DNA from: Desulfuromonadales bacterium | GTDB lineage: Bacteria > Desulfobacterota > Desulfuromonadia > Desulfuromonadales > BM103 | Reading direction: 5' to 3' | NCBI GenBank assembly: GCA_030145195.1 | Contig: JAQYVY010000001.1 | Span: 1-64,000, forward strand | DNA length: 64,000 bases | Shown here: piece after piece, positions 1-64,000 of the stretch | Layout: the number at the start of each line of letters is the position of its first letter | How positions within the stretch are numbered: position 1 is the first letter of the stretch | Program-made: the position numbers and the translations under genes | Notes under the pieces: generated by a model | Told to the model about the DNA's origin: nothing | Seen by the model: only the letters and a program-made list of their open reading frames with translations | Database searches by the model: none

Positions 1-726
1 CTGGGCAGGGTCGAACAGCCCGGTGCCGAGAACCCGCTCCGCAAAGAGCAGGGCGACGGTGATGCCGATGACCGGGGTGGCGAGGATCTGAATCCAGGCG
101 GTGGCGTAGAGCGACCAGGTGAAGAGCGGGATGCGCATCCAGGTTATGCCGTCGGCCCGCAGTCGATGAATGGTGGTCACAAAGTTGAGCCCGGTCAAGA
201 TCGAGGAAAAGCCGAGGATAAAGACGGCCACAGCCGCTAACGAAACGTTGGTGCTGGTCTGGGCCGAGAATGGTACGTAGAAAGTCCAGCCGGTGTCCGG
301 TGGCCCGCCGCCGGTGAAGAGCGCGGTTACGGCCAGTGCGGCGCCGCTGATATAAAGCCACCAGGAGAACAGGTTCAGTTTCGGGAAGGCGACATCGCGT
401 GCGCCGATCTGGATGGGCATCACCAGATTGCCAAACGCCGCCGGGATACCGGGGATGATAAAGAGGAAAATCATGATCACGCCGTGTAAGGTGAAGGCGG
501 CGTTGTAAGTCTGGGCACCCATAATGGTTTCGCCCGGGGCAAACAGCTCCAGACGGATCAGCAGGCCGAGCAGCGAGCCGACACAGAAGAAGCTGATGAT
601 GCACCAGAAGTAGAGTAAGCCGATGCGTTTGTGGTCAGTGGAGAAGATCCAGCCGAAGATGCCGGGATAGTTGGCTTCGCCCAAAAAGCCGCGGTCGCTG
701 GTAGCCGTGGCAGTCTCGTAACTCAT
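1..726 (-). CDS. ctaD: Cytochrome c oxidase subunit I, N-terminal part (cut by window edge)
   Basis: Catalytic subunit of an aa3-type heme-copper oxidase in the inner membrane; it reduces oxygen to water and pumps protons. I translated the minus strand from ATG at 726: about 242 residues remain open to the left edge. Visible family motifs are GWIFSTDHKRIGLLYF in the first loop/helix and FTLHGVIMIFLFIIPG, whose His is the usual low-spin heme ligand. Several hydrophobic helices follow. The start overlaps the stop of the upstream SCO gene (ATGA, 723-726), so the two are translationally coupled. The C-terminal two thirds, including the CuB histidines, lie outside the window. Family assignment is firm; the exact oxidase subtype is inferred. 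Confidence 0.93.
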   Translation of the reverse strand, partial: MSYETATATSDRGFLGEANYPGIFGWIFSTDHKRIGLLYFWCIISFFCVGSLLGLLIRLELFAPGETIMGAQTYNAAFTLHGVIMIFLFIIPGIPAAFGNLVMPIQIGARDVAFPKLNLFSWWLYISGAALAVTALFTGGGPPDTGWTFYVPFSAQTSTNVSLAAVAVFILGFSSILTGLNFVTTIHRLRADGITWMRIPLFTWSLYATAWIQILATPVIGITVALLFAERVLGTGLFDPAQ

Positions 727-1643
727 AGTTTCTTGTCCTTTTTGGGCTTTTTGCCGCCGAACATCAGGAAGGCGGCGAAAATAAACAGGGTCGCCAGAAT
801 AGCTGTGGCTGAGACCCGCAAAATATTGAAGACATAGGTCTTTTGTTCCGGGTCGAAGCTGAAACAGAACTGCACCACCTTGCGGATGGTGGTGCCGACC
901 CGACCATCTTTGGCTTCGTAAAGAGCCAGAGTCAGATCTTTGGGGAGCACATGGGTGCCGTGCAAATAACGTATGATCTGGCCGTCCTTGGACACAACAA
1001 AGAAGGCGACTGGGTGCAGGTAGTCAGCACCGACTTTCTGGAAGTGGAACCCCGCGGCATTGGTGAGACTCAGGATCTGGTCGAGTTCGCCGGTGAGGAA
1101 GCGCCAGGCTCCTTGTGGGTAGCCCTCGGTCATTGCGGCGTAGTAGGTGTTTCGGCTGCGTTTGGCCAGCTCCGGCTGTTCAGTTTCGTCGAAACTGATG
1201 GAAATGACCTGGTAATCTTCACCGCCCTTGAGTTTGAGTTGTGGCAGCACTCGGGCAAGATCGCCTTGAAGGAAATGGCAGACATTGGGACAGCGATAGT
1301 AGATTGGGGCAATCACCGTTGGCTTGGTCACCAGATCGGCAAGACGGATCGGCTGTCCGTTCTCATCGCGGAAGGTTAGATCGAGAGGCAGATAGCTGCC
1401 GAGTTGCTCATTGAGAGCGACTGCATCAGGAGGCACCGCGTCCGGTGACGGGTGAACATGCTGGGGTTCCGCTGGCTTCTGCTCGCTGGTGGCCATAACA
1501 TGATCTGGGTCGTGCTGGTGGTGCTTGGGCATCTCTGCCGCGCTTGGGCGACAGAACAGGAGCATCCCGCACATCAGGCCGAACCACAGCGTGGGGCGAA
1601 CAAAAACATTGATCCATTGTTTTATCATTGCGGATGTTCTCAT
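723..1643 (-). CDS. SCO family copper chaperone, C-terminally membrane anchored
   Basis: SCO1/SenC-type thioredoxin-fold protein that delivers copper to the CuA site of cytochrome oxidase on the periplasmic side. The copper-binding CPNVC motif lies at residues 118-122 and the third ligand His at about 210 (YLHPVAFFVV). An N-terminal hydrophobic segment and a His-rich stretch around residues 40-65 precede the domain, and a second membrane helix with a lysine-rich tail ends the protein near residue 300. At 306 residues it is longer than typical SCO proteins because of this tail. A purine-rich GGAGGG lies just before the ATG at 1643. It overlaps ctaD by 4 bases, which fits a role in assembling that oxidase. 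Confidence 0.9.
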   Translation of the reverse strand: MRTSAMIKQWINVFVRPTLWFGLMCGMLLFCRPSAAEMPKHHQHDPDHVMATSEQKPAEPQHVHPSPDAVPPDAVALNEQLGSYLPLDLTFRDENGQPIRLADLVTKPTVIAPIYYRCPNVCHFLQGDLARVLPQLKLKGGEDYQVISISFDETEQPELAKRSRNTYYAAMTEGYPQGAWRFLTGELDQILSLTNAAGFHFQKVGADYLHPVAFFVVSKDGQIIRYLHGTHVLPKDLTLALYEAKDGRVGTTIRKVVQFCFSFDPEQKTYVFNILRVSATAILATLFIFAAFLMFGGKKPKKDKKL

Positions 1644-1838
1644 TGTCCCTCCGAAGGAACTTGAAGAAATGCTCGTCTCGCTAATGATAACAACGATATA
1701 GCGATTTGCAATGGTTTTGTTAAATCGGTCGTCTTGCGATTTTGAGTCGATTGCGCGGGGTTCGGTCTTCTGTTAGCATTAGCACGAATCCGTGAGTCAC
1801 TAACTGATCCAGGTTTGAGCGCGTCATAGGAGATAACG

Positions 1839-2030
1839 ATGGATGATTTATCAGATCGCATCATGGAGTTGGAAATTCGTTACGCTCATCAGCTAAAGCT
1901 GGTTGATGAGCTCAATGAAGAGTTGACGATCGCCAACCGGCGAATCGATCGACTTGAGCGGGAGGTCACGAAACTGCACGATTCGATGAAGAGTATGGAA
2001 CCTGACTTCACCGAATCTCCGGATGAATAA
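1839..2030 (+). CDS. slyX: SlyX-like small coiled-coil protein
   Basis: Sixty-three residues, almost entirely one amphipathic heptad-patterned helix (ELEIRYAHQLKLVDELNEEL onward) with an acidic tail, matching the SlyX family in length and pattern. The biochemical role of SlyX is not known; the name comes from a genetic link to slyD in enterobacteria. It starts a tight plus-strand group: the rhodanese gene begins 2 bases after its stop. An AGGAGATAA ribosome-binding site precedes the ATG. Family assignment is good; function is unassigned. Confidence 0.8.
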   Translation: MDDLSDRIMELEIRYAHQLKLVDELNEELTIANRRIDRLEREVTKLHDSMKSMEPDFTESPDE

Positions 2031-2032
2031 TC

Positions 2033-2530
2033 ATGTTTGCTGATTTAAAAAGAATTCTTCCCGAAACCTGCGTGCTGATTGCCCTCGGTTGTCTGTTTGG
2101 TTTAACCATTAACCATCAATTGGTACTGGATGCTTTCTCTGGAAGGCTGACCGCGCAGCCGTCGGCTATCGCGGAAGAATCGGGGTTGGCAGCTTTGCCG
2201 ATGCCGGCGATGCTTGACGAGGTGCGTCAGTTGGTTGCTTCTGGCGGGATTGTGGTTGATGCCAGGAGTCCTGATCTCTACACTCTTGGCCACATTTCAG
2301 GAGCGGTCTCATTGCCGATGGCCGAGATTGAGGTGAGCCTTCCAGACTTTGTGCAACAGGTTGCCAAAGAGCGGACCATTGTGACTTATTGCAGTGGCTT
2401 TGGTTGTCCCGATTCCTTTGATCTCGGAGTCCTCCTGCTCGAAGCGGGTTATCGCGATGTCCGTGTTTTCGAGGGAGGCTTCCCTGAATGGCGTGATGCC
2501 GGGCTGCCGGTTGGGGGGGGCGAACAGTGA
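2033..2530 (+). CDS. Membrane-anchored rhodanese-domain protein
   Basis: 165 residues: an N-terminal hydrophobic helix (about 12-32), a short linker, then one rhodanese domain with the motifs VVDARSPDLYTLGHISGA and VTYCSGFGCPDS. The persulfide-forming cysteine is C120, and the active-site loop contains a second Cys (CSGFGC), so it could also act as a thiol/disulfide protein. The C-terminal FEGGFPEWRDAGLPV is typical of the family. The helix suggests a periplasm-facing domain. The gene overlaps the following MauE-like membrane protein by 4 bases, implying a joint role in sulfur or redox handling at the membrane; that link is inference. Confidence 0.87.
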   Translation: MFADLKRILPETCVLIALGCLFGLTINHQLVLDAFSGRLTAQPSAIAEESGLAALPMPAMLDEVRQLVASGGIVVDARSPDLYTLGHISGAVSLPMAEIEVSLPDFVQQVAKERTIVTYCSGFGCPDSFDLGVLLLEAGYRDVRVFEGGFPEWRDAGLPVGGGEQ

Positions 2531-2973
2531 AACGCTTGGAAGTGTGGCTCTATCATCTCTGTCGCTTGATTCTGGCGGCAGTGTTTATTTATGCTGGATC
2601 GGTCAAGATGAACGATGTGGTTGCTTTTGCCGGTCACGTTGCGGCCTATCAGTTGCTGCCCTATTCCTCTAATTATCTGGTGGCGGTAACTCTGCCCTAT
2701 GTTGAGTTTTTGGTGGGGATGCTGTTGTTGCTTAATTCCAGAGTGCGCCCGGCGCTACTCACGATCGGCGGCATGACTCTGGTTTTTATGTTGGCACTGG
2801 TTTTGGTCTTGTTGCGTGATCTGAATATCGATTGCGGTTGTTTCGATCCCGGTGGCGGGCAGGGCGTAAGTGCCTGGGGGGCCCTGCTGCGTGATGTCGG
2901 TTTGATGGTTTTGGTTGTGCTCTGCTGGTGGCTTAGAACCCGGACTTCGGACGGAGAAAGTGCTGAGCGATGA
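2527..2973 (+). CDS. MauE/DoxX-family membrane protein
   Basis: 148 residues with four predicted transmembrane helices. The motifs fit the MauE (methylamine utilisation) branch of the DoxX superfamily: RLILAAVFIYAGSVKM near the N-terminus, PYVEFLVGMLLL in helix 2, and a conserved DCGCFD cysteine pair around residue 100. MauE-type proteins are thought to support disulfide or redox maturation of periplasmic proteins, but no mau genes are nearby. It is coupled on both sides (4-base overlaps with the rhodanese gene and the radical SAM gene). The family call is sound; the substrate is unknown. Confidence 0.82.
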   Translation: MKRLEVWLYHLCRLILAAVFIYAGSVKMNDVVAFAGHVAAYQLLPYSSNYLVAVTLPYVEFLVGMLLLLNSRVRPALLTIGGMTLVFMLALVLVLLRDLNIDCGCFDPGGGQGVSAWGALLRDVGLMVLVVLCWWLRTRTSDGESAER

Positions 2974-4043
2974 GCGATGAGCAATTTGTAGTGACCAGCA
3001 CCTGGCAGGCGCAACTCTCTGCCAGTCTGACCTGCCCGGAACAGCTGGCCGAGCTTTTTGGTGTTGATTCCGCGCCGCTTCGGCTTGTGGCCGCTCGTTA
3101 TCCCCTACGCATCACGCCACACACTCTTTCGCTGATTGAAAAACCCGGCGATCCGATCTGGAAACAGTGTGTACCGGAGTTGCCGGAACTGGTCGTCGAT
3201 GGCCTGCCGGAAGACTCTCTGAACGAAGCAAACTTTTCACCGGTTCCGGCAGTGGTGCATCGCTACCCCGATCGCGCCTTGCTGCTTGTGGCCGGGCAGT
3301 GTGCCGGCTATTGCCGCTTCTGCACCCGCAAGAACCGGATCGGCACCTCGGCGCTGGCGTTTTCGCCGGTGCAGCTTGCGGAAGGGATCGCTTACATCCA
3401 GGCCACCTCGAGTATTCGCGATGTGATTTTGACCGGCGGTGACCCGTTGCTGCTTGAAGATGAACTGCTGGAAGACCTTCTGCAGCAACTGCATAATATC
3501 CCCCACGTCGAAATTATCCGCATCGGTAGCCGTGTGCCGGTGACGCTGCCGAAGCGGATCACTCCAGCTCTTTGCCGGTTGCTATCCCGGTTCCATCCAC
3601 TCTACCTCAACACTCATTTCAATCACCCTCGCGAGTTGACTCCAGAGTCTGCAATCGCCTGTGCACGCTTGGCCGATGCGGGGATTCCGGTTGGTAATCA
3701 GACCGTTCTGCTGCGTGGGGTTAACGACGATGCCAGGGTGATGTCCGAGCTTTGCCGGGGCCTGTTGCGGATGCGGGTTCGGCCCTACTATTTGCACCAC
3801 TTGGACCAGGCCCAGGGAACCGCTCACTTCCGAGTTCCGGTTGAACAGGGTTTGGCGATTGTTGCCGCTATGCGTGGCCAGGTTTCAGGGTTGGGGATTC
3901 CTCAATATGTGGTCGATCCGCCGGGTGGTGAAGGCAAGGTGCCTCTGTTGCCCGAGAATCTGCTGGAACTGGGAGAGACCGTGAAGGTGCGAACCACACA
4001 GGGAAATGTGATCGTTCTGCCGAATCGATACGGGGGATGTTGA
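2970..4043 (+). CDS. KamA-family radical SAM protein (candidate EF-P lysine aminomutase, EpmB-like)
   Basis: 357-residue radical SAM enzyme of the lysine 2,3-aminomutase family. The 4Fe-4S cysteines are C111, C115 and C118 (CAGYCRFC), preceded by HRYPDRALLLVAG; DVILTGGDPLLL is the family GGDP motif; the C-terminal region has YVVDPPGGEGKVPL. The length is close to EpmB and shorter than classical lysine aminomutase. epmA and efp lie 1-2.5 kb away on the other strand, so its substrate may be free lysine destined for EF-P. The sequence around the cluster is more KamA-like than that of E. coli EpmB, so this is inferred from context. Confidence 0.85.
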   Translation: MSDEQFVVTSTWQAQLSASLTCPEQLAELFGVDSAPLRLVAARYPLRITPHTLSLIEKPGDPIWKQCVPELPELVVDGLPEDSLNEANFSPVPAVVHRYPDRALLLVAGQCAGYCRFCTRKNRIGTSALAFSPVQLAEGIAYIQATSSIRDVILTGGDPLLLEDELLEDLLQQLHNIPHVEIIRIGSRVPVTLPKRITPALCRLLSRFHPLYLNTHFNHPRELTPESAIACARLADAGIPVGNQTVLLRGVNDDARVMSELCRGLLRMRVRPYYLHHLDQAQGTAHFRVPVEQGLAIVAAMRGQVSGLGIPQYVVDPPGGEGKVPLLPENLLELGETVKVRTTQGNVIVLPNRYGGC

Positions 4044-4097
4044 GACAAAGGGGGTCGCGTGGGATGGAGTCTTAGACTACGGTCGTTGCCGGATCGT

Positions 4098-4877
4098 TTA
4101 GCGTCGGCCGCTGGCTCGACGGTAGTTCTTTGTGTCGACGTAATGATTATGTGATTTGAGATCCTCTGAGAGGCTGTCGGCCTCTTCCTCAGTGAGTAAT
4201 CCTTTTTCGACAAAGTGACGGCCGATGCGTTGTTGCATGGAACGCTGGTGGTGCAGCAAGGCCTCGACTTGGTGATGTTTCAGGTACCCCAGCTCAATCG
4301 CTTTCTTGCCGAAACGGGATGAATGACCGCGATGCTGAAGAATCATGCGGATCTTATCTTCGGTCAGCCACCCCCATTTCTGGGCGATCATGCCGATCAT
4401 TGGGCGCTGGCGCCGTTGCCAGACGAGAGCTTCGATCAGGTCTTGATAAGTTACCTGCCCCTTGTAGTAAGAATACATGCCGAATTCGAGAGAAATTGCA
4501 GGGACGGCGACGGTGGCTTGCGAACGTGGTGCCGGTTTGGTGCGTTTCCCGGCGGCACGACTCGGACTGTAGGTTGCGGGGTGCGATGAGCGGCGTTGAC
4601 CGGAACTGATTTTCTTACCGTGATGCCGGTTTGCGAGGAAGTCAGTAAGCAGATCGTAGGCCTGTCGAATCTCCCGAAAACGTTTGGTCTGCTGTTCACG
4701 GACCTGGGGCGCGGAATCTGCGTAATAATCGGGATGATGAGCCTTGGCCTGGCTGCGAAAAGCACTTTTTGCGCCGCTGGGCTGGAGATAACTCAGAAAA
4801 TCATGGGAAAGATTGACTTCTTTGCCGAAGAGAGTTCGGCATGCGGCAAATAAGGCGGTTTCGGAAATTATATGCAT
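4098..4877 (-). CDS. J-domain protein with C-terminal helical repeats
   Basis: The start at 4877 (MHIISETALF) is preferred because the longer reading frame runs into epmA and lacks family sequence. About 259 residues. A J domain occupies roughly residues 15-90 with the diagnostic HPD (FRSQAKAHHPDYY) followed by RFREIRQAYDLL. A basic, low-complexity linker follows, then two similar helical units of about 50 residues (WQRRQRPMIGMIAQKWGWLT and LHHQRSMQQRIGRHFVEKGL). This tail resembles DnaJ-like proteins seen in Geobacter relatives, but I cannot name the domain. Presumably it recruits DnaK to a specific client. It sits between the KamA gene (convergent) and epmA (same strand). Confidence 0.75.
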   Translation of the reverse strand: MHIISETALFAACRTLFGKEVNLSHDFLSYLQPSGAKSAFRSQAKAHHPDYYADSAPQVREQQTKRFREIRQAYDLLTDFLANRHHGKKISSGQRRSSHPATYSPSRAAGKRTKPAPRSQATVAVPAISLEFGMYSYYKGQVTYQDLIEALVWQRRQRPMIGMIAQKWGWLTEDKIRMILQHRGHSSRFGKKAIELGYLKHHQVEALLHHQRSMQQRIGRHFVEKGLLTEEEADSLSEDLKSHNHYVDTKNYRRASGRR

Positions 4878-4980
4878 AGTCGTCAACGATGTCCCCAGAA
4901 GAGTATCCTCTTCTTTTTTATAGCCTGTAGCTGGGGTGGAAAACAAGAGACTTTTCAGGACTTGAGAGCATTTTAACCGG

Positions 4981-5895
4981 CTAAAGGTCGGTTGGGCAGA
5001 AAGCGACGACCTGGTCAATCCGATCGGCGTCGGTCAGAAGCATGATGAGTCGATCAAGTCCAAGGGCGATTCCTGCGGCATCAGGCAAATTGGACAGTTC
5101 GGCGAGGAACTTCTCCGGCAGCGGATATGCCGGTTTGCCAGCGGCCGTGCGAGCCGATTCGTCGCTCTCAAAACGGCAGCGTTGCTCCTCTGAATCGGTC
5201 AGTTCCGAAAAGGCGTTGGCCAACTCCAGACCGTTGATATAAAGCTCGAAGCGTTCAGCAACCTGGGGGTTCTCTGGTTTCTTGCGTGCCAGAGCGGCAA
5301 GCTCAGACGGATACTCTGTCAAAAACAGCGGTTTGTGACAGCCGAGGTTAGGCTCGATCTCGTTCACCAGAATCTCATCAAAACGGTCTGTGGCCAGAGC
5401 CTCGTCAAGAGGCATCGAAGCGTAGTCAGCAAAAGCCCCGGCAACCGTCAGTCTGTCCCACGGGGGTGACAAGTCAATGCTTTTGCCTTGCCAGAGTATT
5501 TTACCTTCTGGCACCAAGGCCGCCAGTAACGCTTCGCACTCGTCCATTAGCGCGGTGTAGTCGACCCCGCATCGGTACCACTCCAGCATTGAAAATTCGG
5601 GAAGGTGACGACTGCCTTGCTCGCCCTCACGCCAAACCCGGCAAAGTTGGAACAATCGCTTATAGCCCGCGGCCAGCAGTCGTTTCATGGCCAGTTCGGG
5701 AGAGGTGTGCAGAACCCAGTCGCCGCTCGGTACGGCGTCGATGTGCAATTCGGGGGCGTTGGCAGGAATTCGGTGAGGGGTTTCAACCTCAAGATAACTG
5801 CGCGCAGTGAAAAAAGCCCGGACCTGTTGCAGGATCCGGGCTCTTGTTTCCAGGGTTTGTCGTTTTCGGGCCAGGGCCCAGTTCGGTTCGTTCAT
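4981..5895 (-). CDS. epmA: EF-P lysine lysyltransferase EpmA (PoxA/GenX)
   Basis: 304 residues, a stand-alone class II lysyl-tRNA synthetase catalytic core without the N-terminal anticodon-binding domain, the hallmark of EpmA. Class II motifs are visible: motif 2 FQLCRVWREGEQGSRHLPEFSM with the arginine and glutamate residues that bind ATP and lysine, and motif 3 GIALGLDRLIMLL near the end. EpmA attaches (R)-beta-lysine to a conserved lysine of EF-P to ease ribosome stalling at polyproline. The substrate gene efp lies immediately upstream on the same strand with about a 30-base gap, which supports the assignment strongly. Confidence 0.94.
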   Translation of the reverse strand: MNEPNWALARKRQTLETRARILQQVRAFFTARSYLEVETPHRIPANAPELHIDAVPSGDWVLHTSPELAMKRLLAAGYKRLFQLCRVWREGEQGSRHLPEFSMLEWYRCGVDYTALMDECEALLAALVPEGKILWQGKSIDLSPPWDRLTVAGAFADYASMPLDEALATDRFDEILVNEIEPNLGCHKPLFLTEYPSELAALARKKPENPQVAERFELYINGLELANAFSELTDSEEQRCRFESDESARTAAGKPAYPLPEKFLAELSNLPDAAGIALGLDRLIMLLTDADRIDQVVAFCPTDL

Positions 5896-5925
5896 AAAAA
5901 CAGACTATAAAATCAGGGCGTGAAA

Positions 5926-6489
5926 CTATTCTTTGACGCGGGTTACGTATTCGCCGGTCCGGGTGTCGATCTGGATCAAAACCCCTTCATCGACAAAGGA
6001 CGGTACCTGCAGGGTGTAGCCGGACTCGACTGTCGCCGGTTTGTTGTTGCCGGCAGCCGTGTCACCTTTGACCCAGGGGTCGGATTGGCTGACGCGTAGA
6101 TTGACGAAGATAGGCAGGGTTACGCCGATGCCGCGTTCGCCGTGCAGTAGGACCTTAACTTCCATGTTGTCGACCAGAAAGAACTTGTCGTCACCAAGGA
6201 CTTCTTCGCTGATTGAGGTTTGCTCATAGGTTTTCTGATCCATGAACACGTAGCCGGTTTCGTCCTTGTAGAGGTACTGCATGTCGCGTTCTTCCAGACT
6301 GGCTGGTTCGAAGCTTTCGCCGGAGCGATAGGTGCGGTCAAAGAGTGAGCCGGTGATCATGTTGCGCAGTTTGCACTTATAAAGCGCCTGACCTTTGCCG
6401 GGCTTGGTGAAATCAAATTGGACGATGACATGAGGCTCATTGTCGATCATCAGCTTGATACCTTTTTTTAGATCTGAACAGCTATACAT
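5926..6489 (-). CDS. efp: Translation elongation factor P
   Basis: EF-P rescues ribosomes stalled on consecutive prolines. Starting at ATG 6489 (MYSCSDLKKGIKL), behind an AAGGA site, gives 187 residues, the normal length; the longer frame adds an unlikely N-terminal extension. The domain I loop is KPGKGQA with Lys32 at the position modified by EpmA (Lys34 in E. coli). The remaining KOW-like and OB domains are intact, ending with the family signature DEGVLIQIDTRTGEYVTRVK. Efp, epmA and the nearby KamA-type gene form a plausible complete beta-lysylation set. Confidence 0.96.
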   Translation of the reverse strand: MYSCSDLKKGIKLMIDNEPHVIVQFDFTKPGKGQALYKCKLRNMITGSLFDRTYRSGESFEPASLEERDMQYLYKDETGYVFMDQKTYEQTSISEEVLGDDKFFLVDNMEVKVLLHGERGIGVTLPIFVNLRVSQSDPWVKGDTAAGNNKPATVESGYTLQVPSFVDEGVLIQIDTRTGEYVTRVKE

Positions 6490-6949
6490 AAAAAATTCCT
6501 TAAAAGAGTGGATTCGCGCGATTTGTAGCTCTTTTTTATACACAAAAGGGCGACCCGTGTCATGTTTTTTGTTCTGAGCCCGGAACTGTCAGTGGCAGGG
6601 CTTAAGACAAAAGCCTCGAAGTTTTCGGGCGTTTTTTTAGAGAACTATTTAAGAATCCATAACCATATGAAAAGCTTGTGGGAGATTAGGATGAATCCTC
6701 TTCACCTCGGATCAACCTTATACGACGTCTCGGCTATCAGATAATTGAAAAGCTTAAGACCGTCAAAGTGTTTCGAGTGTGGACCCACTACAGAGTCGAT
6801 GAGCTTAATGATTTGTAAATGTTTGGTAGTTATTAGGCGCGTTTAGTTGTGGACAAATTTGAGGACCACAGCGCAACTCGGGAAAATGATAAATCTCAGA
6901 AAACGTTCTTCTCTATCTTAAGGATGTCAGAATACTGTGGAGGTGGAAA
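6490..6949. other. Intergenic region upstream of efp
   Basis: About 460 bases between efp and the terminator of the chemotaxis group. A short plus-strand frame (6562-6744) has no ribosome-binding site or recognisable family. Another short frame ends in ...FRVWTHYRVDELNDL with a stop near 6818; it could be a decayed gene end but I could not identify it. The efp promoter should lie in the right part of this stretch. Confidence 0.4.
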
Positions 6950-6985
6950 TAAAAAGCCGGGCAACATTTTATGCCCGACTTTTGC
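6950..6985 (-). terminator. Rho-independent terminator after the chemoreceptor/cheW-relic unit
   Basis: On the minus strand, GTCGGGCATAAAATGTTGCC continues to CCGGC and a run of five T. The stem GTCGGGC/GCCCGGC encloses a short AT-rich loop. It lies just after the stop of the cheW relic. Confidence 0.75.
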
Positions 6986-7004
6986 ATCCTAACGTATAAG
7001 CAAC

Positions 7005-7181
7005 TCAATCAGGCTTCTGCTGATTCCCCCTCAGCTTCAGGCGCTTATCAATAACCGGCACCTTGATTGTTGGTGTCAGGCTCAAGATGCCCAAGGTGCG
7101 AGAGACTTCGACCCCGAACAGCTTTCTGCCGTGCGCGAAGGTCACATACTGTTGGCTGCTTACCGAGTTGATTTCTTCCCT
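7005..7181 (-). pseudogene. cheW: cheW relic: start codon lost and central part deleted
   Basis: Eleven bases after the chemoreceptor stop the minus strand has GGAGG, then at normal spacing AGG where an ATG is expected, followed by a frame encoding EEINSVSSQQYVTFAHG, KLFGVEVSRTLGI and LTPTIKVPVIDKRLKLRG. These match the N-terminal strand, the V/I-rich middle and the VPVIDLRLKFG segment of CheW. The stretch that normally lies between the first VP and VPVIDLR, with the conserved GVINLRG, is missing, so the junction is VP to VP. Only about 58 codons remain of a protein normally near 150-170. A full-length adaptor must be encoded elsewhere. Identity as a CheW remnant is by recognition of these motifs. 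Confidence 0.75.
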
Positions 7182-7191
7182 GGCAGCCTCC

Positions 7192-9369
7192 TTAATACAT
7201 CTCAAAGTCGTTATCCAGAGAGTCCTCCTTACCTCTTGCTTTATAATCTTCATTGAACCGATCAGCATTCAGCTTAATGCCCGATTCCGCAATCTGAGCG
7301 AGCTTCGATTTGTCCTCCGAAAAGCCTCGATTAGACTGGTCCGGGGAGTAACCTGAACGGCTGTGGCTTCGCCCACTCTCATTCACGACAAAGAAGGAGA
7401 TCATTTCAGCCAATTGCTCCGATTGACTCGATAACTCCTCAGCGGTCGAGGCCATCTCTTCAGAAGATGAAGCGTTCTGCTGAATGATTGAATCTAGTTG
7501 TTGGATGCTCTGGCTGATCTGGTCAGCACCCGCATCCTGCTCCCGGCTTGATGCTGCAATCTCTTGCACCAACTCTGCGGTCTTCTGGATGTTGGGTACC
7601 AAAGCATCCAGTATGGTGCCAGCCTTCTCGGCAACTTCAACACTACTGGTCGAGAGTTCGTTGATTTCGCCCGCAGCCTTCTGGCTACGTTCCGCCAGTT
7701 TGCGCACTTCAGAGGCAACCACAGCAAATCCTTTGCCTTGCTCGCCAGCACGAGCCGCCTCAATCGCTGCATTCAGAGCCAGTAGGTTGGTCTGACGTGC
7801 GATCTCCTCGATAATGTTGATCTTGACGGCAATCTCTTTCATGGCCGTGACCGTTTGATTGACTGCGTCACCACCTTCTTGGGCATCAGTGGCTGCCTTA
7901 ATGGCAATTTTTTCGGTCTGCATGGCGTTGTCAGCGTTCTGCCGGATATTGGCTGTCATTTGTTCGATACTCGATGAGGCTTCTTCTGCGGCAGCGGCCT
8001 GCTCCGACGCTCCCTGTGACAATTCTTCAGAAGTGGAACTCATCGCCTGTGATCCAGTGGAAACATTCTCTGACGCATTGTGAATATCGCGAACCATTGA
8101 CCCCAAGTCAGCTATAACTTTTTTTAGAGAATTTCTAAGGGCATCTTTGTCACTTCGCGATTGAACTTTAGTTGTCAAATCTCCACCAGCCAGTGCTTCC
8201 AGGCTATCAATAACTTCTGTTTTTAGACTGTCAGCGAAGCGGTCCATCGTATCGCCAAGCTGGCCAATTTCATCTCCTCGTCCCAGATTAAGGCGCTGAT
8301 CAATCTGTCCTTCCTCTATTTCCAGAATCATGCCTACTGTTTTGCGGAGTGGCACGAGAATGCCGCGAGCAATAATGAACGCCAGAATAATACCTAATGG
8401 TACGGCGATTGCACAGAAAGCCAAGACACCAACGAGGGTCTGATTACTTTCTGCAAGCATAACATCATCAGTCATAATGCCTTGGTTTGTTATATCGACA
8501 ACCTGTTTAAACAGGTCTTGGACTTCCCCCAGATTCGTGATCGTATCTGACGCAAAGATTGCCTTCGCCTGATTCATGCCGCCGATTAATTCTTCGCCGC
8601 GTCTCTTTAGCTCAGCCAGGGTTGCCTGTGTTTTCTCCAGGGCGGGTAATGTTTCTTTTTCAAAAACCTGATAAGCCACCTCATGTTCAAGACGATTGTT
8701 GTTAATCTTCTTGGCGGATTCATGTAGCTGCCTGTGGGGTTCCTTGATCTGGTCGAGAAGCATTGCCAGCTTTGGGTCAGACTCGGCAACGGTTTTACCC
8801 GTAGCCCCATATAGAAACTCGCCCAAACCGCATTTGTGATCATCGAGCTGCACATCAATCTGATCCAGATCTTCTGCAAAGAAAGCTAATACCTGATTGA
8901 TCCAAGCCAGATGATCAGCTTCTTTCTCTGCCAGGAACTTTGGCAAGCTTAAATCCGCCTGACGAAAAACCTTTTGAATTTCTATCGCAGATTCATGCAA
9001 CTTACGATGTGGTTCCTCAAGTTGGCTTAATATATCACTGAGTTGCGGTAACAGCAGTTCTGCTCCGGTGCGCCCTTCTCCATAAAACCATTTTCCGAAC
9101 CCGCACTTGTGAGGATCTGTCTCTATGTCCAGTTTGGTGATATTGTCATCTGTAAGAAGTGAATTCAGCGCAATTGACCATTTCAAATGGTCGACTTCAC
9201 GCTGGACGATCTCTCCACGAAGTTTGTTGCCATCAATAACTTCTTCGGCATTCCCAACAATTCCTTTAATGCCAAAAACTGACCAACCTCCAGTAACTAA
9301 CAACAGAACCAGAATTGCGCCAAAACCGATTGTGAATTTTGTCGACAATTTATAATCTTTCCAAGCCAT
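7192..9369 (-). CDS. Methyl-accepting chemotaxis protein with two N-terminal CZB domains
   Basis: The start at 9369 ([12 protein letters not shown]) has GGAGG six bases upstream, better than the longer frame; 725 residues. Order: transmembrane helix about 13-33; two tandem chemoreceptor zinc-binding (CZB) units, each with DHLxW, HKCGxG and EPHRxLHESA; transmembrane helix about 310-335; HAMP; then a long coiled coil with the signalling tip [20 protein letters not shown] and a conserved methylation helix. CZB units usually lie in the cytoplasm; here both sit between the membrane helices, so they should face the periplasm. The family ligand is Zn, bound by His and Cys. A CheY-like gene precedes it and a cheW relic follows. 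Confidence 0.93.
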
Positions 9370-9468
9370 CGCTGCCTCCAGTTTTTCCCCTCTGTTTACA
9401 ATATAAAGCATGGCCTCTTGTGCCACGCATTTTGTGTCTTGGGATAAAGCGTTGGGTGAATAAAAAAA

Positions 9469-9837
9469 TCAGGTAATGGGGCAAATCATTCGTAAAACTG
9501 ACAAAAGGTGCGAGGGCTGAAAAGGTTTGGTAACCCATCCTGAGGCTCCTGCGGTTTTGCCTTCTTGTTTCTTCTCAGGCTGTGATTCCGTGGTCAACAT
9601 GATGATAGGCATAAACCGGTTTCCGGCAATATTTCTTACGTGTTTGATCAGACCCACGCCATCGATTTTCGGCATATTCAGGTCAGTGACAAGAACATCG
9701 ACTGGTTGCGTTGCCAATTTATGAATCGCATCTTCGCCATCGATTGCTTCAACAACTTCATATCCAGCAGCTGTGAGCGTAGTGCTTAAGACCTGTCTAA
9801 CAGTAGCAGAGTCATCAACTGTCATGATTCGTTTCAT
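9469..9837 (-). CDS. CheY-like single-domain response regulator
   Basis: Start at 9837 (MKRIMTVDDSATVRQ) chosen for the AAGGA site; 122 residues, the size of a lone receiver domain. Acidic pair DD at 8-9, phosphoacceptor Asp in VDVLVTDLNMPKIDG, Thr in IIMLTTES and Lys in GWVTKPF are all present. No output domain. It lies 100 bases upstream of the chemoreceptor on the same strand and probably relays its signal, either to the flagellar motor or to another target; which one cannot be seen here. Confidence 0.92.
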   Translation of the reverse strand: MKRIMTVDDSATVRQVLSTTLTAAGYEVVEAIDGEDAIHKLATQPVDVLVTDLNMPKIDGVGLIKHVRNIAGNRFMPIIMLTTESQPEKKQEGKTAGASGWVTKPFQPSHLLSVLRMICPIT

Positions 9838-10266
9838 GTTTTTTCCTTGATATCCCGAGCGTTGGTCGTAAAGGTATCGCCTGCCTGACGCCAATACCTC
9901 GAAAGAGAATTTTCGATAGATCTCAGGTATTTTTAAACTTACTGAGGCTGTTCTCTAGCAACTCATTGTTTGCGTAAAGGCATTATGGCAGGCTGAAAAG
10001 CTATAGGCATTTAGTTAATTCTTTCTAACTTATTAATTACCACCACTAAACCCACACGGTCAACCGGATAATTATTTATTGCATTGTTTGTTTTATGCGG
10101 TAGTTCGTGTCGTCGCCAGTTGTTTTGTCCACGGTTTTTACGTTTTTAGATCCGTACTCTTAACCTTAGCTTTCTTAGCTATAGACGCGCTTCCCAGCGC
10201 GGAGAGACTGTGCTACATTGCCAACCCGAAAAAGAAATTCATATATTAAGTAAGGGGACCATCGAT
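9838..10266. other. Divergent intergenic region, cheY-like / efpL
   Basis: About 430 bases of AT-rich sequence carrying the promoters of two divergent units. A short GC hairpin (CGCGCTtcccAGCGCG, near 10186-10201) sits about 65 bases before efpL. No other feature was recognised. Confidence 0.4.
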
Positions 10267-10827
10267 ATGACATCCAACGATTTGAAGCGTGGCCAGGTGA
10301 TCCTGCTCGACAACGCACCCTGCCTGGTTCTTGAACTCAGCAGCCAGAGCCCATCGGCGCGCGGCGGCAGCACCCTGATCAAGACCAAATACCGTAACTT
10401 GCTGACCACTCAGGTGCTGGAAAAGGCCTTCAAAGCCGGTGACCGGGTTGACGCCGCCGATTTTGAAAAGCGCAAAGGGCAGTTCCTCTATGCCGATGGC
10501 GATAACGGCATCTTCATGGATTTGGAGAGCTACGAGCAGTATGAGGTCGGTGCGGAGATCTATGATCTGGTCAAAGGTTTTCTGCTTGACGGCGCGGAGG
10601 TCGTTATGGGCACGTTCGAAGGCCAGGTAGTCTCCATCGAACCGCCCATGATCGTGGAACTGATTGTCACCGAGACCGATCCGGTCATCAAGAATGCCAC
10701 CGCCCAGGCCCAGGGTAAGGACGCCCTTCTTGAAACCGGCCTGAAGATTCAGGTGCCTGCTTATCTTGATTCTGGAGAAAAGGTCAAGGTCGATACGCGT
10801 GAAGGACGGTTCGTGTCAAGGGCATAA
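10267..10827 (+). CDS. efpL: EF-P-like protein EfpL (YeiP)
   Basis: 186 residues from ATG 10267 with AAGGGGA upstream. It is an EF-P paralogue with the same three-domain architecture, but the domain I loop reads SQSPSARGGSTLIK, placing Arg32 where EF-P has its modifiable lysine. That arginine-tipped loop is diagnostic of the YeiP/EfpL group, which acts on polyproline and other difficult motifs without lysylation. The C-terminal segment is SGEKVKVDTREGRFVSRA. A strong terminator follows, so it is probably monocistronic. True efp lies 4 kb away, so this organism has both factors. Confidence 0.93.
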   Translation: MTSNDLKRGQVILLDNAPCLVLELSSQSPSARGGSTLIKTKYRNLLTTQVLEKAFKAGDRVDAADFEKRKGQFLYADGDNGIFMDLESYEQYEVGAEIYDLVKGFLLDGAEVVMGTFEGQVVSIEPPMIVELIVTETDPVIKNATAQAQGKDALLETGLKIQVPAYLDSGEKVKVDTREGRFVSRA

Positions 10828-10868
10828 CCTCTTAGCTTGTAAAGTGACAGAGGCAAGATAACTCTAGA

Positions 10869-10901
10869 AGGACGGCTCTCAATCGAGTCGTCCTTTTTTT
10901 A
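10869..10901 (+). terminator. Rho-independent terminator of efpL
   Basis: The stem GGACGGCTC / GAGTCGTCC (one G-T pair) with a short loop is followed by seven T. It lies about 45 bases after the efpL stop. Confidence 0.85.
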
Positions 10902-10945
10902 TGGGGCGTTTTTTCCGTGGCGCAAACCTCGCTACGATCCTTAGT

Positions 10946-10965
10946 TTTTTGCAGTTATGCAAAAA
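10946..10965. promoter_or_regulatory. Palindromic operator, copy 1
   Basis: TTTTTGCA-GTTA-TGCAAAAA, a perfect 8-base inverted repeat with a 4-base spacer. It is the first of three such sites upstream of the OFA transporter, about 265-285 bases ahead of the sigma-54 promoter. Candidate upstream activating site of an enhancer-binding protein. Confidence 0.65.
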
Positions 10966-10980
10966 GCCCTAAAATTGCCC

Positions 10981-10996
10981 TTGCAGTTTTGCAAAA
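10981..10996. promoter_or_regulatory. Palindromic operator, copy 2
   Basis: TTGCA-GTTT-TGCAA(AA): same core and the same 4-base spacer as the neighbouring copies but shorter perfect arms. Its centre is 33 bases from that of copy 1, about three helical turns. Confidence 0.6.
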
Positions 10997-11114
10997 CCAT
11001 GTTTTAGGTCTGTCTCGATCAATTCGTAAACCCTTACGTTCTGCTACTTTTCTCCTCATGCGCCAAGCCGTCCCGGCACCCGTGTTTTATTAAAGACCTC
11101 CTCATTTTTTGTTC

Positions 11115-11133
11115 TTTTTGCATTTCTGCAAAA
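11115..11133. promoter_or_regulatory. Palindromic operator, copy 3
   Basis: TTTTTGCA-TTTC-TGCAAAA: the same core at roughly -110 relative to the sigma-54 promoter, a normal distance for an upstream activating site. Confidence 0.65.
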
Positions 11134-11228
11134 CAATGCTTTGACAATTCTCCTGGTCGTTTTGCTGCTCATCCTCTCAAGTAGCCGAATTTAAAGAATA
11201 AAAAGTTTTTTTCAGTCGATTTTCCAGG

Positions 11229-11245
11229 TTGGTACATGTGTTGCC
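11229..11245 (+). promoter_or_regulatory. Sigma-54 (-24/-12) promoter for the OFA transporter
   Basis: TTGGTACATGTGTTGCC has GG at 11231-11232 and GC at 11243-11244 with the required 10-base separation, and matches the consensus TGGCAC-N5-TTGC at most positions (TGGtAC, TTGC). About 220 bases of leader precede the start codon. Confidence 0.65.
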
Positions 11246-11464
11246 ATAGATGTAATGCACAACTCATGACGTCGGCGGTTATTTGTACCGCGTCAACATC
11301 CATTATGGAAAGGCAACCTGATGCAATCGTCGCGCTCGACTACAGATCGTCTGGAAAAACCAGTCATCGGTGCGATCAAGGTTCGCTGGCCCCTCTCATA
11401 TCGAGTTCAACAGATACAGCAATATGGTTTGGATAACTCTATACCGATTATCAAGGAGGCAAAA

Positions 11465-12778
11465 ATGAGCAAGCAAAAATCATTATCAAGACGTGGCTGG
11501 ACGGTCGTACTCGCCGGTACTTGCATCAACCTGGCACTGGGCATCCTTTACACCTGGAGTATCTTCAAGGGTGCGATTGCCGATTCTATCGCCTCGGGTG
11601 CCCCTGGCGCTTTTGCCTGGGACAAGGCCTCGATCAACGATCCTTATGCAACCGCTTGCTTGACTTTCTCTGTGGCGATGATTCTTGCGGGTAAGCTGCA
11701 AGACAAGTTTGGCCCTCGCATCACCTGTATCCTTGGTGGCTTGATGGTTGGTGCCGGTTTCATCATGATCTCCCAGACCACTAACTACTGGTACTGGATC
11801 GTCGGCTTCGGTGTCTTGGCCGGGATGGGGATTGGTTTTGGTTACTCTGCTGCCACGCCTCCGGCACTTAAGTGGTTCCCACCAGCCAAGACCGGCTTGA
11901 TCGCTGGCATTGTTGTCGCCGGTTTTGGTCTGGCTTCAATTTACATTGCACCGTTGGCTCAGTACCTGCTTGGTGCCTACGGTATCCAGCAGTCGATGCT
12001 TTTTTTCGGTGTTGGGTTTGTTGTGGTTACGAGTTTCTTTGGGATGTTTCTTTCTAATCCTCCGGAAGGCTACATTGCCGATCCGAATGCTGCCAAGTCA
12101 AAAGTCAAAGCGGTTGTGGTCGAAGACAAGTCTCCTTCGCAAATTCTTAAATCCGCTAAGTTCTATACCCTGTGGACCTGCTTTTTTATTGGTGCCGGTG
12201 CCGGACTTATGGTTATCGGCAGCGCCAAAGGTTTGGCCAAGGCAAGCATGGGCGAAATGGCTTTTCTGGTCGTTGCCATCATGTCGGTTGGTAATGCCGC
12301 CGGTCGCATCGTGGCCGGGGTCGTTTCCGACAAAATTGGCCGGGCCAACACTCTGGTGATCATGCTGGTTTTCCAGGCGGTGCTGATGTTCTTGGCCATT
12401 CCGGTCATTGACGGGACTTACAGTAACCCGCTCGCAATGCCGCTGCTGGTGACCTTTATGGTCTTTAACTATGGCACCAACCTGTCGCTCTTTCCGTCTT
12501 ATGCTAAGGATCTCTGGGGTGCCAAGCATTTCGGCATGAACTACGGCCTTCTCTTCTCTGCCTGGGGGGTTGGAGCTTTCGTTCTGGTGCGTGCCTCTGA
12601 GATGATGCGGGTCAAGACCGGTGGTTTCACCATGTCTTTCGCCGTTGCCGGTGCTCTGCTGGTGGTTGGTGCTATGCTCGCCGGGACCTTGAAGAAGCGC
12701 AAGGCCGAAGCTCCGGTTCTCGAAGGGGCCCTGGAAGCAGAGGAAGGCCTGGCTCTTTCGGAAGTGACCAACGATTAA
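11465..12778 (+). CDS. OFA-family MFS transporter (oxalate/formate antiporter-like)
   Basis: Start at 11465 (MSKQKSLSRRGWTVV) because AAGGAGG lies at ideal spacing; the longer frame upstream has no such site. 437 residues, 12 predicted transmembrane helices. OFA features: LGILYTWSIFKGAI in helix 1, LQDKFGPRITCILGG in the loop after helix 2, GIGFGYSAATPPALKWFPP, and VSDKIGRANTLV in the second half. The family carries small carboxylates such as oxalate, formate or monocarboxylates; the substrate here is unknown. The sigma-54 promoter and three palindromes upstream suggest induction by an enhancer-binding regulator, as is common for carboxylate carriers. Confidence 0.9.
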   Translation: MSKQKSLSRRGWTVVLAGTCINLALGILYTWSIFKGAIADSIASGAPGAFAWDKASINDPYATACLTFSVAMILAGKLQDKFGPRITCILGGLMVGAGFIMISQTTNYWYWIVGFGVLAGMGIGFGYSAATPPALKWFPPAKTGLIAGIVVAGFGLASIYIAPLAQYLLGAYGIQQSMLFFGVGFVVVTSFFGMFLSNPPEGYIADPNAAKSKVKAVVVEDKSPSQILKSAKFYTLWTCFFIGAGAGLMVIGSAKGLAKASMGEMAFLVVAIMSVGNAAGRIVAGVVSDKIGRANTLVIMLVFQAVLMFLAIPVIDGTYSNPLAMPLLVTFMVFNYGTNLSLFPSYAKDLWGAKHFGMNYGLLFSAWGVGAFVLVRASEMMRVKTGGFTMSFAVAGALLVVGAMLAGTLKKRKAEAPVLEGALEAEEGLALSEVTND

Positions 12779-12823
12779 CAATTCTCTACCGTTTGCAAAC
12801 CCTCCTTCAGGTTCAAACGGCCT

Positions 12824-12855
12824 CGGCCCCGTCAGCAATGACGGGGCCGTTTTTA
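12824..12855 (+). terminator. Rho-independent terminator of the OFA transporter gene
   Basis: Perfect 11-base stem CGGCCCCGTCA / TGACGGGGCCG with a GCAA tetraloop, followed by TTTTT. Confidence 0.93.
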
Positions 12856-13223
12856 GTTTGAATCGATAACTTCGAGAAAGGCGGCAAATATTTGAAGCCA
12901 TGTAATCGTAGAAATGATGAGGCACAGCGGTTGATGCTGGTCCTTGAAGCCAAGGAACTGTCGTGCTCTGTGCTCTCTATGACTCCCTTTCTGAGGATTT
13001 GTAAAACTGCATTTGTTTATTAAGGTTATGAAGGGTTATGTCGCTGCCGACTCAACCGTGGTCGTTCTGGCCATGGTTGCTGAGGGTAAAAGTTATCCAG
13101 CGGCAGGGGTTCTTTCTCTTCCCGTTTGACATCGCAAAGGCATCACTCATAATTACTGGTAGTTGAGTGGTACAAACAGCTTGTCCTGATCAGCAATAAA
13201 GTTTTTCGGTATAGAGAACTTTT
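12856..13223. other. Gene-poor stretch before the leuCD relic
   Basis: No convincing gene. A short frame from about 13028 (MKGYVAADSTVVVLAMVAEG) has no recognisable family. Given the decayed leucine genes that follow, this may also be decaying sequence. Confidence 0.35.
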
Positions 13224-13519
13224 ATGTGTACAAAAACCTTGTATGACAAACTTTGGGCGCGTCACCAGAGATGGTCGTTGCGGTCGATGGTTGTTTGCCT
13301 GATCCAACAGCCCCGGGCTATCATTTGGCTGTGAATCTGGAAAGGCAGCAAGTCACCACCCCCTTTGGTGAAGTGCTTGCGTTTGCGGTTGATCTGTTTC
13401 GTAAAAGATGCTTGTTGCAGGGTCTTGATGACATCAGTCTGACTTTGCAGCATGTTGCAGAGATCAGAACATTTGAAGAGCAGCGAAAGCTTGCGGAGCC
13501 CTGGCTGTTTAGCCCCTGA
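13224..13519 (+). pseudogene. leuC-leuD relic (isopropylmalate dehydratase subunits fused by deletion)
   Basis: From ATG 13224 the frame reads MCTKTLYDKLWARHQ, the N-terminus of LeuC (large subunit; E. coli begins MAKTLYEKLFDAH). It then loses similarity. From about 13270, in a different frame, the sequence continues as the C-terminus of LeuD: PGYHLAVNLERQQVTTP, then DLFRKRCLLQGLDDISLTLQ and a terminal EPWLF. So nearly all of leuC and the first part of leuD are gone, and the junction is out of frame. It lies directly upstream of ilvB-ilvN-ilvD, consistent with a former branched-chain amino acid operon. Confidence 0.8.
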
Positions 13520-13527
13520 GCTTCTCG

Positions 13528-13771
13528 CCACTAAGACTCAAAGACACCAGGGAGCCGGGATCGAGTCTGGCTACTTAGTGCCTTGCTTTCTTTGTGGCTA
13601 ACCTTTGTTTGTTTTGATTTTTGTTATAGTTCTATCCTGCATATCCTTGTGAAGATAGTTTCAGGATTTAAAGGTTTTTTTACAGGGATGAACAGGATCT
13701 GCCGTATGTTTAAACTTCAAAGAGTACCAAGTTGTTTCTTTCTGTCTTGGTGTCTTTGTGGCTAACCTTTA
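13528..13771. repeat. Degenerate palindromic repeat with duplicated right arm
   Basis: CACTAAGACTCAAAGACACC at the left, and two copies of TCTTTGTGGCTAACCTTT (near 13590 and 13750) at the right. The unit resembles the ACGCAAAG-type repeats elsewhere in the window. A TTTACAGGGATGAACAGGAT motif lies between the two right-hand copies. No gene is visible in this 300-base gap. Confidence 0.55.
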
Positions 13772-13822
13772 TTCAGCTTATATGCCCGAAATTTAAACGA
13801 CACTTTAATAGAAGAGGTCACA

Positions 13823-15553
13823 ATGCGAGGAGCGGAACTGGTTTTAAGGGCACTGCTTGACCGGGGTGTGAAATATATCTTTGGCTACACCGGCGGGGCG
13901 ATCATGCCGGTGTTTGATGAAATGGAAAAGCAGCAGCTCTTTACTTTTGTGATGCCGCGCCATGAGCAGGGGGCGACGTTTATGGCCCAGGGGCTGTCGC
14001 GGGCCTCGCTCTCCACCGACACTCCGCAAGTCGGAGTCTGCTTATCAACTTCGGGTCCGGGTGCTATGAATCTGGTGACGGGGGTTGCTGATGCGCATAT
14101 GGACTCCGTGCCAATGGTCGCGATTACCGGTCAGGTTGCGACCGGGGTGATTGCCACAGATGCCTTTCAGGAGAGCGACGTGGTCGGTGTCATGATGCCG
14201 ATTTGCAAACAGACCTATATGCCGCTCTCTGCAGAAGAGGTCGAGAAAACCGTTCACGAGGCCTTCTACGTGGCGACGACCGGACGTCCCGGTCCGGTGG
14301 TGATTGACATCCCCAAGGATATCCAGTTGCAGCAGACCCGGGAGAGTTACCATTTTGACCCAAAGAAGTTTCGGCCCAAATTGCCGGGGTTTTATTACCA
14401 CCCCTCGCCTGAGCGGGAAGTCTTGCACCAGGCGATCGAGATGATTAATCGCAGTGAGCGACCGGTGATGTTCTGCGGTCACGGCGTCATCTCAAGCAAC
14501 GCTGGCGCTATGTTGCAAGAATTTGCGGAAAAGACCAACATCCCGGTGGCGTTCACGCTGCATGGTTTGTCGGCGATGCCTGTCGATCACCCGCTGAGCC
14601 TGGGCATGATGGGGATGCACGGCACAGTTGAGGCCAACCGTGCCGTCATGAATGCCGATCTGATTATCAGCTTCGGCATGCGTTTCGATGATCGGGTGAC
14701 CGGCAAGCTGAATGAATATGCCAAAAACGCCGATGTCATTCATGTCGAGATAGATCCTTCTGAGCTCGATAAGAATGTTGCCACCACGGTCGCCATCAAT
14801 GCCGATGTCTACCGGACCTTGCACGTCATGTTGAGTGATCCTGAGTTGATCTATAAACCAAGACGGCGCTGGCTGGAAGAAATTGAAGTCAATCGCCAGG
14901 AGGTGTTTGCTGAGATTGAAGCCGAGATTGCCGCTGGTGTTGGTGACGATGGCAAGCTGTTGATGAAAACCATTATCCGCCGGCTGTCAGACATTACCGA
15001 AGGCAAGGATATTGTGGTTCCGGATGTTGGCCAGCACCAGATGATGTCCGCTCGTTACTACAATTTCCAGACCAATAACAGCTGGTTCACTTCCGGTGGC
15101 GCCGGCACCATGGGCTGCTCACTGCCGATGGCGATCGGGGCCAAGCTGGCACGGCCTGATGAGCGGGTCTGGTCGATCAGTGGTGATGGTGGTTTCCAGA
15201 TGAACATTCAGGAACTGGGCACCATCATGGAGCAGGGCACCGATGTTAAAATTATGATTTTGAATAACGGTTATCTGGGTATGGTGCGCCAATGGCAGAC
15301 CTTGTTCTTCGATGGCCGTTATGCCGGAACGCCCATGCAAAGCCCGAATTATGAGCATATCGCCAAGGCGTACAATCTGCCTTATCAGAAGGTGACCACG
15401 CTGGACCAGGTCGACGCCGCCATTCGCACCGCGGCAGAGCATCAGGGCTCGTACCTGCTTGAATTCATCTGCGATCCTTCCGAAGTTATTTTGCCGATGA
15501 TTCCGGCTGGCGGCGGCTTTGGGGATATGATCGTGTCGCGGCCGAAGGCCTAG
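13823..15553 (+). CDS. ilvB: Acetolactate synthase, large (catalytic) subunit
   Basis: ThDP enzyme that condenses two pyruvates to acetolactate (or pyruvate with 2-oxobutyrate), the first common step of valine, leucine and isoleucine synthesis. 576 residues, normal length. The N-terminal domain has [15 protein letters not shown] and the catalytic Glu in MPRHEQGA; the C-terminal domain has the ThDP/Mg motif SGDGGFQMN ending in ILNNGYLG. The middle FAD-binding domain is intact. It heads ilvB-ilvN-ilvD, with gaps of 141 and 177 bases filled largely by palindromic repeats. Confidence 0.95.
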
Positions 15554-15582
15554 GCAGACTTTAGCCAGCACCAAAAGTAGGC

Positions 15583-15660
15583 GCCTTCAGGCGAGGCACC
15601 AAGACTCAAAGAAAAGCCGGTCAGTTAACTTCGTGTCCTGGCGTCTTGGTGGCAGGTTTG
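15583..15660. repeat. Palindromic intergenic repeat between ilvB and ilvN
   Basis: The arms GGCACCAAGACTCAAAGA and GTGTCCTGGCGTCTTGGTGG are imperfectly complementary around a short centre. It is of the same family as the ACGCAAAG-unit repeats. Confidence 0.55.
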
Positions 15661-15694
15661 GATTTTTACAAAATCAATGTTTCGGGGATGAAAT

Positions 15695-16180
15695 ATGACA
15701 GTCAAAAAAATGAAAAGACGGGCCATTTTAGCCTTTGTGCAGGATAAACCGGGGACGCTTAACAAGATCTCCATGATGATTCGTCGCAAGATGTACAATG
15801 TCGATACCCTGACCGTCTGCAAGGCCAAAGCTTTGGGGGTCAGCCGGATGACGATTACCCTGCGTGAAGACGACGAGGCCAAGGTGCTGCAGGTAATCCG
15901 GCAGTTGGAAAAATTCACCGAAGTGATCCGTGCCAAAGAGCTGGATCGCGACACGAGCTACTGGCGAGAAGTGGCCATCGTTAAGTTTGAACTGGATAAA
16001 AAATCTTTTGATAAATTGCAGAAAAAGTACCAGCTCGAAGTTCTTGACAGCAAGCCGCATGATACTTATATCGTGCAGCTTGCCGGTCCGACGGAAAGGA
16101 TCGATAGCTTCCTCGCTGATCTCGGGGCAGCCCATTTCATTGAAATTGCTCGCACCGGTGTCACCGCGATGGATAAGTGA
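15695..16180 (+). CDS. ilvN: Acetolactate synthase, small (regulatory) subunit
   Basis: 161 residues: an N-terminal ACT domain (FVQDKPGTLNKISMMIRRK, then YNVDTLTVCKAK) and the C-terminal small-subunit domain ending ARTGVTAMDK. It binds valine-type effectors and activates and feedback-regulates IlvB. ACT domains of this type normally carry a Gly/Asn-rich loop; here the loop is DKPGTLN. Position between ilvB and ilvD supports the role. Confidence 0.93.
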   Translation: MTVKKMKRRAILAFVQDKPGTLNKISMMIRRKMYNVDTLTVCKAKALGVSRMTITLREDDEAKVLQVIRQLEKFTEVIRAKELDRDTSYWREVAIVKFELDKKSFDKLQKKYQLEVLDSKPHDTYIVQLAGPTERIDSFLADLGAAHFIEIARTGVTAMDK

Positions 16181-16209
16181 AAAACATTTCAGGACAAGGG
16201 TAAAACCTT

Positions 16210-16327
16210 TAAGCCTTACGCAAAGACGTAAAGACGCAAAGACGCAAAGAAAGCAAAAACATAACAATCTTTGGTGGTTTTTCTTTGTGTCTTTGCGTCT
16301 TGAGTGAGCGTAGCGAACGGGCGTGAG
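16210..16327. repeat. Palindromic repeat built of ACGCAAAG octamers (ilvN-ilvD gap)
   Basis: The left arm holds four near-tandem octamers (ACGCAAAG, ACGTAAAG, ACGCAAAG, ACGCAAAG; 16218-16249). The right arm has CTTTGTGTCTTTGCGTCTTG followed by AGTGAGCGTAGCGAACGGGC. The arms can pair. Other copies lie near 39.5, 40.9 and 44.5 kb. Confidence 0.75.
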
Positions 16328-16357
16328 AAAGTTTTTTGAGTTATTTGAGGTGCAGTC

Positions 16358-18061
16358 ATGAAACGTCGCAGCGAAGAAATCACCGGCAGCAAGGATACGG
16401 CCAAATGGGTTGAGCGCACTGCGGCCCGCACCATGCTGCGGGCGGTACGCTTTACCGATGAGGATTTCGACAAGCCAATCATTGCTCTTGCGGTGCCTTA
16501 CACCAATGGTACTCCGTGCAATGATCATGTCAGGGTTCTTGGTGATCTGGTCCAGCAGGCGATAGAAGACGCTGGCGGCAAGGCGATTGTCTTTGGCACC
16601 CCGGTGGTTTCAGACGGGATTTCGATGGGCACCGAGGCGATGAAATATTCGCTGGTCAGCCGCGAGGTGATTGCCGACAGCATCGAGTTGATGACCGAAG
16701 GTTACCGGGTTGATGCGGTGATAACCTTGTCTGGCTGTGACAAAACCATTCCCGGCGCATTGATGCCGATTGCACGTAACAATCTGGCCGGGCTGACCCT
16801 CTATGGCGGCAGTATCCTGCCCGGCGAATACCAAGGCAAAGTGCTCAATATCGTCAGCGCCTTCGAGGCCATTGGTGCTCATTGCGCGGGCAAGATCGAT
16901 GCCGAGGAGTTGCACGCAGTCGAGTGCCATGCTTGCCCTGGAGCGGGCTCTTGCGCTGGCATGTACACCGCCAACACCATGGCTTCAGCGATTGAAGCCA
17001 TGGGTATGAGTCTGCCAGGCGCGGCCTCTAACCTTGCGGTTGATACCGGTAACGAAATCTCTGCGGAAAAGCGCGAGGATTGTACCCGTGCTGCCAACGC
17101 TGTGATGGCTCTGCTCCAGTCTGGCCTGAAGGCCCGCGACATTATGACGCGCCAGGCGTTTGAAAACGCTCTGACGGTAGCCTGGGCCCTGGGCGGTTCG
17201 ACCAACGCCGTCTTGCATCTGCTGGCTCTGGCCCACGAAGCCAATGTCGAATTGACGCTTGCTGATATCGAACAGGTGACCGCCAGAGTGCCACTGCTGG
17301 GTAACTTTAAGCCGTTTGGTCAGTACGTGATGAATGACCTGCACAATATCGGCGGTTTGCCGATGGTCATGAAAACCCTTCTGGATGCGGGGTTTCTTCA
17401 CGGCGATTGCCTGACCGTGACCGGACAAACTCTGGCTGAGAATTTGGCCGAGGCTCCGATTCGACCGCCCGACCAGGATGTTTTCTACCACCCCGACCAG
17501 CCTTATGCTCCGGCGCATCAGCATATCCGGGTGTTGCACGGCAACCTTGCCGCAGAGGGTTGTGTGTTGAAAATCAGTGGCAAGGAGCTGACCCGTTTCG
17601 TGGGCCCAGCACGCGTTTTTGATCGAGAGGAAGACGCGCTTATGGCAATTCTGGCCGGAAAAATCCATGCCGGTGATGTGTTGGTTATCCGCTATGAGGG
17701 GCCTAAGGGTGGCCCTGGAATGCGTGAGATGTTGTCGCCTTCATCGGCGTTGATGGGGGCTGGTCTGGGTAAAGATGTGGCGTTGGTGACTGATGGTCGC
17801 TTCTCTGGCGGCACTCACGGCATCATGATTGGTCACGTCGCGCCGGAAGCACAGATCGGTGGAGCGCTGGCGGTGGTGCGAGAGGGCGACTCGATCGAAA
17901 TAGACCTTGATCGTAGTGAGTTGAATCTAAAGCTTGACGACAGTGAGATCGCCAAACGCTTAGCCCAGTGGCAGCCACCTAAGGCACGCTATTCCCGGGG
18001 GGTGCTGGCCAAATATGCCAAGCTGGTGTCATCGGCGGCGCGCGGCGCGGTGACCAGTTGA
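16358..18061 (+). CDS. ilvD: Dihydroxy-acid dehydratase
   Basis: Fe-S enzyme that dehydrates dihydroxy-isovalerate and dihydroxy-methylvalerate to the 2-oxo acids, the step after IlvC. 567 residues, usual length. Cluster-binding motifs: [12 protein letters not shown] (about residue 125) and [20 protein letters not shown] (about 190-210); GRFSGGTHG and GHVAPEA lie in the C-terminal domain. ilvC itself is not in this window. Last gene of the ilv group. Confidence 0.95.
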
Positions 18062-18270
18062 TTCGTCACTGACAAAAGCGATTGGGTCTGTCTCCGCGAC
18101 GCTGCTATAAAATGACCTCTAAAAAGCTTTTGCTTTTTTTGGGGTTATGGCACCATCTTTTTAGAACCGTGGATAACTGTAAATATTAGCTTTGCGCACC
18201 TGCCTCTGTAGTGTCTCATTGACAGATTCTCGGTCCTGCCGCAATATGACAAATTCTTTTAGGAGTCACC

Positions 18271-19719
18271 ATGACCGCAGAACGCCGCCCCAAATCGAAA
18301 CCTTCACCTAAAGACCGCGCTGAGGAGCTGACGCTGACCATTGAGCGAATCAACGATGACGGTCTTGGCCTAGCCGTTCATGCGGGGAAACCGGTCGTGG
18401 TGTTCGACGCACTCCCTGGAGAAAAGGTCGTCGCTCGCGTGGTGCATGCCGGACGGCACCAGATCGTTGCCAGCACACTGCGCGTGCTGCAATCGTCTCG
18501 CGAACGGATCGCCAAAAAGCCTTGCCCGCATCACCGCCTCTGTCAGAGCTGTGCCCTGATGAGCTGGCGGTATGATGCTCAATTGGCCTGCAAGCGCAAA
18601 CGGGTGGCTGATGCTCTGGCTAAATACCCGAACTTGTCTGAGGTGGTGCTGAACGATGTCTGGGCGGCCCCGGAGGAACTCGGCTATCGGGCCAGCGCCA
18701 AACTGGTCGTGGCGCGTAACCGGACCAAAGCTCTGGTTGGTATGTATCGGCGTGGCAGCCACGATGTCGTCGATATTGCTGATTGCCCCTTGCATCATCC
18801 GTTGATCAATCGGGTCGCCGCAGTTGTTCGAGAGGAGATCGATCGGCGCAAAATCTCGGCTTACGATGTCAACCACCGGCGTGGTCTGTTACGCTACTTG
18901 TTGGTGCGGGTCAGCCCAAGCTACGATAAGGCGATGGTCACCTTTGTTACCAGAGAGCGCAACTATCGTGAGGTGACACATCTGGCCAAGTGGCTGCAAC
19001 GCAAAGTTCCCGAGGTGGTTTCGGTTCATCAGAATGTCAACTCCAGTTCCGGTAACGTGATCATTGGCCGCGATACTTTCAAGGTCCTCGGTACTCCCGA
19101 CCTGATCGATCAGGTCGGAGATGTGCGTTTGCGCCTGGGACCGACCTCGTTTTTGCAGGTTCATCACGCCCAGGCCGCGCGCATCTATCGGCTGGTGCGC
19201 GATTGGTGTGATCTTCAGGCAGACGAATCGGCTCTCGACCTTTATTGCGGCGTCGGTGGCATCAGTTTGCATCTGGCCAGCAAAGCGCACCGGGTGCTAG
19301 GCGTCGAAACCGTCGCCGAAGCCGTGCGCCATGCCCAAGCCAATGCCAAGATGAACGGATTCACTAACTGCAAGTTTGTCGCTGGAGATGTCGAAACGAT
19401 TCTGGCGGGTGATTCTTCGCTAGCGGGGAAGCTGGGTGCCGTGGTTGTAAATCCACCGAGATCCGGCTGCACTTCGCAAGTGCTGCTTGCCATCGCCGCC
19501 ATGCAGCCGCGCACGCTGATCTATGTCTCGTGTCATCCAGATAGCCTGACCCGCGACCTTGCCCTTTTGGTCGAGCAGGGTTTCCTTGTTGAACAGATTC
19601 AGCCGGTCGATATGTTTCCCCAGACCCCACATGTTGAGAACGTCGCCCGGTTGCGGTTCGTTGGTATTAGCGCACCGATAAAGTCGAATGCTACTAGCGG
19701 CCAAGCAGGTAAGCGATAA
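18271..19719 (+). CDS. TRAM-domain 23S rRNA m5U methyltransferase (RlmD/RumA family)
   Basis: 482 residues. An N-terminal TRAM domain (about 15-75: ERINDDGLGLAVHAGKPVVV) is followed by the 4Fe-4S cysteines CPHHRLCQSC (CX5CX2C) with a fourth in DIADCPLHHP. Then a Rossmann SAM-binding fold: LDLYCGVGGISLHLA. The catalytic motif is YVSCHPDSLTRDL, with NPPRSGC before it. RlmD makes m5U1939 of 23S rRNA; paralogues make m5U747, so site specificity is not certain. AGGAG precedes the ATG. Stands alone, convergent with the DUF4105 gene. Confidence 0.9.
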   Translation: MTAERRPKSKPSPKDRAEELTLTIERINDDGLGLAVHAGKPVVVFDALPGEKVVARVVHAGRHQIVASTLRVLQSSRERIAKKPCPHHRLCQSCALMSWRYDAQLACKRKRVADALAKYPNLSEVVLNDVWAAPEELGYRASAKLVVARNRTKALVGMYRRGSHDVVDIADCPLHHPLINRVAAVVREEIDRRKISAYDVNHRRGLLRYLLVRVSPSYDKAMVTFVTRERNYREVTHLAKWLQRKVPEVVSVHQNVNSSSGNVIIGRDTFKVLGTPDLIDQVGDVRLRLGPTSFLQVHHAQAARIYRLVRDWCDLQADESALDLYCGVGGISLHLASKAHRVLGVETVAEAVRHAQANAKMNGFTNCKFVAGDVETILAGDSSLAGKLGAVVVNPPRSGCTSQVLLAIAAMQPRTLIYVSCHPDSLTRDLALLVEQGFLVEQIQPVDMFPQTPHVENVARLRFVGISAPIKSNATSGQAGKR

Positions 19720-19791
19720 GTAAAAAGCCTGATGTATTGATGAATGCGCTGGGCGAGCTGTTCCGGGCGTTTGATCGCGATTTTCTGGCCC

Positions 19792-21753
19792 TTACCAGTA
19801 GACATTGAAGAGCAACGTTGTGTCGGTGATGCTGCGATTAAATGCGCGCTGTCGGCTGATGTCGAGTTCAATGCTGGTGTCAGCGTTCAGACACCAGTTT
19901 TGTTTGAGCGAGATATCTGCGGCCCGGTGTAGTTCGCCAGCCTCATACCAGATCTTTCGGGCAGTCAGGTGGATCTTCCAGGCTGGGAGCGGGTTGGCCA
20001 ACAGCCCGACCGTTGCCCCGAATCCCAACGCGAAATTGTCGCGATACCGGCCGCTGACCAGCAGGTCTCCCTCCATCATCCCGTAATACATAGTCCGGTT
20101 GTTGCCCCAGGTGAACCCCCCGCCTGGATTCAACTGGTAGACCAGGTGATCCTCCTGGTCGTCGAACAGGGTCTGCTGAAAACCGGTCGAAACTTTCCAT
20201 GAGACCGGCTGATAGAAGGCGTGTCGCGGCGCGAGTGAAACGATGTTGATCAGGTCGAGGCGCTGAAGCTGAAGTTTATGACGTTCTGGATAGAGGCGCA
20301 GGATCAAATTGGCAAAATCAATCTGTGATCCGGGCAGGAATCCCTGGTCGGCATCAAGCAAGTTGTGATAGGCGGGGCGAATTCTCAGCTCCTGGTACCA
20401 GTCGTTGTCCCAAAGCCCGATGCCGAGGGCGATACGGTTGGAGCCGTGGCCCTGGTCCGGTCGGCCCGGATCGGCGATCTCAAGATAACCCTCCTCGGCC
20501 TGGCCCAATTGACTTCGACTCTTGAGCAGCGTGAGGGATTTCTGCCGGTAAGCATCGCGACCGACTTCTTTACGGTAGTAGCGGAATTCGAGTGTCTCAG
20601 TGGCGACGTCAAGGATACGAATTTTACCCTCTCTGGATAAATCCTTCTGGAGGATCTGCTCTGCAGTGAGTTGCTCATCAATCAGCTCCAGAGCCATGGT
20701 CGTTTCGTGACGATCCATCTGCTTGGCCAGAGTCTGGAGCCGGGTCGCTTTGGACGGTCGGTAGGCCACTCGTCTGACCAGCCCGGCCGCCTCAACAGTC
20801 CGTACGGTGTCGATCGGAATAACCCAGGGCCGGCAGGGATCGGTCAAATTGAGACTGGGACGGCCAGCTTCGAGCAGGAACAACAAGTTGTAGGAACAGT
20901 TCTCATCGAAGAAATAATACTCGGACGATATGTCGCGCAGTTCCCAGATGTGCAGGGTCATGCGCCGGGTTTCTTCGGGACTCAGATTGAGTTCGTATTC
21001 CCAGACATCTCGCCGCTCGAGGTCGTTGTATTCGCGGACTTTGACATAATAAGGGAGCAGCGAATAGTAGCCGGGATAGAAGCCGAAGATCCCTTTGACG
21101 GCGTAGGCGAAGCCGTTGGTCTCATCGGTGTGGGCGGCGTAATTGATCGCATAGGCGAGCAAACGACTGCGATACGGACCCTCGATGCTGATCAGGGTGT
21201 GGCCGAACATGGAGGCTGGACTGTTGTTGTGATTTCCCGGAAAGATCAGCATGGCGGAGTTCGGTTGCACGTGCTCCAGAGCCTCATCCAGCTCCTGGCA
21301 AACCACGGGTGGCAGTATCGCCGGATCAATTACCAGGGTGTCGATCAACCATTGGCTGCGTGCCGGGAACTGGCAGCGGACGTGTTCTTCCGGTTTTTCA
21401 GTGCCTTGTTCCTGCCACAGTCCGATCAGCGTGGCCTCCAATTCCGCGGCGGGAATGGTCTGACCCTGGTCGGCCAGGAAAAAGCCAGGGTCATCGATCA
21501 GGCTGACCGTTTCACCCAACAAATTTGCTTTGTAGTGCAGTAAAATCTGCCAGTAACGGCTCTCCGCCAGTCCCTGAACTTCTGCGCTGCGCAGGAACGG
21601 TTCTGGGCCGGTATCCAGGGTGAGGCCGGAGGCAGGGAATATGAGGTGCAGGCCGATTGTTGCCAGTAGAAATAAAAAGCTCAAGAGGGCAGGTGCCCTC
21701 TTGAGCTTTTTGAACTGTAGCCATGCGGCGGCCTGCAGGCTGCCGAACATCAT
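19792..21753 (-). CDS. DUF4105 (Lnb-type) envelope protein
   Basis: 653 residues with an N-terminal hydrophobic segment (about 23-43). The DUF4105 domain lies around residues 165-325, with NNSPASMFGHTLISIEG and the Cys of FDENCSYNLLFLLEAG, the His and Cys expected in its papain-like fold. The C-terminal 250 residues look like alternating beta strands ending in Trp (LLFNVYW), perhaps a small barrel. The cellular substrate is not known. Its ATG overlaps the stop of the DUF3015 gene, so translation is coupled. A perfect 18-base terminator-like stem lies about 40 bases inside the gene (21674-21711). Confidence 0.85.
   Translation of the reverse strand: MMFGSLQAAAWLQFKKLKRAPALLSFLFLLATIGLHLIFPASGLTLDTGPEPFLRSAEVQGLAESRYWQILLHYKANLLGETVSLIDDPGFFLADQGQTIPAAELEATLIGLWQEQGTEKPEEHVRCQFPARSQWLIDTLVIDPAILPPVVCQELDEALEHVQPNSAMLIFPGNHNNSPASMFGHTLISIEGPYRSRLLAYAINYAAHTDETNGFAYAVKGIFGFYPGYYSLLPYYVKVREYNDLERRDVWEYELNLSPEETRRMTLHIWELRDISSEYYFFDENCSYNLLFLLEAGRPSLNLTDPCRPWVIPIDTVRTVEAAGLVRRVAYRPSKATRLQTLAKQMDRHETTMALELIDEQLTAEQILQKDLSREGKIRILDVATETLEFRYYRKEVGRDAYRQKSLTLLKSRSQLGQAEEGYLEIADPGRPDQGHGSNRIALGIGLWDNDWYQELRIRPAYHNLLDADQGFLPGSQIDFANLILRLYPERHKLQLQRLDLINIVSLAPRHAFYQPVSWKVSTGFQQTLFDDQEDHLVYQLNPGGGFTWGNNRTMYYGMMEGDLLVSGRYRDNFALGFGATVGLLANPLPAWKIHLTARKIWYEAGELHRAADISLKQNWCLNADTSIELDISRQRAFNRSITDTTLLFNVYW
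21674..21711 (-). terminator. Perfect 18-bp hairpin inside the 5' end of the DUF4105 gene
   Basis: AAAAAGCTCAAGAGGGCA and TGCCCTCTTGAGCTTTTT are perfectly complementary and only 2 bases apart, with an A-run before and T-run after: the form of a bidirectional Rho-independent terminator. It begins about 42 bases after the ATG and encodes part of the signal segment. Confidence 0.75.
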
Positions 21754-22226
21754 TACAGGGTGAGTACCGCGATCCGGTCGAGGACCAAACCGGCTGTTTC
21801 GTCGCCAGTGACGAAGATTTGGTCGAAGTTGACTTGCAGACTGGCATAGAGCGCAGAACGGTCTGTTGTCGGGAACGCCATCAGTTCTGCGAGAGTGTCC
21901 AGGGTCTCGCCCCGGCCAGCGGCGATATCACGAGCCAGAGTGTCCATATTGTCGGCAGTGAACGCCAGCGTCTTGTCATTCTTGATGATATTGGCCGGTT
22001 GCTCACAACCGAGAGTCCCGGAGGTGATGCCGAAGGTCTGGTTGCCGGAGGTGGCGTTGGTGGTGGCTTGCAGCGATTGTGAGATTACCGACCCGTCTGC
22101 TTTGCCTTCCCAGAGAAGGGTGCCGAGACCGCAGCCAGTATTGTCGTTCGCCTGGCCGGCAAGGGCCGGTGATGCTAGCAGTAAGCCTGCAATCATAATC
22201 AACAAAAACAGTCCAGTTTTACGCAT
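21753..22226 (-). CDS. DUF3015 secreted protein
   Basis: 157 residues. Clear signal peptide (MRKTGLFLLIMIAGLLLASPALA) cleaved before GQANDN; the mature part starts with the DUF3015 pattern NTGCGLGTLLWEGK and has a second Cys in TSGTLGCEQPANI, so one disulfide is possible. The family is periplasmic with no known function. AAGGAGG precedes the ATG. The stop overlaps the start of the DUF4105 gene; the two families are often neighbours, which suggests a joint envelope role. Confidence 0.85.
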   Translation of the reverse strand: MRKTGLFLLIMIAGLLLASPALAGQANDNTGCGLGTLLWEGKADGSVISQSLQATTNATSGNQTFGITSGTLGCEQPANIIKNDKTLAFTADNMDTLARDIAAGRGETLDTLAELMAFPTTDRSALYASLQVNFDQIFVTGDETAGLVLDRIAVLTL

Positions 22227-22543
22227 ATTGACCTCCTTGAAATATGAGTGTTAACACTTCCCTTGTTACTAGTACGTTCCGATTTACAAGATTGGTAATT
22301 TTAACATGCTTCTGCGGCTTCGACCAGACAGTAGTGAAGCTTAATTGAAAAATTAACATAAAGCACAAACTGCGTTGTTCAGGGTGGAAGTCCGTGTCCT
22401 TTTCGTAGACAGGTTTGATCATTGGACTCGATTCAGATAGAATTCGCCTATGCTAGCAGCCAGTCCATTGGTCGTCCGATAGGCTGCTAGAAACCTCACC
22501 ATCAATTAAATTCGATGGCACACCCCGAACTTGAGATTCCTTC
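22227..22543. other. Divergent intergenic region with an inverted repeat
   Basis: 317 bases between DUF3015 (minus) and tmcAL (plus). It holds an inverted repeat CTAGCAGCC / GGCTGCTAG (22453-22461 and 22482-22490, 20-base loop) about 55 bases before tmcAL; no T-run follows. Otherwise nothing recognisable. Confidence 0.45.
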
Positions 22544-23788
22544 ATGCGTATCGTCGGTTTGATCACAGAATACAATCCCTTTCATAACGGCCACCGGCAT
22601 CATTTGCGTGAGAGTTTGCGGCTTACCTCCGCTGACGCCAGCGTGGCGGTCATGAGTGGGCACTTTTTGCAGCGCGGGGAACCGGCCCTGGTCGATAAGT
22701 GGCTCCGCACCGAAATGGCGCTGGCGGCCGGGGTTGACCTGGTCCTGGAGTTGCCGTTTGCTTTTGCTTGCAACAGTGCGCCCCATTTTGCCATGGGTGC
22801 GGTGCAGTCACTGAACGCACTGGGCGTGGTCGATGCGCTTTGCTTTGGTAGTGAGACCGGTCAAATCGAACCCTTGCAGAGGATTGCCGACCTGCTGGTT
22901 TCGCGTGGCGAAGACATTGCCATAGCGACAGCTCAAAGACTCCGCCAGGGGATGAACTACCCGACGGCCCGCGCCGAAGTCCTTGCCGAACTGGATCCTC
23001 AGCTGTCGCCCGAGTTAGTTGCCACGCCGAATAACATTCTTGGGATCGAATACCTGCGAGCGTTGCAAACAAGCGCTAGCCCGATTGAGGCTTATACCCT
23101 GCCCCGGTTGGGTGCCGGATATCACAGCACCGAGGTGACGGCAGAAATCGCTAGCGCAACCGGTATCCGCAAGCGGTTGGAAGAAAAGACCGAGGTGCAA
23201 AAGCTGATCCCTGATCAGTCTTATGCGCTTCTTGCGGAAGCGATGCGCGCCGGTCGAGGGCTTGATACCGAAAAGTTGTTTACGCTGCTTCAGGGAAAAA
23301 TGCTGCAGGAGGCAGAGAGCTTGCGGGGAATCTATCAGGTGGATGACGGGCTGGAACGTCGTCTGACCGATGCGGCCTTAACGGCTGAAAACTATGCCGG
23401 TCTGATTGCTGCGATCAAGTCGCGACACTGGACTATGACGCGCATCCAACGCATCCTCAGTTATGTTTTGCTGCAGGTCAAGGCAGCCGAGATGCGGAAG
23501 TTTTTGGCGAGCGGGCCTCTGTATTTGCGTTTACTGGGGGCGACCGAGCGTGGACAACAGATCCTGGCCGAAGCCCGGGCGCAGCGGACGGTGCCGATGA
23601 TCACCGATCCGGCGAGAGCCAAGGCGATTCTTCGTCGGGCCTATCGAGACCAACCTGGCGTTGCCTCGCTGGCGGAACAGATGCTGGCCTGCGATCTTCG
23701 GGCCACCCGACTATACAGTCTGTTGCAGGTTACCCCTGTAACGGGCCACCGTAATCAGGATTTTTTCCAGTCGGTACGGGGTGCTTGA
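22544..23788 (+). CDS. tmcAL: tRNA(Met) cytidine acetate ligase-like nucleotidyltransferase (TmcAL/YlbM)
   Basis: 414 residues. The first motif GLITEYNPFHNGHRHHL is the HxGH nucleotidyltransferase signature of the YlbM family; the enzyme from Bacillus uses ATP and acetate to make N4-acetylcytidine at the wobble position of elongator tRNA-Met. Further family blocks are SGHFLQRGEPALVDKW and TPNNILGIEYLRAL. Common in Gram-positive bacteria, present in several anaerobic deltaproteobacteria. Stands alone, convergent with rmuC 20 bases away. Confidence 0.88.
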   Translation: MRIVGLITEYNPFHNGHRHHLRESLRLTSADASVAVMSGHFLQRGEPALVDKWLRTEMALAAGVDLVLELPFAFACNSAPHFAMGAVQSLNALGVVDALCFGSETGQIEPLQRIADLLVSRGEDIAIATAQRLRQGMNYPTARAEVLAELDPQLSPELVATPNNILGIEYLRALQTSASPIEAYTLPRLGAGYHSTEVTAEIASATGIRKRLEEKTEVQKLIPDQSYALLAEAMRAGRGLDTEKLFTLLQGKMLQEAESLRGIYQVDDGLERRLTDAALTAENYAGLIAAIKSRHWTMTRIQRILSYVLLQVKAAEMRKFLASGPLYLRLLGATERGQQILAEARAQRTVPMITDPARAKAILRRAYRDQPGVASLAEQMLACDLRATRLYSLLQVTPVTGHRNQDFFQSVRGA

Positions 23789-23807
23789 AATGGGGTAAGC
23801 CCAGGGC

Positions 23808-25199
23808 TCAATGTTCGGCTTCACGGTCTTTTTTCTCGACCTGAGGGAGTCCCAAATCGGCTTCCTGGGTCATGGCTACAGGCAGTTTTTTCCGGCTCTT
23901 AACCCCCAGATCGATCAGGGTCTGGGTCCTGGCTATGAGGTTGCCTTTGCCGCTGACAAGCTTATTGTGAGCGCCGTCATAGGTCTTCTGGGTGTTGTTA
24001 AGTTGCAGGCCGATCTTTTCCAGGTCTTCGACGAAACCGACAAACTTTTCATACAGATTCCCTGCCTTCTCCGCAATCTCAAGAGCGTTTTTATTCTGAT
24101 ATTCGTAACGCCAGATGTTCTCAATGGTGCGCAGGGTTACCAGTAGGGTGGATGGGCTGACGATCATAATATTCTGGTCGAAAGCTTTTCTGAAAAGCGC
24201 ATTGTCTTTTTCGATTGCCAGCATGAAGGCACTCTCTATGGGAATAAACATCAGAACAAAATCGAGACTCTTGACGCCGGGCAATTCGTCGTACCTTTTC
24301 GATTCAAGCCCCTTTAAGTGTGCATTGATCGACAAGAGATGGTCTTTAAGCGTCTGGGTCTTTTCGCTCCCCTCTTCGGCCTTAACATACTTTTCGTAGG
24401 CGACCAGTGAGACCTTCGAGTCGATAATGATCTCTTTTCCTTCCGGCAGGTGGACAATGACATCCGGTTTTAATAGTTTGCCCTCGGCATCTCTGAAGCC
24501 ACCCTGTGAATCATATTCAAAGCCTTTACGTAACCCTGATTCTTCAAGAATCCTTTCCAGAATAATCTCTCCCCAGCTGCCTTGCGTTTTTGTGTCCCCT
24601 TTGAGGGCCTTGGTCAAATTCTCGGCATCCTCACCAATTTTTCGGTTGAGTTCCTGAAGCCTTTGGACTTCTTTGATTAACGAGTGCCGCTCTTTCCCTT
24701 CACTGTTGTAAACTGCGGTAACCTTGTTTTCGAATGCAGTGATCTTTTCCTTGAATGGTGTCAGGATGGTGTCGAGGTTTGCTCGGCTCTGATCGGCAAA
24801 GGTTTTGGTTTTTTCCTCAAAGATCTGATTGGCAATGTTCTCAAATTGGGTCTGTAATTCTTTCTTGGCGTCGCTCAGAATTTTCAGATGCTCTCCTGAG
24901 CGCCTGAGTTCCTCTTTCAGTTGAGTCGTTAAGGTCGCTTTGTCACTCCCCAGAGCGGTGTTCTCCTGAATGAGACGGTCAAGTTTACCCGTCAGACTTT
25001 GCAACTCTGTTTCCTGTCGGCGCAACTGTTCCTCTCGCCCCGTCAATCGTTCTTCCAGGGCGGCCAGATTGGGAGCCAACTCTCGGCGACCAGATTCACG
25101 TGCCGATTCAGTGCGGCTGCGGGTCAGTAACATCGCCGGGAAAAGGCCGAGGGCAAAGCCTAGGATGAGGGTGATAGTAAGCCAGAGGGGCTCAAGCAT
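23808..25199 (-). CDS. rmuC: DNA recombination protein RmuC
   Basis: Start at 25199 (MLEPLWLTITLILGF) because it begins with the membrane anchor; the longer frame adds an unconvincing extension. 463 residues: one N-terminal helix, a long coiled coil (about 35-170, rich in Glu/Leu/Arg), then the RmuC nuclease-like domain with PDVIVHLPEGKEIIIDSKVS (the D..K pattern of PD-(D/E)XK enzymes). RmuC limits inversions at short inverted repeats in E. coli. Acidic, basic-rich C-terminus. No operon partner. Confidence 0.92.
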   Translation of the reverse strand: MLEPLWLTITLILGFALGLFPAMLLTRSRTESARESGRRELAPNLAALEERLTGREEQLRRQETELQSLTGKLDRLIQENTALGSDKATLTTQLKEELRRSGEHLKILSDAKKELQTQFENIANQIFEEKTKTFADQSRANLDTILTPFKEKITAFENKVTAVYNSEGKERHSLIKEVQRLQELNRKIGEDAENLTKALKGDTKTQGSWGEIILERILEESGLRKGFEYDSQGGFRDAEGKLLKPDVIVHLPEGKEIIIDSKVSLVAYEKYVKAEEGSEKTQTLKDHLLSINAHLKGLESKRYDELPGVKSLDFVLMFIPIESAFMLAIEKDNALFRKAFDQNIMIVSPSTLLVTLRTIENIWRYEYQNKNALEIAEKAGNLYEKFVGFVEDLEKIGLQLNNTQKTYDGAHNKLVSGKGNLIARTQTLIDLGVKSRKKLPVAMTQEADLGLPQVEKKDREAEH

Positions 25200-25301
25200 A
25201 GTGGGTTCCCTGAGTAGTTTGGTATAAATTGCCGAACACAATAACAGTCACGATAACAGGCTACAAGTTGTGTGTGACAGAATAGTTCACTACCAAGAAA
25301 A

Positions 25302-25332
25302 CCTGGATTCATTGATTCTGCACAAATCCAGG
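25302..25332 (-). terminator. Terminator of the zinc-ribbon gene
   Basis: On the minus strand CCTGGATT ... AATCCAGG then TTTTC. It lies 125 bases after the stop of the small gene at 25458. Confidence 0.6.
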
Positions 25333-25457
25333 TGTCTGCCAGGGAAGGGCGGTTCGGTCTGTGGTAAGAGAGGGGCTGCTTTTGCGCAGTCGTAAAAAGT
25401 AGCGAAGAGGTTAAAAGTGAGACCTGAACCGCAGTTGTTTCCGGTTCTGTGATGATA

Positions 25458-25634
25458 TCAGCTTTCGCAGTACTGCTGCAGGTCGGTGGAAAAGCGCTCC
25501 AGGCTGTTGAGAGTTATTCGCGTCGGGGTCTGGCAGGAGGTGCAGACCTGTCGCTGGCCGGGGGCGAGATCCTTCAGGTTGAGGGGGAACGTTTCGTTGC
25601 ACTCGGGACATTCAAAGCCGATTTGCAGTGTCAT
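25458..25634 (-). CDS. Small zinc-ribbon protein
   Basis: 58 residues from ATG 25634 (MTLQIGFECPECNETF), chosen for the GGAGA site; the upstream extension is unlikely. Two CXXC knuckles, CPEC and CTSC, are 24 residues apart and fit one zinc ribbon. A short helical tail with a final Cys follows. No specific family recognised; such proteins often bind nucleic acid or a larger partner. Confidence 0.65.
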   Translation of the reverse strand: MTLQIGFECPECNETFPLNLKDLAPGQRQVCTSCQTPTRITLNSLERFSTDLQQYCES

Positions 25635-25845
25635 GGCAATCTCCACATCAATGGGGCATCTCAAATCTTAAGGGGGGTTAACCATGCCAGAAGTGACCCT
25701 GATGTTGCAAGCAAAAAAATACAGCTCGTTATATTGAAACCTAAACGATAAAAGCCCAAGACAATTATTAATGCAGAGATGTGAAGACACAGAATAAAGC
25801 TGGACTCTGCCGTGGTTCAGAAGTTGGATGTTTGAGACGCTTACT

Positions 25846-26487
25846 TCAGACGCCTTGCAGGCTCTTGGCCAGGGTAGCAATAATGAGGCTGCCGGTCTGA
25901 GACGCAGTTGGTCCAAAAGCGATAATCCCGTCCTGATGCCCGGTCATGACCAGCAGAACTGGAACTGCCTCGTCAAACTTTTCCGCTAATCGCATGAGTT
26001 CATTCGCCATCTCCGGGGTGCCATAATTGGCTGTCGCCTTGGTGCTTGGCAGATTGAGCCGCGTACGTTGGCGAAAAATGTCCGGGCTGTGCAGGTGCAT
26101 GACCCACTGAATTGAGGGCTTGGCTTGATAGAGGATGCCATGTGAAAGAGCTTCGGAGGAAGGTTGAACTGGTCCCATTGCTTTTAGCCGATTCTGCTGT
26201 GGGCTGCAATCCAGCACGGTTGCATAATTTTCTGGTTGCAGCGAGAGCAAATGACCGGTTTGGGTGCCGCTGATCAGAAAAGCGTCGTTAGCTTGTCCGG
26301 GCAACCGGCGACTCAGGTTGCCGAAGCCGAGGCCATTATAGCGGTTGGGGTCCTGGCCGATCAGATTCAGCTGGCGAAAAATATCTCGCCAGGCGTTCAG
26401 CTCTTGCAAATGTTCTGGTGAGGGCGCAGGACCAGCTTGAAAATCAAGTTGGAACTTGATGACGCCCTCACGGTTTGCGTACGACAT
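25846..26487 (-). CDS. Class II aldolase/adducin-domain protein
   Basis: 213 residues from ATG 26487. Family motifs: GFGNLSRRL (phosphate/substrate loop), FLISGTQTGHL, and the metal-binding VMHLHSPDIF with HxH; a third His is in VMTGHQDGIIAFG. Related enzymes are fuculose- and ribulose-phosphate aldolases/epimerases and methylthioribulose-phosphate dehydratase. No sugar or sulfur salvage genes are near, so the substrate is open. The Dabb protein gene ends 8 bases upstream of this start; the two are probably cotranscribed. Confidence 0.85.
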   Translation of the reverse strand: MSYANREGVIKFQLDFQAGPAPSPEHLQELNAWRDIFRQLNLIGQDPNRYNGLGFGNLSRRLPGQANDAFLISGTQTGHLLSLQPENYATVLDCSPQQNRLKAMGPVQPSSEALSHGILYQAKPSIQWVMHLHSPDIFRQRTRLNLPSTKATANYGTPEMANELMRLAEKFDEAVPVLLVMTGHQDGIIAFGPTASQTGSLIIATLAKSLQGV

Positions 26488-26495
26488 CACCGGCC

Positions 26496-26786
26496 TTAGT
26501 CGGCAAAGTCGACGGCAACAACGCTTGCGGCGATTGCCTTGACGAGAGCGACAACTTTCTGGTGCTCGGGGTGGATTTGGTAACGCTGCAGGGCGTCGAG
26601 ATCGTCAAAGCTGGAAATCAGGCCCAAATCGTATGAACGTTCCGAGCGGATCACATCGCTACCGAAGCGGAATTCGCGAATTTCTTCGATGATTTGTGGC
26701 AGATTGCCGAGGCCTTCGGCCAACTGCTGAATCTCTGCTTCTGAAGTTTCTTGTTTGAATTTGAATAAAACTACGTGAGTAATCAT
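26496..26786 (-). CDS. Dabb (stress-responsive A/B barrel) protein
   Basis: 96 residues. MITHVVLFKFK at the start, then SYDLGLISSFDDLDALQRYQ and HPEHQKVVALVK are the conserved pattern of the dimeric alpha-beta barrel (Dabb) family. Some members are olivetolic acid cyclases or stress proteins; most have no known function. It is adjacent to the class II aldolase-type gene (8 bases) and 22 bases from the TM2 gene. Confidence 0.88.
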   Translation of the reverse strand: MITHVVLFKFKQETSEAEIQQLAEGLGNLPQIIEEIREFRFGSDVIRSERSYDLGLISSFDDLDALQRYQIHPEHQKVVALVKAIAASVVAVDFAD

Positions 26787-26808
26787 CCGTTAAGCTCCCG
26801 TGCCGGGC

Positions 26809-27198
26809 TCATGTGTTGAGTTGGCTTAGTTGGTCGTTAAGAGTCCAGTAGTCGTAGATATATCCGATTCCGAGCAATCCCCCGGTCAAGAGGTAGAGGA
26901 TGCCGGTCAGCCACTTGCCCATGTACATGCGATGAACGCCGAAGAGGCCGAGGAAGGTCAGCAAAATCCAGGTGAGGTTGTAATCAATCGGACCGGAGGT
27001 GAAACGCAAATCGGCGTCGCGGTCCATCGACGGAATCAATAGCAGATCAATCAGCCAGCCAATAAAGAAGAGGCCCAGGGTGAAAAAATAGATAGTTCCC
27101 GAGATGGGTTTGCCGTAGTAGAAGCGATGGGCGCCGGTGAAGCCAAACAGCCAGAGCAGGTAGCCAATGACCGGGGTGTGCGTGTTTTGAGGTTGCAT
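26809..27198 (-). CDS. TM2-domain membrane protein (two TM2 units)
   Basis: 129 residues with two copies of the TM2 pattern: YLLWLFGFTGAHRFYYGK then TIYFFTLGLFFIGWLIDLLL, and LLTFLGLFGVHRMYMGKWLT then LYLLTGGLLGIGYIYDYW. Four membrane helices. Function of the domain is not established. The ATG is preceded by GGATCTCCACA, so the binding site is weak. Confidence 0.85.
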   Translation of the reverse strand: MQPQNTHTPVIGYLLWLFGFTGAHRFYYGKPISGTIYFFTLGLFFIGWLIDLLLIPSMDRDADLRFTSGPIDYNLTWILLTFLGLFGVHRMYMGKWLTGILYLLTGGLLGIGYIYDYWTLNDQLSQLNT

Positions 27199-27238
27199 GT
27201 GGAGATCCTGATAAATTTCCGTACTATAATTGAAAAAG

Positions 27239-27364
27239 GTTAGTCACTAAGACGCCAAGATTCAAAGTAAGCCCTGGTCTTGTCCTGAGTTTTTCAGATT
27301 ATCAAAATTGTCTTTTCTGCAGTTATCCCTTAACCGGTCCTCTTAGTGACTTCGTGTCCTGGTG
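27239..27364. repeat. Palindromic intergenic repeat
   Basis: The arms TAGTCACTAAGACGCCAAGA and CTTAGTGACTTCGTGTCCTGG are imperfectly complementary over about 20 bases with a 75-base centre. Similar in layout to the ilvB-ilvN copy. Confidence 0.55.
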
Positions 27365-27402
27365 GCCGACACAACCTCTGTTTGGGTTGCACGTCTAATC
27401 AA

Positions 27403-27861
27403 TTATGGCATAGGAACCAGATCGAAAGCGTCCAGTATAGTACGGGTCGCTGTATTCAGCCGGATAATTTTATCCTCGACCTGGATAATTTCGGAGCCTG
27501 GTTGTGTTGTTGGCAGTCGACGGAGTATTTCCTCTGGTAGGCTGGTCCTTTGACGATAAACCTGGTAGTCGAGGCTATGCCCCGGTGTGACTTTTTTCTG
27601 CCACCCAGGGGGCAATGCCTTGCCGCGAGCAACTTTTTTTTGCAGACCGGGGGGGAGCTGGTCAAAACGTTTTTTCTCGGAGGCCCTTTCATGCTTTGCC
27701 AGCTGAGCGCGGATCAGGTTGCGCTCGGCCGAGCTGAAGGCATTTTTTGCAGAGATGCTCGTTGCACTGTCGGGTTGATGAAACTTCGATTGCTTAGGTT
27801 TAGCGTGAACCGGTATGGCCAAAGCCAGAACTAAAAGCGTCAAAAGAATAGTACGTAACAT
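27403..27861 (-). CDS. Secreted protein with RcnB/CigR-like PPG repeats
   Basis: 152 residues. Signal peptide MLRTILLTLLVLALAIPVHA. Two repeats, LPPGLQKKVARGKA and LPPGWQKKVTPGHS, resemble the PPG-containing repeats of periplasmic RcnB/CigR-type proteins; the C-terminal part (IIQVEDKIIRLNTATRTILD) looks like the following small beta unit. RcnB helps nickel/cobalt tolerance in E. coli, but nothing here shows that function. Monocistronic. Confidence 0.65.
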   Translation of the reverse strand: MLRTILLTLLVLALAIPVHAKPKQSKFHQPDSATSISAKNAFSSAERNLIRAQLAKHERASEKKRFDQLPPGLQKKVARGKALPPGWQKKVTPGHSLDYQVYRQRTSLPEEILRRLPTTQPGSEIIQVEDKIIRLNTATRTILDAFDLVPMP

Positions 27862-28145
27862 GGCTTGCTCCTGTTGTGTCTCAGGACGATTGCTCAGGCC
27901 TGAAATTTCCAGTTAAAGAGTAGACTCACATAACTGTAATCCATTTTCCCTGTCTTGTCATCCCTGGCCGGAATGTGACAAATAGCACTTTTGCGGGTAG
28001 ACTTAAGCTTTGGAGTTTATCTGACATGACAAAAAGCGACTACGAAATCGGCTGATTAGCCTATTTATGAAGTTGCGCAGCCTTTCGAGATACTACTGAA
28101 ATTTCCTGGGGTGGCAGTCTAAGTTTACACCTCTCCCTCTTTATT

Positions 28146-28841
28146 ATGGAATCCGCCGTGCAAGACAACTTTGATTTTGCCAACTATGCGGTTCAGGTTC
28201 GTAAGACCGCAGTGTCGCTCCTGAGTTCAGGGTTCTGCGATTCAGACATCGCCGGGAGCATGTATTTATTGACCACAGCGATTGAAAGAGATCTTGTTCG
28301 GTTTGGTGAGCCCTCTGAATCATCCCACGTGGTTTGCGGGCCGGGGTGTGGTACCTGTTGTGTCCTCAATGTGGATGTGCTGCTTCCAGAAGCCATTGCG
28401 ATTGTTCGATTCCTGAAAAAGAGTTTTTCTGAAGAAATTCTTGCCAAATTGGCGTTACGATTAAACGAACTTCAGCAGCGGACCCGCTGGATGGACGACG
28501 AAGAGCGAATCTTTTTGAGAGAGCCCTGTGCTTTTTTGGATGATCGCGGCTACTGCATTATTCATGCGGTGCGGCCGCTGCTCTGCCGGTCCATTACCTC
28601 AACGGATTCAGACGCCTGTCGTGAAGCCATTAATATGCTCCCGCTCGGTGCTTCGCCGAGCGTTGAAATGAATTTGTTCCAGAAATATCTGCTGGAGACG
28701 GTTTATCGTGAACTCGCTGAGGCCCTTAAAGAACTGGAACTGGATGATCGACCCCGGCGCTTGAGTTTTGCCATTCACTCCCTGCTGGATGAACCAAAGT
28801 TGGTTGACAGCTTTCTGGCTGGGAGGGTGTCGCGTCACTAA
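28146..28841 (+). CDS. YkgJ-family cysteine-cluster protein
   Basis: 231 residues. Cysteine motifs CGPGCGTCC (about 62-70), CAFLDDRGYCIIHAVRPLLCR and DACREA are the pattern of the YkgJ family (metal- or Fe-S-binding, function unknown). The helical flanks are unremarkable. It precedes clpS by 410 bases and is not clearly in its operon. Confidence 0.85.
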   Translation: MESAVQDNFDFANYAVQVRKTAVSLLSSGFCDSDIAGSMYLLTTAIERDLVRFGEPSESSHVVCGPGCGTCCVLNVDVLLPEAIAIVRFLKKSFSEEILAKLALRLNELQQRTRWMDDEERIFLREPCAFLDDRGYCIIHAVRPLLCRSITSTDSDACREAINMLPLGASPSVEMNLFQKYLLETVYRELAEALKELELDDRPRRLSFAIHSLLDEPKLVDSFLAGRVSRH

Positions 28842-29253
28842 TACACTTTTCTTGAAATTCCAAAATTGCTTTGAATTTGATTTGCTTGTGGAACAATGTC
28901 CTGTTCGCAGATCTCCTGCCTCTTCCAGTAACTCAGCCCTCTCTGTTGCATCCGTAGTCTCTCCGAAAAGATGTCCCTGACCTCTGTGGAATCGGGTATA
29001 ATTGACCAAAAGAGACTGTAGGCAAAAAACTTTCAGGTTGTAATGAACGAAGCCAACGTGTTTTTAGATGATCTTCCCGGTCTGTCAATATTGCGACCGG
29101 TGTGAATGACAGCTGAGATACTTTTGTGATAGTGTTACAGAGTTCTGCATACGTCAATATCGGCCGAAAAGAGCGGCAATTTCTTGAGTGAAGGTCGGTC
29201 ACTACGGGCAGATTCGTGGGTATTTCAGAACGGCTTGTTCAAAGAGGTGTGAT
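28842..29253. other. Gene-free stretch before clpS
   Basis: 412 bases. An inverted repeat CCGGT/ACCGG (about 29079-29101) is the only structure seen. A long antisense frame here has no recognisable family or ribosome-binding site. The clpSA promoter should be near the right end. Confidence 0.4.
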
Positions 29254-29568
29254 GTGGGAAAACCGGCAACTGGAAATCAAACCCGCCCTGAAGTGAAGGC
29301 CCGCGCTGAGACCAGGCGTCCGCCGATGTTTATGGTGCTGATGCATAACGACGATTATACGACCATGGAGTTTGTGGTTGAGGCACTGATTGCGGTTTTT
29401 CGTAAGTCGCCGACCGAGGCCAACCGGATCATGTTGCACATTCATTTCAAGGGCAGCGGCAAATGCGGCGTTTATCCTTACGAAGTTGCCGAGACCAAGG
29501 TGTCGAAAGTGCACTTAATGGCTCGCAAGCAGGGTTATCCGCTGCGGTGCTCGCTGGATAAGGCCTGA
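29254..29568 (+). CDS. clpS: ATP-dependent Clp protease adaptor ClpS
   Basis: GTG start at 29254 preceded by AGAGGT gives 104 residues, the usual ClpS length; the ATG at 29188 would add an odd extension. The conserved core is FMVLMHNDDYTTMEFVV, with the N-degron pocket residues NDD, followed by HFKGSGKCGVYPYEVAETK. ClpS delivers proteins with destabilising N-terminal residues to ClpA. clpA starts 60 bases downstream and aat follows, so this is the whole recognition side of the N-degron pathway. Confidence 0.93.
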   Translation: MGKPATGNQTRPEVKARAETRRPPMFMVLMHNDDYTTMEFVVEALIAVFRKSPTEANRIMLHIHFKGSGKCGVYPYEVAETKVSKVHLMARKQGYPLRCSLDKA

Positions 29569-29627
29569 ATCAGGATTCAAAATTTATGGATGCTGTGACA
29601 ACGCAGTATTTTCTGGAGCAAAAATAG

Positions 29628-31874
29628 ATGTTCAATCAGGATGTGCAAATCACTTTTTCGCTGGCGGTCAGAGAGGCTCAACGCCGTCAGCACGAGTTTC
29701 TGACGACTGAGCATGTGCTTTATGCGCTGTTGTTTGATGAGCAGGGGCAGGATATTTTGCGAGCCTGCGGTAGTGATATCGACAGTTTGCGTGCAGACCT
29801 CGAAACGTATTTCGACCAACATCTCGAAAAACTTGATTACATAGAAGAAGATATGCCGGAGCAGACTCTCGGCTTGCAAAATATGCTGCAGCGTACCGTG
29901 ATGCACATGCAGTCGTCCGGTCGAGAAGAGATTGGGGTCGGTGATGTGTTGGCCGCGATTCTTGAACAGGACAATTGTCTGGCAGCCCAGATCCTTCAGG
30001 GGGAAGGGGTGTCCAGACTTGATATCTTGAAATACGTTTCGCACGGAATTTCCAAAGTGCCACAACAGGATTCTGACCAAGAACAAGAAGCGCCTGCAGA
30101 ACCGGCCAAACCGTCGCCACAGGGCAAGCCGAGCAAAAAAATCAACCCTCTGGAGGCGTTCACTGTTAACTTGCTGGAACGTGCTGGCCAGAACAAAATT
30201 GATCCGCTGGTGGGTCGGCAGGCTGAAGTGGAGCGGACGGTCCAGATTCTGTGTCGTCGTCGCAAAAACAATCCGGTTCTGGTCGGTGAGCCTGGTGTCG
30301 GTAAGACTGCAATCGCCGAAGGCTTGGCTTTGCGCATTCTCGACAAGCAGGTGCCAAAACTGCTACAGGATGCAGAGCTCTTTGCTCTCGATATGGGCGC
30401 CCTGCTGGCTGGCACCAAATACCGGGGTGATTTCGAGGAGCGTCTCAAGGCGGTTATTCAGGCTCTGACGAAGCGCCCGCGGGCAATCCTGGTGATCGAT
30501 GAAATCCATACGATTGTCGGTGCGGGTGCCACTAGTGGCGGCTCTCTCGATGCAGCTAATATCCTTAAACCGGTGCTCGGTGCGGGTGAATTACGCTGTA
30601 TCGGTTCAACCACCTACGAAGAGTACAAGAACCTGTTTGAAAAGGACCGAGCGCTTGCCCGGCGGTTTCAGAAAATCGACGTGCTGGAGCCGAGCGTCGA
30701 TGAAACAGTTGAGATTCTGCATGGGCTGAAGGGCCACTATGAAGAACATCACGGGGTGAAATATACCGTGGCGGCGCTTGAGGCTGCGGCTGGACTGTCG
30801 GCGCGGCACATCAACTTCCGGCGACTCCCCGATAAAGCGATTGATGTTATTGATGAAGCTGGTGCCCGTTTGCAGCTCTATCCGCGCGCCCGGTCGACGG
30901 TTGGCGTGAGCGATATTGAAGCGGTCATTGCCGGGATGGCGCGAATCCCGGCTCGTAATCTGGCTCGGTCTGACCGACGCAAGCTGAAAGACCTTGATCG
31001 AGCGATCAAACGTCAGGTCTTCGGTCAGGATGACGCAATCGGGCAACTCTGTCAGGCTATTCGTCGAGCTCGGGCTGGCCTGGGCCAACCGGAGAAACCG
31101 ACCGGGTCTTTCCTCTTCACTGGGCCCACCGGAGTCGGTAAAACTGAGGCCGCTCGGCAGCTGGCGGAGCAGATGGGCATCGAGTTCCTGCGCTTCGATA
31201 TGAGCGAATATATGGAGAAGCACGCTGTTTCCCGCTTAATCGGTGCGCCTCCCGGTTACGTTGGCTTTGATCAGGGCGGCTTGTTGACCGATGCGGTTAT
31301 CCGCAACCCCTACGCGGTTTTATTACTCGACGAGATTGAAAAGGCCCACCCGGACATTTTCAATATCCTATTGCAGGTCATGGACCACGGTTCGTTGACC
31401 GACAACAATGGCCGTCAGGCGGATTTTCACAATGTGGTGCTGATTATGACCAGTAATGTGGGCGCTCGGGAAATGAGCAGTGCTCTGATCGGGTTCGGGG
31501 ATCGCTTGCCCGGAGGAGCCCATCATGCGGTTGAAAAAACCTTCTCTCCCGAATTCCGAAATCGCCTTGATGCCATTATTGCCTTCCGTGCTCTTGATGA
31601 AGACGTCATGACCCAGGTGGTTGATAAGTTTATTCGCCAGTTGCAAACCTCACTGGATGAACGCAAGGTTGTGCTCAAATTATTGGATGCTGCCCGCCGT
31701 GATCTGGCCCGTCGTGGCTATGACCCGATCTTTGGTGCCCGACCGTTAGCGCGGTTGATCGAAAACGAGATTGGCAACGTCCTCGCCGATGAAATCCTGT
31801 TCGGTCAGTTGACTAAAGGTGGAACCGTGCGAATCGGTTTCAAGGCTGGAAAATTACATTTCACCTATAGCTGA
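29628..31874 (+). CDS. clpA: ATP-dependent Clp protease ATP-binding subunit ClpA
   Basis: 748 residues, normal for ClpA. An N domain (about 1-145) for ClpS and substrates; D1 AAA+ with Walker A GEPGVGKTAIAEG and Walker B LVIDEIHT; D2 AAA+ with Walker A GPTGVGKTEAARQ and LLLDEIEKAH. No ClpB-type middle coiled coil, which supports ClpA rather than ClpB/C. Cotranscribed with clpS. ClpP is encoded elsewhere. Confidence 0.96.
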   Translation: MFNQDVQITFSLAVREAQRRQHEFLTTEHVLYALLFDEQGQDILRACGSDIDSLRADLETYFDQHLEKLDYIEEDMPEQTLGLQNMLQRTVMHMQSSGREEIGVGDVLAAILEQDNCLAAQILQGEGVSRLDILKYVSHGISKVPQQDSDQEQEAPAEPAKPSPQGKPSKKINPLEAFTVNLLERAGQNKIDPLVGRQAEVERTVQILCRRRKNNPVLVGEPGVGKTAIAEGLALRILDKQVPKLLQDAELFALDMGALLAGTKYRGDFEERLKAVIQALTKRPRAILVIDEIHTIVGAGATSGGSLDAANILKPVLGAGELRCIGSTTYEEYKNLFEKDRALARRFQKIDVLEPSVDETVEILHGLKGHYEEHHGVKYTVAALEAAAGLSARHINFRRLPDKAIDVIDEAGARLQLYPRARSTVGVSDIEAVIAGMARIPARNLARSDRRKLKDLDRAIKRQVFGQDDAIGQLCQAIRRARAGLGQPEKPTGSFLFTGPTGVGKTEAARQLAEQMGIEFLRFDMSEYMEKHAVSRLIGAPPGYVGFDQGGLLTDAVIRNPYAVLLLDEIEKAHPDIFNILLQVMDHGSLTDNNGRQADFHNVVLIMTSNVGAREMSSALIGFGDRLPGGAHHAVEKTFSPEFRNRLDAIIAFRALDEDVMTQVVDKFIRQLQTSLDERKVVLKLLDAARRDLARRGYDPIFGARPLARLIENEIGNVLADEILFGQLTKGGTVRIGFKAGKLHFTYS

Positions 31875-31940
31875 AATTGGATCTGCTTTGCTGGCTTTGA
31901 CTTTTAGCTTCTCACCCCTCTATTCTCACCGCTTGTGCCT

Positions 31941-32636
31941 ATGTCCATATTTCACTTAAGTGATGAACTGATTTTCCCTGATCCGAAATGGGCCTCTACC
32001 GAAGGCTTGCTCGCTATTGGCGGCGATCTTTCGGTGGAACGACTCTTGCTCGCCTACCGTCACGGTATTTTCCCCTGGTACGGTGAAGGCGAGCCCATCC
32101 TCTGGTGGTCGCCCGATCCGCGATGTGTCCTAATACCGTCAGAGCTGTACGTTTCGAGCCGGTTGCAGCGGGTTATTCGGCAGCAGCGGTTTCGTATCAC
32201 TTGCAATTGCGCTTTTGAACAGGTGGTGAACGCCTGTGCCGCCGTTCGCGTCAGTCAGGGGGAAGAAACCTGGCTGCTGCCTGAGATGCAAGAGGCTTAT
32301 CAGCGGCTGCATGCCCTGGGTTTTGCACATTCCGTGGAAGCGTGGCTTGATGATGAACTGGTCGGAGGACTCTACGGTGTAGCTTTCGGGCGCTTCTTTT
32401 TCGGCGAATCGATGTTTCATCGTCAAACCAATGCCTCTAAAGTGGTTTTGGCCAAACTGGTCAGGCATCTGCGTGAGCGGGGCTTCCAATTGCTTGATTG
32501 CCAGGTGCCGAATCCGCATCTTCTGAGTATGGGAGCGGTCAATGTCTCGAGGGAAAATTTTCTGGCAAAACTGAAGCGGGGAGGGGGCGATTCCAAGCAC
32601 CCCTTGGAGCAGGTGGTGTTCCCTGCGGAGCTCTGA
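31941..32636 (+). CDS. aat: Leucyl/phenylalanyl-tRNA--protein transferase
   Basis: 231 residues from ATG 31941 (a GTG at 31935 would add two). Motifs: FPDPKWASTEGLLAIGGDLS, HGIFPWYGEGEPILWWSPDP, HSVEAWLDDELVGGLYG and FGESMFHRQTNASK. The enzyme adds Leu or Phe from tRNA to proteins with N-terminal Lys/Arg, creating the degrons read by ClpS. It lies 66 bases after clpA on the same strand. No clear Shine-Dalgarno is visible, so coupling to clpA transcription is likely. Confidence 0.95.
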   Translation: MSIFHLSDELIFPDPKWASTEGLLAIGGDLSVERLLLAYRHGIFPWYGEGEPILWWSPDPRCVLIPSELYVSSRLQRVIRQQRFRITCNCAFEQVVNACAAVRVSQGEETWLLPEMQEAYQRLHALGFAHSVEAWLDDELVGGLYGVAFGRFFFGESMFHRQTNASKVVLAKLVRHLRERGFQLLDCQVPNPHLLSMGAVNVSRENFLAKLKRGGGDSKHPLEQVVFPAEL

Positions 32637-32780
32637 AGCGGGCGCGTGCAGGAGTAGCTTATTCGGAGACAACAAGGCCAGGCCCAGAAACCAAGAAAGA
32701 CCGTAAGGATTCTGTAGCGGTGGTTCTCTCCGGGGGAAGTGTTGACGGCCTTTGATTCGGTTGGATAGACGAAACAGCAA

Positions 32781-32806
32781 GGGCGACAGAAAAAATCTGT
32801 CGCCCT
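32781..32806. terminator. Hairpin between aat and the nonaheme cytochrome gene
   Basis: GGGCGACAGA / TCTGTCGCCC, perfect 10-base stem with a 6-base A-loop. It lies between convergent genes; no strong T-run follows on either strand, so termination is likely but not certain. Confidence 0.65.
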
Positions 32807-32834
32807 TGGTATTGTCTATTGGTTGTGTTGAAAC

Positions 32835-33608
32835 TTACATGTCGTGGCACGACTCGCAATCTTCCGCGACGTTGAAAGCTGTGCTGCCATCATGACAGGC
32901 CCCACACGATTCACCCTCTTCCATCGCGTCCATGCCAACTTCATTAGCACCTCGCTGTGGTTTGAAGAGATCGGAATGGCAATCATCACAGCCATACATT
33001 TCAGTGTGAGCCCCATGCGGAAAGGTGATGTTGCCAGCATCTTCGTCAATATAGACGATGTCGCCAGCATGGCAGGTGGTACAGTCCTCAGTCACACCAA
33101 AGGCCGTGTCGCCATCATGACAAGCGCCACACGACTCGCCATCTTGCATGGTTTTCATGGTGGTGTGTTTACCATCACTTGCCGCCTTGAACAGGTCCGG
33201 GTGGCATTCGCCACAACCAAACATATCGGTGTGAACAGTGTGGCTGAAATTAACACTTCCGACATTCTGGGTTTGGATGGCAACCTCACCGGCATGGCAG
33301 GTCGCGCAGTCGCCATCAACGCCAAAGGCCTTTTTGCCGTTATGACAGAATCCGCAGGATTTGCCGTCTTCCATGTCGGACATGGTGTGATCCTGGTTCT
33401 TCTTGGCCACCACATGAAAAACGTGGTTATGACAGGCCTGACAATTTCTACCGACCGATTTTATCGTCATGTGAGTGTAATGGCTGAACTCAACCTTGCC
33501 AACTTCTTCGGTTTGCATGTAGACTTTGTCCTTGATCCAGCTAGCGCAAAGCGCTGAGGGCAGGGCTATCATCAAGAATATTGTCAGAACAATCCAGTGC
33601 CGTATCAT
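32835..33608 (-). CDS. Nonaheme c-type cytochrome: three triheme (c7-like) modules
   Basis: 257 residues; signal peptide ending ALPSALCA. Nine CXXCH sites: CQACH, CGFCH, CATCH, CGECH, CGACH, CTTCH, CDDCH, CGACH, CESCH. They form three homologous modules of about 75 residues, each with a F/H pair (FSHYTH, FSHTVH, FPHGAH), an ExGxSCGxCH heme and a final DCxxCH. Triheme tandem proteins of this kind (nanowire-type c7 repeats) are known from Geobacter relatives and carry electrons through the periplasm. GGAGG precedes the ATG; a -10/-35 pair lies upstream. Confidence 0.93.
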   Translation of the reverse strand: MIRHWIVLTIFLMIALPSALCASWIKDKVYMQTEEVGKVEFSHYTHMTIKSVGRNCQACHNHVFHVVAKKNQDHTMSDMEDGKSCGFCHNGKKAFGVDGDCATCHAGEVAIQTQNVGSVNFSHTVHTDMFGCGECHPDLFKAASDGKHTTMKTMQDGESCGACHDGDTAFGVTEDCTTCHAGDIVYIDEDAGNITFPHGAHTEMYGCDDCHSDLFKPQRGANEVGMDAMEEGESCGACHDGSTAFNVAEDCESCHDM

Positions 33609-33638
33609 AATTTTCCTCCGTGAACAGGTTTGGCCCCT

Positions 33639-33666
33639 ATTATACTGATTTTAATCGTCTGGCCAA
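33639..33666 (-). promoter_or_regulatory. Sigma-70-type promoter of the nonaheme cytochrome
   Basis: On the minus strand TTGGCC, 16 bases, TATAAT. It lies about 30 bases upstream of the start codon. Confidence 0.55.
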
Positions 33667-33722
33667 CTTAATTATTTATGAGAGTGTGAGCTGGGGAATC
33701 ATGAAAGAGACAAGGATAAACC

Positions 33723-34847
33723 ATGGATCATCGAACTGTTGAAAGTTTTTATGCGGTTGTGGCCCCGGGGTTGGCAGAGGTCTGTGCTCAGGAGCTCGCC
33801 GGGCTGAAGATGGAGTCAATCGCCCTCGAGTCGGGCGGAGTGGCCTTTCGGGGACGCCTACGCGAGTTGTATGCTGCCAATCTTAAGTTAAGGAGTGCCA
33901 GTCGGGTGCTGGTGCGCTTTGCCGACTTCCGTTGCCGGGATTTCCCTGACTTGTTCAAACGGGCGCAGCGTCTCCCCTGGGGTCGTTTTTTGCGCCCGGA
34001 TGTGCCGGTTCAGTTTCGGGTGACCACCCGGGCCTCACGCTTGATTCATAGCGACCGGATCGCCGAAACCCTCAACTCGGCGGTGGACCAATCGCTCGGC
34101 CGGATGGTTAGTCCTGCCTTGGGGACGCCGCAATTGATTCTGGTGCGGGTTGTCGGTGATCAGGTTGTCCTCTCCATCGACAGCTCAGGGGAACTGCTGC
34201 ATCGACGTGGCTATCGTCAGGCGGTGACTGTGGCCCCTTTACGGGAAACTTTGGCGGCTGGCGTATTGCAACTGCTTGGCTGGGAAGGTCAGGAGCCGCT
34301 GGTTGATCCGATGTGTGGCAGCGGTAGTTTTTTGTCGGAAGGGGCTCTGATTGCCGCTCGCCGGGCTCCTGGTCTGGAACGCCAATTTGCGTTTATGGGT
34401 TGGCCGGGATTCCGTCAGGGCCTTTGGCAGTTGCTCTGCGATGAGGCGCGCCGGGAGCAGGTTGTTCCCTTTGGAGACATCAGTGGCGCCGATGAAAACG
34501 CCGAGGCGGTGGCCGCCGCCAGGGGCAATTGCCAGCGGCTTGAGGTTGCGGCTCAAGTTGATATTATTCAGAGCCCGCTCAGTGAACAGCCGGTACACGC
34601 AGGCAGTGGTCTGGTGGTCTGCAATCCGCCTTATGGCAAAAGACTGAGCCCAGAGCAAAATCTCAAGGGTTATTATCGAGACCTCGGTCAGGAGTTGGCC
34701 CGAGCCTATCCCGACTGGCGCGTGGCCATGCTTTGCCCTGATGCGGAACTGGTCAAGGCGACCGGTTTACTCTTTCACCAGATGGCATCGTTGGATAACG
34801 GGGGATTGTCAGTCGGTCTGTTTGCGACCAAGTCGGGCTTAAATTGA
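33723..34847 (+). CDS. THUMP-domain 23S rRNA guanine N2-methyltransferase (RlmL-like)
   Basis: 374 residues. THUMP domain (about 45-160), then a SAM-dependent fold with DPMCGSGSFLSEGALIAA and the N2-guanine motif VVCNPPYGKRLS. This matches the N-terminal half of RlmKL (RlmL, m2G2445); the RlmK half is absent, as in many bacteria. The start at 33723 is preceded by weak AAGGATAAACC. Divergent from the nonaheme cytochrome. Confidence 0.9.
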   Translation: MDHRTVESFYAVVAPGLAEVCAQELAGLKMESIALESGGVAFRGRLRELYAANLKLRSASRVLVRFADFRCRDFPDLFKRAQRLPWGRFLRPDVPVQFRVTTRASRLIHSDRIAETLNSAVDQSLGRMVSPALGTPQLILVRVVGDQVVLSIDSSGELLHRRGYRQAVTVAPLRETLAAGVLQLLGWEGQEPLVDPMCGSGSFLSEGALIAARRAPGLERQFAFMGWPGFRQGLWQLLCDEARREQVVPFGDISGADENAEAVAAARGNCQRLEVAAQVDIIQSPLSEQPVHAGSGLVVCNPPYGKRLSPEQNLKGYYRDLGQELARAYPDWRVAMLCPDAELVKATGLLFHQMASLDNGGLSVGLFATKSGLN

Positions 34848-34857
34848 AGAAACAGGC

Positions 34858-34886
34858 TTGCACTGCATAGATAAATCCGCTATAGT
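34858..34886 (+). promoter_or_regulatory. Promoter of rpsU
   Basis: TTGCAC, 17 bases, TATAGT, a near-consensus sigma-70 promoter, about 50 bases before the start codon. Confidence 0.65.
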
Positions 34887-34936
34887 CCCGGCTCTTCTCT
34901 TCTGGGAAGAAAATAATTTTAAAGAAAGCGGGGTGA

Positions 34937-35137
34937 TTGCAGGTGGAGATCCATGTTATCGACAACAATGTCGAGAAAGCCATTCGGGTTCTCAAGCGTA
35001 AGTTGCAGCAAGAAGGCCTCTTCCGTGAAATGAAACAGCGTAAATTTTACGAAAAGCCCAGCGTTAAGCGCAAGCGTAAAGAGAAAGAAGCCCAACGGCG
35101 CCTGCGTAAGAAAATGCGCTTGATGCGCAAAGACTGA
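34937..35137 (+). CDS. rpsU: 30S ribosomal protein S21
   Basis: 66 residues. IHVIDNNVEKAIRVLKRKLQQ, KFYEKPSVKRKRKEKE and a Lys/Arg-rich tail are the S21 signature. The start is either TTG 34937 or GTG 34943; GGGGTGA sits 4 bases before the TTG. S21 helps initiation by base pairing of mRNA with 16S rRNA. Its own promoter and terminator bracket it. Confidence 0.95.
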   Translation: MQVEIHVIDNNVEKAIRVLKRKLQQEGLFREMKQRKFYEKPSVKRKRKEKEAQRRLRKKMRLMRKD

Positions 35138-35161
35138 TCCTCGTCTTGAGTCATAATCAAG

Positions 35162-35195
35162 AAGGCCGAATCCTGCAAAGGGTTCGGCCTTTTTG
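35162..35195 (+). terminator. Rho-independent terminator of rpsU
   Basis: The stem AGGCCGAATCC / GGGTTCGGCCT with a short loop is followed by a T-run. Confidence 0.9.
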
Positions 35196-35378
35196 CGTTT
35201 TTTGTCAGGGGATAATTCTCAAGTCAGAGAACAGCTTTTGCGAACGGCCCGCCTTGCGCGGCGACAAAGTAAATTTCCGGAGTTTAGTCTGGACTTGTTG
35301 AAGATGAATTGGTATTAAGAAGTCTTTGAGCCAATAGTCATTAGTCAATGTTCCATCCACTCTAAGGAGGCTTCTCTA

Positions 35379-36359
35379 ATGAGCGACGCAGTCCATTATT
35401 CCGATCTCGGCCTGGTAAATACTCGCGACATGTTCGCTAAGGCGATGGCGGGCGGTTATGCTATCCCCGCTTACAACTTTAACAATCTCGAGCAGCTTCA
35501 GGCGATTGTTGTGGCTTGTGTCGAGAGCCGTTCCCCGGTCATTGTTCAGGTCAGCAAGGGCGCACGTGAATATGCCAACGCTACCATGCTGCGCTACATG
35601 GCGATGGGTGCGGTGAAGATGGCTCAGGAGATGGGTGTCGATCTGCCGATTTGTTTGCATCTTGACCATGGTGATTCTTTCGAGATCTGCAAGTCTTGTG
35701 TTGATAATGGTTTCTCTTCAGTCATGATCGATGGTTCACATCTGCCCTTTGATGAGAATGTCGCTTTGACCAAGAAAGTCGTTGAATACGCGCATCAGTT
35801 TGACGTGACAGTAGAAGGCGAACTCGGCGTGCTGGCTGGGATCGAAGATGAGGTTCAGGCCGAGAAATCGACTTATACCAAGCCGGAAGAGGTCGAGGAT
35901 TTTGTCAAGAAAACCGGCGTTGATTCTCTGGCGATTTCGATCGGCACCAGTCACGGTGCTTTCAAGTTCAAGCTGAAAGCCGGAGAAGAAGCGCCGCCAT
36001 TACGTTTCGATATTTTAGAAGAAGTCGAACGGCGCATCCCCGGTTTCCCCATCGTGCTTCACGGTGCATCGAGCGTGGTCCAGGACTATGTCGCCTTGAT
36101 TAACCAGTACGGTGGCAAGATGGAAGGAGCCGTTGGCGTTTCGGAAGAGCAGTTGCGGCGGGCCGCCAAAAGTGCCGTTTGTAAAATCAACATCGATTCC
36201 GACGGTCGACTGGTGGTCACTGCCAAGGTGCGTGAATATCTGGCGAAAAACCCTGGTGAATTCGACCCGCGCAAATATCTCGGTGCCGCTCGCAAGGAGT
36301 TGCAGCAACTGCTGATACACAAAAACAAGACGGTGCTTGGCAGTGCCGGTAAAGCCTGA
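35379..36359 (+). CDS. fba: Class II fructose-bisphosphate aldolase
   Basis: 326 residues. Zinc enzyme that cleaves fructose-1,6-bisphosphate to DHAP and glyceraldehyde-3-phosphate, here probably working in gluconeogenesis. Motifs: YNFNNLEQLQAIV; catalytic/zinc LHLDHGDSFE; VMIDGSHLPFDENV; zinc Glu/His TVEGELGVLAG; ISIGTSHGAFKFK; VLHGASSV. AAGGAGG precedes the ATG. Strong terminator downstream. Confidence 0.95.
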   Translation: MSDAVHYSDLGLVNTRDMFAKAMAGGYAIPAYNFNNLEQLQAIVVACVESRSPVIVQVSKGAREYANATMLRYMAMGAVKMAQEMGVDLPICLHLDHGDSFEICKSCVDNGFSSVMIDGSHLPFDENVALTKKVVEYAHQFDVTVEGELGVLAGIEDEVQAEKSTYTKPEEVEDFVKKTGVDSLAISIGTSHGAFKFKLKAGEEAPPLRFDILEEVERRIPGFPIVLHGASSVVQDYVALINQYGGKMEGAVGVSEEQLRRAAKSAVCKINIDSDGRLVVTAKVREYLAKNPGEFDPRKYLGAARKELQQLLIHKNKTVLGSAGKA

Positions 36360-36388
36360 GGCTGGGTACGGAAAAGATAAACAAAGAT

Positions 36389-36423
36389 AAAGAGCCGTCC
36401 GGTTAGCCGGGCGGCTCTTTTTG
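36389..36423 (+). terminator. Rho-independent terminator of fba
   Basis: Stem AAAGAGCCGTCCGG / CCGGGCGGCTCTTT (one mismatch), TTAG loop, followed by TTTTT. Confidence 0.92.
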
Positions 36424-36600
36424 TCCTAGCCAGAGCACCAATGGCAGGCGGTCTATTGGCTCTGCAACTATCCCAAAGTAAGAGAGATGGATTTCCTTGT
36501 GCTACGAGCTTATGGCTGTGGTGTGCCACCCTATTTTAAAGGCCAACAACTAGAACAGTTTTGCTCTGCGTTCGCTGCTTCTCGTTAAGTTTTTGCGCCG

Positions 36601-37851
36601 TTATTTTTTGTGGTCATCCCCGCGGCTGAGACCGTCGGTTTTGGGGAGCGGCGTGAAGGTCACGTTCAAGGTGAGCTGTTTCTGCTCTCGCTCCACAATC
36701 AGAATCGCCTGATCGCCTTCTGTTCTTTGGCTGATTTCATAGACCAGGTCAAAGTTGTCCTTTAGCAGAACACCATCGAGACTGACAAGAACATCGCCGG
36801 CTTGAACTCCTGACCGGTCGGCCGTTGAGCTGATGACGACATTTTCGACCACGACCTGGCCACTCTCATCGTTCATGCGCACGCCGAGTTTGACCCGTTT
36901 CCCCGGTAGACTCTCGTACTTGGTGTAGGCCAGATAATCGTAAGGTGGCATCGGTAAGTGCGGCAAGTCGACGTCCATTAGTGACTCTTGTTTCTCCACC
37001 GGAATCTCCAGCTCACGATTGCCAACCAGCAGATAGGATGTCGGCAGACGGCGGTGAACCCGGCGCGGGATGCCAAAACCGTAGCGGACGTGGTTGCCTC
37101 CCGCCATGACCACCATGCGCTGTCCCGCGTCACGGGTCGTTAACTCCTGAACAATTGTTTCCGCCATCGCCTCGTCCCAAAGCGTCTGCACTCGGAGAAA
37201 GCTGTCGAGCATTTTGCTGCCGTTGCTGTGCCCGGCAAAGATCGCTTCAGCCATGGCTTTTTGATAGGGGTCGGCAAAGTCCATTTCGGGCAGTTTATCT
37301 CGCGTCTCTGCATCGAGCTGGTCGATCGCTGTCATGGCGATCTTGCGCCGGAATTCCTTGGAGATATTCAGGCCGATGACCGGAATCTGGTGGTCGCGGG
37401 CGTAGAGTAGAATGTCGCGGTAATAACTGAAGTCCTGAGTCCAGACGCTGTACCAGTTCGCTTGTTTCAGGAACTCCTTTTCCGACAGCGTGCCGGCAAT
37501 CCAGTCATCAAGCACCGGCTGTTGTTCGTGATTGAACATCTCCATGCCGAGGCTGACCTGTTGCGGATGATTTCCGGCTACGGCCTCAAGGACCTGGAGC
37601 TGCAACCGGTGGCTGGCCGGATTGTCGTGCGTTTCTCCAACGTAAACGATGCGGGCATCGACAACGGCAGCAAGCATTGCTTCAGTGTTGACATAGTGGC
37701 CGGTTGGCATATGCAGGATGTCGCCAACAGTTGGTGCTGTTTTTGGGGTATAGGGCTGTTCCGGGTTGCCGATTGGGTGCTGAGTCATAGTGCAAGCCGT
37801 CAAGGTTAGAAAAGCAAAAAAGGCTAAGATCCGGGTCATTGTGTCAGTCAT
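36601..37851 (-). CDS. ChaN-family heme-binding lipoprotein with a C-terminal PDZ domain
   Basis: 416 residues. Lipobox FLTLTAC with the modified Cys near residue 20. The ChaN/DUF399 domain (about 65-280) has VYVGETHDNPASHRLQL, LGMEMFNHEQQPVLDDW and VMAGGNHVRYGFG; the family binds heme or acts as an iron-regulated lipoprotein. A PDZ domain follows (about 310-405: KLGVRMN, ADRSGVQAGDVLVSLDG). The fusion of ChaN with PDZ suggests an envelope protein that handles a heme protein or peptide partner. GGGAT precedes the ATG at 37851. Confidence 0.88.
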   Translation of the reverse strand: MTDTMTRILAFFAFLTLTACTMTQHPIGNPEQPYTPKTAPTVGDILHMPTGHYVNTEAMLAAVVDARIVYVGETHDNPASHRLQLQVLEAVAGNHPQQVSLGMEMFNHEQQPVLDDWIAGTLSEKEFLKQANWYSVWTQDFSYYRDILLYARDHQIPVIGLNISKEFRRKIAMTAIDQLDAETRDKLPEMDFADPYQKAMAEAIFAGHSNGSKMLDSFLRVQTLWDEAMAETIVQELTTRDAGQRMVVMAGGNHVRYGFGIPRRVHRRLPTSYLLVGNRELEIPVEKQESLMDVDLPHLPMPPYDYLAYTKYESLPGKRVKLGVRMNDESGQVVVENVVISSTADRSGVQAGDVLVSLDGVLLKDNFDLVYEISQRTEGDQAILIVEREQKQLTLNVTFTPLPKTDGLSRGDDHKK

Positions 37852-38253
37852 TATTATCCCATGCTGGTTTAGCTGTTGTCAGGGCTAGTAGTCTGCCGGA
37901 CTATCAAGGAACTGGATGAACTTTCGTCCCTTTGGCTCATCTCTCAGCTCTTTTACGATCAATTGCTACGGCTATTACTTTTAAATGGGCTGAAATTTGA
38001 TCTCAAACGGCTATTTTTTCGCTTCCGCCCGGATATCCCGATAGACTGTTAGAGTCGAAACCGAATTAGACCATACAACACATCCTCTCTCAAGAGAAAA
38101 TCAGGCTAGAAATAGGATCCTGGTTTCGCTCATTAGTTCTGCCTGACTGCTTTTTAAGTTGACAATAGAGGCAGGTTGGAGAGAAAAGGAGCAATCGGAA
38201 TTGTGGACTCGTTTTCCGACGATAATCGGAGCACTTCTATTGAGGAGAAAACC
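37852..38253. other. Gene-free stretch before the carboxynorspermidine dehydrogenase gene
   Basis: About 400 bases between divergent genes. TTGACA near 38158 is a possible -35, but I see no matching -10. No riboswitch or repeat recognised. A long antisense frame over this region and the next gene is a shadow. Confidence 0.4.
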
Positions 38254-39453
38254 ATGAGCAAAGTTTTGATCATAGGGGCTGGTGGCGTCAGTCGGGTGGT
38301 GGTTCACAAGTGCGCCCAGCGCAAGGATGTTTTTACTGATATCACTCTGGCGTCGCGGACCCAATCCAAATGTGACGCGATCGCGGCTGAGATTACCGCG
38401 GTCAAGATCAAGACTGCCCAGGTCGATGCCGATAATGTCCCAGAACTGGTGGCACTGATCAAACAGGTGCAGCCTGCGCTGGTGCTCAATGTGGCGCTCC
38501 CCTACCAGGATCTGACCATCATGGATGCCTGTCTGGAGACCGGGGTCGATTATCTTGATACCGCCAATTACGAACCTCTCGATACAGCTAAGTTCGAATA
38601 CCGTTGGCAGTGGGATTATCAGGAACGTTTCCGTGAGCAGGGCTTGATGGCGTTGCTCGGCAGCGGCTTTGATCCGGGGATGACCAATGTCTACACCGCT
38701 TTGGCGGCGCAGAACTATCTGGACGAGGTGCAGGAGATTGACATCATTGATGCCAATGCTGGCGACCACGGTCAACCTTTTGCCACCAACTTCAATCCGG
38801 AAATAAATATCCGCGAGGTGACCGCACCCTGCCGTCACTGGCAGGATGGTGACTGGGTGGAGACCGCTGCTCTCACGACCAAGCGGGTCTTTGATTTTCC
38901 CGACGGGATCGGTCCGATGAACATTTATCGGATGTATCACGAAGAAATGGAGTCGTTGGTCAAAAATCTGCCGACGATCCAGAAGGCTCAGTTCTGGATG
39001 ACCTTTTCTGATAACTACCTCAAGCATCTCGAGGTGCTGCAGAATGTCGGCATGACCCGGATTGATGAGGTCGAGTATCAGGGGCAGAAGATTGTGCCGT
39101 TGCAGTTTCTTAAGGCTGTGCTGCCGGATCCCGGTTCGCTTGGCCCCCTGACCAAAGGCCGTACCTGCATCGGTGTGATTGCCCGAGGGCTTAAGGATGG
39201 TCAGCGCAAGCAGGTTTATATCTACAATATCTGTGACCATGAGAAGTGCTATGCCGAGGTTAACTCTCAGGCCATCAGCTACACCACTGGCGTGCCTGCC
39301 GTGGTTGGGGCCATCATGATGCTGACCGGGAAATGGCGTAAGCCGGGAGTCTGGAACATGGAGCAGTTCGATCCGCAGCCGTTCCTGGATGAAGTCGGGC
39401 CGATGGGTTTGCCGCATGTGGTGGTTGATGGTGGTGACTGGCCTGAGCTTTAG
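38254..39453 (+). CDS. Carboxynorspermidine/carboxyspermidine dehydrogenase (saccharopine dehydrogenase family)
   Basis: 399 residues from ATG 38254 (MSKVLIIGAGGVSRVVV), which has TTGAGGAG upstream; the longer frame is rejected. Rossmann NAD(P) motif GAGGVSR at 8-14; the LSRT-type ...LASRTQSKC; C-terminal saccharopine-dehydrogenase-like domain with GSGFDPGMTNVYTALA. It reductively joins aspartate semialdehyde with putrescine or diaminopropane to make carboxy(nor)spermidine. The next gene, nspC, makes the product by decarboxylation, so the assignment is well supported by context. Confidence 0.9.
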   Translation: MSKVLIIGAGGVSRVVVHKCAQRKDVFTDITLASRTQSKCDAIAAEITAVKIKTAQVDADNVPELVALIKQVQPALVLNVALPYQDLTIMDACLETGVDYLDTANYEPLDTAKFEYRWQWDYQERFREQGLMALLGSGFDPGMTNVYTALAAQNYLDEVQEIDIIDANAGDHGQPFATNFNPEINIREVTAPCRHWQDGDWVETAALTTKRVFDFPDGIGPMNIYRMYHEEMESLVKNLPTIQKAQFWMTFSDNYLKHLEVLQNVGMTRIDEVEYQGQKIVPLQFLKAVLPDPGSLGPLTKGRTCIGVIARGLKDGQRKQVYIYNICDHEKCYAEVNSQAISYTTGVPAVVGAIMMLTGKWRKPGVWNMEQFDPQPFLDEVGPMGLPHVVVDGGDWPEL

Positions 39454-39459
39454 GTGGAA

Positions 39460-39660
39460 ATTTTTAACGCAAAGACGCAGAGGCGCCCAGAAAAGACTTA
39501 ACGCAAAGGCGCAAAGTGGTGAGGCAAGACGCGAAGGATATAATCAGTACTTAAAGGATTTTTCTTTGGCTCAGGATCTATAGTTTTTACCAAACAACTT
39601 TGCTCTTGAATTTTAAGTTTCCTTTTTGTTTTCTCTGCGACTCAGCGTCTTTGCGTTAAT
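39460..39660. repeat. Palindromic repeat between casdh and nspC
   Basis: TAACGCAAAGACGCAGAGGC at the left and GACTCAGCGTCTTTGCGTTAA at the right form a long imperfect inverted repeat around an AT-rich centre. A second internal TTAACGCAAAGGCGCAAAG lies at about 39499-39517. Confidence 0.75.
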
Positions 39661-39672
39661 TGAGGTGTTAGG

Positions 39673-40827
39673 TTGACCGGTATCGATATCCCGAAAATTC
39701 TGCAACTGGCACCATCGCCAGCCTATGTGATTGACCTTGGTCGCTTGCGTCACAACCTGGCGATTCTCGATCAGGTGCAACAGCGTAGCGGCGCGAAAAT
39801 CCTCATGGCGCTCAAGGCGTTCTCCATGTGGAGTACTTTCCCGTTGATTCGCGAGACCTTGCAGGGGGTCTGTGCCTCGTCACCGTGGGAAGCGCGTCTG
39901 GGCCGGGAAGAGTTTGGTGGCGAGGTGCACTCCTTCTCCGCAGCCTTTAAAGAGAGCGATGTTGCCGAATTGCTGTCGATCTCAGACCATCTGGTTTTTA
40001 ACTCTTTTAATCAGTTCGAACGTTTCCGACCTCTCTGGGCAAAAGAGCAGGGCAGGGTGTCGATCGGGCTGCGGGTCAACCCCGAACATTCAGAAGGGCA
40101 TACCGAGCTTTACGATCCCTGTGCAGCAAATTCGCGCCTCGGTATCCCCCGCCGTGAGTTCAACGGTCAGTCTTTGGCCGGGGTGGAAGGCTTGCACTTC
40201 CATACTCTTTGCGAACAGCTCTTTGAGCCATTGGCCCGTACGGCTAAAGTCTTTGAAAAAAAATTCGGTGAATTTTTGCCGCAAATGAAATGGATCAACT
40301 TCGGCGGCGGTCATCACATCACCCGTGCGGGCTACGATATTGATGGTCTGGTTGAGCTGATCTGTTATTTTAAAAAGAAGTACAACGTCGAAGTCTATCT
40401 TGAGCCAGGAGAGGCGATTGCCATTGGCACCGGCCTGCTGGTTGGTGAAGTCCTCGATGTTGTGCACAACGAAATCGAGACAGCCATCCTCGATATTTCG
40501 GCGACCTGCCACATGCCGGACATTCTGGAGATGCCTTACCGTCCGGAGATCATGGGCGGATTTGACCCTGGTGAAAAGGAATACACCTATCGCCTCGGGG
40601 GGCCATCGTGCCTGGCTGGCGATATCATCGGTGACTGGTCTTTCGAACAAGCCTTGCGCCCCGGCGACCGGTTGGCGTTCCTCGATATGGCCCATTACAC
40701 CATGGTTAAAACCACGACTTTTAACGGTATCCAGCATCCGCATCTCTGTACTTTTGAGCCGGAGACTGGAGAGTTGCAAGTGGTGCGAAGCTTTGGTTAT
40801 GAGGATTTTCGGGGGCGGCTTTCCTGA
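39673..40827 (+). CDS. nspC: Carboxynorspermidine decarboxylase
   Basis: 384 residues, PLP fold-III (alanine racemase-like) enzyme. Conserved ILMALKAFSMWSTFPLI includes the PLP lysine; VCASSPWEARLGREEFG, LRVNPEHSEGHTELYDP, HFHTLCEQ and LEPGEAIAIGTGLLVGEV are the family pattern. It decarboxylates carboxy(nor)spermidine to (nor)spermidine. Start is TTG 39673, with GAGGTGTTAGG before it. It forms the polyamine pair with the preceding gene; speA follows. Confidence 0.93.
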   Translation: MTGIDIPKILQLAPSPAYVIDLGRLRHNLAILDQVQQRSGAKILMALKAFSMWSTFPLIRETLQGVCASSPWEARLGREEFGGEVHSFSAAFKESDVAELLSISDHLVFNSFNQFERFRPLWAKEQGRVSIGLRVNPEHSEGHTELYDPCAANSRLGIPRREFNGQSLAGVEGLHFHTLCEQLFEPLARTAKVFEKKFGEFLPQMKWINFGGGHHITRAGYDIDGLVELICYFKKKYNVEVYLEPGEAIAIGTGLLVGEVLDVVHNEIETAILDISATCHMPDILEMPYRPEIMGGFDPGEKEYTYRLGGPSCLAGDIIGDWSFEQALRPGDRLAFLDMAHYTMVKTTTFNGIQHPHLCTFEPETGELQVVRSFGYEDFRGRLS

Positions 40828-40879
40828 GAGGGGAGCTTAATCACTAATTACGTAGAGAAAGATCAAAAGATAAACCGTA

Positions 40880-40985
40880 ATTTAACGCAGAGGCGCAAAG
40901 ACGCCAAGAAGGTCAAAGCGAGAAGTTCCAATGCTTATCCTTTGCGACTTTGCGTCTTGAGTGAGCGAACGCGAACGGGCGATAG
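40880..40985. repeat. Palindromic repeat between nspC and speA
   Basis: TTAACGCAGAGGCGCAAAGA at the left and CTTTGCGACTTTGCGTCTTG at the right, followed by AGTGAGCGAACGCGAACGGG. Same family as the 16.2 kb and 44.5 kb copies. Confidence 0.75.
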
Positions 40986-41043
40986 ATGAATTTGAATTTT
41001 TTTGCATGAAGTTGAGTGCACTCCAACCGCTTAGGTGATGAAT

Positions 41044-42951
41044 ATGGAACGTTGGTCGATTAAGAAATCTGAAAAAGCCTACAACATCGACAATTGGGGT
41101 GATGGGTTTTTCTCCATCAACCGCAAGGGGCATGTCTGTGTTCATCCTTCGCCGCATTCGAAATACTCTATCGATCTGCGGGCTCTGGTCGATGACCTGA
41201 TCAAGCGCAAGATCAAACCGCCAATCCTGATCCGCTTCATGAATGTTTTGAAGGGGCGCATCGACGCCATCAATCGAGCGTTCAGTAATGCGATTGAAGA
41301 GAACGATTATCCAGCCGGTTATCAGACCTTCTACCCGATCAAAGTCAACCAGCAGCGCCAGGTGGTTGAGGCCATTACCGAGTTTGGCAAAAAGCATCAT
41401 ATCGGTCTGGAGGTCGGCTCTAAGCCGGAGCTGGTGGCGGCGATTTCTTTTGCCACCGGCAAGGACCTGCCGATTATCTGCAATGGTTACAAGGACAACG
41501 ATTTTATCGAGACCATCCTTTATGCCAATAAGATTGGCTACGACATCACCATCGTGGTCGAAAAGCTGTTTGAGTTGGATAAAATCATTGCTCTCTCGGA
41601 AAAGATTGGCATCAAACCGAAGTTGGGGATCCGGGTCAAACTGTCATCGAAGGGAACCGGCAAATGGGCGACTTCCGGCGGCAGCGACGCCAAATTTGGT
41701 CTGAAGATCTCGGAGTTGCTCGCGGCGATTGACCTGCTCAAAGAGCATGACTTGCTTGATCAGGTGAATTTGCTGCATTTCCATATCGGCAGCCAGATCA
41801 CCAAGATCGACAAGATTAAAAATGCCTTGGTCGAGGGTGCCAGAATCTATGCCGAGATGAAGAAGATGGGCGTAGGTCTCGAATATCTCGATATCGGTGG
41901 TGGTCTCGGCGTTGATTACGATGGCTCGAAGTCGAGTTATTTCTCCAGTGTTAACTACTCTGTCGAGGAGTACGCCAATGATGTCATCTATCAGGTGAAA
42001 AATATCTGTGTTGCGGCGGGAGTGCCTTGCCCGAATATTATCTCTGAGTCGGGGCGGGCGATTGTTGCGCACTATTCAGTCTTGATCACCAACATTCTCA
42101 ACACCAACACCCAGAATGCCTTGCCAGATTACGACGACGTGCTGGAGGAGGCCGAGAAGCTTTCACCAACAGTCAAAAAGCTTAACGACATTTACCAGAG
42201 CATTGACCGCCACTCTGTGCGCGAGGATTACCACGATACCTTGCAGTTGGTTCAGGAGGCCGCCAGTCTTTTTAGTCTCGGCTACCTGACCCTGCATGAT
42301 CGGGCGCTGGCGGAATGGCTTTGTAACAAGATTTTTATCAAAATCAACAGCATTGTCGAGCGGATGCGGCCGGTCCCTGATGAACTGCAAAACTTTAAAT
42401 TGAATCTACGCGAGACCTATTTCGCCAATTTTTCGCTTTTTCAGTCCGTTCCTGATTCATGGGCGATTGATCAGTTGTTTCCGATCATGCCGCTGCAAAG
42501 GCTCAGCCAGAAACCTGACGTCATGGCGACCATCGCTGATATTACCTGTGATTCCGATGGCGAGGTCAGCAGCTTTGTTGGTGAGAACGGCAAAGCCAAG
42601 TATCTGCCATTGCATAAGGTGACGGGTGATGAAGATTATTTTATCGGGTTCTTTATGATCGGCGCTTACCAGGAAATCCTCGGTGACATGCACAACCTGT
42701 TCGGTGATACCAACGCGGTGCATATCACTTTCAACAAAAAAACCAACTACAAGATAGATACGGTGATCAAGGGTGACGCGACCTGGGAGAGCCTTAAGTA
42801 TGTGCAGTACAAGGGACCGGAGATCCTCAAGCACGTACGGGACAACCTTGAGAAAAATGTGGCTTCACGCAAGGTGTCTTTCGAGGAGACAAGTTATTTT
42901 ATTGAACTGCTGGATAAGATGCTGGTGTCTTATACGTATTTGGGGGAGTAG
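41044..42951 (+). CDS. speA: Biosynthetic arginine decarboxylase
   Basis: 635 residues from ATG 41044 (MERWSIKKSEKAYNID), with AGGTGATGA as binding site. PLP enzyme that makes agmatine from arginine, leading to putrescine. Motifs: YPIKVNQQRQVVEAI with the PLP Lys; GLEVGSKPELVAAI; LLHFHIGSQI; LDIGGGLGVDYDGSKS; ISESGRAIVAHYSVLI. Normal length of the SpeA family. It follows nspC and its repeat; together they outline putrescine and spermidine synthesis through the carboxyspermidine route. Confidence 0.95.
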   Translation: MERWSIKKSEKAYNIDNWGDGFFSINRKGHVCVHPSPHSKYSIDLRALVDDLIKRKIKPPILIRFMNVLKGRIDAINRAFSNAIEENDYPAGYQTFYPIKVNQQRQVVEAITEFGKKHHIGLEVGSKPELVAAISFATGKDLPIICNGYKDNDFIETILYANKIGYDITIVVEKLFELDKIIALSEKIGIKPKLGIRVKLSSKGTGKWATSGGSDAKFGLKISELLAAIDLLKEHDLLDQVNLLHFHIGSQITKIDKIKNALVEGARIYAEMKKMGVGLEYLDIGGGLGVDYDGSKSSYFSSVNYSVEEYANDVIYQVKNICVAAGVPCPNIISESGRAIVAHYSVLITNILNTNTQNALPDYDDVLEEAEKLSPTVKKLNDIYQSIDRHSVREDYHDTLQLVQEAASLFSLGYLTLHDRALAEWLCNKIFIKINSIVERMRPVPDELQNFKLNLRETYFANFSLFQSVPDSWAIDQLFPIMPLQRLSQKPDVMATIADITCDSDGEVSSFVGENGKAKYLPLHKVTGDEDYFIGFFMIGAYQEILGDMHNLFGDTNAVHITFNKKTNYKIDTVIKGDATWESLKYVQYKGPEILKHVRDNLEKNVASRKVSFEETSYFIELLDKMLVSYTYLGE

Positions 42952-42970
42952 CAGAGGCTGAAAGCCATTG

Positions 42971-43129
42971 CGGGACGAGGACCGCGGGACGTGGGACGAG
43001 AAAAAACTAAAAAACAAGGGGAACCCTTCGATGTGAAGAGGTTCCCCTTTTTAATGTCGATTGCCACGTCCCTCGTCCCACGTCCCACGTCCCGCGTCCC
43101 GCGTAACGCGTTACGCGTTACGCGTCCTT
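42971..43129. repeat. Heptad palindrome spanning the speA-thiC junction
   Basis: Left arm: four heptads (CGGGACG-type, 42971-42998). Right arm: nine (CGTCCCT, CGTCCCA twice, CGTCCCG twice, CGTAACG, CGTTACG twice, CGTCCTT; 43067-43129). A terminator stem lies between. The right arm extends into the 3' end of thiC, so its stop codon and last codons are repeat sequence. Confidence 0.75.
43016..43053. terminator. Bidirectional terminator between convergent speA and thiC
   Basis: AAGGGGAACC / GGTTCCCCTT with a 14-base loop, flanked by T-runs on both strands. Confidence 0.85.
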
Positions 43130-44437
43130 GGTCCCGGCCTTTCTCTCATTCATCACTTTATAAGCACAGAACTCGCCGCACATGGTGCAGGCACCATGCT
43201 CTTCATCCACGCCGGAGGCGGCACGGATGCGACGGGCTTTTTCGGGGTCCATGGCGAGAGCGAACTGGCCCTCCCAGTCGAGTGCCTTGCGGCACTTGGC
43301 CATGGCGATGTCTTTCTCCATGGCTCCCGGTACGCCCTTAACGATATCTCCGGCATGGGCGGCGATGCGGCAGGCGATGACGCCTTCGTGAACATCTTCG
43401 ACTGTCGGCAGCGCCAGGTGTTCACTGGCGGTCACGTAGCAGAGGAAGTCAGCGCCAGCCGCTGCGGCCAGGGTGCCGCCGATGGCGCAGGTGATGTGGT
43501 CGTAACCGGGCGCGATGTCGGTGACTAGCGGGCCGAGCACGTAGAATGGGGCGCCGTGACAAAGCCGTTTCTGCAGCTGAATGTTCATCTCAATCTGATT
43601 CAGCGGCACATGTCCCGGGCCTTCGATCATGACCTGAATGCCGGCCTTCCAGGCGCGCTGGGTCAATTCGCCGAGCAGGATCAGTTCCTGGATCTGGGCA
43701 CGATCAGAGGCATCAGCCAGGCAACCGGGGCGAAAGCCGTCGCCGAGGGAGAGGGTGGCGTCGTAAGGTTTGACAATTTCCAGCAGGCGGTCGAATTGTT
43801 CAAAGAGCGGGTTCTCGGCATTGTTGTGCGTCATCCACTCGACGGTGAAAGAACCGCCGCGGGAGACCACTTCCATGATCCGGCCTTCCTTGTCCATCCG
43901 CTCGACCGTCGTCCTGGTCACGCCGCAATGCACCGTGATGAAGTCGACCCCGTCATCGAGGTGTTTGATGATGCCATCGAAAATCTCGTCGGCGGTCATG
44001 TCGACCATCGCCTTGCCCTTACGAGTTACGGTGTCGACCGCGGCCTGGTAGAGCGGTACCGAGCCGATGCAGGCAGTGGTCTCGCGGATGATCGCCGCCC
44101 GGATTTCATCGATCGGGCCACCGGTTGAAAGGTCCATGATCGCATCGGCGCCAGCAGCCACCGCCACGCGGGCCTTCTCCAGTTCTTTATCGATGCTGGT
44201 GTCATCCTTGCTGGTACCGATGTTGGCGTTGACCTTGGTGCGCAGGCCCTTGCCAACCGCCAGCGGAATACCGTTGGTGTGCTTGTTGTTGTGGCAGATG
44301 ATCGCGGTGCCTTCGGCGATGCGTTGACGCAGGATTTCCGGATCAATGTTTTCCGTGGCTGCAGCCTGTTTCATCTTGTCTGAGATAACGCCCTTGCGGG
44401 CAAGCTCAAGTTGGGTCAATGCGTTCTGTTTTTTCAT
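43118..44437 (-). CDS. thiC: Phosphomethylpyrimidine synthase ThiC
   Basis: 439 residues, radical SAM enzyme that rearranges aminoimidazole ribotide to the HMP pyrimidine of thiamine. MTHNNAENPLFEQFDRLL, LSLGDGFRPGCLADASDRAQ, GPGHVPLNQIEMNIQLQK and DIAPGYDHITCAIGG are signature blocks; the C-terminal cluster motif is CTMCGEFC (CX2CX3C, one residue shorter than the common CX2CX4C). The close relative BzaF (benzimidazole synthase) is an alternative, but proximity to thiE-thiD supports ThiC. Last codons (KDA) are made of repeat heptads. Confidence 0.9.
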   Translation of the reverse strand: MKKQNALTQLELARKGVISDKMKQAAATENIDPEILRQRIAEGTAIICHNNKHTNGIPLAVGKGLRTKVNANIGTSKDDTSIDKELEKARVAVAAGADAIMDLSTGGPIDEIRAAIIRETTACIGSVPLYQAAVDTVTRKGKAMVDMTADEIFDGIIKHLDDGVDFITVHCGVTRTTVERMDKEGRIMEVVSRGGSFTVEWMTHNNAENPLFEQFDRLLEIVKPYDATLSLGDGFRPGCLADASDRAQIQELILLGELTQRAWKAGIQVMIEGPGHVPLNQIEMNIQLQKRLCHGAPFYVLGPLVTDIAPGYDHITCAIGGTLAAAAGADFLCYVTASEHLALPTVEDVHEGVIACRIAAHAGDIVKGVPGAMEKDIAMAKCRKALDWEGQFALAMDPEKARRIRAASGVDEEHGACTMCGEFCAYKVMNERKAGTKDA

Positions 44438-44489
44438 GAAACCTCATTAGTCTTACATATGTTTATTGTTGAAAAGTGATTGGAGATAA

Positions 44490-44590
44490 AACCCGTTAAC
44501 GCGCGTTCGCTGCGCTCACTCAAGACGCTAAGACGCAAAGAAAGAGAAAACATTAAAGGTTGGTTTTACTTTGCGGCTTTGCATTAAATG
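44490..44590. repeat. Palindromic repeat between thiC and thiED
   Basis: GCGCGTTCGCTGCGCTCACT at the left leads to CAAGACGCTAAGACGCAAAG, and TTTACTTTGCGGCTTTGCAT lies at the right. This is the 16.2/40.9 kb repeat in the opposite orientation. Confidence 0.75.
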
Positions 44591-44606
44591 TTTATGACCT
44601 TGGCTT

Positions 44607-46043
44607 TCACGCGTCCCTCTTCTCGCGTTCCGCGTCCCGTACAGCCTTAGCCCCTGCAAAATGATTAATCGGGCCATGTCCACCCCCTAAGGGAACCGCG
44701 TGGCGAATTGCTTCATTCATAAAAAGCTTGGCTGCCGTGGCTGCCTTCATTAATGGTTGCCCTTGGGCGAGTAGGGTGGCGAGAACGGTTGAATAGGCGC
44801 AACCGGTGCCATGGGTATTCTTGGTGTCGATGCGCTCCGCAGGCAGCTTCAGTACTGTCGTTCCTGCGAGCAGGATGTCAACAGCATCTTCTTCGCGATG
44901 TCCCCCTTTGATCAGAACGTGTCGTGGTCCCATCGTCTGTAGTGCTTTTGCCGCTTCTTCCATCTCTTCAAGGGTGCCGATCGTTTGTCCAGTCAAGGCT
45001 TCGGCTTCCGGGATGTTGGGTGTCAGCAGATAAGTATGCGGCAGCAGGTCGCGACGTAAGGCTTCAACCGCCTCCTGTTTCAGTAAGGTGGCACCACCTT
45101 TGGCGATCATCACCGGATCAACGACGCTGAGCAGGTTGTATCTCTGGATTAGACTCGCGACTCCGCTAACGATCTCGGCGTTGTAGAGCATGCCGGTTTT
45201 GATCGTGTCAGTGCCAATGTCATTTAGAACCGTTTCTGCCTGTTTGATAATAAAGTTGGCCGACGCCGGTGACAGCCCATGCACACCGAGGGTGTTCTGT
45301 GCGGTCAGCACGGTGATGGCGCTGGTGCCGTAGGAACCGAGCAGGGCAATCGATTTAAGATCGGCCTGAATGCCAGCACCACCGCTGGGGTCAGATCCCG
45401 CAAGCGTCATCACCCGGGTCGCTGCAAGCCCTTTTCTGCTATTGAACAGCAGGGCCAGCTCCCTGGCGGCCAGGGCCGGATTCGGGTCCTCGGTGATGGC
45501 GGAAATAACCGCCAGCGCGTCGGCACCAGCTTCGAGCGCGTCGGCGCCATTAGTCCAGTTGATGCCGCCTATGGCTACCAGCGGGATTTTGACGGCCCGC
45601 CGGATTTTACGCAGGGTTTCCAATCCGACCAGTTCGACGTCGTCCTTGGTGTTGGTCGGGAAGATGCTGCCGACACCAATATAGTCGGCCCCGGCCATCT
45701 CGGCTTTCAGTGCCTGGTCGATAGAGCGAGTGGAAACTCCGATCAATTTGCCTGGGCCAAGTTCTTTGCGAGCTTCATGAACCGACAGGTCGTCCTGACC
45801 GAGATGAACACCATCGGCAAAACTTTCTTTGGCAACTTCTGGATTGTCGTTCACCAGAAAGGTTGCTTTGGCTTCGTTGCAGAGTTGAACCAGCTGCCGT
45901 GCCAGGTTGATCTGAGCTTCCTGAGAGCGTTCCTTGTCGCGGTATTGCACCACCTCGACGCCGCCCCGAAGTCCCGCCTTGACGGTTTGTAGAATTTGTT
46001 CGTCTGAGCCGTGCGGTGTAATCAGATAGAGACCCTGGATCAT
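44607..46043 (-). CDS. ThiE-ThiD fusion: thiamine-phosphate synthase / HMP(-P) kinase
   Basis: 478 residues from ATG 46043 (MIQGLYLITPHGSDE). The N-terminal ThiE domain (about 1-205) has VEVVQYRDKERS, FLVNDNPEVAKE, GVHLGQDDL, GVSTRS and VAIGGINWTN; the C-terminal ThiD domain (about 220-470) has MTLAGSDPSGGAGIQADLK, VVDPVMIAKGG and NTHGTGCAYSTVLATLLA. It phosphorylates HMP to HMP-PP and joins it to the thiazole phosphate. Order ThiE then ThiD in one chain is found in several anaerobes. The preceding TPP riboswitch and terminator control it. The C-terminal KRDA is encoded by a CGTCCC heptad. Confidence 0.93.
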   Translation of the reverse strand: MIQGLYLITPHGSDEQILQTVKAGLRGGVEVVQYRDKERSQEAQINLARQLVQLCNEAKATFLVNDNPEVAKESFADGVHLGQDDLSVHEARKELGPGKLIGVSTRSIDQALKAEMAGADYIGVGSIFPTNTKDDVELVGLETLRKIRRAVKIPLVAIGGINWTNGADALEAGADALAVISAITEDPNPALAARELALLFNSRKGLAATRVMTLAGSDPSGGAGIQADLKSIALLGSYGTSAITVLTAQNTLGVHGLSPASANFIIKQAETVLNDIGTDTIKTGMLYNAEIVSGVASLIQRYNLLSVVDPVMIAKGGATLLKQEAVEALRRDLLPHTYLLTPNIPEAEALTGQTIGTLEEMEEAAKALQTMGPRHVLIKGGHREEDAVDILLAGTTVLKLPAERIDTKNTHGTGCAYSTVLATLLAQGQPLMKAATAAKLFMNEAIRHAVPLGGGHGPINHFAGAKAVRDAEREKRDA

Positions 46044-46085
46044 GATTTTTTCTCTCTCCAATAGTCGGGTTAACACGTTGAACAC

Positions 46086-46120
46086 AAAAAAACGCCAGGC
46101 TGGTGGCCACGGCGCTTACC
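46086..46120 (-). terminator. Terminator of the TPP riboswitch expression platform
   Basis: Minus strand GCGCCGTGGC ... GCCTGGCGT followed by TTTTTTT, between the aptamer and the thiED start. An attenuation-type control element. Confidence 0.75.
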
Positions 46121-46153
46121 CACTATTAAGTGTAGGTGCTCGTTGCTGACCAG

Positions 46154-46248
46154 ACCGCTTCCCTCCGCCGGTATAATCCGGATCAGGTTCTAAGGGTTGT
46201 TCCGTTGCGAAACGGAACTCTCAGTAAAGCACTTACTCCCCTAGCGGT
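46154..46248 (-). promoter_or_regulatory. TPP riboswitch (THI element)
   Basis: Minus-strand leader of thiED. The closing helix ACCGCT (46248-46243) / AGCGGT (46159-46154) is perfect. The conserved CTGAGAG and the core AACCTGATCCGGATTATACC, then GGCGGAGGGAA, are the THI-box pattern that binds thiamine pyrophosphate. A side stem TTCCGTTTCGCAACGGAA is variable. With the terminator downstream it should turn thiED off when TPP is plentiful. Confidence 0.93.
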
Positions 46249-46273
46249 GGCTCAGAAATGCTGGATGTTTTGG

Positions 46274-46459
46274 TCAGGCCAGAACAATCCGGCTATTCAA
46301 TAAATCAATTTCCTGAATGCTGCCGACGACATCGCGATGCTTGCCAAAAACATCGACGAGGCGCACCTTGCCGGGCAGGGCCAGCACTGAAGCGACATCT
46401 TCAAGTGCTGTTTCCTGATCGTCTTGAATCAGAAGAAATGGACCATCGTTAAAACACAT
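46274..46459 (-). CDS. CooT-like small nickel-binding protein
   Basis: 61 residues, MCFNDGPFLLIQDDQETALEDV then KVRLVDVFGKHRDVVGSIQEID. This is the CooT/DUF2097-like pattern: a starting Met-Cys that binds Ni through the N-terminal Cys, a small beta barrel, and a final IxEIDLxxxxI block. Some CooT proteins deliver Ni to carbon monoxide dehydrogenase; no CODH genes are near. AAAGGAT precedes the ATG. It lies upstream of the TPP leader on the same strand. Confidence 0.75.
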   Translation of the reverse strand: MCFNDGPFLLIQDDQETALEDVASVLALPGKVRLVDVFGKHRDVVGSIQEIDLLNSRIVLA

Positions 46460-46585
46460 AAGTTTATCCTTTCAATTTGTTCAAGCAACAGCCTAAAAGA
46501 TTGCTCTTAGCCTGTCAACTCTTTCCCCTTTACAGCCCCAGTCCAGAATGCTTTAATATCTGACTCTCAAGGAGGTTTTTAAGCT

Positions 46586-47713
46586 TTGATACCCGGATCT
46601 CGCCCGACTTGGGTTGAAATAGATATCGCCGCTTTACGTCACAACTTTCAGGAAGTGCAACGCACTGTTGGCGCCGATTGTGAGGTGTTGGCCGTGGTCA
46701 AGGCGGATGCTTATGGTCATGGTGCCAGTCAGGTTGCCCCGGCGCTGGCTGATGCTGGCGCAAGTCTCTTTGGTGTCGCTCTTGTCGAAGAGGCAGTGGA
46801 ATTGCGTCGACTCGGCATAGAGCAACCGATCGTCATTTTTGGTGGAGCTTTCCCCGGTCAGGAGTCAACTGTTCTGGAGCACCACTTGACCCCCATTCTG
46901 TATGATTTGACAAGTGCCCGCCAACTTGATCGCGCAGCCCATGCTGCCGGACGAACCATCGATTATCACCTTAAGGTCGATACCGGGATGGGGCGGTTCG
47001 GTTTTTCCGTTGAACAGCTTGATGCGGGGCTACCCGTCCTGAAAGAGCTGAAGCATCTCAACATGACCGGTCTCATGAGCCACCTGGCCGTCGCGGATGA
47101 GCTGGAACAGCCCTTGACTGCCACGCAGAGTGCGACCTTTGTTGCGGTGATTGAGGTCGTTGAAAAGGCCGGTTTTAACCCGCGTTATCGTCACCTTGCC
47201 AATAGTGCTGGCATTTACAGTCAGGTGCTGGCCGGGTGCAACCTGGTCCGACCGGGAATCGCTTTGTATGGAGGCTTGACCGGCGGCCCTTACCGCGGGG
47301 CGTTCACACAACAACCGGTGATGCGTTTCGTCAGCCAGATTGTCCAGCTCAAGGAGGTCGCTCCTGAAACAGGGCTTTCTTATGGGCATCGCTTTGTGAC
47401 CTCAAGGCCTTCACGCGTCGCCGCGATTCCGGTTGGCTATGCAGATGGTTACAATCGCCTGCTGACCAATCGTGGCGAGGTTCTGATCCATGGCCGCAGG
47501 GCTCCTGTCGTTGGGACAGTGTGCATGGACTGTATCCTTGTTGATGTGACCGACTTGCCCGAGGTTCAGCTCGGCGACCAGGTCGTTCTGCTCGGCCGCG
47601 ACGGCGACGACATTGTGACCGCCGAAGAGTGGGCGGACAAAATTGGCTCCATCACTTACGAGGTCTTTTGCAATATCAGCAAACGGGTACCGCGAATTTT
47701 TATCAACAGTTGA
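46586..47713 (+). CDS. alr: Alanine racemase
   Basis: 375 residues. PLP enzyme making D-alanine for peptidoglycan. VLAVVKADAYGHGASQVA carries the PLP lysine; VDTGMGRFG; catalytic Tyr in LSYGHRFVT; CMDCILVDVTD. Start is TTG 46586 with AAGGAGG ten bases upstream. The RamA-like gene begins 21 bases later and may be cotranscribed, though no functional link is known. Confidence 0.95.
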   Translation: MIPGSRPTWVEIDIAALRHNFQEVQRTVGADCEVLAVVKADAYGHGASQVAPALADAGASLFGVALVEEAVELRRLGIEQPIVIFGGAFPGQESTVLEHHLTPILYDLTSARQLDRAAHAAGRTIDYHLKVDTGMGRFGFSVEQLDAGLPVLKELKHLNMTGLMSHLAVADELEQPLTATQSATFVAVIEVVEKAGFNPRYRHLANSAGIYSQVLAGCNLVRPGIALYGGLTGGPYRGAFTQQPVMRFVSQIVQLKEVAPETGLSYGHRFVTSRPSRVAAIPVGYADGYNRLLTNRGEVLIHGRRAPVVGTVCMDCILVDVTDLPEVQLGDQVVLLGRDGDDIVTAEEWADKIGSITYEVFCNISKRVPRIFINS

Positions 47714-47734
47714 TAACACATGTATGTTTGACCG

Positions 47735-48973
47735 ATGACAATAGCTGAAAGCAGGTTCAAATTAGCTCTGGATTTGGGCACCACGACACTGGCCGGAAGT
47801 CTTGTCAATGTTGCTGGCGAAGTGGTTGCCACCTCTAGTATGGCGAATCCCCAACAAGAATTGGGCGCAGACATTTTGTTGCGCCTGCAGCAGGCACACG
47901 AGGGCTACGGGCTTCGTTTGCAAACGCTCCTGTTGGAGGGAGTGCGGGCGTTGATCGCTCAACTCACTTCTCAAGCTGATTGTCGCTCGAACCAAATCCT
48001 CTCGGCTGCTGCTGCCGGTAACCCCGGCGTCTGTTGTCTGCTACAAAACCTGCCGGTCGCTTCTTTATTATTTCCTCCGCACAAGCCACCGTACCGGCAG
48101 TTGCGCTCTCTCCCTGCTGTCGAAATAGATGCCGGATTGAGAGTCCCCTTAGAGGTTTTCCCTCTGGTCTCCGGGTTTGTTGGTGGTGATCTGGTCGCTT
48201 GCCTGCTCTCTTGCGGTGAGGTGCCGCCCGGCACTCTGCTGGTCGATATCGGCACCAATGGTGAATTGGCCTGCTGGGACGGTGACCGCTGGTGGGCGTC
48301 TTCGGCAGCCGCTGGCCCGGCTTTCGAAGGTGGCAATATCGGCACCGGCATGGTGCTGAAGCCCGGGGCAGTGACCAACGTGACCCTTGATGGCGACCGA
48401 TTCGAACTGACTGTGGCGGGAAAAGTGCCGCCTCGCGGTTTGTGTGGTAGCGGTCTGGCCGCTCTGGTGGCCGTTGCCAGGGATGGGGGCTTGATCGATG
48501 CCACCGGTCGTATTTGCTCTCCAGGCGAAGTGCCGAACAACCTGGCCCGTTACCTTGTCGAATGCGAGCGTGGCATGGCGATCTGTTTCTACCGTGATGC
48601 GTGCACCGAGCTTTGCCTGACTCAGCAGGATCTGCGCAACTTTCAACTGGCCAAGGGTGCCTTAAAAGCGGGCGTTGAGGTGCTTCTCGAGCGGGCTGGC
48701 TTTGCTCCACAAGAGGTGCCTCGGGTGCTGGTGACCGGAGCCCTTGGGACCGCACTGCCGCTTGCCGTCTTGAAAAGGGTTGCCTTGTTACCAGAGCCCA
48801 TGATAGATAAAACCCTCTTCGTCTCCAATGGTGTGCTGGCTGGCTTACAGTACTACCTGATGGCCGCCAATGGCCGTAGCGAACTGGATCATCTGCTCTC
48901 CCGGATTCAGCCGCTGCCGCTCTCCGGAACACCCGCTTTTGAGACGCGGTTTCTGGCGGCCCTGAATTTCTAG
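47735..48973 (+). CDS. RamA/RACo-like ASKHA-domain protein without ferredoxin domain
   Basis: 412 residues. ASKHA (actin-like ATPase) fold: LALDLGTTTLAGSLV at the N-terminus, LVDIGTNGELACWDG and AGPAFEGGNIGTGMVL in the middle, VTGALGTALPLAVL at the end. This matches the ATPase half of reductive activators of corrinoid proteins (DUF4445), but the 2Fe-2S domain and the linker that carry the electrons are absent. Activation of a corrinoid methyltransferase with a separate electron donor is possible; no methyltransferase is nearby. Confidence 0.8.
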   Translation: MTIAESRFKLALDLGTTTLAGSLVNVAGEVVATSSMANPQQELGADILLRLQQAHEGYGLRLQTLLLEGVRALIAQLTSQADCRSNQILSAAAAGNPGVCCLLQNLPVASLLFPPHKPPYRQLRSLPAVEIDAGLRVPLEVFPLVSGFVGGDLVACLLSCGEVPPGTLLVDIGTNGELACWDGDRWWASSAAAGPAFEGGNIGTGMVLKPGAVTNVTLDGDRFELTVAGKVPPRGLCGSGLAALVAVARDGGLIDATGRICSPGEVPNNLARYLVECERGMAICFYRDACTELCLTQQDLRNFQLAKGALKAGVEVLLERAGFAPQEVPRVLVTGALGTALPLAVLKRVALLPEPMIDKTLFVSNGVLAGLQYYLMAANGRSELDHLLSRIQPLPLSGTPAFETRFLAALNF

Positions 48974-49045
48974 AAAACCGCCGTTGCTGACGGTTTTTAT
49001 CGTTTCACAGAACTGAATCCAAAATTCTTATTGAGAGGTAATGCC

Positions 49046-50611
49046 ATGGCTGTCATTAAACGTGCACTGATCAGTGTTTCTGACAAAACTGGAATCGTCG
49101 ATTTTGCCAAGGAGTTGAATCGCTACGGCGTGGAAATTCTTTCCACTGGCGGGACTGCCAGTATGATGCGGGACGCCGGACTCGATGTGAAAGATGTTTC
49201 GGAATATACAGGCTATCCCGAAATGCTCGATGGCCGGGTCAAGACTCTGCACCCGAAGGTCCATGGTGGTCTGCTCGGGCTACGCGATAATCCGGCCCAT
49301 GTCGCCAAGATGGCAGAACATGACATCACCCCCATCGATATGGTGGTGGTCAACCTCTATCCGTTCGAGGCGACCGTTGCCAATCCCGACTGCACCCTCG
49401 AGGATGCGATTGAGAATATTGACATTGGCGGGCCCACCATGTTGCGCAGTGCGGCCAAGAACAATCAATCGGTGACTGTGATTATTGACCCTGCAGACTA
49501 TGCCGTGGTGCTGGATGAGATGGCGCAACATGCTGGTGATGTTTCCAAGCAAACCAACTTCCGCCTGGCGCTCAAGGTTTACCAGCGGACCTCGGCTTAT
49601 GACGCCGCCATCTCCAACTGGCTCGGCAAACGTCTCGATGCTGAGAGTGCCGATTTCCCCAGCGCCCTGACCTTTCAATATCATCGCACCGAGATTATGC
49701 GCTACGGCGAGAACCCACACCAGAAAGCGGCTTTCTACGTTGAAAGTGATGTCCAGGAAGCGTCTCTCGCCACTGCGAAGCAGCTGCAAGGCAAGCAGCT
49801 TTCCTATAATAATATCGCCGACACCGACGCAGCGCTTGAGTGCATCAAGCAGTTCAGCGAAGGCCCGGCTTGTGTCATCGTCAAGCACGCCAACCCTTGC
49901 GGGGTGGCTTATGGTGCGACCCCGTTGGAAGCCTATCAGAAGGCCTTCAGTACCGATACCGAATCCGCTTTTGGCGGCATCATCGCCTTCAATCGCGAGC
50001 TTGACGCGGTAACCGCTCAGGCGATCGTTGACAAGCAGTTTGTCGAGGTGATTATTGCGCCGAAAGTGACCGCTGATGCAGTCGCTGTGGTCGCGGCGAA
50101 GAAGAACGTGCGCCTGCTCGAATGTGGTGAGTGGCCAGAGCAGTCAGCGCCCCGGTTGGAGATGAAGCGGGTTAACGGTGGGATGCTGGTCCAGGAACTC
50201 GACCGCGAGCTGGCCGGCGAGCTGAAAGTGGTCAGCAAGCGGCAACCGACCGAGCAGGAGATGAAGGATCTGCTCTTTACCTGGCGGGTGGCCAAGTTCG
50301 TCAAGTCCAATGCGATCGTTTATGGTAAAGACAGCATGACCATCGGCGTTGGCGCCGGGCAGATGAGCCGGGTCAATTCTGCTCGGATCGCAGCGATCAA
50401 GGCCGAGCAGGCCGGTCTGGAAGTCAAGGGCGCGGTGATGGCTTCGGATGCGTTCTTCCCGTTCCGCGATGGCATCGACAACGCCGCAGCCGTCGGCATC
50501 TGTGCCGTCATTCAACCGGGTGGCTCAATTCGTGATGAAGAGGTCATTGCTGCCGCCGATGAGCATGGCATGGCGATGGTCTTTACCGGCATGCGGCATT
50601 TCCGCCATTGA
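49046..50611 (+). CDS. purH: Bifunctional AICAR formyltransferase / IMP cyclohydrolase
   Basis: 521 residues from ATG 49046 ([16 protein letters not shown]). The N-terminal MGS-like cyclohydrolase domain (1-190) includes [15 protein letters not shown] and [16 protein letters not shown]; the C-terminal formyltransferase has [13 protein letters not shown] and [15 protein letters not shown]. It carries out the last two steps of IMP synthesis. GAGAGGT precedes it. purD and purE follow, interrupted by a membrane-protein gene. Confidence 0.96.
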
Positions 50612-52113
50612 TCGGCGGACGGAACGTGGTGAATAACTTTTGCTCTTCCCGTAAAGCCGTCTTTGCTGCTTTGCTGGTGATTACTTTCGTGGTGTTTGGG
50701 AATACCTTCCTGAACGACTGGACGTATGACGATATCCCAGTCATCGTCGAGAACTCCGACATTCGCTCCCTGGCGAATTTTCAGGAGGACACCTATCCCA
50801 CTCGGCCGCTCCGAGAGTTGAGCTATATGCTTGACTACAAACTGTTCGGTGATCAGCCCGCCGGATACCACTTGCAACAGAATCTCTGGCATGCGGCAAA
50901 CGGCTGTCTGTTGTTTCTACTGATGTCTATTCTTGGAGTCGCCCCGGGTTACGCTTTTCTGGGGTGTCTGCTCTTTTTGGTTCATCCAATTCAGGTCGAG
51001 TCGGTAGCAAGCCTGGGCCATCGCAAAGAACTGCTGCCGCTTTTTTTCGGTTTGCTGGCACTTCTGGCCTACGTCAAGTCTTTTGCTGTTTCCGGGCTGC
51101 GACGCTGGGCCCTGTGGCTGACTTGCGCGGTTTCCTATCTATTGGTCCTGAAAGGCAATCAGACTGCAGGAACGTTGCCGCTGCTTTTTCCGGTCTACGA
51201 ATATCTTTACCTCGAAAAAGACAGACGGCTGCTGTTGCGGTATCCGTGGGCGTTTGGCCTGATATTGCTCTTGCTTGTCGGGGCCTGCGGTTTCTACTAC
51301 ACCGAGAATTTTGATTTTCAGCAGTCGTTGCTACAAATGTACGCACAGAATGGTGCTCCAGGCACCAAAGAGTATTTCCCGCTTTTTCTGGTGGCACTGA
51401 AGCTTCCACTCCTCTATTTAGGGAAGCTGTTGTGGCCTTTTGACCTGGCACCGGAGTACGTCACCGAGTTCTCTGTAAGCTATCTGCAGTGGGGCAGCCT
51501 TGCGGGAGCATTCCTGTTTTGTGGGTTGTTGACTCTGTTGGTTCGCCGACGGAGGTCGGTTTCTGGGATCTCTTTCGGTCTTGCCTGGAGTCTGGTTCTT
51601 TATATCCCGGTATCAAATGTTCTACCGGTGCACGCTTATGCAATGGCGGACAGGTATATGTATCTGGTCTTGCCGGGTGTTTCCATGGTTGTAGCCGTGG
51701 CCTTGCAGAAGTTGGATGCCAAGCTTGTTAATAAATGTGTTGTGGCGATCCTTTTGGTGCTGGCGATCTTGACGATTATGCAAAATCGTCACTGGAAAAA
51801 TCATTACTCTCTGTGGACACATGCGGTTATGGTTAATCCTGAGTCCAAGGGAGCCCACTGGTCTGTTGCCGCATCGTATGCCCGGGCCGGTGAACTGCAA
51901 AGGGCTAAAAAACATTTCCAAAAGGTCCTCGAGTTGGACCGCTTTTTCGTCCATGCCTATCTTGAATTGGCCAAGTTACATGAGCAGGAAGGGGATTTGC
52001 CCGCAGCGCAAAAGAATTATGAAATGTTTGTTCGCTACGGACAATATCAGTTTCCTGCGGAAGCGATGCGAATTAAAAACTACCTGAAGTTTAGAAAGAT
52101 GGATAAAATCTGA
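50608..52113 (+). CDS. TMTC-like multi-pass membrane protein with C-terminal TPR units
   Basis: 501 residues. About 10 membrane helices with PMT/TMTC-type loops: [48 protein letters not shown] and [20 protein letters not shown]. The D-D and HP(I)xxES residues fit a dolichol/polyprenol-linked glycosyl transferase. Two TPR units follow at about 415-480 ([20 protein letters not shown]). The function is O-mannosylation or similar transfer to exported proteins, by homology only. It overlaps the purH stop by 4 bases (TTGA) and uses a rare start codon (TTG 50608 or GTG 50626). Confidence 0.75.
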
Positions 52114-52248
52114 CGCTGATGTGTTGTTTTGATGGTAACTCGTAGAACTTGTTGGTATCTCTGGCCGTAGTGTTTGTTGGCCCTTGTTGATTTATGACGT
52201 GAAGGTTTTTTATCATCGCGAATCATCGTTTTTGAAAGGTTTTGAGCT

Positions 52249-53520
52249 ATGAATATACTTGTTGTTGGTGGTGGTGGTCGTGAACACGCACTGGTCTGGA
52301 AAATTGCACAGTCACCTCTGGTGAAAACGATTTACTGTGCTCCGGGTAATCCAGGGATCGCCGGTTTAGCCGAATGCGTCCATATCCCTGCTGAGGATAT
52401 TGATGCACTGCTTGATTTTGCCACAGCTGAGAAAATAGACCTTACCGTGGTCGGCCCCGAAGTGCCCTTGACCCTGGGTATCGTCGATCGGTTCCAGGCT
52501 TGCGGGTTGGAGATCTTTGGCCCGAACCAGGCGGCGGCCCAGATTGAGGGCAGCAAAAGCTTCTCCAAGGATCTGATGGCCAAATATGCAATCCCGACGG
52601 CGGCCTATCAGACCTTTACTGATCGTGACGCCGCGGTCGCCTATATTAACCAGCAGGGTGCGCCCATCGTCGTTAAAGCCAATGGCTTGGCAGCCGGTAA
52701 GGGTGTGATTGTCGCTATGTCCGTGCAACAGGCAATCGCCGCGGTTGACGACATCATGCTCGACAAGGTGTTCGGCACTGCTGGTGCCAGTGTCGTCATC
52801 GAAGAATTTATGGAAGGTGAAGAAGCCTCGTTCTTTGCTTTTACCGATGGCAAGAATGTTTTGCCGCTGGCCTCTTCTCAAGACCATAAGCGTGCCTTCG
52901 ATAACGATGAAGGGCCAAATACTGGCGGTATGGGAGCCTACTCCCCGGCCCCGGTGGTTACGGCGACGCTGCATGATGAAATTGTCGAGACGATTGTCAA
53001 GCCGACGATTGCCGGGATGGCTAGCGATGGTTGTCCGTACAGCGGCATTCTCTATGTCGGTCTGATGATCAAGGACGGTAAGCCGCGGGTGGTGGAGTTT
53101 AATGCCCGTTTTGGCGATCCTGAAGCTCAGCCGCTGTTGATGCGGATGAAGTCGGATATTGTGCCGGTGCTGCAAGCTTGTGCCCGTGGCAATCTGCGGC
53201 AGGATTCCATCGAATGGCATGACAAAGCTGCTGTCTGTGTGGCTATGGCTTCCGGTGGTTACCCTGGCGATTATGCGAAGGGTTTTGAAATTAGCGGGCT
53301 GGATGAGGTTCTGGCTATGGATGACGTGGTGGTTTTCCACGCGGGCACCAGCCTTAAAGATGGTAAGATCGTCAACGCTGGTGGCCGGGTTCTTGGTGTC
53401 ACCGGACTTGGCTGTACGGTTGCCGAGGCGATCGACCGGGCCTATAGCGCGGTCGAAAAAATTAACTGGAACGGCGTGCATTTCCGCAAGGATATTGGGC
53501 AAAAGGCTCTGAACCGTTAA
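52249..53520 (+). CDS. purD: Phosphoribosylamine--glycine ligase (GAR synthetase)
   Basis: 423 residues. N domain VVGGGGREHALVWKI and YCAPGNPGIAGLAECV; ATP-grasp region PIVVKANGLAAGKGVIVA, EEFMEGEEASFFAFTDG and VEFNARFGDPEAQPLLMRM. It makes glycinamide ribonucleotide. It lies between a TMTC-like gene and purE. Confidence 0.97.
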   Translation: MNILVVGGGGREHALVWKIAQSPLVKTIYCAPGNPGIAGLAECVHIPAEDIDALLDFATAEKIDLTVVGPEVPLTLGIVDRFQACGLEIFGPNQAAAQIEGSKSFSKDLMAKYAIPTAAYQTFTDRDAAVAYINQQGAPIVVKANGLAAGKGVIVAMSVQQAIAAVDDIMLDKVFGTAGASVVIEEFMEGEEASFFAFTDGKNVLPLASSQDHKRAFDNDEGPNTGGMGAYSPAPVVTATLHDEIVETIVKPTIAGMASDGCPYSGILYVGLMIKDGKPRVVEFNARFGDPEAQPLLMRMKSDIVPVLQACARGNLRQDSIEWHDKAAVCVAMASGGYPGDYAKGFEISGLDEVLAMDDVVVFHAGTSLKDGKIVNAGGRVLGVTGLGCTVAEAIDRAYSAVEKINWNGVHFRKDIGQKALNR

Positions 53521-53521
53521 A

Positions 53522-53655
53522 GGTAAAAGGTAAAAGGTAAAAGGTAAAAGGTAAAAGGTAAAAGGTAAAAGGTAAAAGGTAAAAGGTAAAAGGTAAAAGG
53601 TAAAAGGATTCAGCGTCGCTTGCTTTTCACGTTTAACTTTTCACGTTTAAATGAG
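53522..53655. repeat. Tandem GGTAAAA array (12 copies) with a complementary partner
   Basis: Twelve identical GGTAAAA heptads (53522-53605) begin two bases after the purD stop. After a 15-base gap, CTTTTCACGTTTAACTTTTC continues as two ACTTTTCACGTTTA-type units (53622-53649). The second arm partly complements the first. No coding sequence lies here. Confidence 0.85.
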
Positions 53656-53663
53656 GTTAACAA

Positions 53664-54188
53664 ATGACTGAACAACCGGTGGTCGGCATCCTGATGGGAA
53701 GCGACAACGACTACGAGATTATGAAAGAGACGGCGGTGGCCCTCAAACAGTTTGGGCTTCCTTTTGAAATGACCGTTTCCAGTGCGCACCGTACTCCCGA
53801 GCGGACCGCCAAATTTGTTCGGGAAGCGAAAGGACGCGGAATCAAGGTCTTGATCGCCGGTGCCGGGGCTGCTGCCCATCTGGCCGGAGTGATCGCGGCT
53901 GAGACCACTTTGCCCGTGATTGCCGTGCCGATTGATTCTACGCCCCTTAACGGCTTGGATGCCTTGCTTGCCATGGTGCAGATGCCCGCCGGGATTCCGG
54001 TGGCAACTATGGCCATTGGCAAGCCTGGAGCGCGCAATGCCGGAATCTTTGCGGCGCAGCTTTTGGCCGTGAATGATGAGGAATTGACAGGAAAATTAGT
54101 TGCCTTTAAGGCTGAGATGGCTGCCGGCGTGGAGCTCAAGGCTGAGGCGCTCAAGCGGCGTCTGGACGAGGATTTCGGTCAGTCCTGA
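53664..54188 (+). CDS. purE: N5-carboxyaminoimidazole ribonucleotide mutase (PurE)
   Basis: 174 residues. GILMGSDNDYEIMKETA, VSSAHRTPERTAKFV, AGAGAAAHLAGVIAAET and GLDALLAMVQMPAGIPVATM are the class I PurE pattern. It converts N5-CAIR to CAIR; its partner purK was not seen in this window. Third purine gene of the group. Confidence 0.95.
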   Translation: MTEQPVVGILMGSDNDYEIMKETAVALKQFGLPFEMTVSSAHRTPERTAKFVREAKGRGIKVLIAGAGAAAHLAGVIAAETTLPVIAVPIDSTPLNGLDALLAMVQMPAGIPVATMAIGKPGARNAGIFAAQLLAVNDEELTGKLVAFKAEMAAGVELKAEALKRRLDEDFGQS

Positions 54189-54238
54189 ACTGATTCTGGC
54201 TTTTTGCCGCTGAGACGATGATAAAATCCCTGCTCAGC

Positions 54239-54265
54239 TTGACACGGATTTTGTAATCATATTAT
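54239..54265 (+). promoter_or_regulatory. Possible promoter of resB-ccsA
   Basis: TTGACA, 15 bases, TATTAT. The spacing is short, so it is only a candidate. Confidence 0.4.
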
Positions 54266-54374
54266 GTTTAACGAGGTTGTCGCTACATTATTGGATTCTT
54301 TTTTTCTGGTCTGGCAATCTTAAGTTTCGAGGGTGAGGAAGGTTTCTTCTTCGCCCTTTTCAGGAGATAAATCT

Positions 54375-55739
54375 TTGAGTAAAGAAAAGAGCTTCACCGA
54401 TCAGCTTTGGGATTTTTTTTGCTCCCTTAAGCTGGCAATTATGACCCTGCTGGTGCTCGCCTTGACGTCCATTATCGGAACCGTTATCGAGCAGAACCTC
54501 GCGCAACAGGAATATCTGCAGAAGTACGGCATGAGTGAGGGCACCTTCCGTGTGCTCGATGCCTTGCAGTTCTTCGACATGTACCATTCCTGGTGGTTTC
54601 TGTCCCTGATGGGGCTGTTCGCGGTCAACCTGATCTGTTGTTCCATCAAGCGCTTGCCGCGGATTATCAAGATAGTCAACGAGCCGGTGCTGGTGGCGGA
54701 TGACGGTCTGTTCCGGACCTTTTCCAATCGTGAAGAAATCGTCACTGCGGATTCGTTGGAAAGCGTCCGAGATAAGGCAGCTGCCTTATTGGGCAAGCGC
54801 TTTGCCGCGCCGGTTATTACCGAGCAAGATGGTAAGATCCATCTTTTCTCCCAGAAGGGGGCTTACTCCCGGTTCGGGGTTTATGTTACTCATTCTTCGA
54901 TTTTGATCATCTTCCTCGGTGCCATGATCGGTAATGTCTGGGGCTACAAGGCCTACATCAACATCGTCGAAGGCTCCTCAATCAATCAGGTTTGGCCGCG
55001 CGTCGGCAAGGAGCCGATTCCCATCGGTTTTGATCTGCGCTGTGATGATTTTGAAGTCACCTTCTATGACGGTGGTGGCCGACCGAAAGATTTCACCAGT
55101 GAGCTGGTGGTGCTGAAAGACGGCCAGGAAATCTTGAAGAAAACCATAGAGGTCAACGATCCCTTAAGCTATGGCGGTCTGACCTTCTACCAGTCGAGCT
55201 ATGGTCCGGCTGGCGACCCCACCTTCAAGTTCCGGGTGCGCGAACGGGCCACCGGCGAAACGGTCGAAGTCTCTGCGGTACAGGGCCGCCACGTGGAGTT
55301 GCCGGGCGGGCGTTCTTTTGCCGTCAATCAGTTTGCGCCCTCCTACGATAAATTTGGACCGGCTGCCCAGATTCATGTCAATAGCGCGGATGGCACCCAC
55401 GGCAATCCCTTTATCCTGTTGAAGAACTTTCCTGAGTTTGATGAGCGTCGCGGCGGTGATTATATCTTTACGCTGCTTGAGCACCAGCAACGTTACTACA
55501 CCGGTCTGCAGGTTGCCAAAGATCCGGGTGTCTGGGTGGTCTGGCTCGGTTGTTTGTTGATCGTTCTCGGCTCTATGAGCGCCTTCTTCTTGTCCCATCG
55601 CCGCCTCTGGGTGCAGATCCAGCCGCTGGATAAGGGCGTTGGAGTTAAATTCGGCGGCAACGCGCACCGCAATCAACCGGCTTTCGCACTCTTCTTTGAC
55701 GAGTTGAAAAAAGAACTTAACGACGCTCTGACGTCCTGA
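54375..55739 (+). CDS. resB: Cytochrome c maturation protein ResB (system II)
   Basis: 454 residues from TTG 54375 (LSKEKSFTDQLWDFF), preceded by AGGAG at good spacing. Membrane helices at about 15-35, 65-85, 150-170 and 395-420 surround a large periplasmic loop. The family blocks LKLAIMTLLVLALTSIIGTV and GLTFYQSSYGPAG are clear. Together with CcsA it attaches heme to CXXCH motifs on the periplasmic side. It leads a unit that continues into cytochrome genes. Confidence 0.93.
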   Translation: MSKEKSFTDQLWDFFCSLKLAIMTLLVLALTSIIGTVIEQNLAQQEYLQKYGMSEGTFRVLDALQFFDMYHSWWFLSLMGLFAVNLICCSIKRLPRIIKIVNEPVLVADDGLFRTFSNREEIVTADSLESVRDKAAALLGKRFAAPVITEQDGKIHLFSQKGAYSRFGVYVTHSSILIIFLGAMIGNVWGYKAYINIVEGSSINQVWPRVGKEPIPIGFDLRCDDFEVTFYDGGGRPKDFTSELVVLKDGQEILKKTIEVNDPLSYGGLTFYQSSYGPAGDPTFKFRVRERATGETVEVSAVQGRHVELPGGRSFAVNQFAPSYDKFGPAAQIHVNSADGTHGNPFILLKNFPEFDERRGGDYIFTLLEHQQRYYTGLQVAKDPGVWVVWLGCLLIVLGSMSAFFLSHRRLWVQIQPLDKGVGVKFGGNAHRNQPAFALFFDELKKELNDALTS

Positions 55740-55753
55740 TGGAGGAATACGGC

Positions 55754-56605
55754 ATGACCAGTTCTCTCTTTTTTAATATCACAACAATTGCCTACTTTGC
55801 GGCGATGGTGGTCTTTATCCTTTACCTGACCGCCAAAAACAAAACCATTGGTTTGGTTGCCACGTTGGTCTGCTGGGCGGGTTTTGCCGCGAACACGGTT
55901 GCAATCGGGTTGCGCTGGTATGAAGCCTACGCCATGGGTTATGAGCAGGCGCCACTCTCCAATCTTTACGAATCGATTGTCTTCTTTGCCTGGTCGATCC
56001 TGCTGATTTACCTGATTTTTGATCTCAAGTACAAACAGCGTGCCGTGGGGGCCTTCGTGGTGCCCTTTGCCTTCGCTGGCATGATCTGGGCGCAGTGGAG
56101 TCTCGACGCCACGATTCAGCCGCTGGTTCCAGCGCTGCAGAGCAACTGGTTGACCTACCATGTCTTTACCTGCTTTATCGGCTATGCGGCTTTTGCTATG
56201 GCCTGCGGGGTCTCGATCATGTATCTGATCAAGGTCGGCAAGGAGGAGCATGCCGCCGAAGAGTCACCGATCGGCGGGATCCTCGGGATGTTCCCAAGCG
56301 TCAAGATTCTTGATGATCTCAACTACAAAGCCATCATGGTCGGCTTCCCGATGCTGACCCTCGGCATTATTACTGGCGCGGCCTGGGCCAACTATGCCTG
56401 GGGCACCTACTGGAGTTGGGATCCCAAGGAAACCTGGAGCCTGATTGTTTGGTTTATCTATGCGGCATTTTTGCACGCAAGGTTTACCCGCGGCTGGGTG
56501 GGGCGGCGTGCGGCCTGGCTCTCTATCTTCGGTTTTGCCGCCACGATCTTCTGTTACCTCGGGGTCAACTTAGTGTTGTCCGGATTGCATTCGTATGGGG
56601 GATAG
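55754..56605 (+). CDS. ccsA: Cytochrome c maturation protein CcsA (heme-handling subunit)
   Basis: 283 residues from ATG 55754 with GGAGG upstream; an ATG at 55739 overlapping the resB stop is an alternative. Eight helices. The tryptophan-rich heme motif WGTYWSWDPKETWSLIVWF is near residue 225, and conserved His are in WLTYHVFTCFIGY and the C-terminal NLVLSGLHSYGG. It exports and presents heme; ResB partners it. Confidence 0.95.
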   Translation: MTSSLFFNITTIAYFAAMVVFILYLTAKNKTIGLVATLVCWAGFAANTVAIGLRWYEAYAMGYEQAPLSNLYESIVFFAWSILLIYLIFDLKYKQRAVGAFVVPFAFAGMIWAQWSLDATIQPLVPALQSNWLTYHVFTCFIGYAAFAMACGVSIMYLIKVGKEEHAAEESPIGGILGMFPSVKILDDLNYKAIMVGFPMLTLGIITGAAWANYAWGTYWSWDPKETWSLIVWFIYAAFLHARFTRGWVGRRAAWLSIFGFAATIFCYLGVNLVLSGLHSYGG

Positions 56606-56925
56606 CTCGGAGGGTTTCAAGGCCGAGTCGCTCGCTCTCATCGAATAACCGATGGCAAAAAAAGAAAAGTTTGGTATCAATGCCGGGGTGATAGAGCTAA
56701 TGTTCTGTCTCCCCGGTTGTGTTAAGGCCGGGAATTTGCATGTCTGTAAAGGGTTGAAGCTATGCACCTTCCCTTGTGGTGGTAAATAGCGGAGCTAGGG
56801 TCCTTCATTGGCCGGTACCCGTAATTTTGTGCTGGGAGTTCGCGGTGTTAATGCCGTCAAAGCACCATTTATTGTTTTTTTGTTGTCCGTTATGCGAATC
56901 ATTTGCCTGAGGGGCTTGGTGAAAG
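56606..56925. other. Intergenic region between ccsA and the first multiheme gene
   Basis: 320 bases without a gene. It includes a candidate -24/-12 element at 56725-56740. I searched by eye for a c-di-GMP/cGAMP (GEMM) riboswitch, common before Geobacter cytochromes, and did not see its core. Confidence 0.4.
56725..56740 (+). promoter_or_regulatory. Possible sigma-54 promoter before the first multiheme cytochrome
   Basis: AGGCCGGGAATTTGCA has GG at 56726-56727 and GC at 56738-56739, 10 bases apart; the -12 element TTGCA is perfect, the -24 element (AGGCCG) is less so. Confidence 0.4.
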
Positions 56926-57960
56926 ATGCGAATCGGTCTATTCAGCTTATTGTTGGCTGCTTTCTCTGTCCTGATTCTTCCGGCCTTTGCTGACGAAGGC
57001 TCGGGTCGGTCTTTTGTCCTCTGGTCTGGCTCTGCCTCTGCAGGCAGTTGCACTACAGTGCAGTGCCATGCCATTCTTGGCAAGGCTAAGTACGTGCATA
57101 ACCCGGTCGCCGAGCGAGACTGCCTCGCCTGTCATGCGACGACCGAGCAGAGTCATCCTGGACCCGATTCCATGCAGTTGCTCGAGGAAGAGCCGGGGCT
57201 TTGTCTGCAATGTCATGAAAACCCGGCTGCCGGGATGAAACATCCGCACTCAGCTGTGGAGGCAGGTTGTACTGGTTGCCATAGCCCGCATCAGGGCGGA
57301 TTGCCAGACTTTTTATTGCAGTCCGGTGGCAAGCTCTGTTTGATGTGCCACGCTGATATGGTTGCCGGGAAACATGTTCACGGCCCGGTCTTTGCTGACA
57401 ACTGCGGGATCTGTCACGGCATCCATGGCTCCGATAACGAGTCGATGCTGAACCTGCCTGGCAATAAACTTTGTTTTGCCTGTCATGTCGGGATCAAAGG
57501 GATTATCGACAATGCGGTTTCGCAGCACGAGCCCGTTGCCAACGGCCAATGTTGGGATTGTCATGAGCCCCATGCTTCCGATTACAAGCCTTACCTGAAG
57601 GCCTATTACCCGCGTGAATTCTATGTTCCTTTTGAGGAAGAGAATTTCGCGCTGTGTTTTAATTGCCATGATAAGAACGCGTTCCTTTATGAACGAACCT
57701 CTGAAGCCACGGAGTTTCGCAACCGGGATGCTAACCTACACTTTTTTCATGTCAATCGTTCCGATAAAGGCCGGGTTTGCAAGGGTTGCCATGGGGTGCA
57801 TGGTGCCGACCAGGAAAAGTTGCTGATGAGTCGGGTCGCCGGCTTCGGTCGCTGGGGGATCCCCCTCAATTGGGTCAAAACCGAAAAGGCAACCACCTGC
57901 TATGTCGGTTGCCACCGGCCGAAAAGTTACAGTCAGGAAGAACTGATAGATAACCTATAG
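56926..57960 (+). CDS. Periplasmic multiheme c-type cytochrome (up to 11 hemes)
   Basis: 344 residues with a signal peptide ending ILPAFADEG. Nine standard CXXCH sites: CLACH, CLQCH, CTGCH, CLMCH, CGICH, CFACH, CWDCH, CFNCH, CKGCH. Two more lie at unusual spacing: the first, CTTVQCH (CX4CH), and the last, CYVGCH (CX3CH). Doubled-CXXCH segments of about 40 residues recur (LCLQCH...CTGCHSPHQGG; LCFACH...CWDCHEPHASD). This layout is typical of periplasmic or outer-membrane electron carriers in metal-reducing bacteria. First of two cytochrome/NHL-lipoprotein pairs. Confidence 0.9.
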   Translation: MRIGLFSLLLAAFSVLILPAFADEGSGRSFVLWSGSASAGSCTTVQCHAILGKAKYVHNPVAERDCLACHATTEQSHPGPDSMQLLEEEPGLCLQCHENPAAGMKHPHSAVEAGCTGCHSPHQGGLPDFLLQSGGKLCLMCHADMVAGKHVHGPVFADNCGICHGIHGSDNESMLNLPGNKLCFACHVGIKGIIDNAVSQHEPVANGQCWDCHEPHASDYKPYLKAYYPREFYVPFEEENFALCFNCHDKNAFLYERTSEATEFRNRDANLHFFHVNRSDKGRVCKGCHGVHGADQEKLLMSRVAGFGRWGIPLNWVKTEKATTCYVGCHRPKSYSQEELIDNL

Positions 57961-57988
57961 AGCCCAATTCAGCTCGAAATGGATTGGC

Positions 57989-59131
57989 TTGGGAGCTTTG
58001 ATCGTTTTGTCGGATTTGCTATTGTCTTTAAATTCCAGGATAAAGTGGTGCCTGTTGCTCGTGTTGCTGCTGACCGGCTGTGCCCCGGGGTTGCAGGAGG
58101 AACGGGCTGAGCGTTACTTCTGGCCGCCTGATCCAGAGTATGCAAAGGTTGAGTTTATCGACTTTTATGTGGCCAAAGAGGATGTTGCGATGTCAGGGCC
58201 AACTTTGTTGGATGAGTTTCTCGGTCAAGCTCTACCGCAACCCTTGTTTGCTTATCCCTATGGTGTGGCCACAAATCAGGCCGGTAAGGTGTTTGTTTCA
58301 GATACCCGTAACAAGGTGGTTGTTGTTTTCGATTTTGCTCTGGGGGCGGTTTCGTATCTACAGAGCGAAGATGGGGGGCGATATAACTTTCCTTTGCCGA
58401 TGGGGGTTGCTGCGCAGCCAGGTGGAAAGATCTTTGTCGTCGAGGCGAAAAACCATCAAGTGCTGGTTTTTTCGTCTGCCGGTAAATACGAGACGTCTTT
58501 CGGTGCCGATGATTTGACCAAACCCACGGGGCTGGCTTACTGCGAAAAGTCGCAGCGGTTGTTTGTTGTTGATACGGGTCAACACCGGGTTGTCGTGTTC
58601 GATAAGGATTACCGAAAAACCTCAACAATCGGTGAACGTGGTGCTCAACCAGGGCAGTTCAACTACCCCCTGGATGCTGCCGTCGGCCCGTCCGGTAACC
58701 TCTTTGTGCTCGACACTCTGAATGCGAAGGTTCAAGTGTTCTCTCCCGCGGGTGAGTTCCTGCATCAGTTTGGCGAGCGAGGGACGGCTGCTGGTTCGTT
58801 TGCGCTGCCAAAAAGTATCACAGTGAGTGCCCAGGGCCATGTCTATGTTACGGACAGCGTGAGCCACAAGTTCATGATCTTTGATCAATACGGGCAGCTC
58901 CTGCTGGCTGTTGGCGGTCATAGTCGATCAACGAGTGGCAGGTTTTCACCAGGGGGCTTTTACTCGCCGATCGGAATAACTGCCGATCTTTCTGGGGCGA
59001 TTTTTGTCGTTGACGCCATGAACCGGGGAGTGCATAAGTTTCAGTATCTGACCCCGGAATATCTGGCAGCTCACCCCATTCTCCCGGGGCAGTCCCACTT
59101 CCCGCTGCAGATGTCGGGTGTGGATCAGTAG
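57989..59131 (+). CDS. NHL-repeat lipoprotein, copy 1
   Basis: About 370-380 residues. Lipobox LLLTGCAPG. Six NHL/beta-propeller units: VFVSDTRNKVVVVFD, IFVVEAKNHQVLVF, LFVVDTGQHRVVVFD, LFVLDTLNAKVQVF, VYVTDSVSHKFMIFD, IFVVDAMNRGVHKF. The N-terminal block ERYFWPPDPEYAKVEFIDFY and C-terminal QYLTPEYLAAHPI are shared with the second NHL gene. No ATG fits before the lipobox, so a TTG start is used; the exact start is uncertain. The six-bladed propeller may scaffold or dock cytochromes at the outer membrane. Confidence 0.85.
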   Translation: MGALIVLSDLLLSLNSRIKWCLLLVLLLTGCAPGLQEERAERYFWPPDPEYAKVEFIDFYVAKEDVAMSGPTLLDEFLGQALPQPLFAYPYGVATNQAGKVFVSDTRNKVVVVFDFALGAVSYLQSEDGGRYNFPLPMGVAAQPGGKIFVVEAKNHQVLVFSSAGKYETSFGADDLTKPTGLAYCEKSQRLFVVDTGQHRVVVFDKDYRKTSTIGERGAQPGQFNYPLDAAVGPSGNLFVLDTLNAKVQVFSPAGEFLHQFGERGTAAGSFALPKSITVSAQGHVYVTDSVSHKFMIFDQYGQLLLAVGGHSRSTSGRFSPGGFYSPIGITADLSGAIFVVDAMNRGVHKFQYLTPEYLAAHPILPGQSHFPLQMSGVDQ

Positions 59132-59226
59132 CTTTGTGCGTATCGGAAAGTTTTGGTAGGGCCTTTGGAGGCTTTTATGTGGGGAGCTGACTATTGTCGA
59201 AGAATACCCAGTCTGAGGTAGCTGTT

Positions 59227-60219
59227 ATGATGAATATGTTTATAAAAAAATGGATGGTGTGCCTGACGGCCTTTTTGCTCCTGCCGGTTTGTGTTTTTGC
59301 TCTGGAGTTGGTCTATCCGGCCGATGGGACTTCCGTCAGGAAATCCAATTACGTCATTATCAAAGCCGGGAATAGTCCAGTGGTTGATGGTCTAACTGTT
59401 GAGATCAATGGTGTCGGTAGTGACTTGATTGATATTTCTTCGGTGGAATACAAGCAGGCTTTTGCCGACCTGCTGATTCTGATGCCGGACCTGGATCCTG
59501 GCCTCAACAAGATAGTTCTCAACGGTATCACCGGGGGCAAGTCGGTGGCAAAGGTCGAGGCCGAGGTTTATTTTGTGGTCAACCCTTGGGATGATCCGCC
59601 AGAGCAATTCCCCCCCTTTATTCTGCACTTGCCGCAGAAGGAGAGTCTTTGTGCGCCGTGCCACAATATGGATCCAAGCTCTGAGGAGCTTAATAGCTTC
59701 GATCCCCGCAAGAATCCATGTAACTCCTGTCACAAGCGGATGATCCACAAGAAGCATGTCCACGGCCCGGCCGGAGTTTTGGAATGTACGACTTGTCATG
59801 ATGCTGCTTCGGGTCCGGCTAAGTATGCGATTGAGGGCCGCGGTAACCAGCTCTGCCTGGAATGTCACGAAGATAAGTTTGACGATTTCAAAGCGCAAAA
59901 ATTTATGCACGGTCCAGTGGAGACTGGCGATTGTCTGGTTTGTCACAGCCCTCACGCCACCGATGAGTTCGCTCAGGTGCGTGGCAATATTAATTCTTTA
60001 TGCCAGGCGTGTCATCAGTCTTTCAGTGATGGTCGTCATATCTTGAGAGGGATAAGTGGTCAGATACATCCGGTTGCCGGAGTCTTTGACCCGACGAGGT
60101 CCAATCGTGACTTGAACTGCACCAGTTGCCATAACCCGCACGGTGGCCAGGCCAAGAACTATTTTGTTAACAATATTTTGGATCGTTTTGTCTTGTGTCA
60201 ATATTGTCACAAAAAATAA
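59227..60219 (+). CDS. Octaheme c-type cytochrome with N-terminal beta domain
   Basis: 330 residues from ATG 59227 (MMNMFIKKWMV); TGAGG precedes. Signal peptide ends VCVFA. Residues about 25-120 have no heme sites and look like a beta-sandwich (ELVYPADGTSVRKSNYVIIK). Eight CXXCH follow: CAPCH, CNSCH, CTTCH, CLECH, CLVCH, CQACH, CTSCH, CQYCH. The N-terminal Ig-like domain differs from the first cytochrome, so the pairs are not identical copies. It probably transfers electrons towards the cell surface. Confidence 0.9.
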   Translation: MMNMFIKKWMVCLTAFLLLPVCVFALELVYPADGTSVRKSNYVIIKAGNSPVVDGLTVEINGVGSDLIDISSVEYKQAFADLLILMPDLDPGLNKIVLNGITGGKSVAKVEAEVYFVVNPWDDPPEQFPPFILHLPQKESLCAPCHNMDPSSEELNSFDPRKNPCNSCHKRMIHKKHVHGPAGVLECTTCHDAASGPAKYAIEGRGNQLCLECHEDKFDDFKAQKFMHGPVETGDCLVCHSPHATDEFAQVRGNINSLCQACHQSFSDGRHILRGISGQIHPVAGVFDPTRSNRDLNCTSCHNPHGGQAKNYFVNNILDRFVLCQYCHKK

Positions 60220-60240
60220 TTAATAATAGTGAGGCTGAAG

Positions 60241-61296
60241 ATGTCAAAATCTCTGTGGTTATTGCTTTATATGGTTGCCGGATTTGCCCTGTTCCTGGGT
60301 GGTTGCGCTGCCCCTGAGTCGGTAAGTGTGCAAAGGTACTTCTGGCCGATTCCTCCAGAAGATCCAAAAGTGGAGTTCATCGGGGTCTATTCCTCGGAGG
60401 ATAGTTTTGAGAAATCCGACTTTTTGAAGGCCCAACAAGCTTTTCTGGGCAAAGAGGACCAGAAGCCCTTCCGCGGCCCCTACGGCGTTGCGGCTGATGA
60501 TGAGGGCAAGGTTTTTGTCTCGGATGTCTACACCAAAAACATCCGGGTTTATGATTTTAATTCTAAAAAGGTGAGCTTCCTTCTGGCCAAAACTTACCTG
60601 CAAAAACCCTATGATCTGGATATGGACTCAGCCAAGAATCTTTATGTGGTCGATCCCGGCTTGAGTAAAGTGCTGGTGCTGTCGCGCACGGGTGAGAACC
60701 TATATGCCTATGGCAACAAGGACTCTCTGCAGCAGCCGGTTTATGTCGCGATTAACGAGCGGTTGCGCCGACTCTATGTTTCTGACGCTGGCAGTCACAA
60801 GATCGTTGTGTTTGACCTTGATTCGCGGGAGGTTGTTTTTGAATTTGGTGGTTTGGGTGCTGGCGACGGCCAGTTTTTCTCTTGCCAGGGGGTGGCGATA
60901 GACCGTGACGACAACGTGTACGTTGCCGACATGCTCAACGCCCGGGTTCAGGTGTTCGACCGGGATGGTAACTTCAAGAGTAAGTTTGGAACGCGCGGCG
61001 ATGATATATTTACGTTTGAGTTTCCCAAGGATCTTGCTTTCGATGTTGATGACAACCTCTGGCTGGTTGACAGCCGCAGGCCCTATTATCGTGCCTATCA
61101 AAAGGATGGCACGCTGTTGCTGGTCGTCGGTGCAGAGCAGCGGACAAAACATCCGATGGCACTGGCTTATCCCGTGAGCATCCATATCACTCCCAAGTCG
61201 GCAATCTATGTGACTGATTTCCTTAACCGACGGTTTTCTCAGTGGCAGTATGTCACTCCTGAGTATCTGTTGCAAAACCCGATAACCCCGAAGTGA
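60241..61296 (+). CDS. NHL-repeat lipoprotein, copy 2
   Basis: 351 residues from ATG 60241, TGAGG site. Lipobox LGGCAAPE. Six NHL-type units: VFVSDVYTKNIRVYD, LYVVDPGLSKVLVLS, LYVSDAGSHKIVVFD, VYVADMLNARVQVFD, LWLVDSRRPYYRAY, IYVTDFLNRRFSQW. It shares QRYFWPIPPEDPKVEFIGVY and QYVTPEYLLQNPI with copy 1, so the two genes are paralogues from a duplication. A promoter for the tetraheme gene lies 165 bases downstream. Confidence 0.9.
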   Translation: MSKSLWLLLYMVAGFALFLGGCAAPESVSVQRYFWPIPPEDPKVEFIGVYSSEDSFEKSDFLKAQQAFLGKEDQKPFRGPYGVAADDEGKVFVSDVYTKNIRVYDFNSKKVSFLLAKTYLQKPYDLDMDSAKNLYVVDPGLSKVLVLSRTGENLYAYGNKDSLQQPVYVAINERLRRLYVSDAGSHKIVVFDLDSREVVFEFGGLGAGDGQFFSCQGVAIDRDDNVYVADMLNARVQVFDRDGNFKSKFGTRGDDIFTFEFPKDLAFDVDDNLWLVDSRRPYYRAYQKDGTLLLVVGAEQRTKHPMALAYPVSIHITPKSAIYVTDFLNRRFSQWQYVTPEYLLQNPITPK

Positions 61297-61462
61297 TTTT
61301 TTGGGGGGGCTGTGGTCCGGGCTCTCGGTCTTTAGATGGCGTTTTGCCATTAGGCGGAGAAAGCTACGGCTTATGACTGTGCCTGGGTAAGGCTTATGCG
61401 TCCTTGGGCAGGCCCGGGAGCGTTTAGGCCGCTAAATTCTAAAGATGAAGGGGGGGGCTTTT

Positions 61463-61480
61463 CTGGCATGTGTTTTGCTT
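61463..61480 (+). promoter_or_regulatory. Sigma-54 promoter of the OmcE-like gene
   Basis: CTGGCATGTGTTTTGCTT: GG at 61465-61466, GC at 61477-61478, 10 bases between; nearly identical to the consensus TGGCAC-N5-TTGC. Transcription should begin near 61490. Upstream, direct repeats GGCTTATG and an inverted repeat GCCTGGGTAAGG / CCTTGGGCAGGC (about 61380-61415) could be activator sites. Confidence 0.75.
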
Positions 61481-61557
61481 AAATGTACTACATCAGTTCA
61501 CTTAACTGGAGTTCTTCAGTAGCGCTCCCACAATCTAAGTTTTTTGGAGGTAAGAAA

Positions 61558-62208
61558 ATGAAAAAGGTTTTAGTACTCGTAGCTGTTTCTTTGATGTTCG
61601 CTGTACCTGCAATGGCGTTGACCATTGTTGGTACCAAGCACGATCTGTCCACGACTGGTCCTGTTAATGCTGCTTTGGGCGGCACGATCGACGAGATCTG
61701 TGTTTACTGCCACACACCTCACGGTGCTGATACTACTGTTTCCCTGGCTCCTCTCTGGAACCGCGTAAACACGACTCTTGACGGTACTGAGGATCTTTAC
61801 GCCTCATCTACTTTCAATGCTGCTGCTTCTGCTGGCTACGGTTATGCTGGCATCAACGGTAGTGACGCTGTGCTCTGTCTCTCTTGTCATGACGGTACAA
61901 GTGTAACTGACACGTTGGTCAACATGCCTAACTCAGGTCAGACCGTAGCGACCACAGCCATTACTAATGGTAACGCTCTGATTCTTGGTGATACTGAAGA
62001 AATGTCCAATGACCATCCGGTTGGTTTCTGCTATTCTCAGGTTCAAGGGCTTGCTGGCGAAGAGCTCAAAGCTGCTCCTACCGTTCCTCTGTTTGAAGGC
62101 GACATGTGGTGTTCTAGCTGCCATGACGTTCATGACAATCAGTACACTCCGTTCCTGTCTATGGCGAACGGCGGCTCTGCTCTTTGCTTGGACTGCCACG
62201 ACAAGTAA
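61558..62208 (+). CDS. OmcE-like extracellular tetraheme cytochrome (nanowire subunit candidate)
   Basis: 216 residues from ATG 61558 with GGAGGT at ideal spacing. Signal peptide MKKVLVLVAVSLMFAVPAMA, cleaved before LTIVGTKHDL. Four CXXCH: CVYCH 48-52, CLSCH 107-111, CSSCH 185-189, CLDCH 210-214. The only other His residues are H28 (TKHDL), H55 (TPHG), H153 (NDHPVGF) and H192 (DVHDN): eight in all, exactly two per heme. Length, motif order and context match OmcE, whose filaments are made of tetraheme subunits. A single extra Cys (158) is unpaired. sigma-54 promoter upstream, strong terminator downstream. Confidence 0.85.
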   Translation: MKKVLVLVAVSLMFAVPAMALTIVGTKHDLSTTGPVNAALGGTIDEICVYCHTPHGADTTVSLAPLWNRVNTTLDGTEDLYASSTFNAAASAGYGYAGINGSDAVLCLSCHDGTSVTDTLVNMPNSGQTVATTAITNGNALILGDTEEMSNDHPVGFCYSQVQGLAGEELKAAPTVPLFEGDMWCSSCHDVHDNQYTPFLSMANGGSALCLDCHDK

Positions 62209-62235
62209 AGTTCTCTAGCTACTGATGAACTGATG

Positions 62236-62266
62236 GCGGGACCCGAGAGGGTCCCGCTATTTTTTT
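62236..62266 (+). terminator. Strong terminator of the OmcE-like gene
   Basis: GCGGGACCC-GAGA-GGGTCCCGC, perfect 9-base stem, followed by TATTTTTTT. Confidence 0.95.
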
Positions 62267-62538
62267 GTGGTTGTGCCGTCCGGGAAAAGTTTAGCTACAG
62301 AGGTCAGCCTGCAGCTAGCTGCTGCGGTGTTGCCTTCTGCATAGTCGACCCATAAAGTCAGAATCTATGTTTACAGGGATATGCAGGATGAACAGGATAA
62401 AGTCAGAACTTTGAGTCCAGGATTGTTGTCTTGGGCTGTTGAGGTGTGGGTGGCTATTTGAAGAAATTTGTTCGGCTGATTGGCGGTATTTGCGTTTTGC
62501 TACGGGCGGATTTGTGTGGCAAAGTCTGCGCTTTGGTG
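62267..62538. other. Intergenic stretch with a dispersed repeat motif
   Basis: TTTACAGGGATATGCAGGAT and GATGAACAGGATAAAG near 62370-62400; the same motif occurs near 13680. No gene seen. Confidence 0.45.
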
Positions 62539-62554
62539 TGGTGCGATAATTGCA
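62539..62554 (+). promoter_or_regulatory. Sigma-54 promoter of the beta-barrel gene
   Basis: TGGTGCGATAATTGCA: GG and GC 10 bases apart, -12 element perfect, -24 TGG with CG at the following positions. About 55 bases before the ATG. Confidence 0.6.
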
Positions 62555-62609
62555 TGTTTAAGCTCTAGATTAAGATCCCGTTTTGAGTGGGTTTGTCCTG
62601 GAAGTTGTT

Positions 62610-64000
62610 ATGCCAACATTCTTAAATAAAATACTGCCAGCTATTTTTGCGCTGTTTTTGGTTTGTGTCCTCGCCTCAACGGCGTGGTCCAGAGCGCTTA
62701 CTGGTGCCGCCGAGTTGAGCTATTTGAACTATTCGGCGAAAAATGATGTAGGTAAGTTGAGTGATGCCGCTCAATGGACCCAGAGTTACTCGGTGTTATA
62801 CACCAAGTCGGGTTTGTTTCGTAATGGTCGGCTTGGTTTCTATGATGTTAAGCTTGGCTATGAATGGTCGCTGCTCGATGTCGATCTGACGCTTGGCACC
62901 TCTAAAGGGTCGATCAATGAGGACACCAATAAGTTGCTCTATAGTGGCGAGTTGCTGTTTGCTCCGGGGGGGCTGCCCTTCAAGCTGTACGCCTTTTCGT
63001 ACGATCTGGCTCACGCCGACTTTCGCCAAGGTTCCTTGCTGGGTCGTCGCGGGGCCGATCCTCTTAAGTTGAGTAGTGGTGTCATCATTGACCCCGGTGT
63101 TTTTGTCGGCATTGACAACGGTACGCATGTGAGTTCTGGCTTCACGTTTGAGGCGGGAATCAAGAACGGTAGCTACCGTGGTCAATATCGGGATGTGCTT
63201 TCGAGGTTTCCCAAGCTTTTGATCAGCTATAGTGATGACTATGTTCTTGACAAGGAGCGTCTTGAACCGGTTGATTATAGGCTTCGTGACCTGGCATTCA
63301 TCTCTTTGAACAAGAAAGATAACTGGTTCCATTATAAGGTTACTTCTTTCACCGACAACATTGATTCAAGCAACGATTATTCGATAACTCAGTTTATTCT
63401 CGGAACAATCGACCACACCCAGAAGCGGCAATGGATTAATCTGACGAACTGGATTCGTTTGTCAGTCGATGCCAATTATATTGTGACTGATGACAATCAC
63501 GATCTCCGTGGCCAGGCGGAAGAGTTTGATCTCAACCTGTTTACCCTTTTGCGGCGCGATGGTTTTGTTTCATCAAGCTATGTCAACTTCAATCGTTTTT
63601 CGCAGGGTGATCGAATATCGCGTGCGCTGAGTCTGCCTTTTTGGGTCACTTACGAGAGGACTCGAAACCAACGCTGGCGGGGCATTTTACAGTACGATGC
63701 AGAGGCGACGGAAGACACCGAAACTGGCGATCAATGGGAAAGCAAGGACTACTATACGCGTCTTCAACTGGAAACCTTTCTGTCTGATCGACGTTGGGTT
63801 TTAACTCCATCGGCGGCGTTGGAAAGCGTTGAAGCGACCCGCGGTAATGGACAGGGCGCAGAAATCACCTTGTCCCTCGCGACAAATGCGAGGTTACGAC
63901 AAAAAGCTTCCTGGTTCGGGCGTTATTCAGCCAAAGTCAATGAGGGCTCTCTGGACGCTTCTGATTCCGATGTGAACTGGCTTGAACAGGAATTCGATGG
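62610..64000 (+). CDS. Outer-membrane beta-barrel protein (cut by window edge)
   Basis: I translated it to the edge: 463 residues without a stop. Signal peptide MPTFLNKILPAIFALFLVCV to about residue 28 (ASTAWSRA). The rest is rich in Tyr, Trp, Asp and Arg with strongly alternating strands (GFYDVKLGYEWSLLDVDLTLG; FISLNKKDNWFHYKVTSFTD), as in large porin-type barrels. No heme motif. It is the natural outer-membrane partner of the preceding secreted cytochromes. It is not similar to any barrel I can name with certainty. Confidence 0.8.
   Translation, partial: MPTFLNKILPAIFALFLVCVLASTAWSRALTGAAELSYLNYSAKNDVGKLSDAAQWTQSYSVLYTKSGLFRNGRLGFYDVKLGYEWSLLDVDLTLGTSKGSINEDTNKLLYSGELLFAPGGLPFKLYAFSYDLAHADFRQGSLLGRRGADPLKLSSGVIIDPGVFVGIDNGTHVSSGFTFEAGIKNGSYRGQYRDVLSRFPKLLISYSDDYVLDKERLEPVDYRLRDLAFISLNKKDNWFHYKVTSFTDNIDSSNDYSITQFILGTIDHTQKRQWINLTNWIRLSVDANYIVTDDNHDLRGQAEEFDLNLFTLLRRDGFVSSSYVNFNRFSQGDRISRALSLPFWVTYERTRNQRWRGILQYDAEATEDTETGDQWESKDYYTRLQLETFLSDRRWVLTPSAALESVEATRGNGQGAEITLSLATNARLRQKASWFGRYSAKVNEGSLDASDSDVNWLEQEFD

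Follow-up and report, generated by a model that had tools for sequence, protein, structure and literature searches.

A putative sigma-54 enhancer circuit for small-carboxylate uptake in Desulfuromonadia

The intergenic stretch 10946-11245 is, judged from its sequence, the control region of a predicted small-carboxylate (lactate/pyruvate type) importer. We conclude that its three palindromes very probably serve as upstream activator sites of P0001, an NtrC/AtoC-type response regulator, and that the partner kinase P0002 would thereby drive sigma-54 induction of both lactate-type and acetate-type importers. The sigma-54 regulon for small-carboxylate uptake appears to us to be real, and its mechanism is of a known kind. 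The window in which the control region lies is the whole stretch of DNA analysed, 64,000 nt (JAQYVY010000001.1, positions 1-64,000, forward strand); its features are collected in Table 1, together with the regulator gene, which is on another contig of the same 3.4 Mb genome (G000).

Acetate and lactate are main electron donors for Desulfuromonadia (Geobacter and relatives) in sediments and in bioelectrochemical systems. In the searchable papers we found no description of a sensor-regulator for acetate or lactate import in this class, and the present analysis names a candidate regulator, sensor, binding site, promoter class and targets. If one ancestral two-component system gates both lactate-type and acetate-type import, the organic-acid supply of metal-reducing and electroactive bacteria would pass through a single sigma-54 enhancer circuit.

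Table 1. Coordinates of the predicted control elements and of the genes they are proposed to connect (window positions unless a contig is given).
Feature	Position	Strand	Description
Intrinsic terminator of upstream efp	10868..10899 (about)	+	inverted repeat AAGGACGGCTC...GAGTCGTCCTT then T7
Putative distal activator site 1	10946..10965	.	TTTTTGCA-GTTA-TGCAAAAA, perfect 8+8 palindrome
Putative distal activator site 2	10981..10994	.	TTGCA-GTTT-TGCAA, 32 bp after site 1
Putative proximal activator site 3	11115..11134	.	TTTTTGCA-TTTC-TGCAAAAC
IHF-like element and A/T tract	11178..11213	+	CAAGTAGCCGAAT, weak, 6/9 positions; probable DNA bend
Sigma-54 (-24/-12) promoter	11229..11245	+	TTGGTACATGTGTTGCC, GG-N10-GC core, predicted from sequence
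L-lactate / oxalate-formate-antiporter-family (OFA) MFS transporter gene	11321..12778	+	NCBIfam SfMCT match
P0001, NtrC/AtoC-type response regulator gene	G000:C4:17366-18733		receiver, AAA+ with GAFTGA, Fis-type HTH

The original prediction had described three palindromes ahead of a -24/-12 promoter, and when we re-read the sequence its coordinates and distances proved correct. Exact matches to TTGCA-N4-TGCAA begin at 10949, 10981 and 11118 and are the only ones in the window, where one further palindrome, with a single mismatch, lies at 56736. Measured to the first base of the -24 element, their centres, from the proximal site outwards, are ∼104, 241 and 273 bp upstream. The predicted promoter has its core in the TGG...TTGC context, and the genome encodes RpoN (PF04552 match, E 2e-64, at C99). 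The leader has the features anticipated for EBP sites, namely repeated dyads ∼80-300 bp upstream, a co-conserved promoter and what would be a fixed helix face.

We then compared 21 transporter loci, the majority of them in Desulfuromonadales and Geomonas. Conservation of the motif before orthologues, on which the prediction had staked itself, was found: palindromes together with a TTGGTA-N6-TTGC promoter are present at 17 of the 21, and the other four have degenerate or partial sites. In Geomonas the sites are degenerate (e.g. TTTTGCATTTGTGCGAAA) and the promoter is closer to the gene. The 32-bp spacing of sites 1 and 2 is kept in most orthologues, those of the close relatives included, and in these relatives the proximal site begins ∼110-112 bp before the -24 element. 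When the window was aligned with nine close orthologous leaders, mean identity to the window was 0.86, 0.87 and 0.84 in palindromes 1, 2 and 3, and 0.75 in the promoter; for the sequences separating these elements it was 0.50, 0.47 and 0.35. A further inverted repeat, AAAAC-CAT-GTTTTA, directly follows palindrome 2 (10990-11004) and is kept in nearly all aligned leaders.

Given the A/T-rich edges of the motif and its potential to fold into a short hairpin, we considered whether the palindromes had arisen by chance or formed a terminator-like RNA hairpin of efp; lone exact copies at C41, C79 and C88, unclustered and lacking an obvious target, would fit a chance origin. When the leader (10828-11320) was shuffled 5,000 times with its dinucleotides preserved, 4,992 of the resulting sequences contained no exact palindrome, eight contained one and none contained more. 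The class-wide search described below gave no control match in 244 genomes. As efp has its own terminator upstream, the palindromes are not its 3′ end; the terminator is the boundary between efp and the control region, and no part of the switch. The footprint, with conservation gathered in the palindromes, contradicts both readings, which we have rejected as vanishingly improbable.

The gene controlled is presumably an importer of a lactate- or pyruvate-type monocarboxylate, which is the likelier substrate given its family relationships. Its product scores 392.8 bits against the NCBIfam SfMCT equivalog (cut-off 320), and among solved structures the L-lactate transporter 6G9X, SfMCT of Syntrophobacter fumaroxidans, is closest to it. 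This likeness covers the transporter alone. ‘OFA transporter’, as the gene product had been called, is correct as the superfamily name. The core start of the transporter is the ATG at 11465, which has a strong AAGGAGG ribosome-binding site. It is preceded by a conserved N-terminal extension (11321-11464; KPVIGAIKxRWPLSYRVQQLRQYGLDNSI), in which differences gather at third codon positions, a codon-periodic conservation indicating that the extension is translated; two start sites are therefore possible.

To the three sites of this leader the genome adds few others. The exact motif occurs at 11 places in G000, compared with three for a reversed control, and eight of the 11 fall in three clusters. 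The second cluster (C4:17191-17358) immediately follows the 3′ end of the P0001 gene and precedes an acetate-uptake-transporter gene, P0003 (75 bits against AceTr_1, cut-off 50), with a TTGGTATAAGGTTTGCT promoter between the sites and P0003. The third (C93:19866-19911) precedes an alpha/beta-hydrolase gene with ATGGTATACAAATTGCC. In promoter (TTGGTA class) and spacing, both resemble the transporter leader, and a composite search with a relaxed promoter returned exactly these three places in G000, with no control matches.

The position of the second cluster points to P0001 as the likely regulator of the palindromes, an assignment by proximity and co-occurrence across genomes. P0001 has the domains of an NtrC-type regulator (PF00072, PF00158, PF25601 and PF02954, with GAFTGA in its sequence), and its gene follows that of the kinase P0002, which has a tandem Cache_2 sensor (dCache_2, 195 bits). 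The family has 21 other genomes, of which 17 encode an orthologue of P0001 with 80-84% identity; in an 18th a truncated copy lies at the end of a contig. Thirteen of the 17 have the same palindromes immediately 3′ of the gene for the regulator orthologue, with the promoter too where the contig reaches. In seven relatives (G002, G003, G010, G012, G014, G016 and G020) one locus holds the transporter, AceTr with a small membrane-protein gene, and the kinase–regulator pair, and each transporter has its own sites and promoter. Conversely, G013 (99% complete), G008 and G017 have neither regulator orthologue nor transporter nor composite. The original proposal, in which an NtrC-family regulator would use the palindromes as activator sites before the sigma-54 promoter of an OFA transporter, is thus supported by the 17 orthologous loci, by the presence of RpoN and by a candidate regulator beside another site cluster.

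We also weighed the possibility that the palindromes are activator sites for another EBP, or for a further transcription factor whose co-occurrence with P0001 is incidental. G000 encodes ∼18 full-length EBPs, and the regulator orthologue is found in many genomes that lack the strict composite, family f22 above all (see below). Nevertheless, the exact motif is absent from the stretch read at each of the 21 other Sigma54_activat loci of G000, and the palindromes are absent from those paralogous EBP loci of the relatives that could be read. Sites, regulator and targets co-localize in relatives and are lost jointly in G013. We therefore regard another regulator as improbable, and favour P0001.

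A class-wide search was made in 244 Desulfuromonadia genomes for the composite YGCRNNNNTGCRAA-N{86,112}-TTGGTA-N6-TTGC, and the regulator was scored as present from matches with E up to 1e-140. The composite was found at 120 places in 86 genomes, and its reversed control at none. It is present in 84 of the 179 genomes with the regulator and in two of the 65 without it; the Fisher value of 3e-12 overstates this association, since related genomes are not independent. The association nevertheless holds within families: the composite is present in 3/3 genomes with the regulator and 0/9 without it in f11, and in 26/30 and 0/11, respectively, in f23. All 29 downstream genes examined match AceTr, the OFA transporter or the alpha/beta hydrolase.

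Two sets of genomes count against P0001 as the best explanation. In f22 the regulator is present in 47 genomes and the strict composite in none. Palindromes with a variant promoter, TTGGC-N6-AATGC, occur in seven of the 30 regulator-positive f22 genomes tested and in none of 10 regulator-negative ones, among them two AceTr leaders with the palindromes ∼100 bp from the variant promoter; the rest are left unexplained by the regulator assignment. Outside f22, another 48 regulator-positive genomes lack the strict composite; where these were inspected, some proved to carry differently spaced sites or a promoter of slightly altered sequence.

The gaps in the 120 composites fall into groups of 86-88 (18 copies), 92-99 (97) and 105-108 (5), and the lengths 89-91, 100-104 and 109-112 are not represented; the first group is cut, because the search range began at 86. 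These groups are steps of one helical turn, and this helically phased spacing in natural promoter copies constitutes a clean natural data set on sigma-54 enhancer geometry. Between the proximal site and the promoter, A/T maxima occur near -50, -40, -29 and -19 from TTGG, and matches to an IHF-like element (YAANNNNTTGATW) are most frequent at -51. For Geobacter IHF, use has been made of the E. coli consensus WATCAR-N4-TTR (PMC7962754). A match of at least 7/9 is present at -51 in 26 of 54 non-redundant promoters, compared with 1-10 in equal control windows, although the copy in our window reaches only 6/9. We infer from this positional peak that IHF may assist at the promoter.

The same geometry bears on whether the palindromes instead serve as operators at which a repressor, or a regulator of dual function, would modulate the sigma-54 promoter remotely, with the activator sites elsewhere. 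Repressor operators, too, usually take the form of a perfect palindrome, and the activator role of each of the three sites is putative. However, the sites are clear of the promoter, ∼100-270 bp ahead of it, the helical-turn spacing and the intervening IHF-like bend are what activator sites would show, and the leader alignment contains no other conserved palindrome of similar quality. Remote repression is accordingly very unlikely, and we retain the interpretation of the palindromes as activator sites of P0001.

What P0002 senses may be read from its second Cache module, which aligns to 4EXO (pyruvate-bound), 2QHK, 4K08 and 5G4Y and retains the GYxY, YxW, lysine and histidine of the pyruvate binders. 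A histidine in the Cache pocket has been tied to binding of pyruvate rather than L-lactate (PMC12415202). As the aromatic pairs, lysine and histidine of the pocket are all kept, our best guess for the ligand is pyruvate or a similar C2/C3 carboxylate. We envisage that the periplasmic double Cache_2 domain of P0002 would sense external C2/C3 carboxylate and that P0002 would then phosphorylate P0001. P0001 would occupy all three sites, distal and proximal, on one face of the helix, and the IHF-like bend, with the phased A/T tracts, would loop it onto the sigma-54 polymerase at 11229, where its AAA+ domain (GAFTGA loop) would open the promoter. The expected outcome is that lactate-type and acetate-type importers would be induced together. 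Whether one ancestral two-component system, that present in 179 of the 244 Desulfuromonadia genomes, is a dedicated external C2/C3-carboxylate sensor gating both types of import is a proposition that we hold to be evenly balanced.

The closest curated family to this system is E. coli AtoS–AtoC, which serves acetoacetate and short-chain fatty acids and likewise combines an NtrC-type regulator, upstream sites and a sigma-54 promoter with small-carboxylate use; P0001 scores 436.8 bits against AtoC and the P0002 core 230 bits against AtoS. The equivalog cut-offs, 714 for AtoC and 646 for AtoS, are much higher. AtoC has as its site two inverted 20-mers, GCTATGCAGAAATTTGCACA (PMC3118216), which differ from TTGCA-N4-TGCAA; the targets differ too, and the sensor of P0002 is dCache_2. 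From the scores and the different site, we rejected the identification of P0001 as AtoC. According to a study of Desulfovibrio vulgaris, the sigma-54-dependent response regulator DVU3023 targets lactate permeases and lactate oxidation genes (PMC3333781). As described there, DVU3023 is a functional parallel for lactate, likened here by its targets and not by a site motif; it belongs to another bacterial class and controls permeases with an oxidation operon, whereas the targets here are OFA/SfMCT and acetate transporters. The same study gives the FlbD / DVU1063 site, an NtrC-family palindrome with flagellar targets, as GGCA-N4-TGCC (PMC3333781), in which the half-site spacing is the same as here and the half-site is GGCA rather than TTGCA.

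The motif is absent from the main texts of the papers on the Desulfovibrio sigma-54 regulome, response regulators, the Geobacter RpoN regulon and the G. metallireducens genome. In the literature searched, with subscription journals mostly outside its scope, no paper with the motif, the pairing or the regulon was found, and as far as that search reached the small-carboxylate regulon is undescribed.

A second class of matches to a looser pattern (e.g. G000:C6:24266) was set apart, being at another EBP locus and having a TGCAA-N3-TTGCA arrangement. At this locus (G000:C6:22671-25805; L136:2671-5805) a second NtrC-type regulator adjoins pilin-like genes (prepilin N-terminus), and a TTGGTATGGCTTTTGCT promoter accompanies the TGCAA-N3-TTGCA site, in which the half-sites are reversed; the arrangement is kept in several relatives. 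It is probably a separate pilus regulon.

Several reading frames near the other clusters were also noted. Divergent from the alpha/beta hydrolase is a 142-aa ORF with no family match (L013:5907-6335); as its first ATG overlaps a palindrome, its true start is probably downstream. The small membrane-protein ORF after the acetate transporter (L012:3706-4110, 134 aa) occurs in G000 and the relatives examined, and gave no Pfam or NCBIfam match. The acetate transporter of G000 is itself fused to a Cys-rich N-terminal domain (L012:4202-4981; N-termini also in L152-L159), of pattern CPYF..DEDxCDVGCGYISSHDxxMII.FC...Y..C.KYREL and with no Pfam match. In other families the same domain is fused to the OFA transporter, and it is possibly a metal- or redox-binding module common to two unrelated importers of one regulon.
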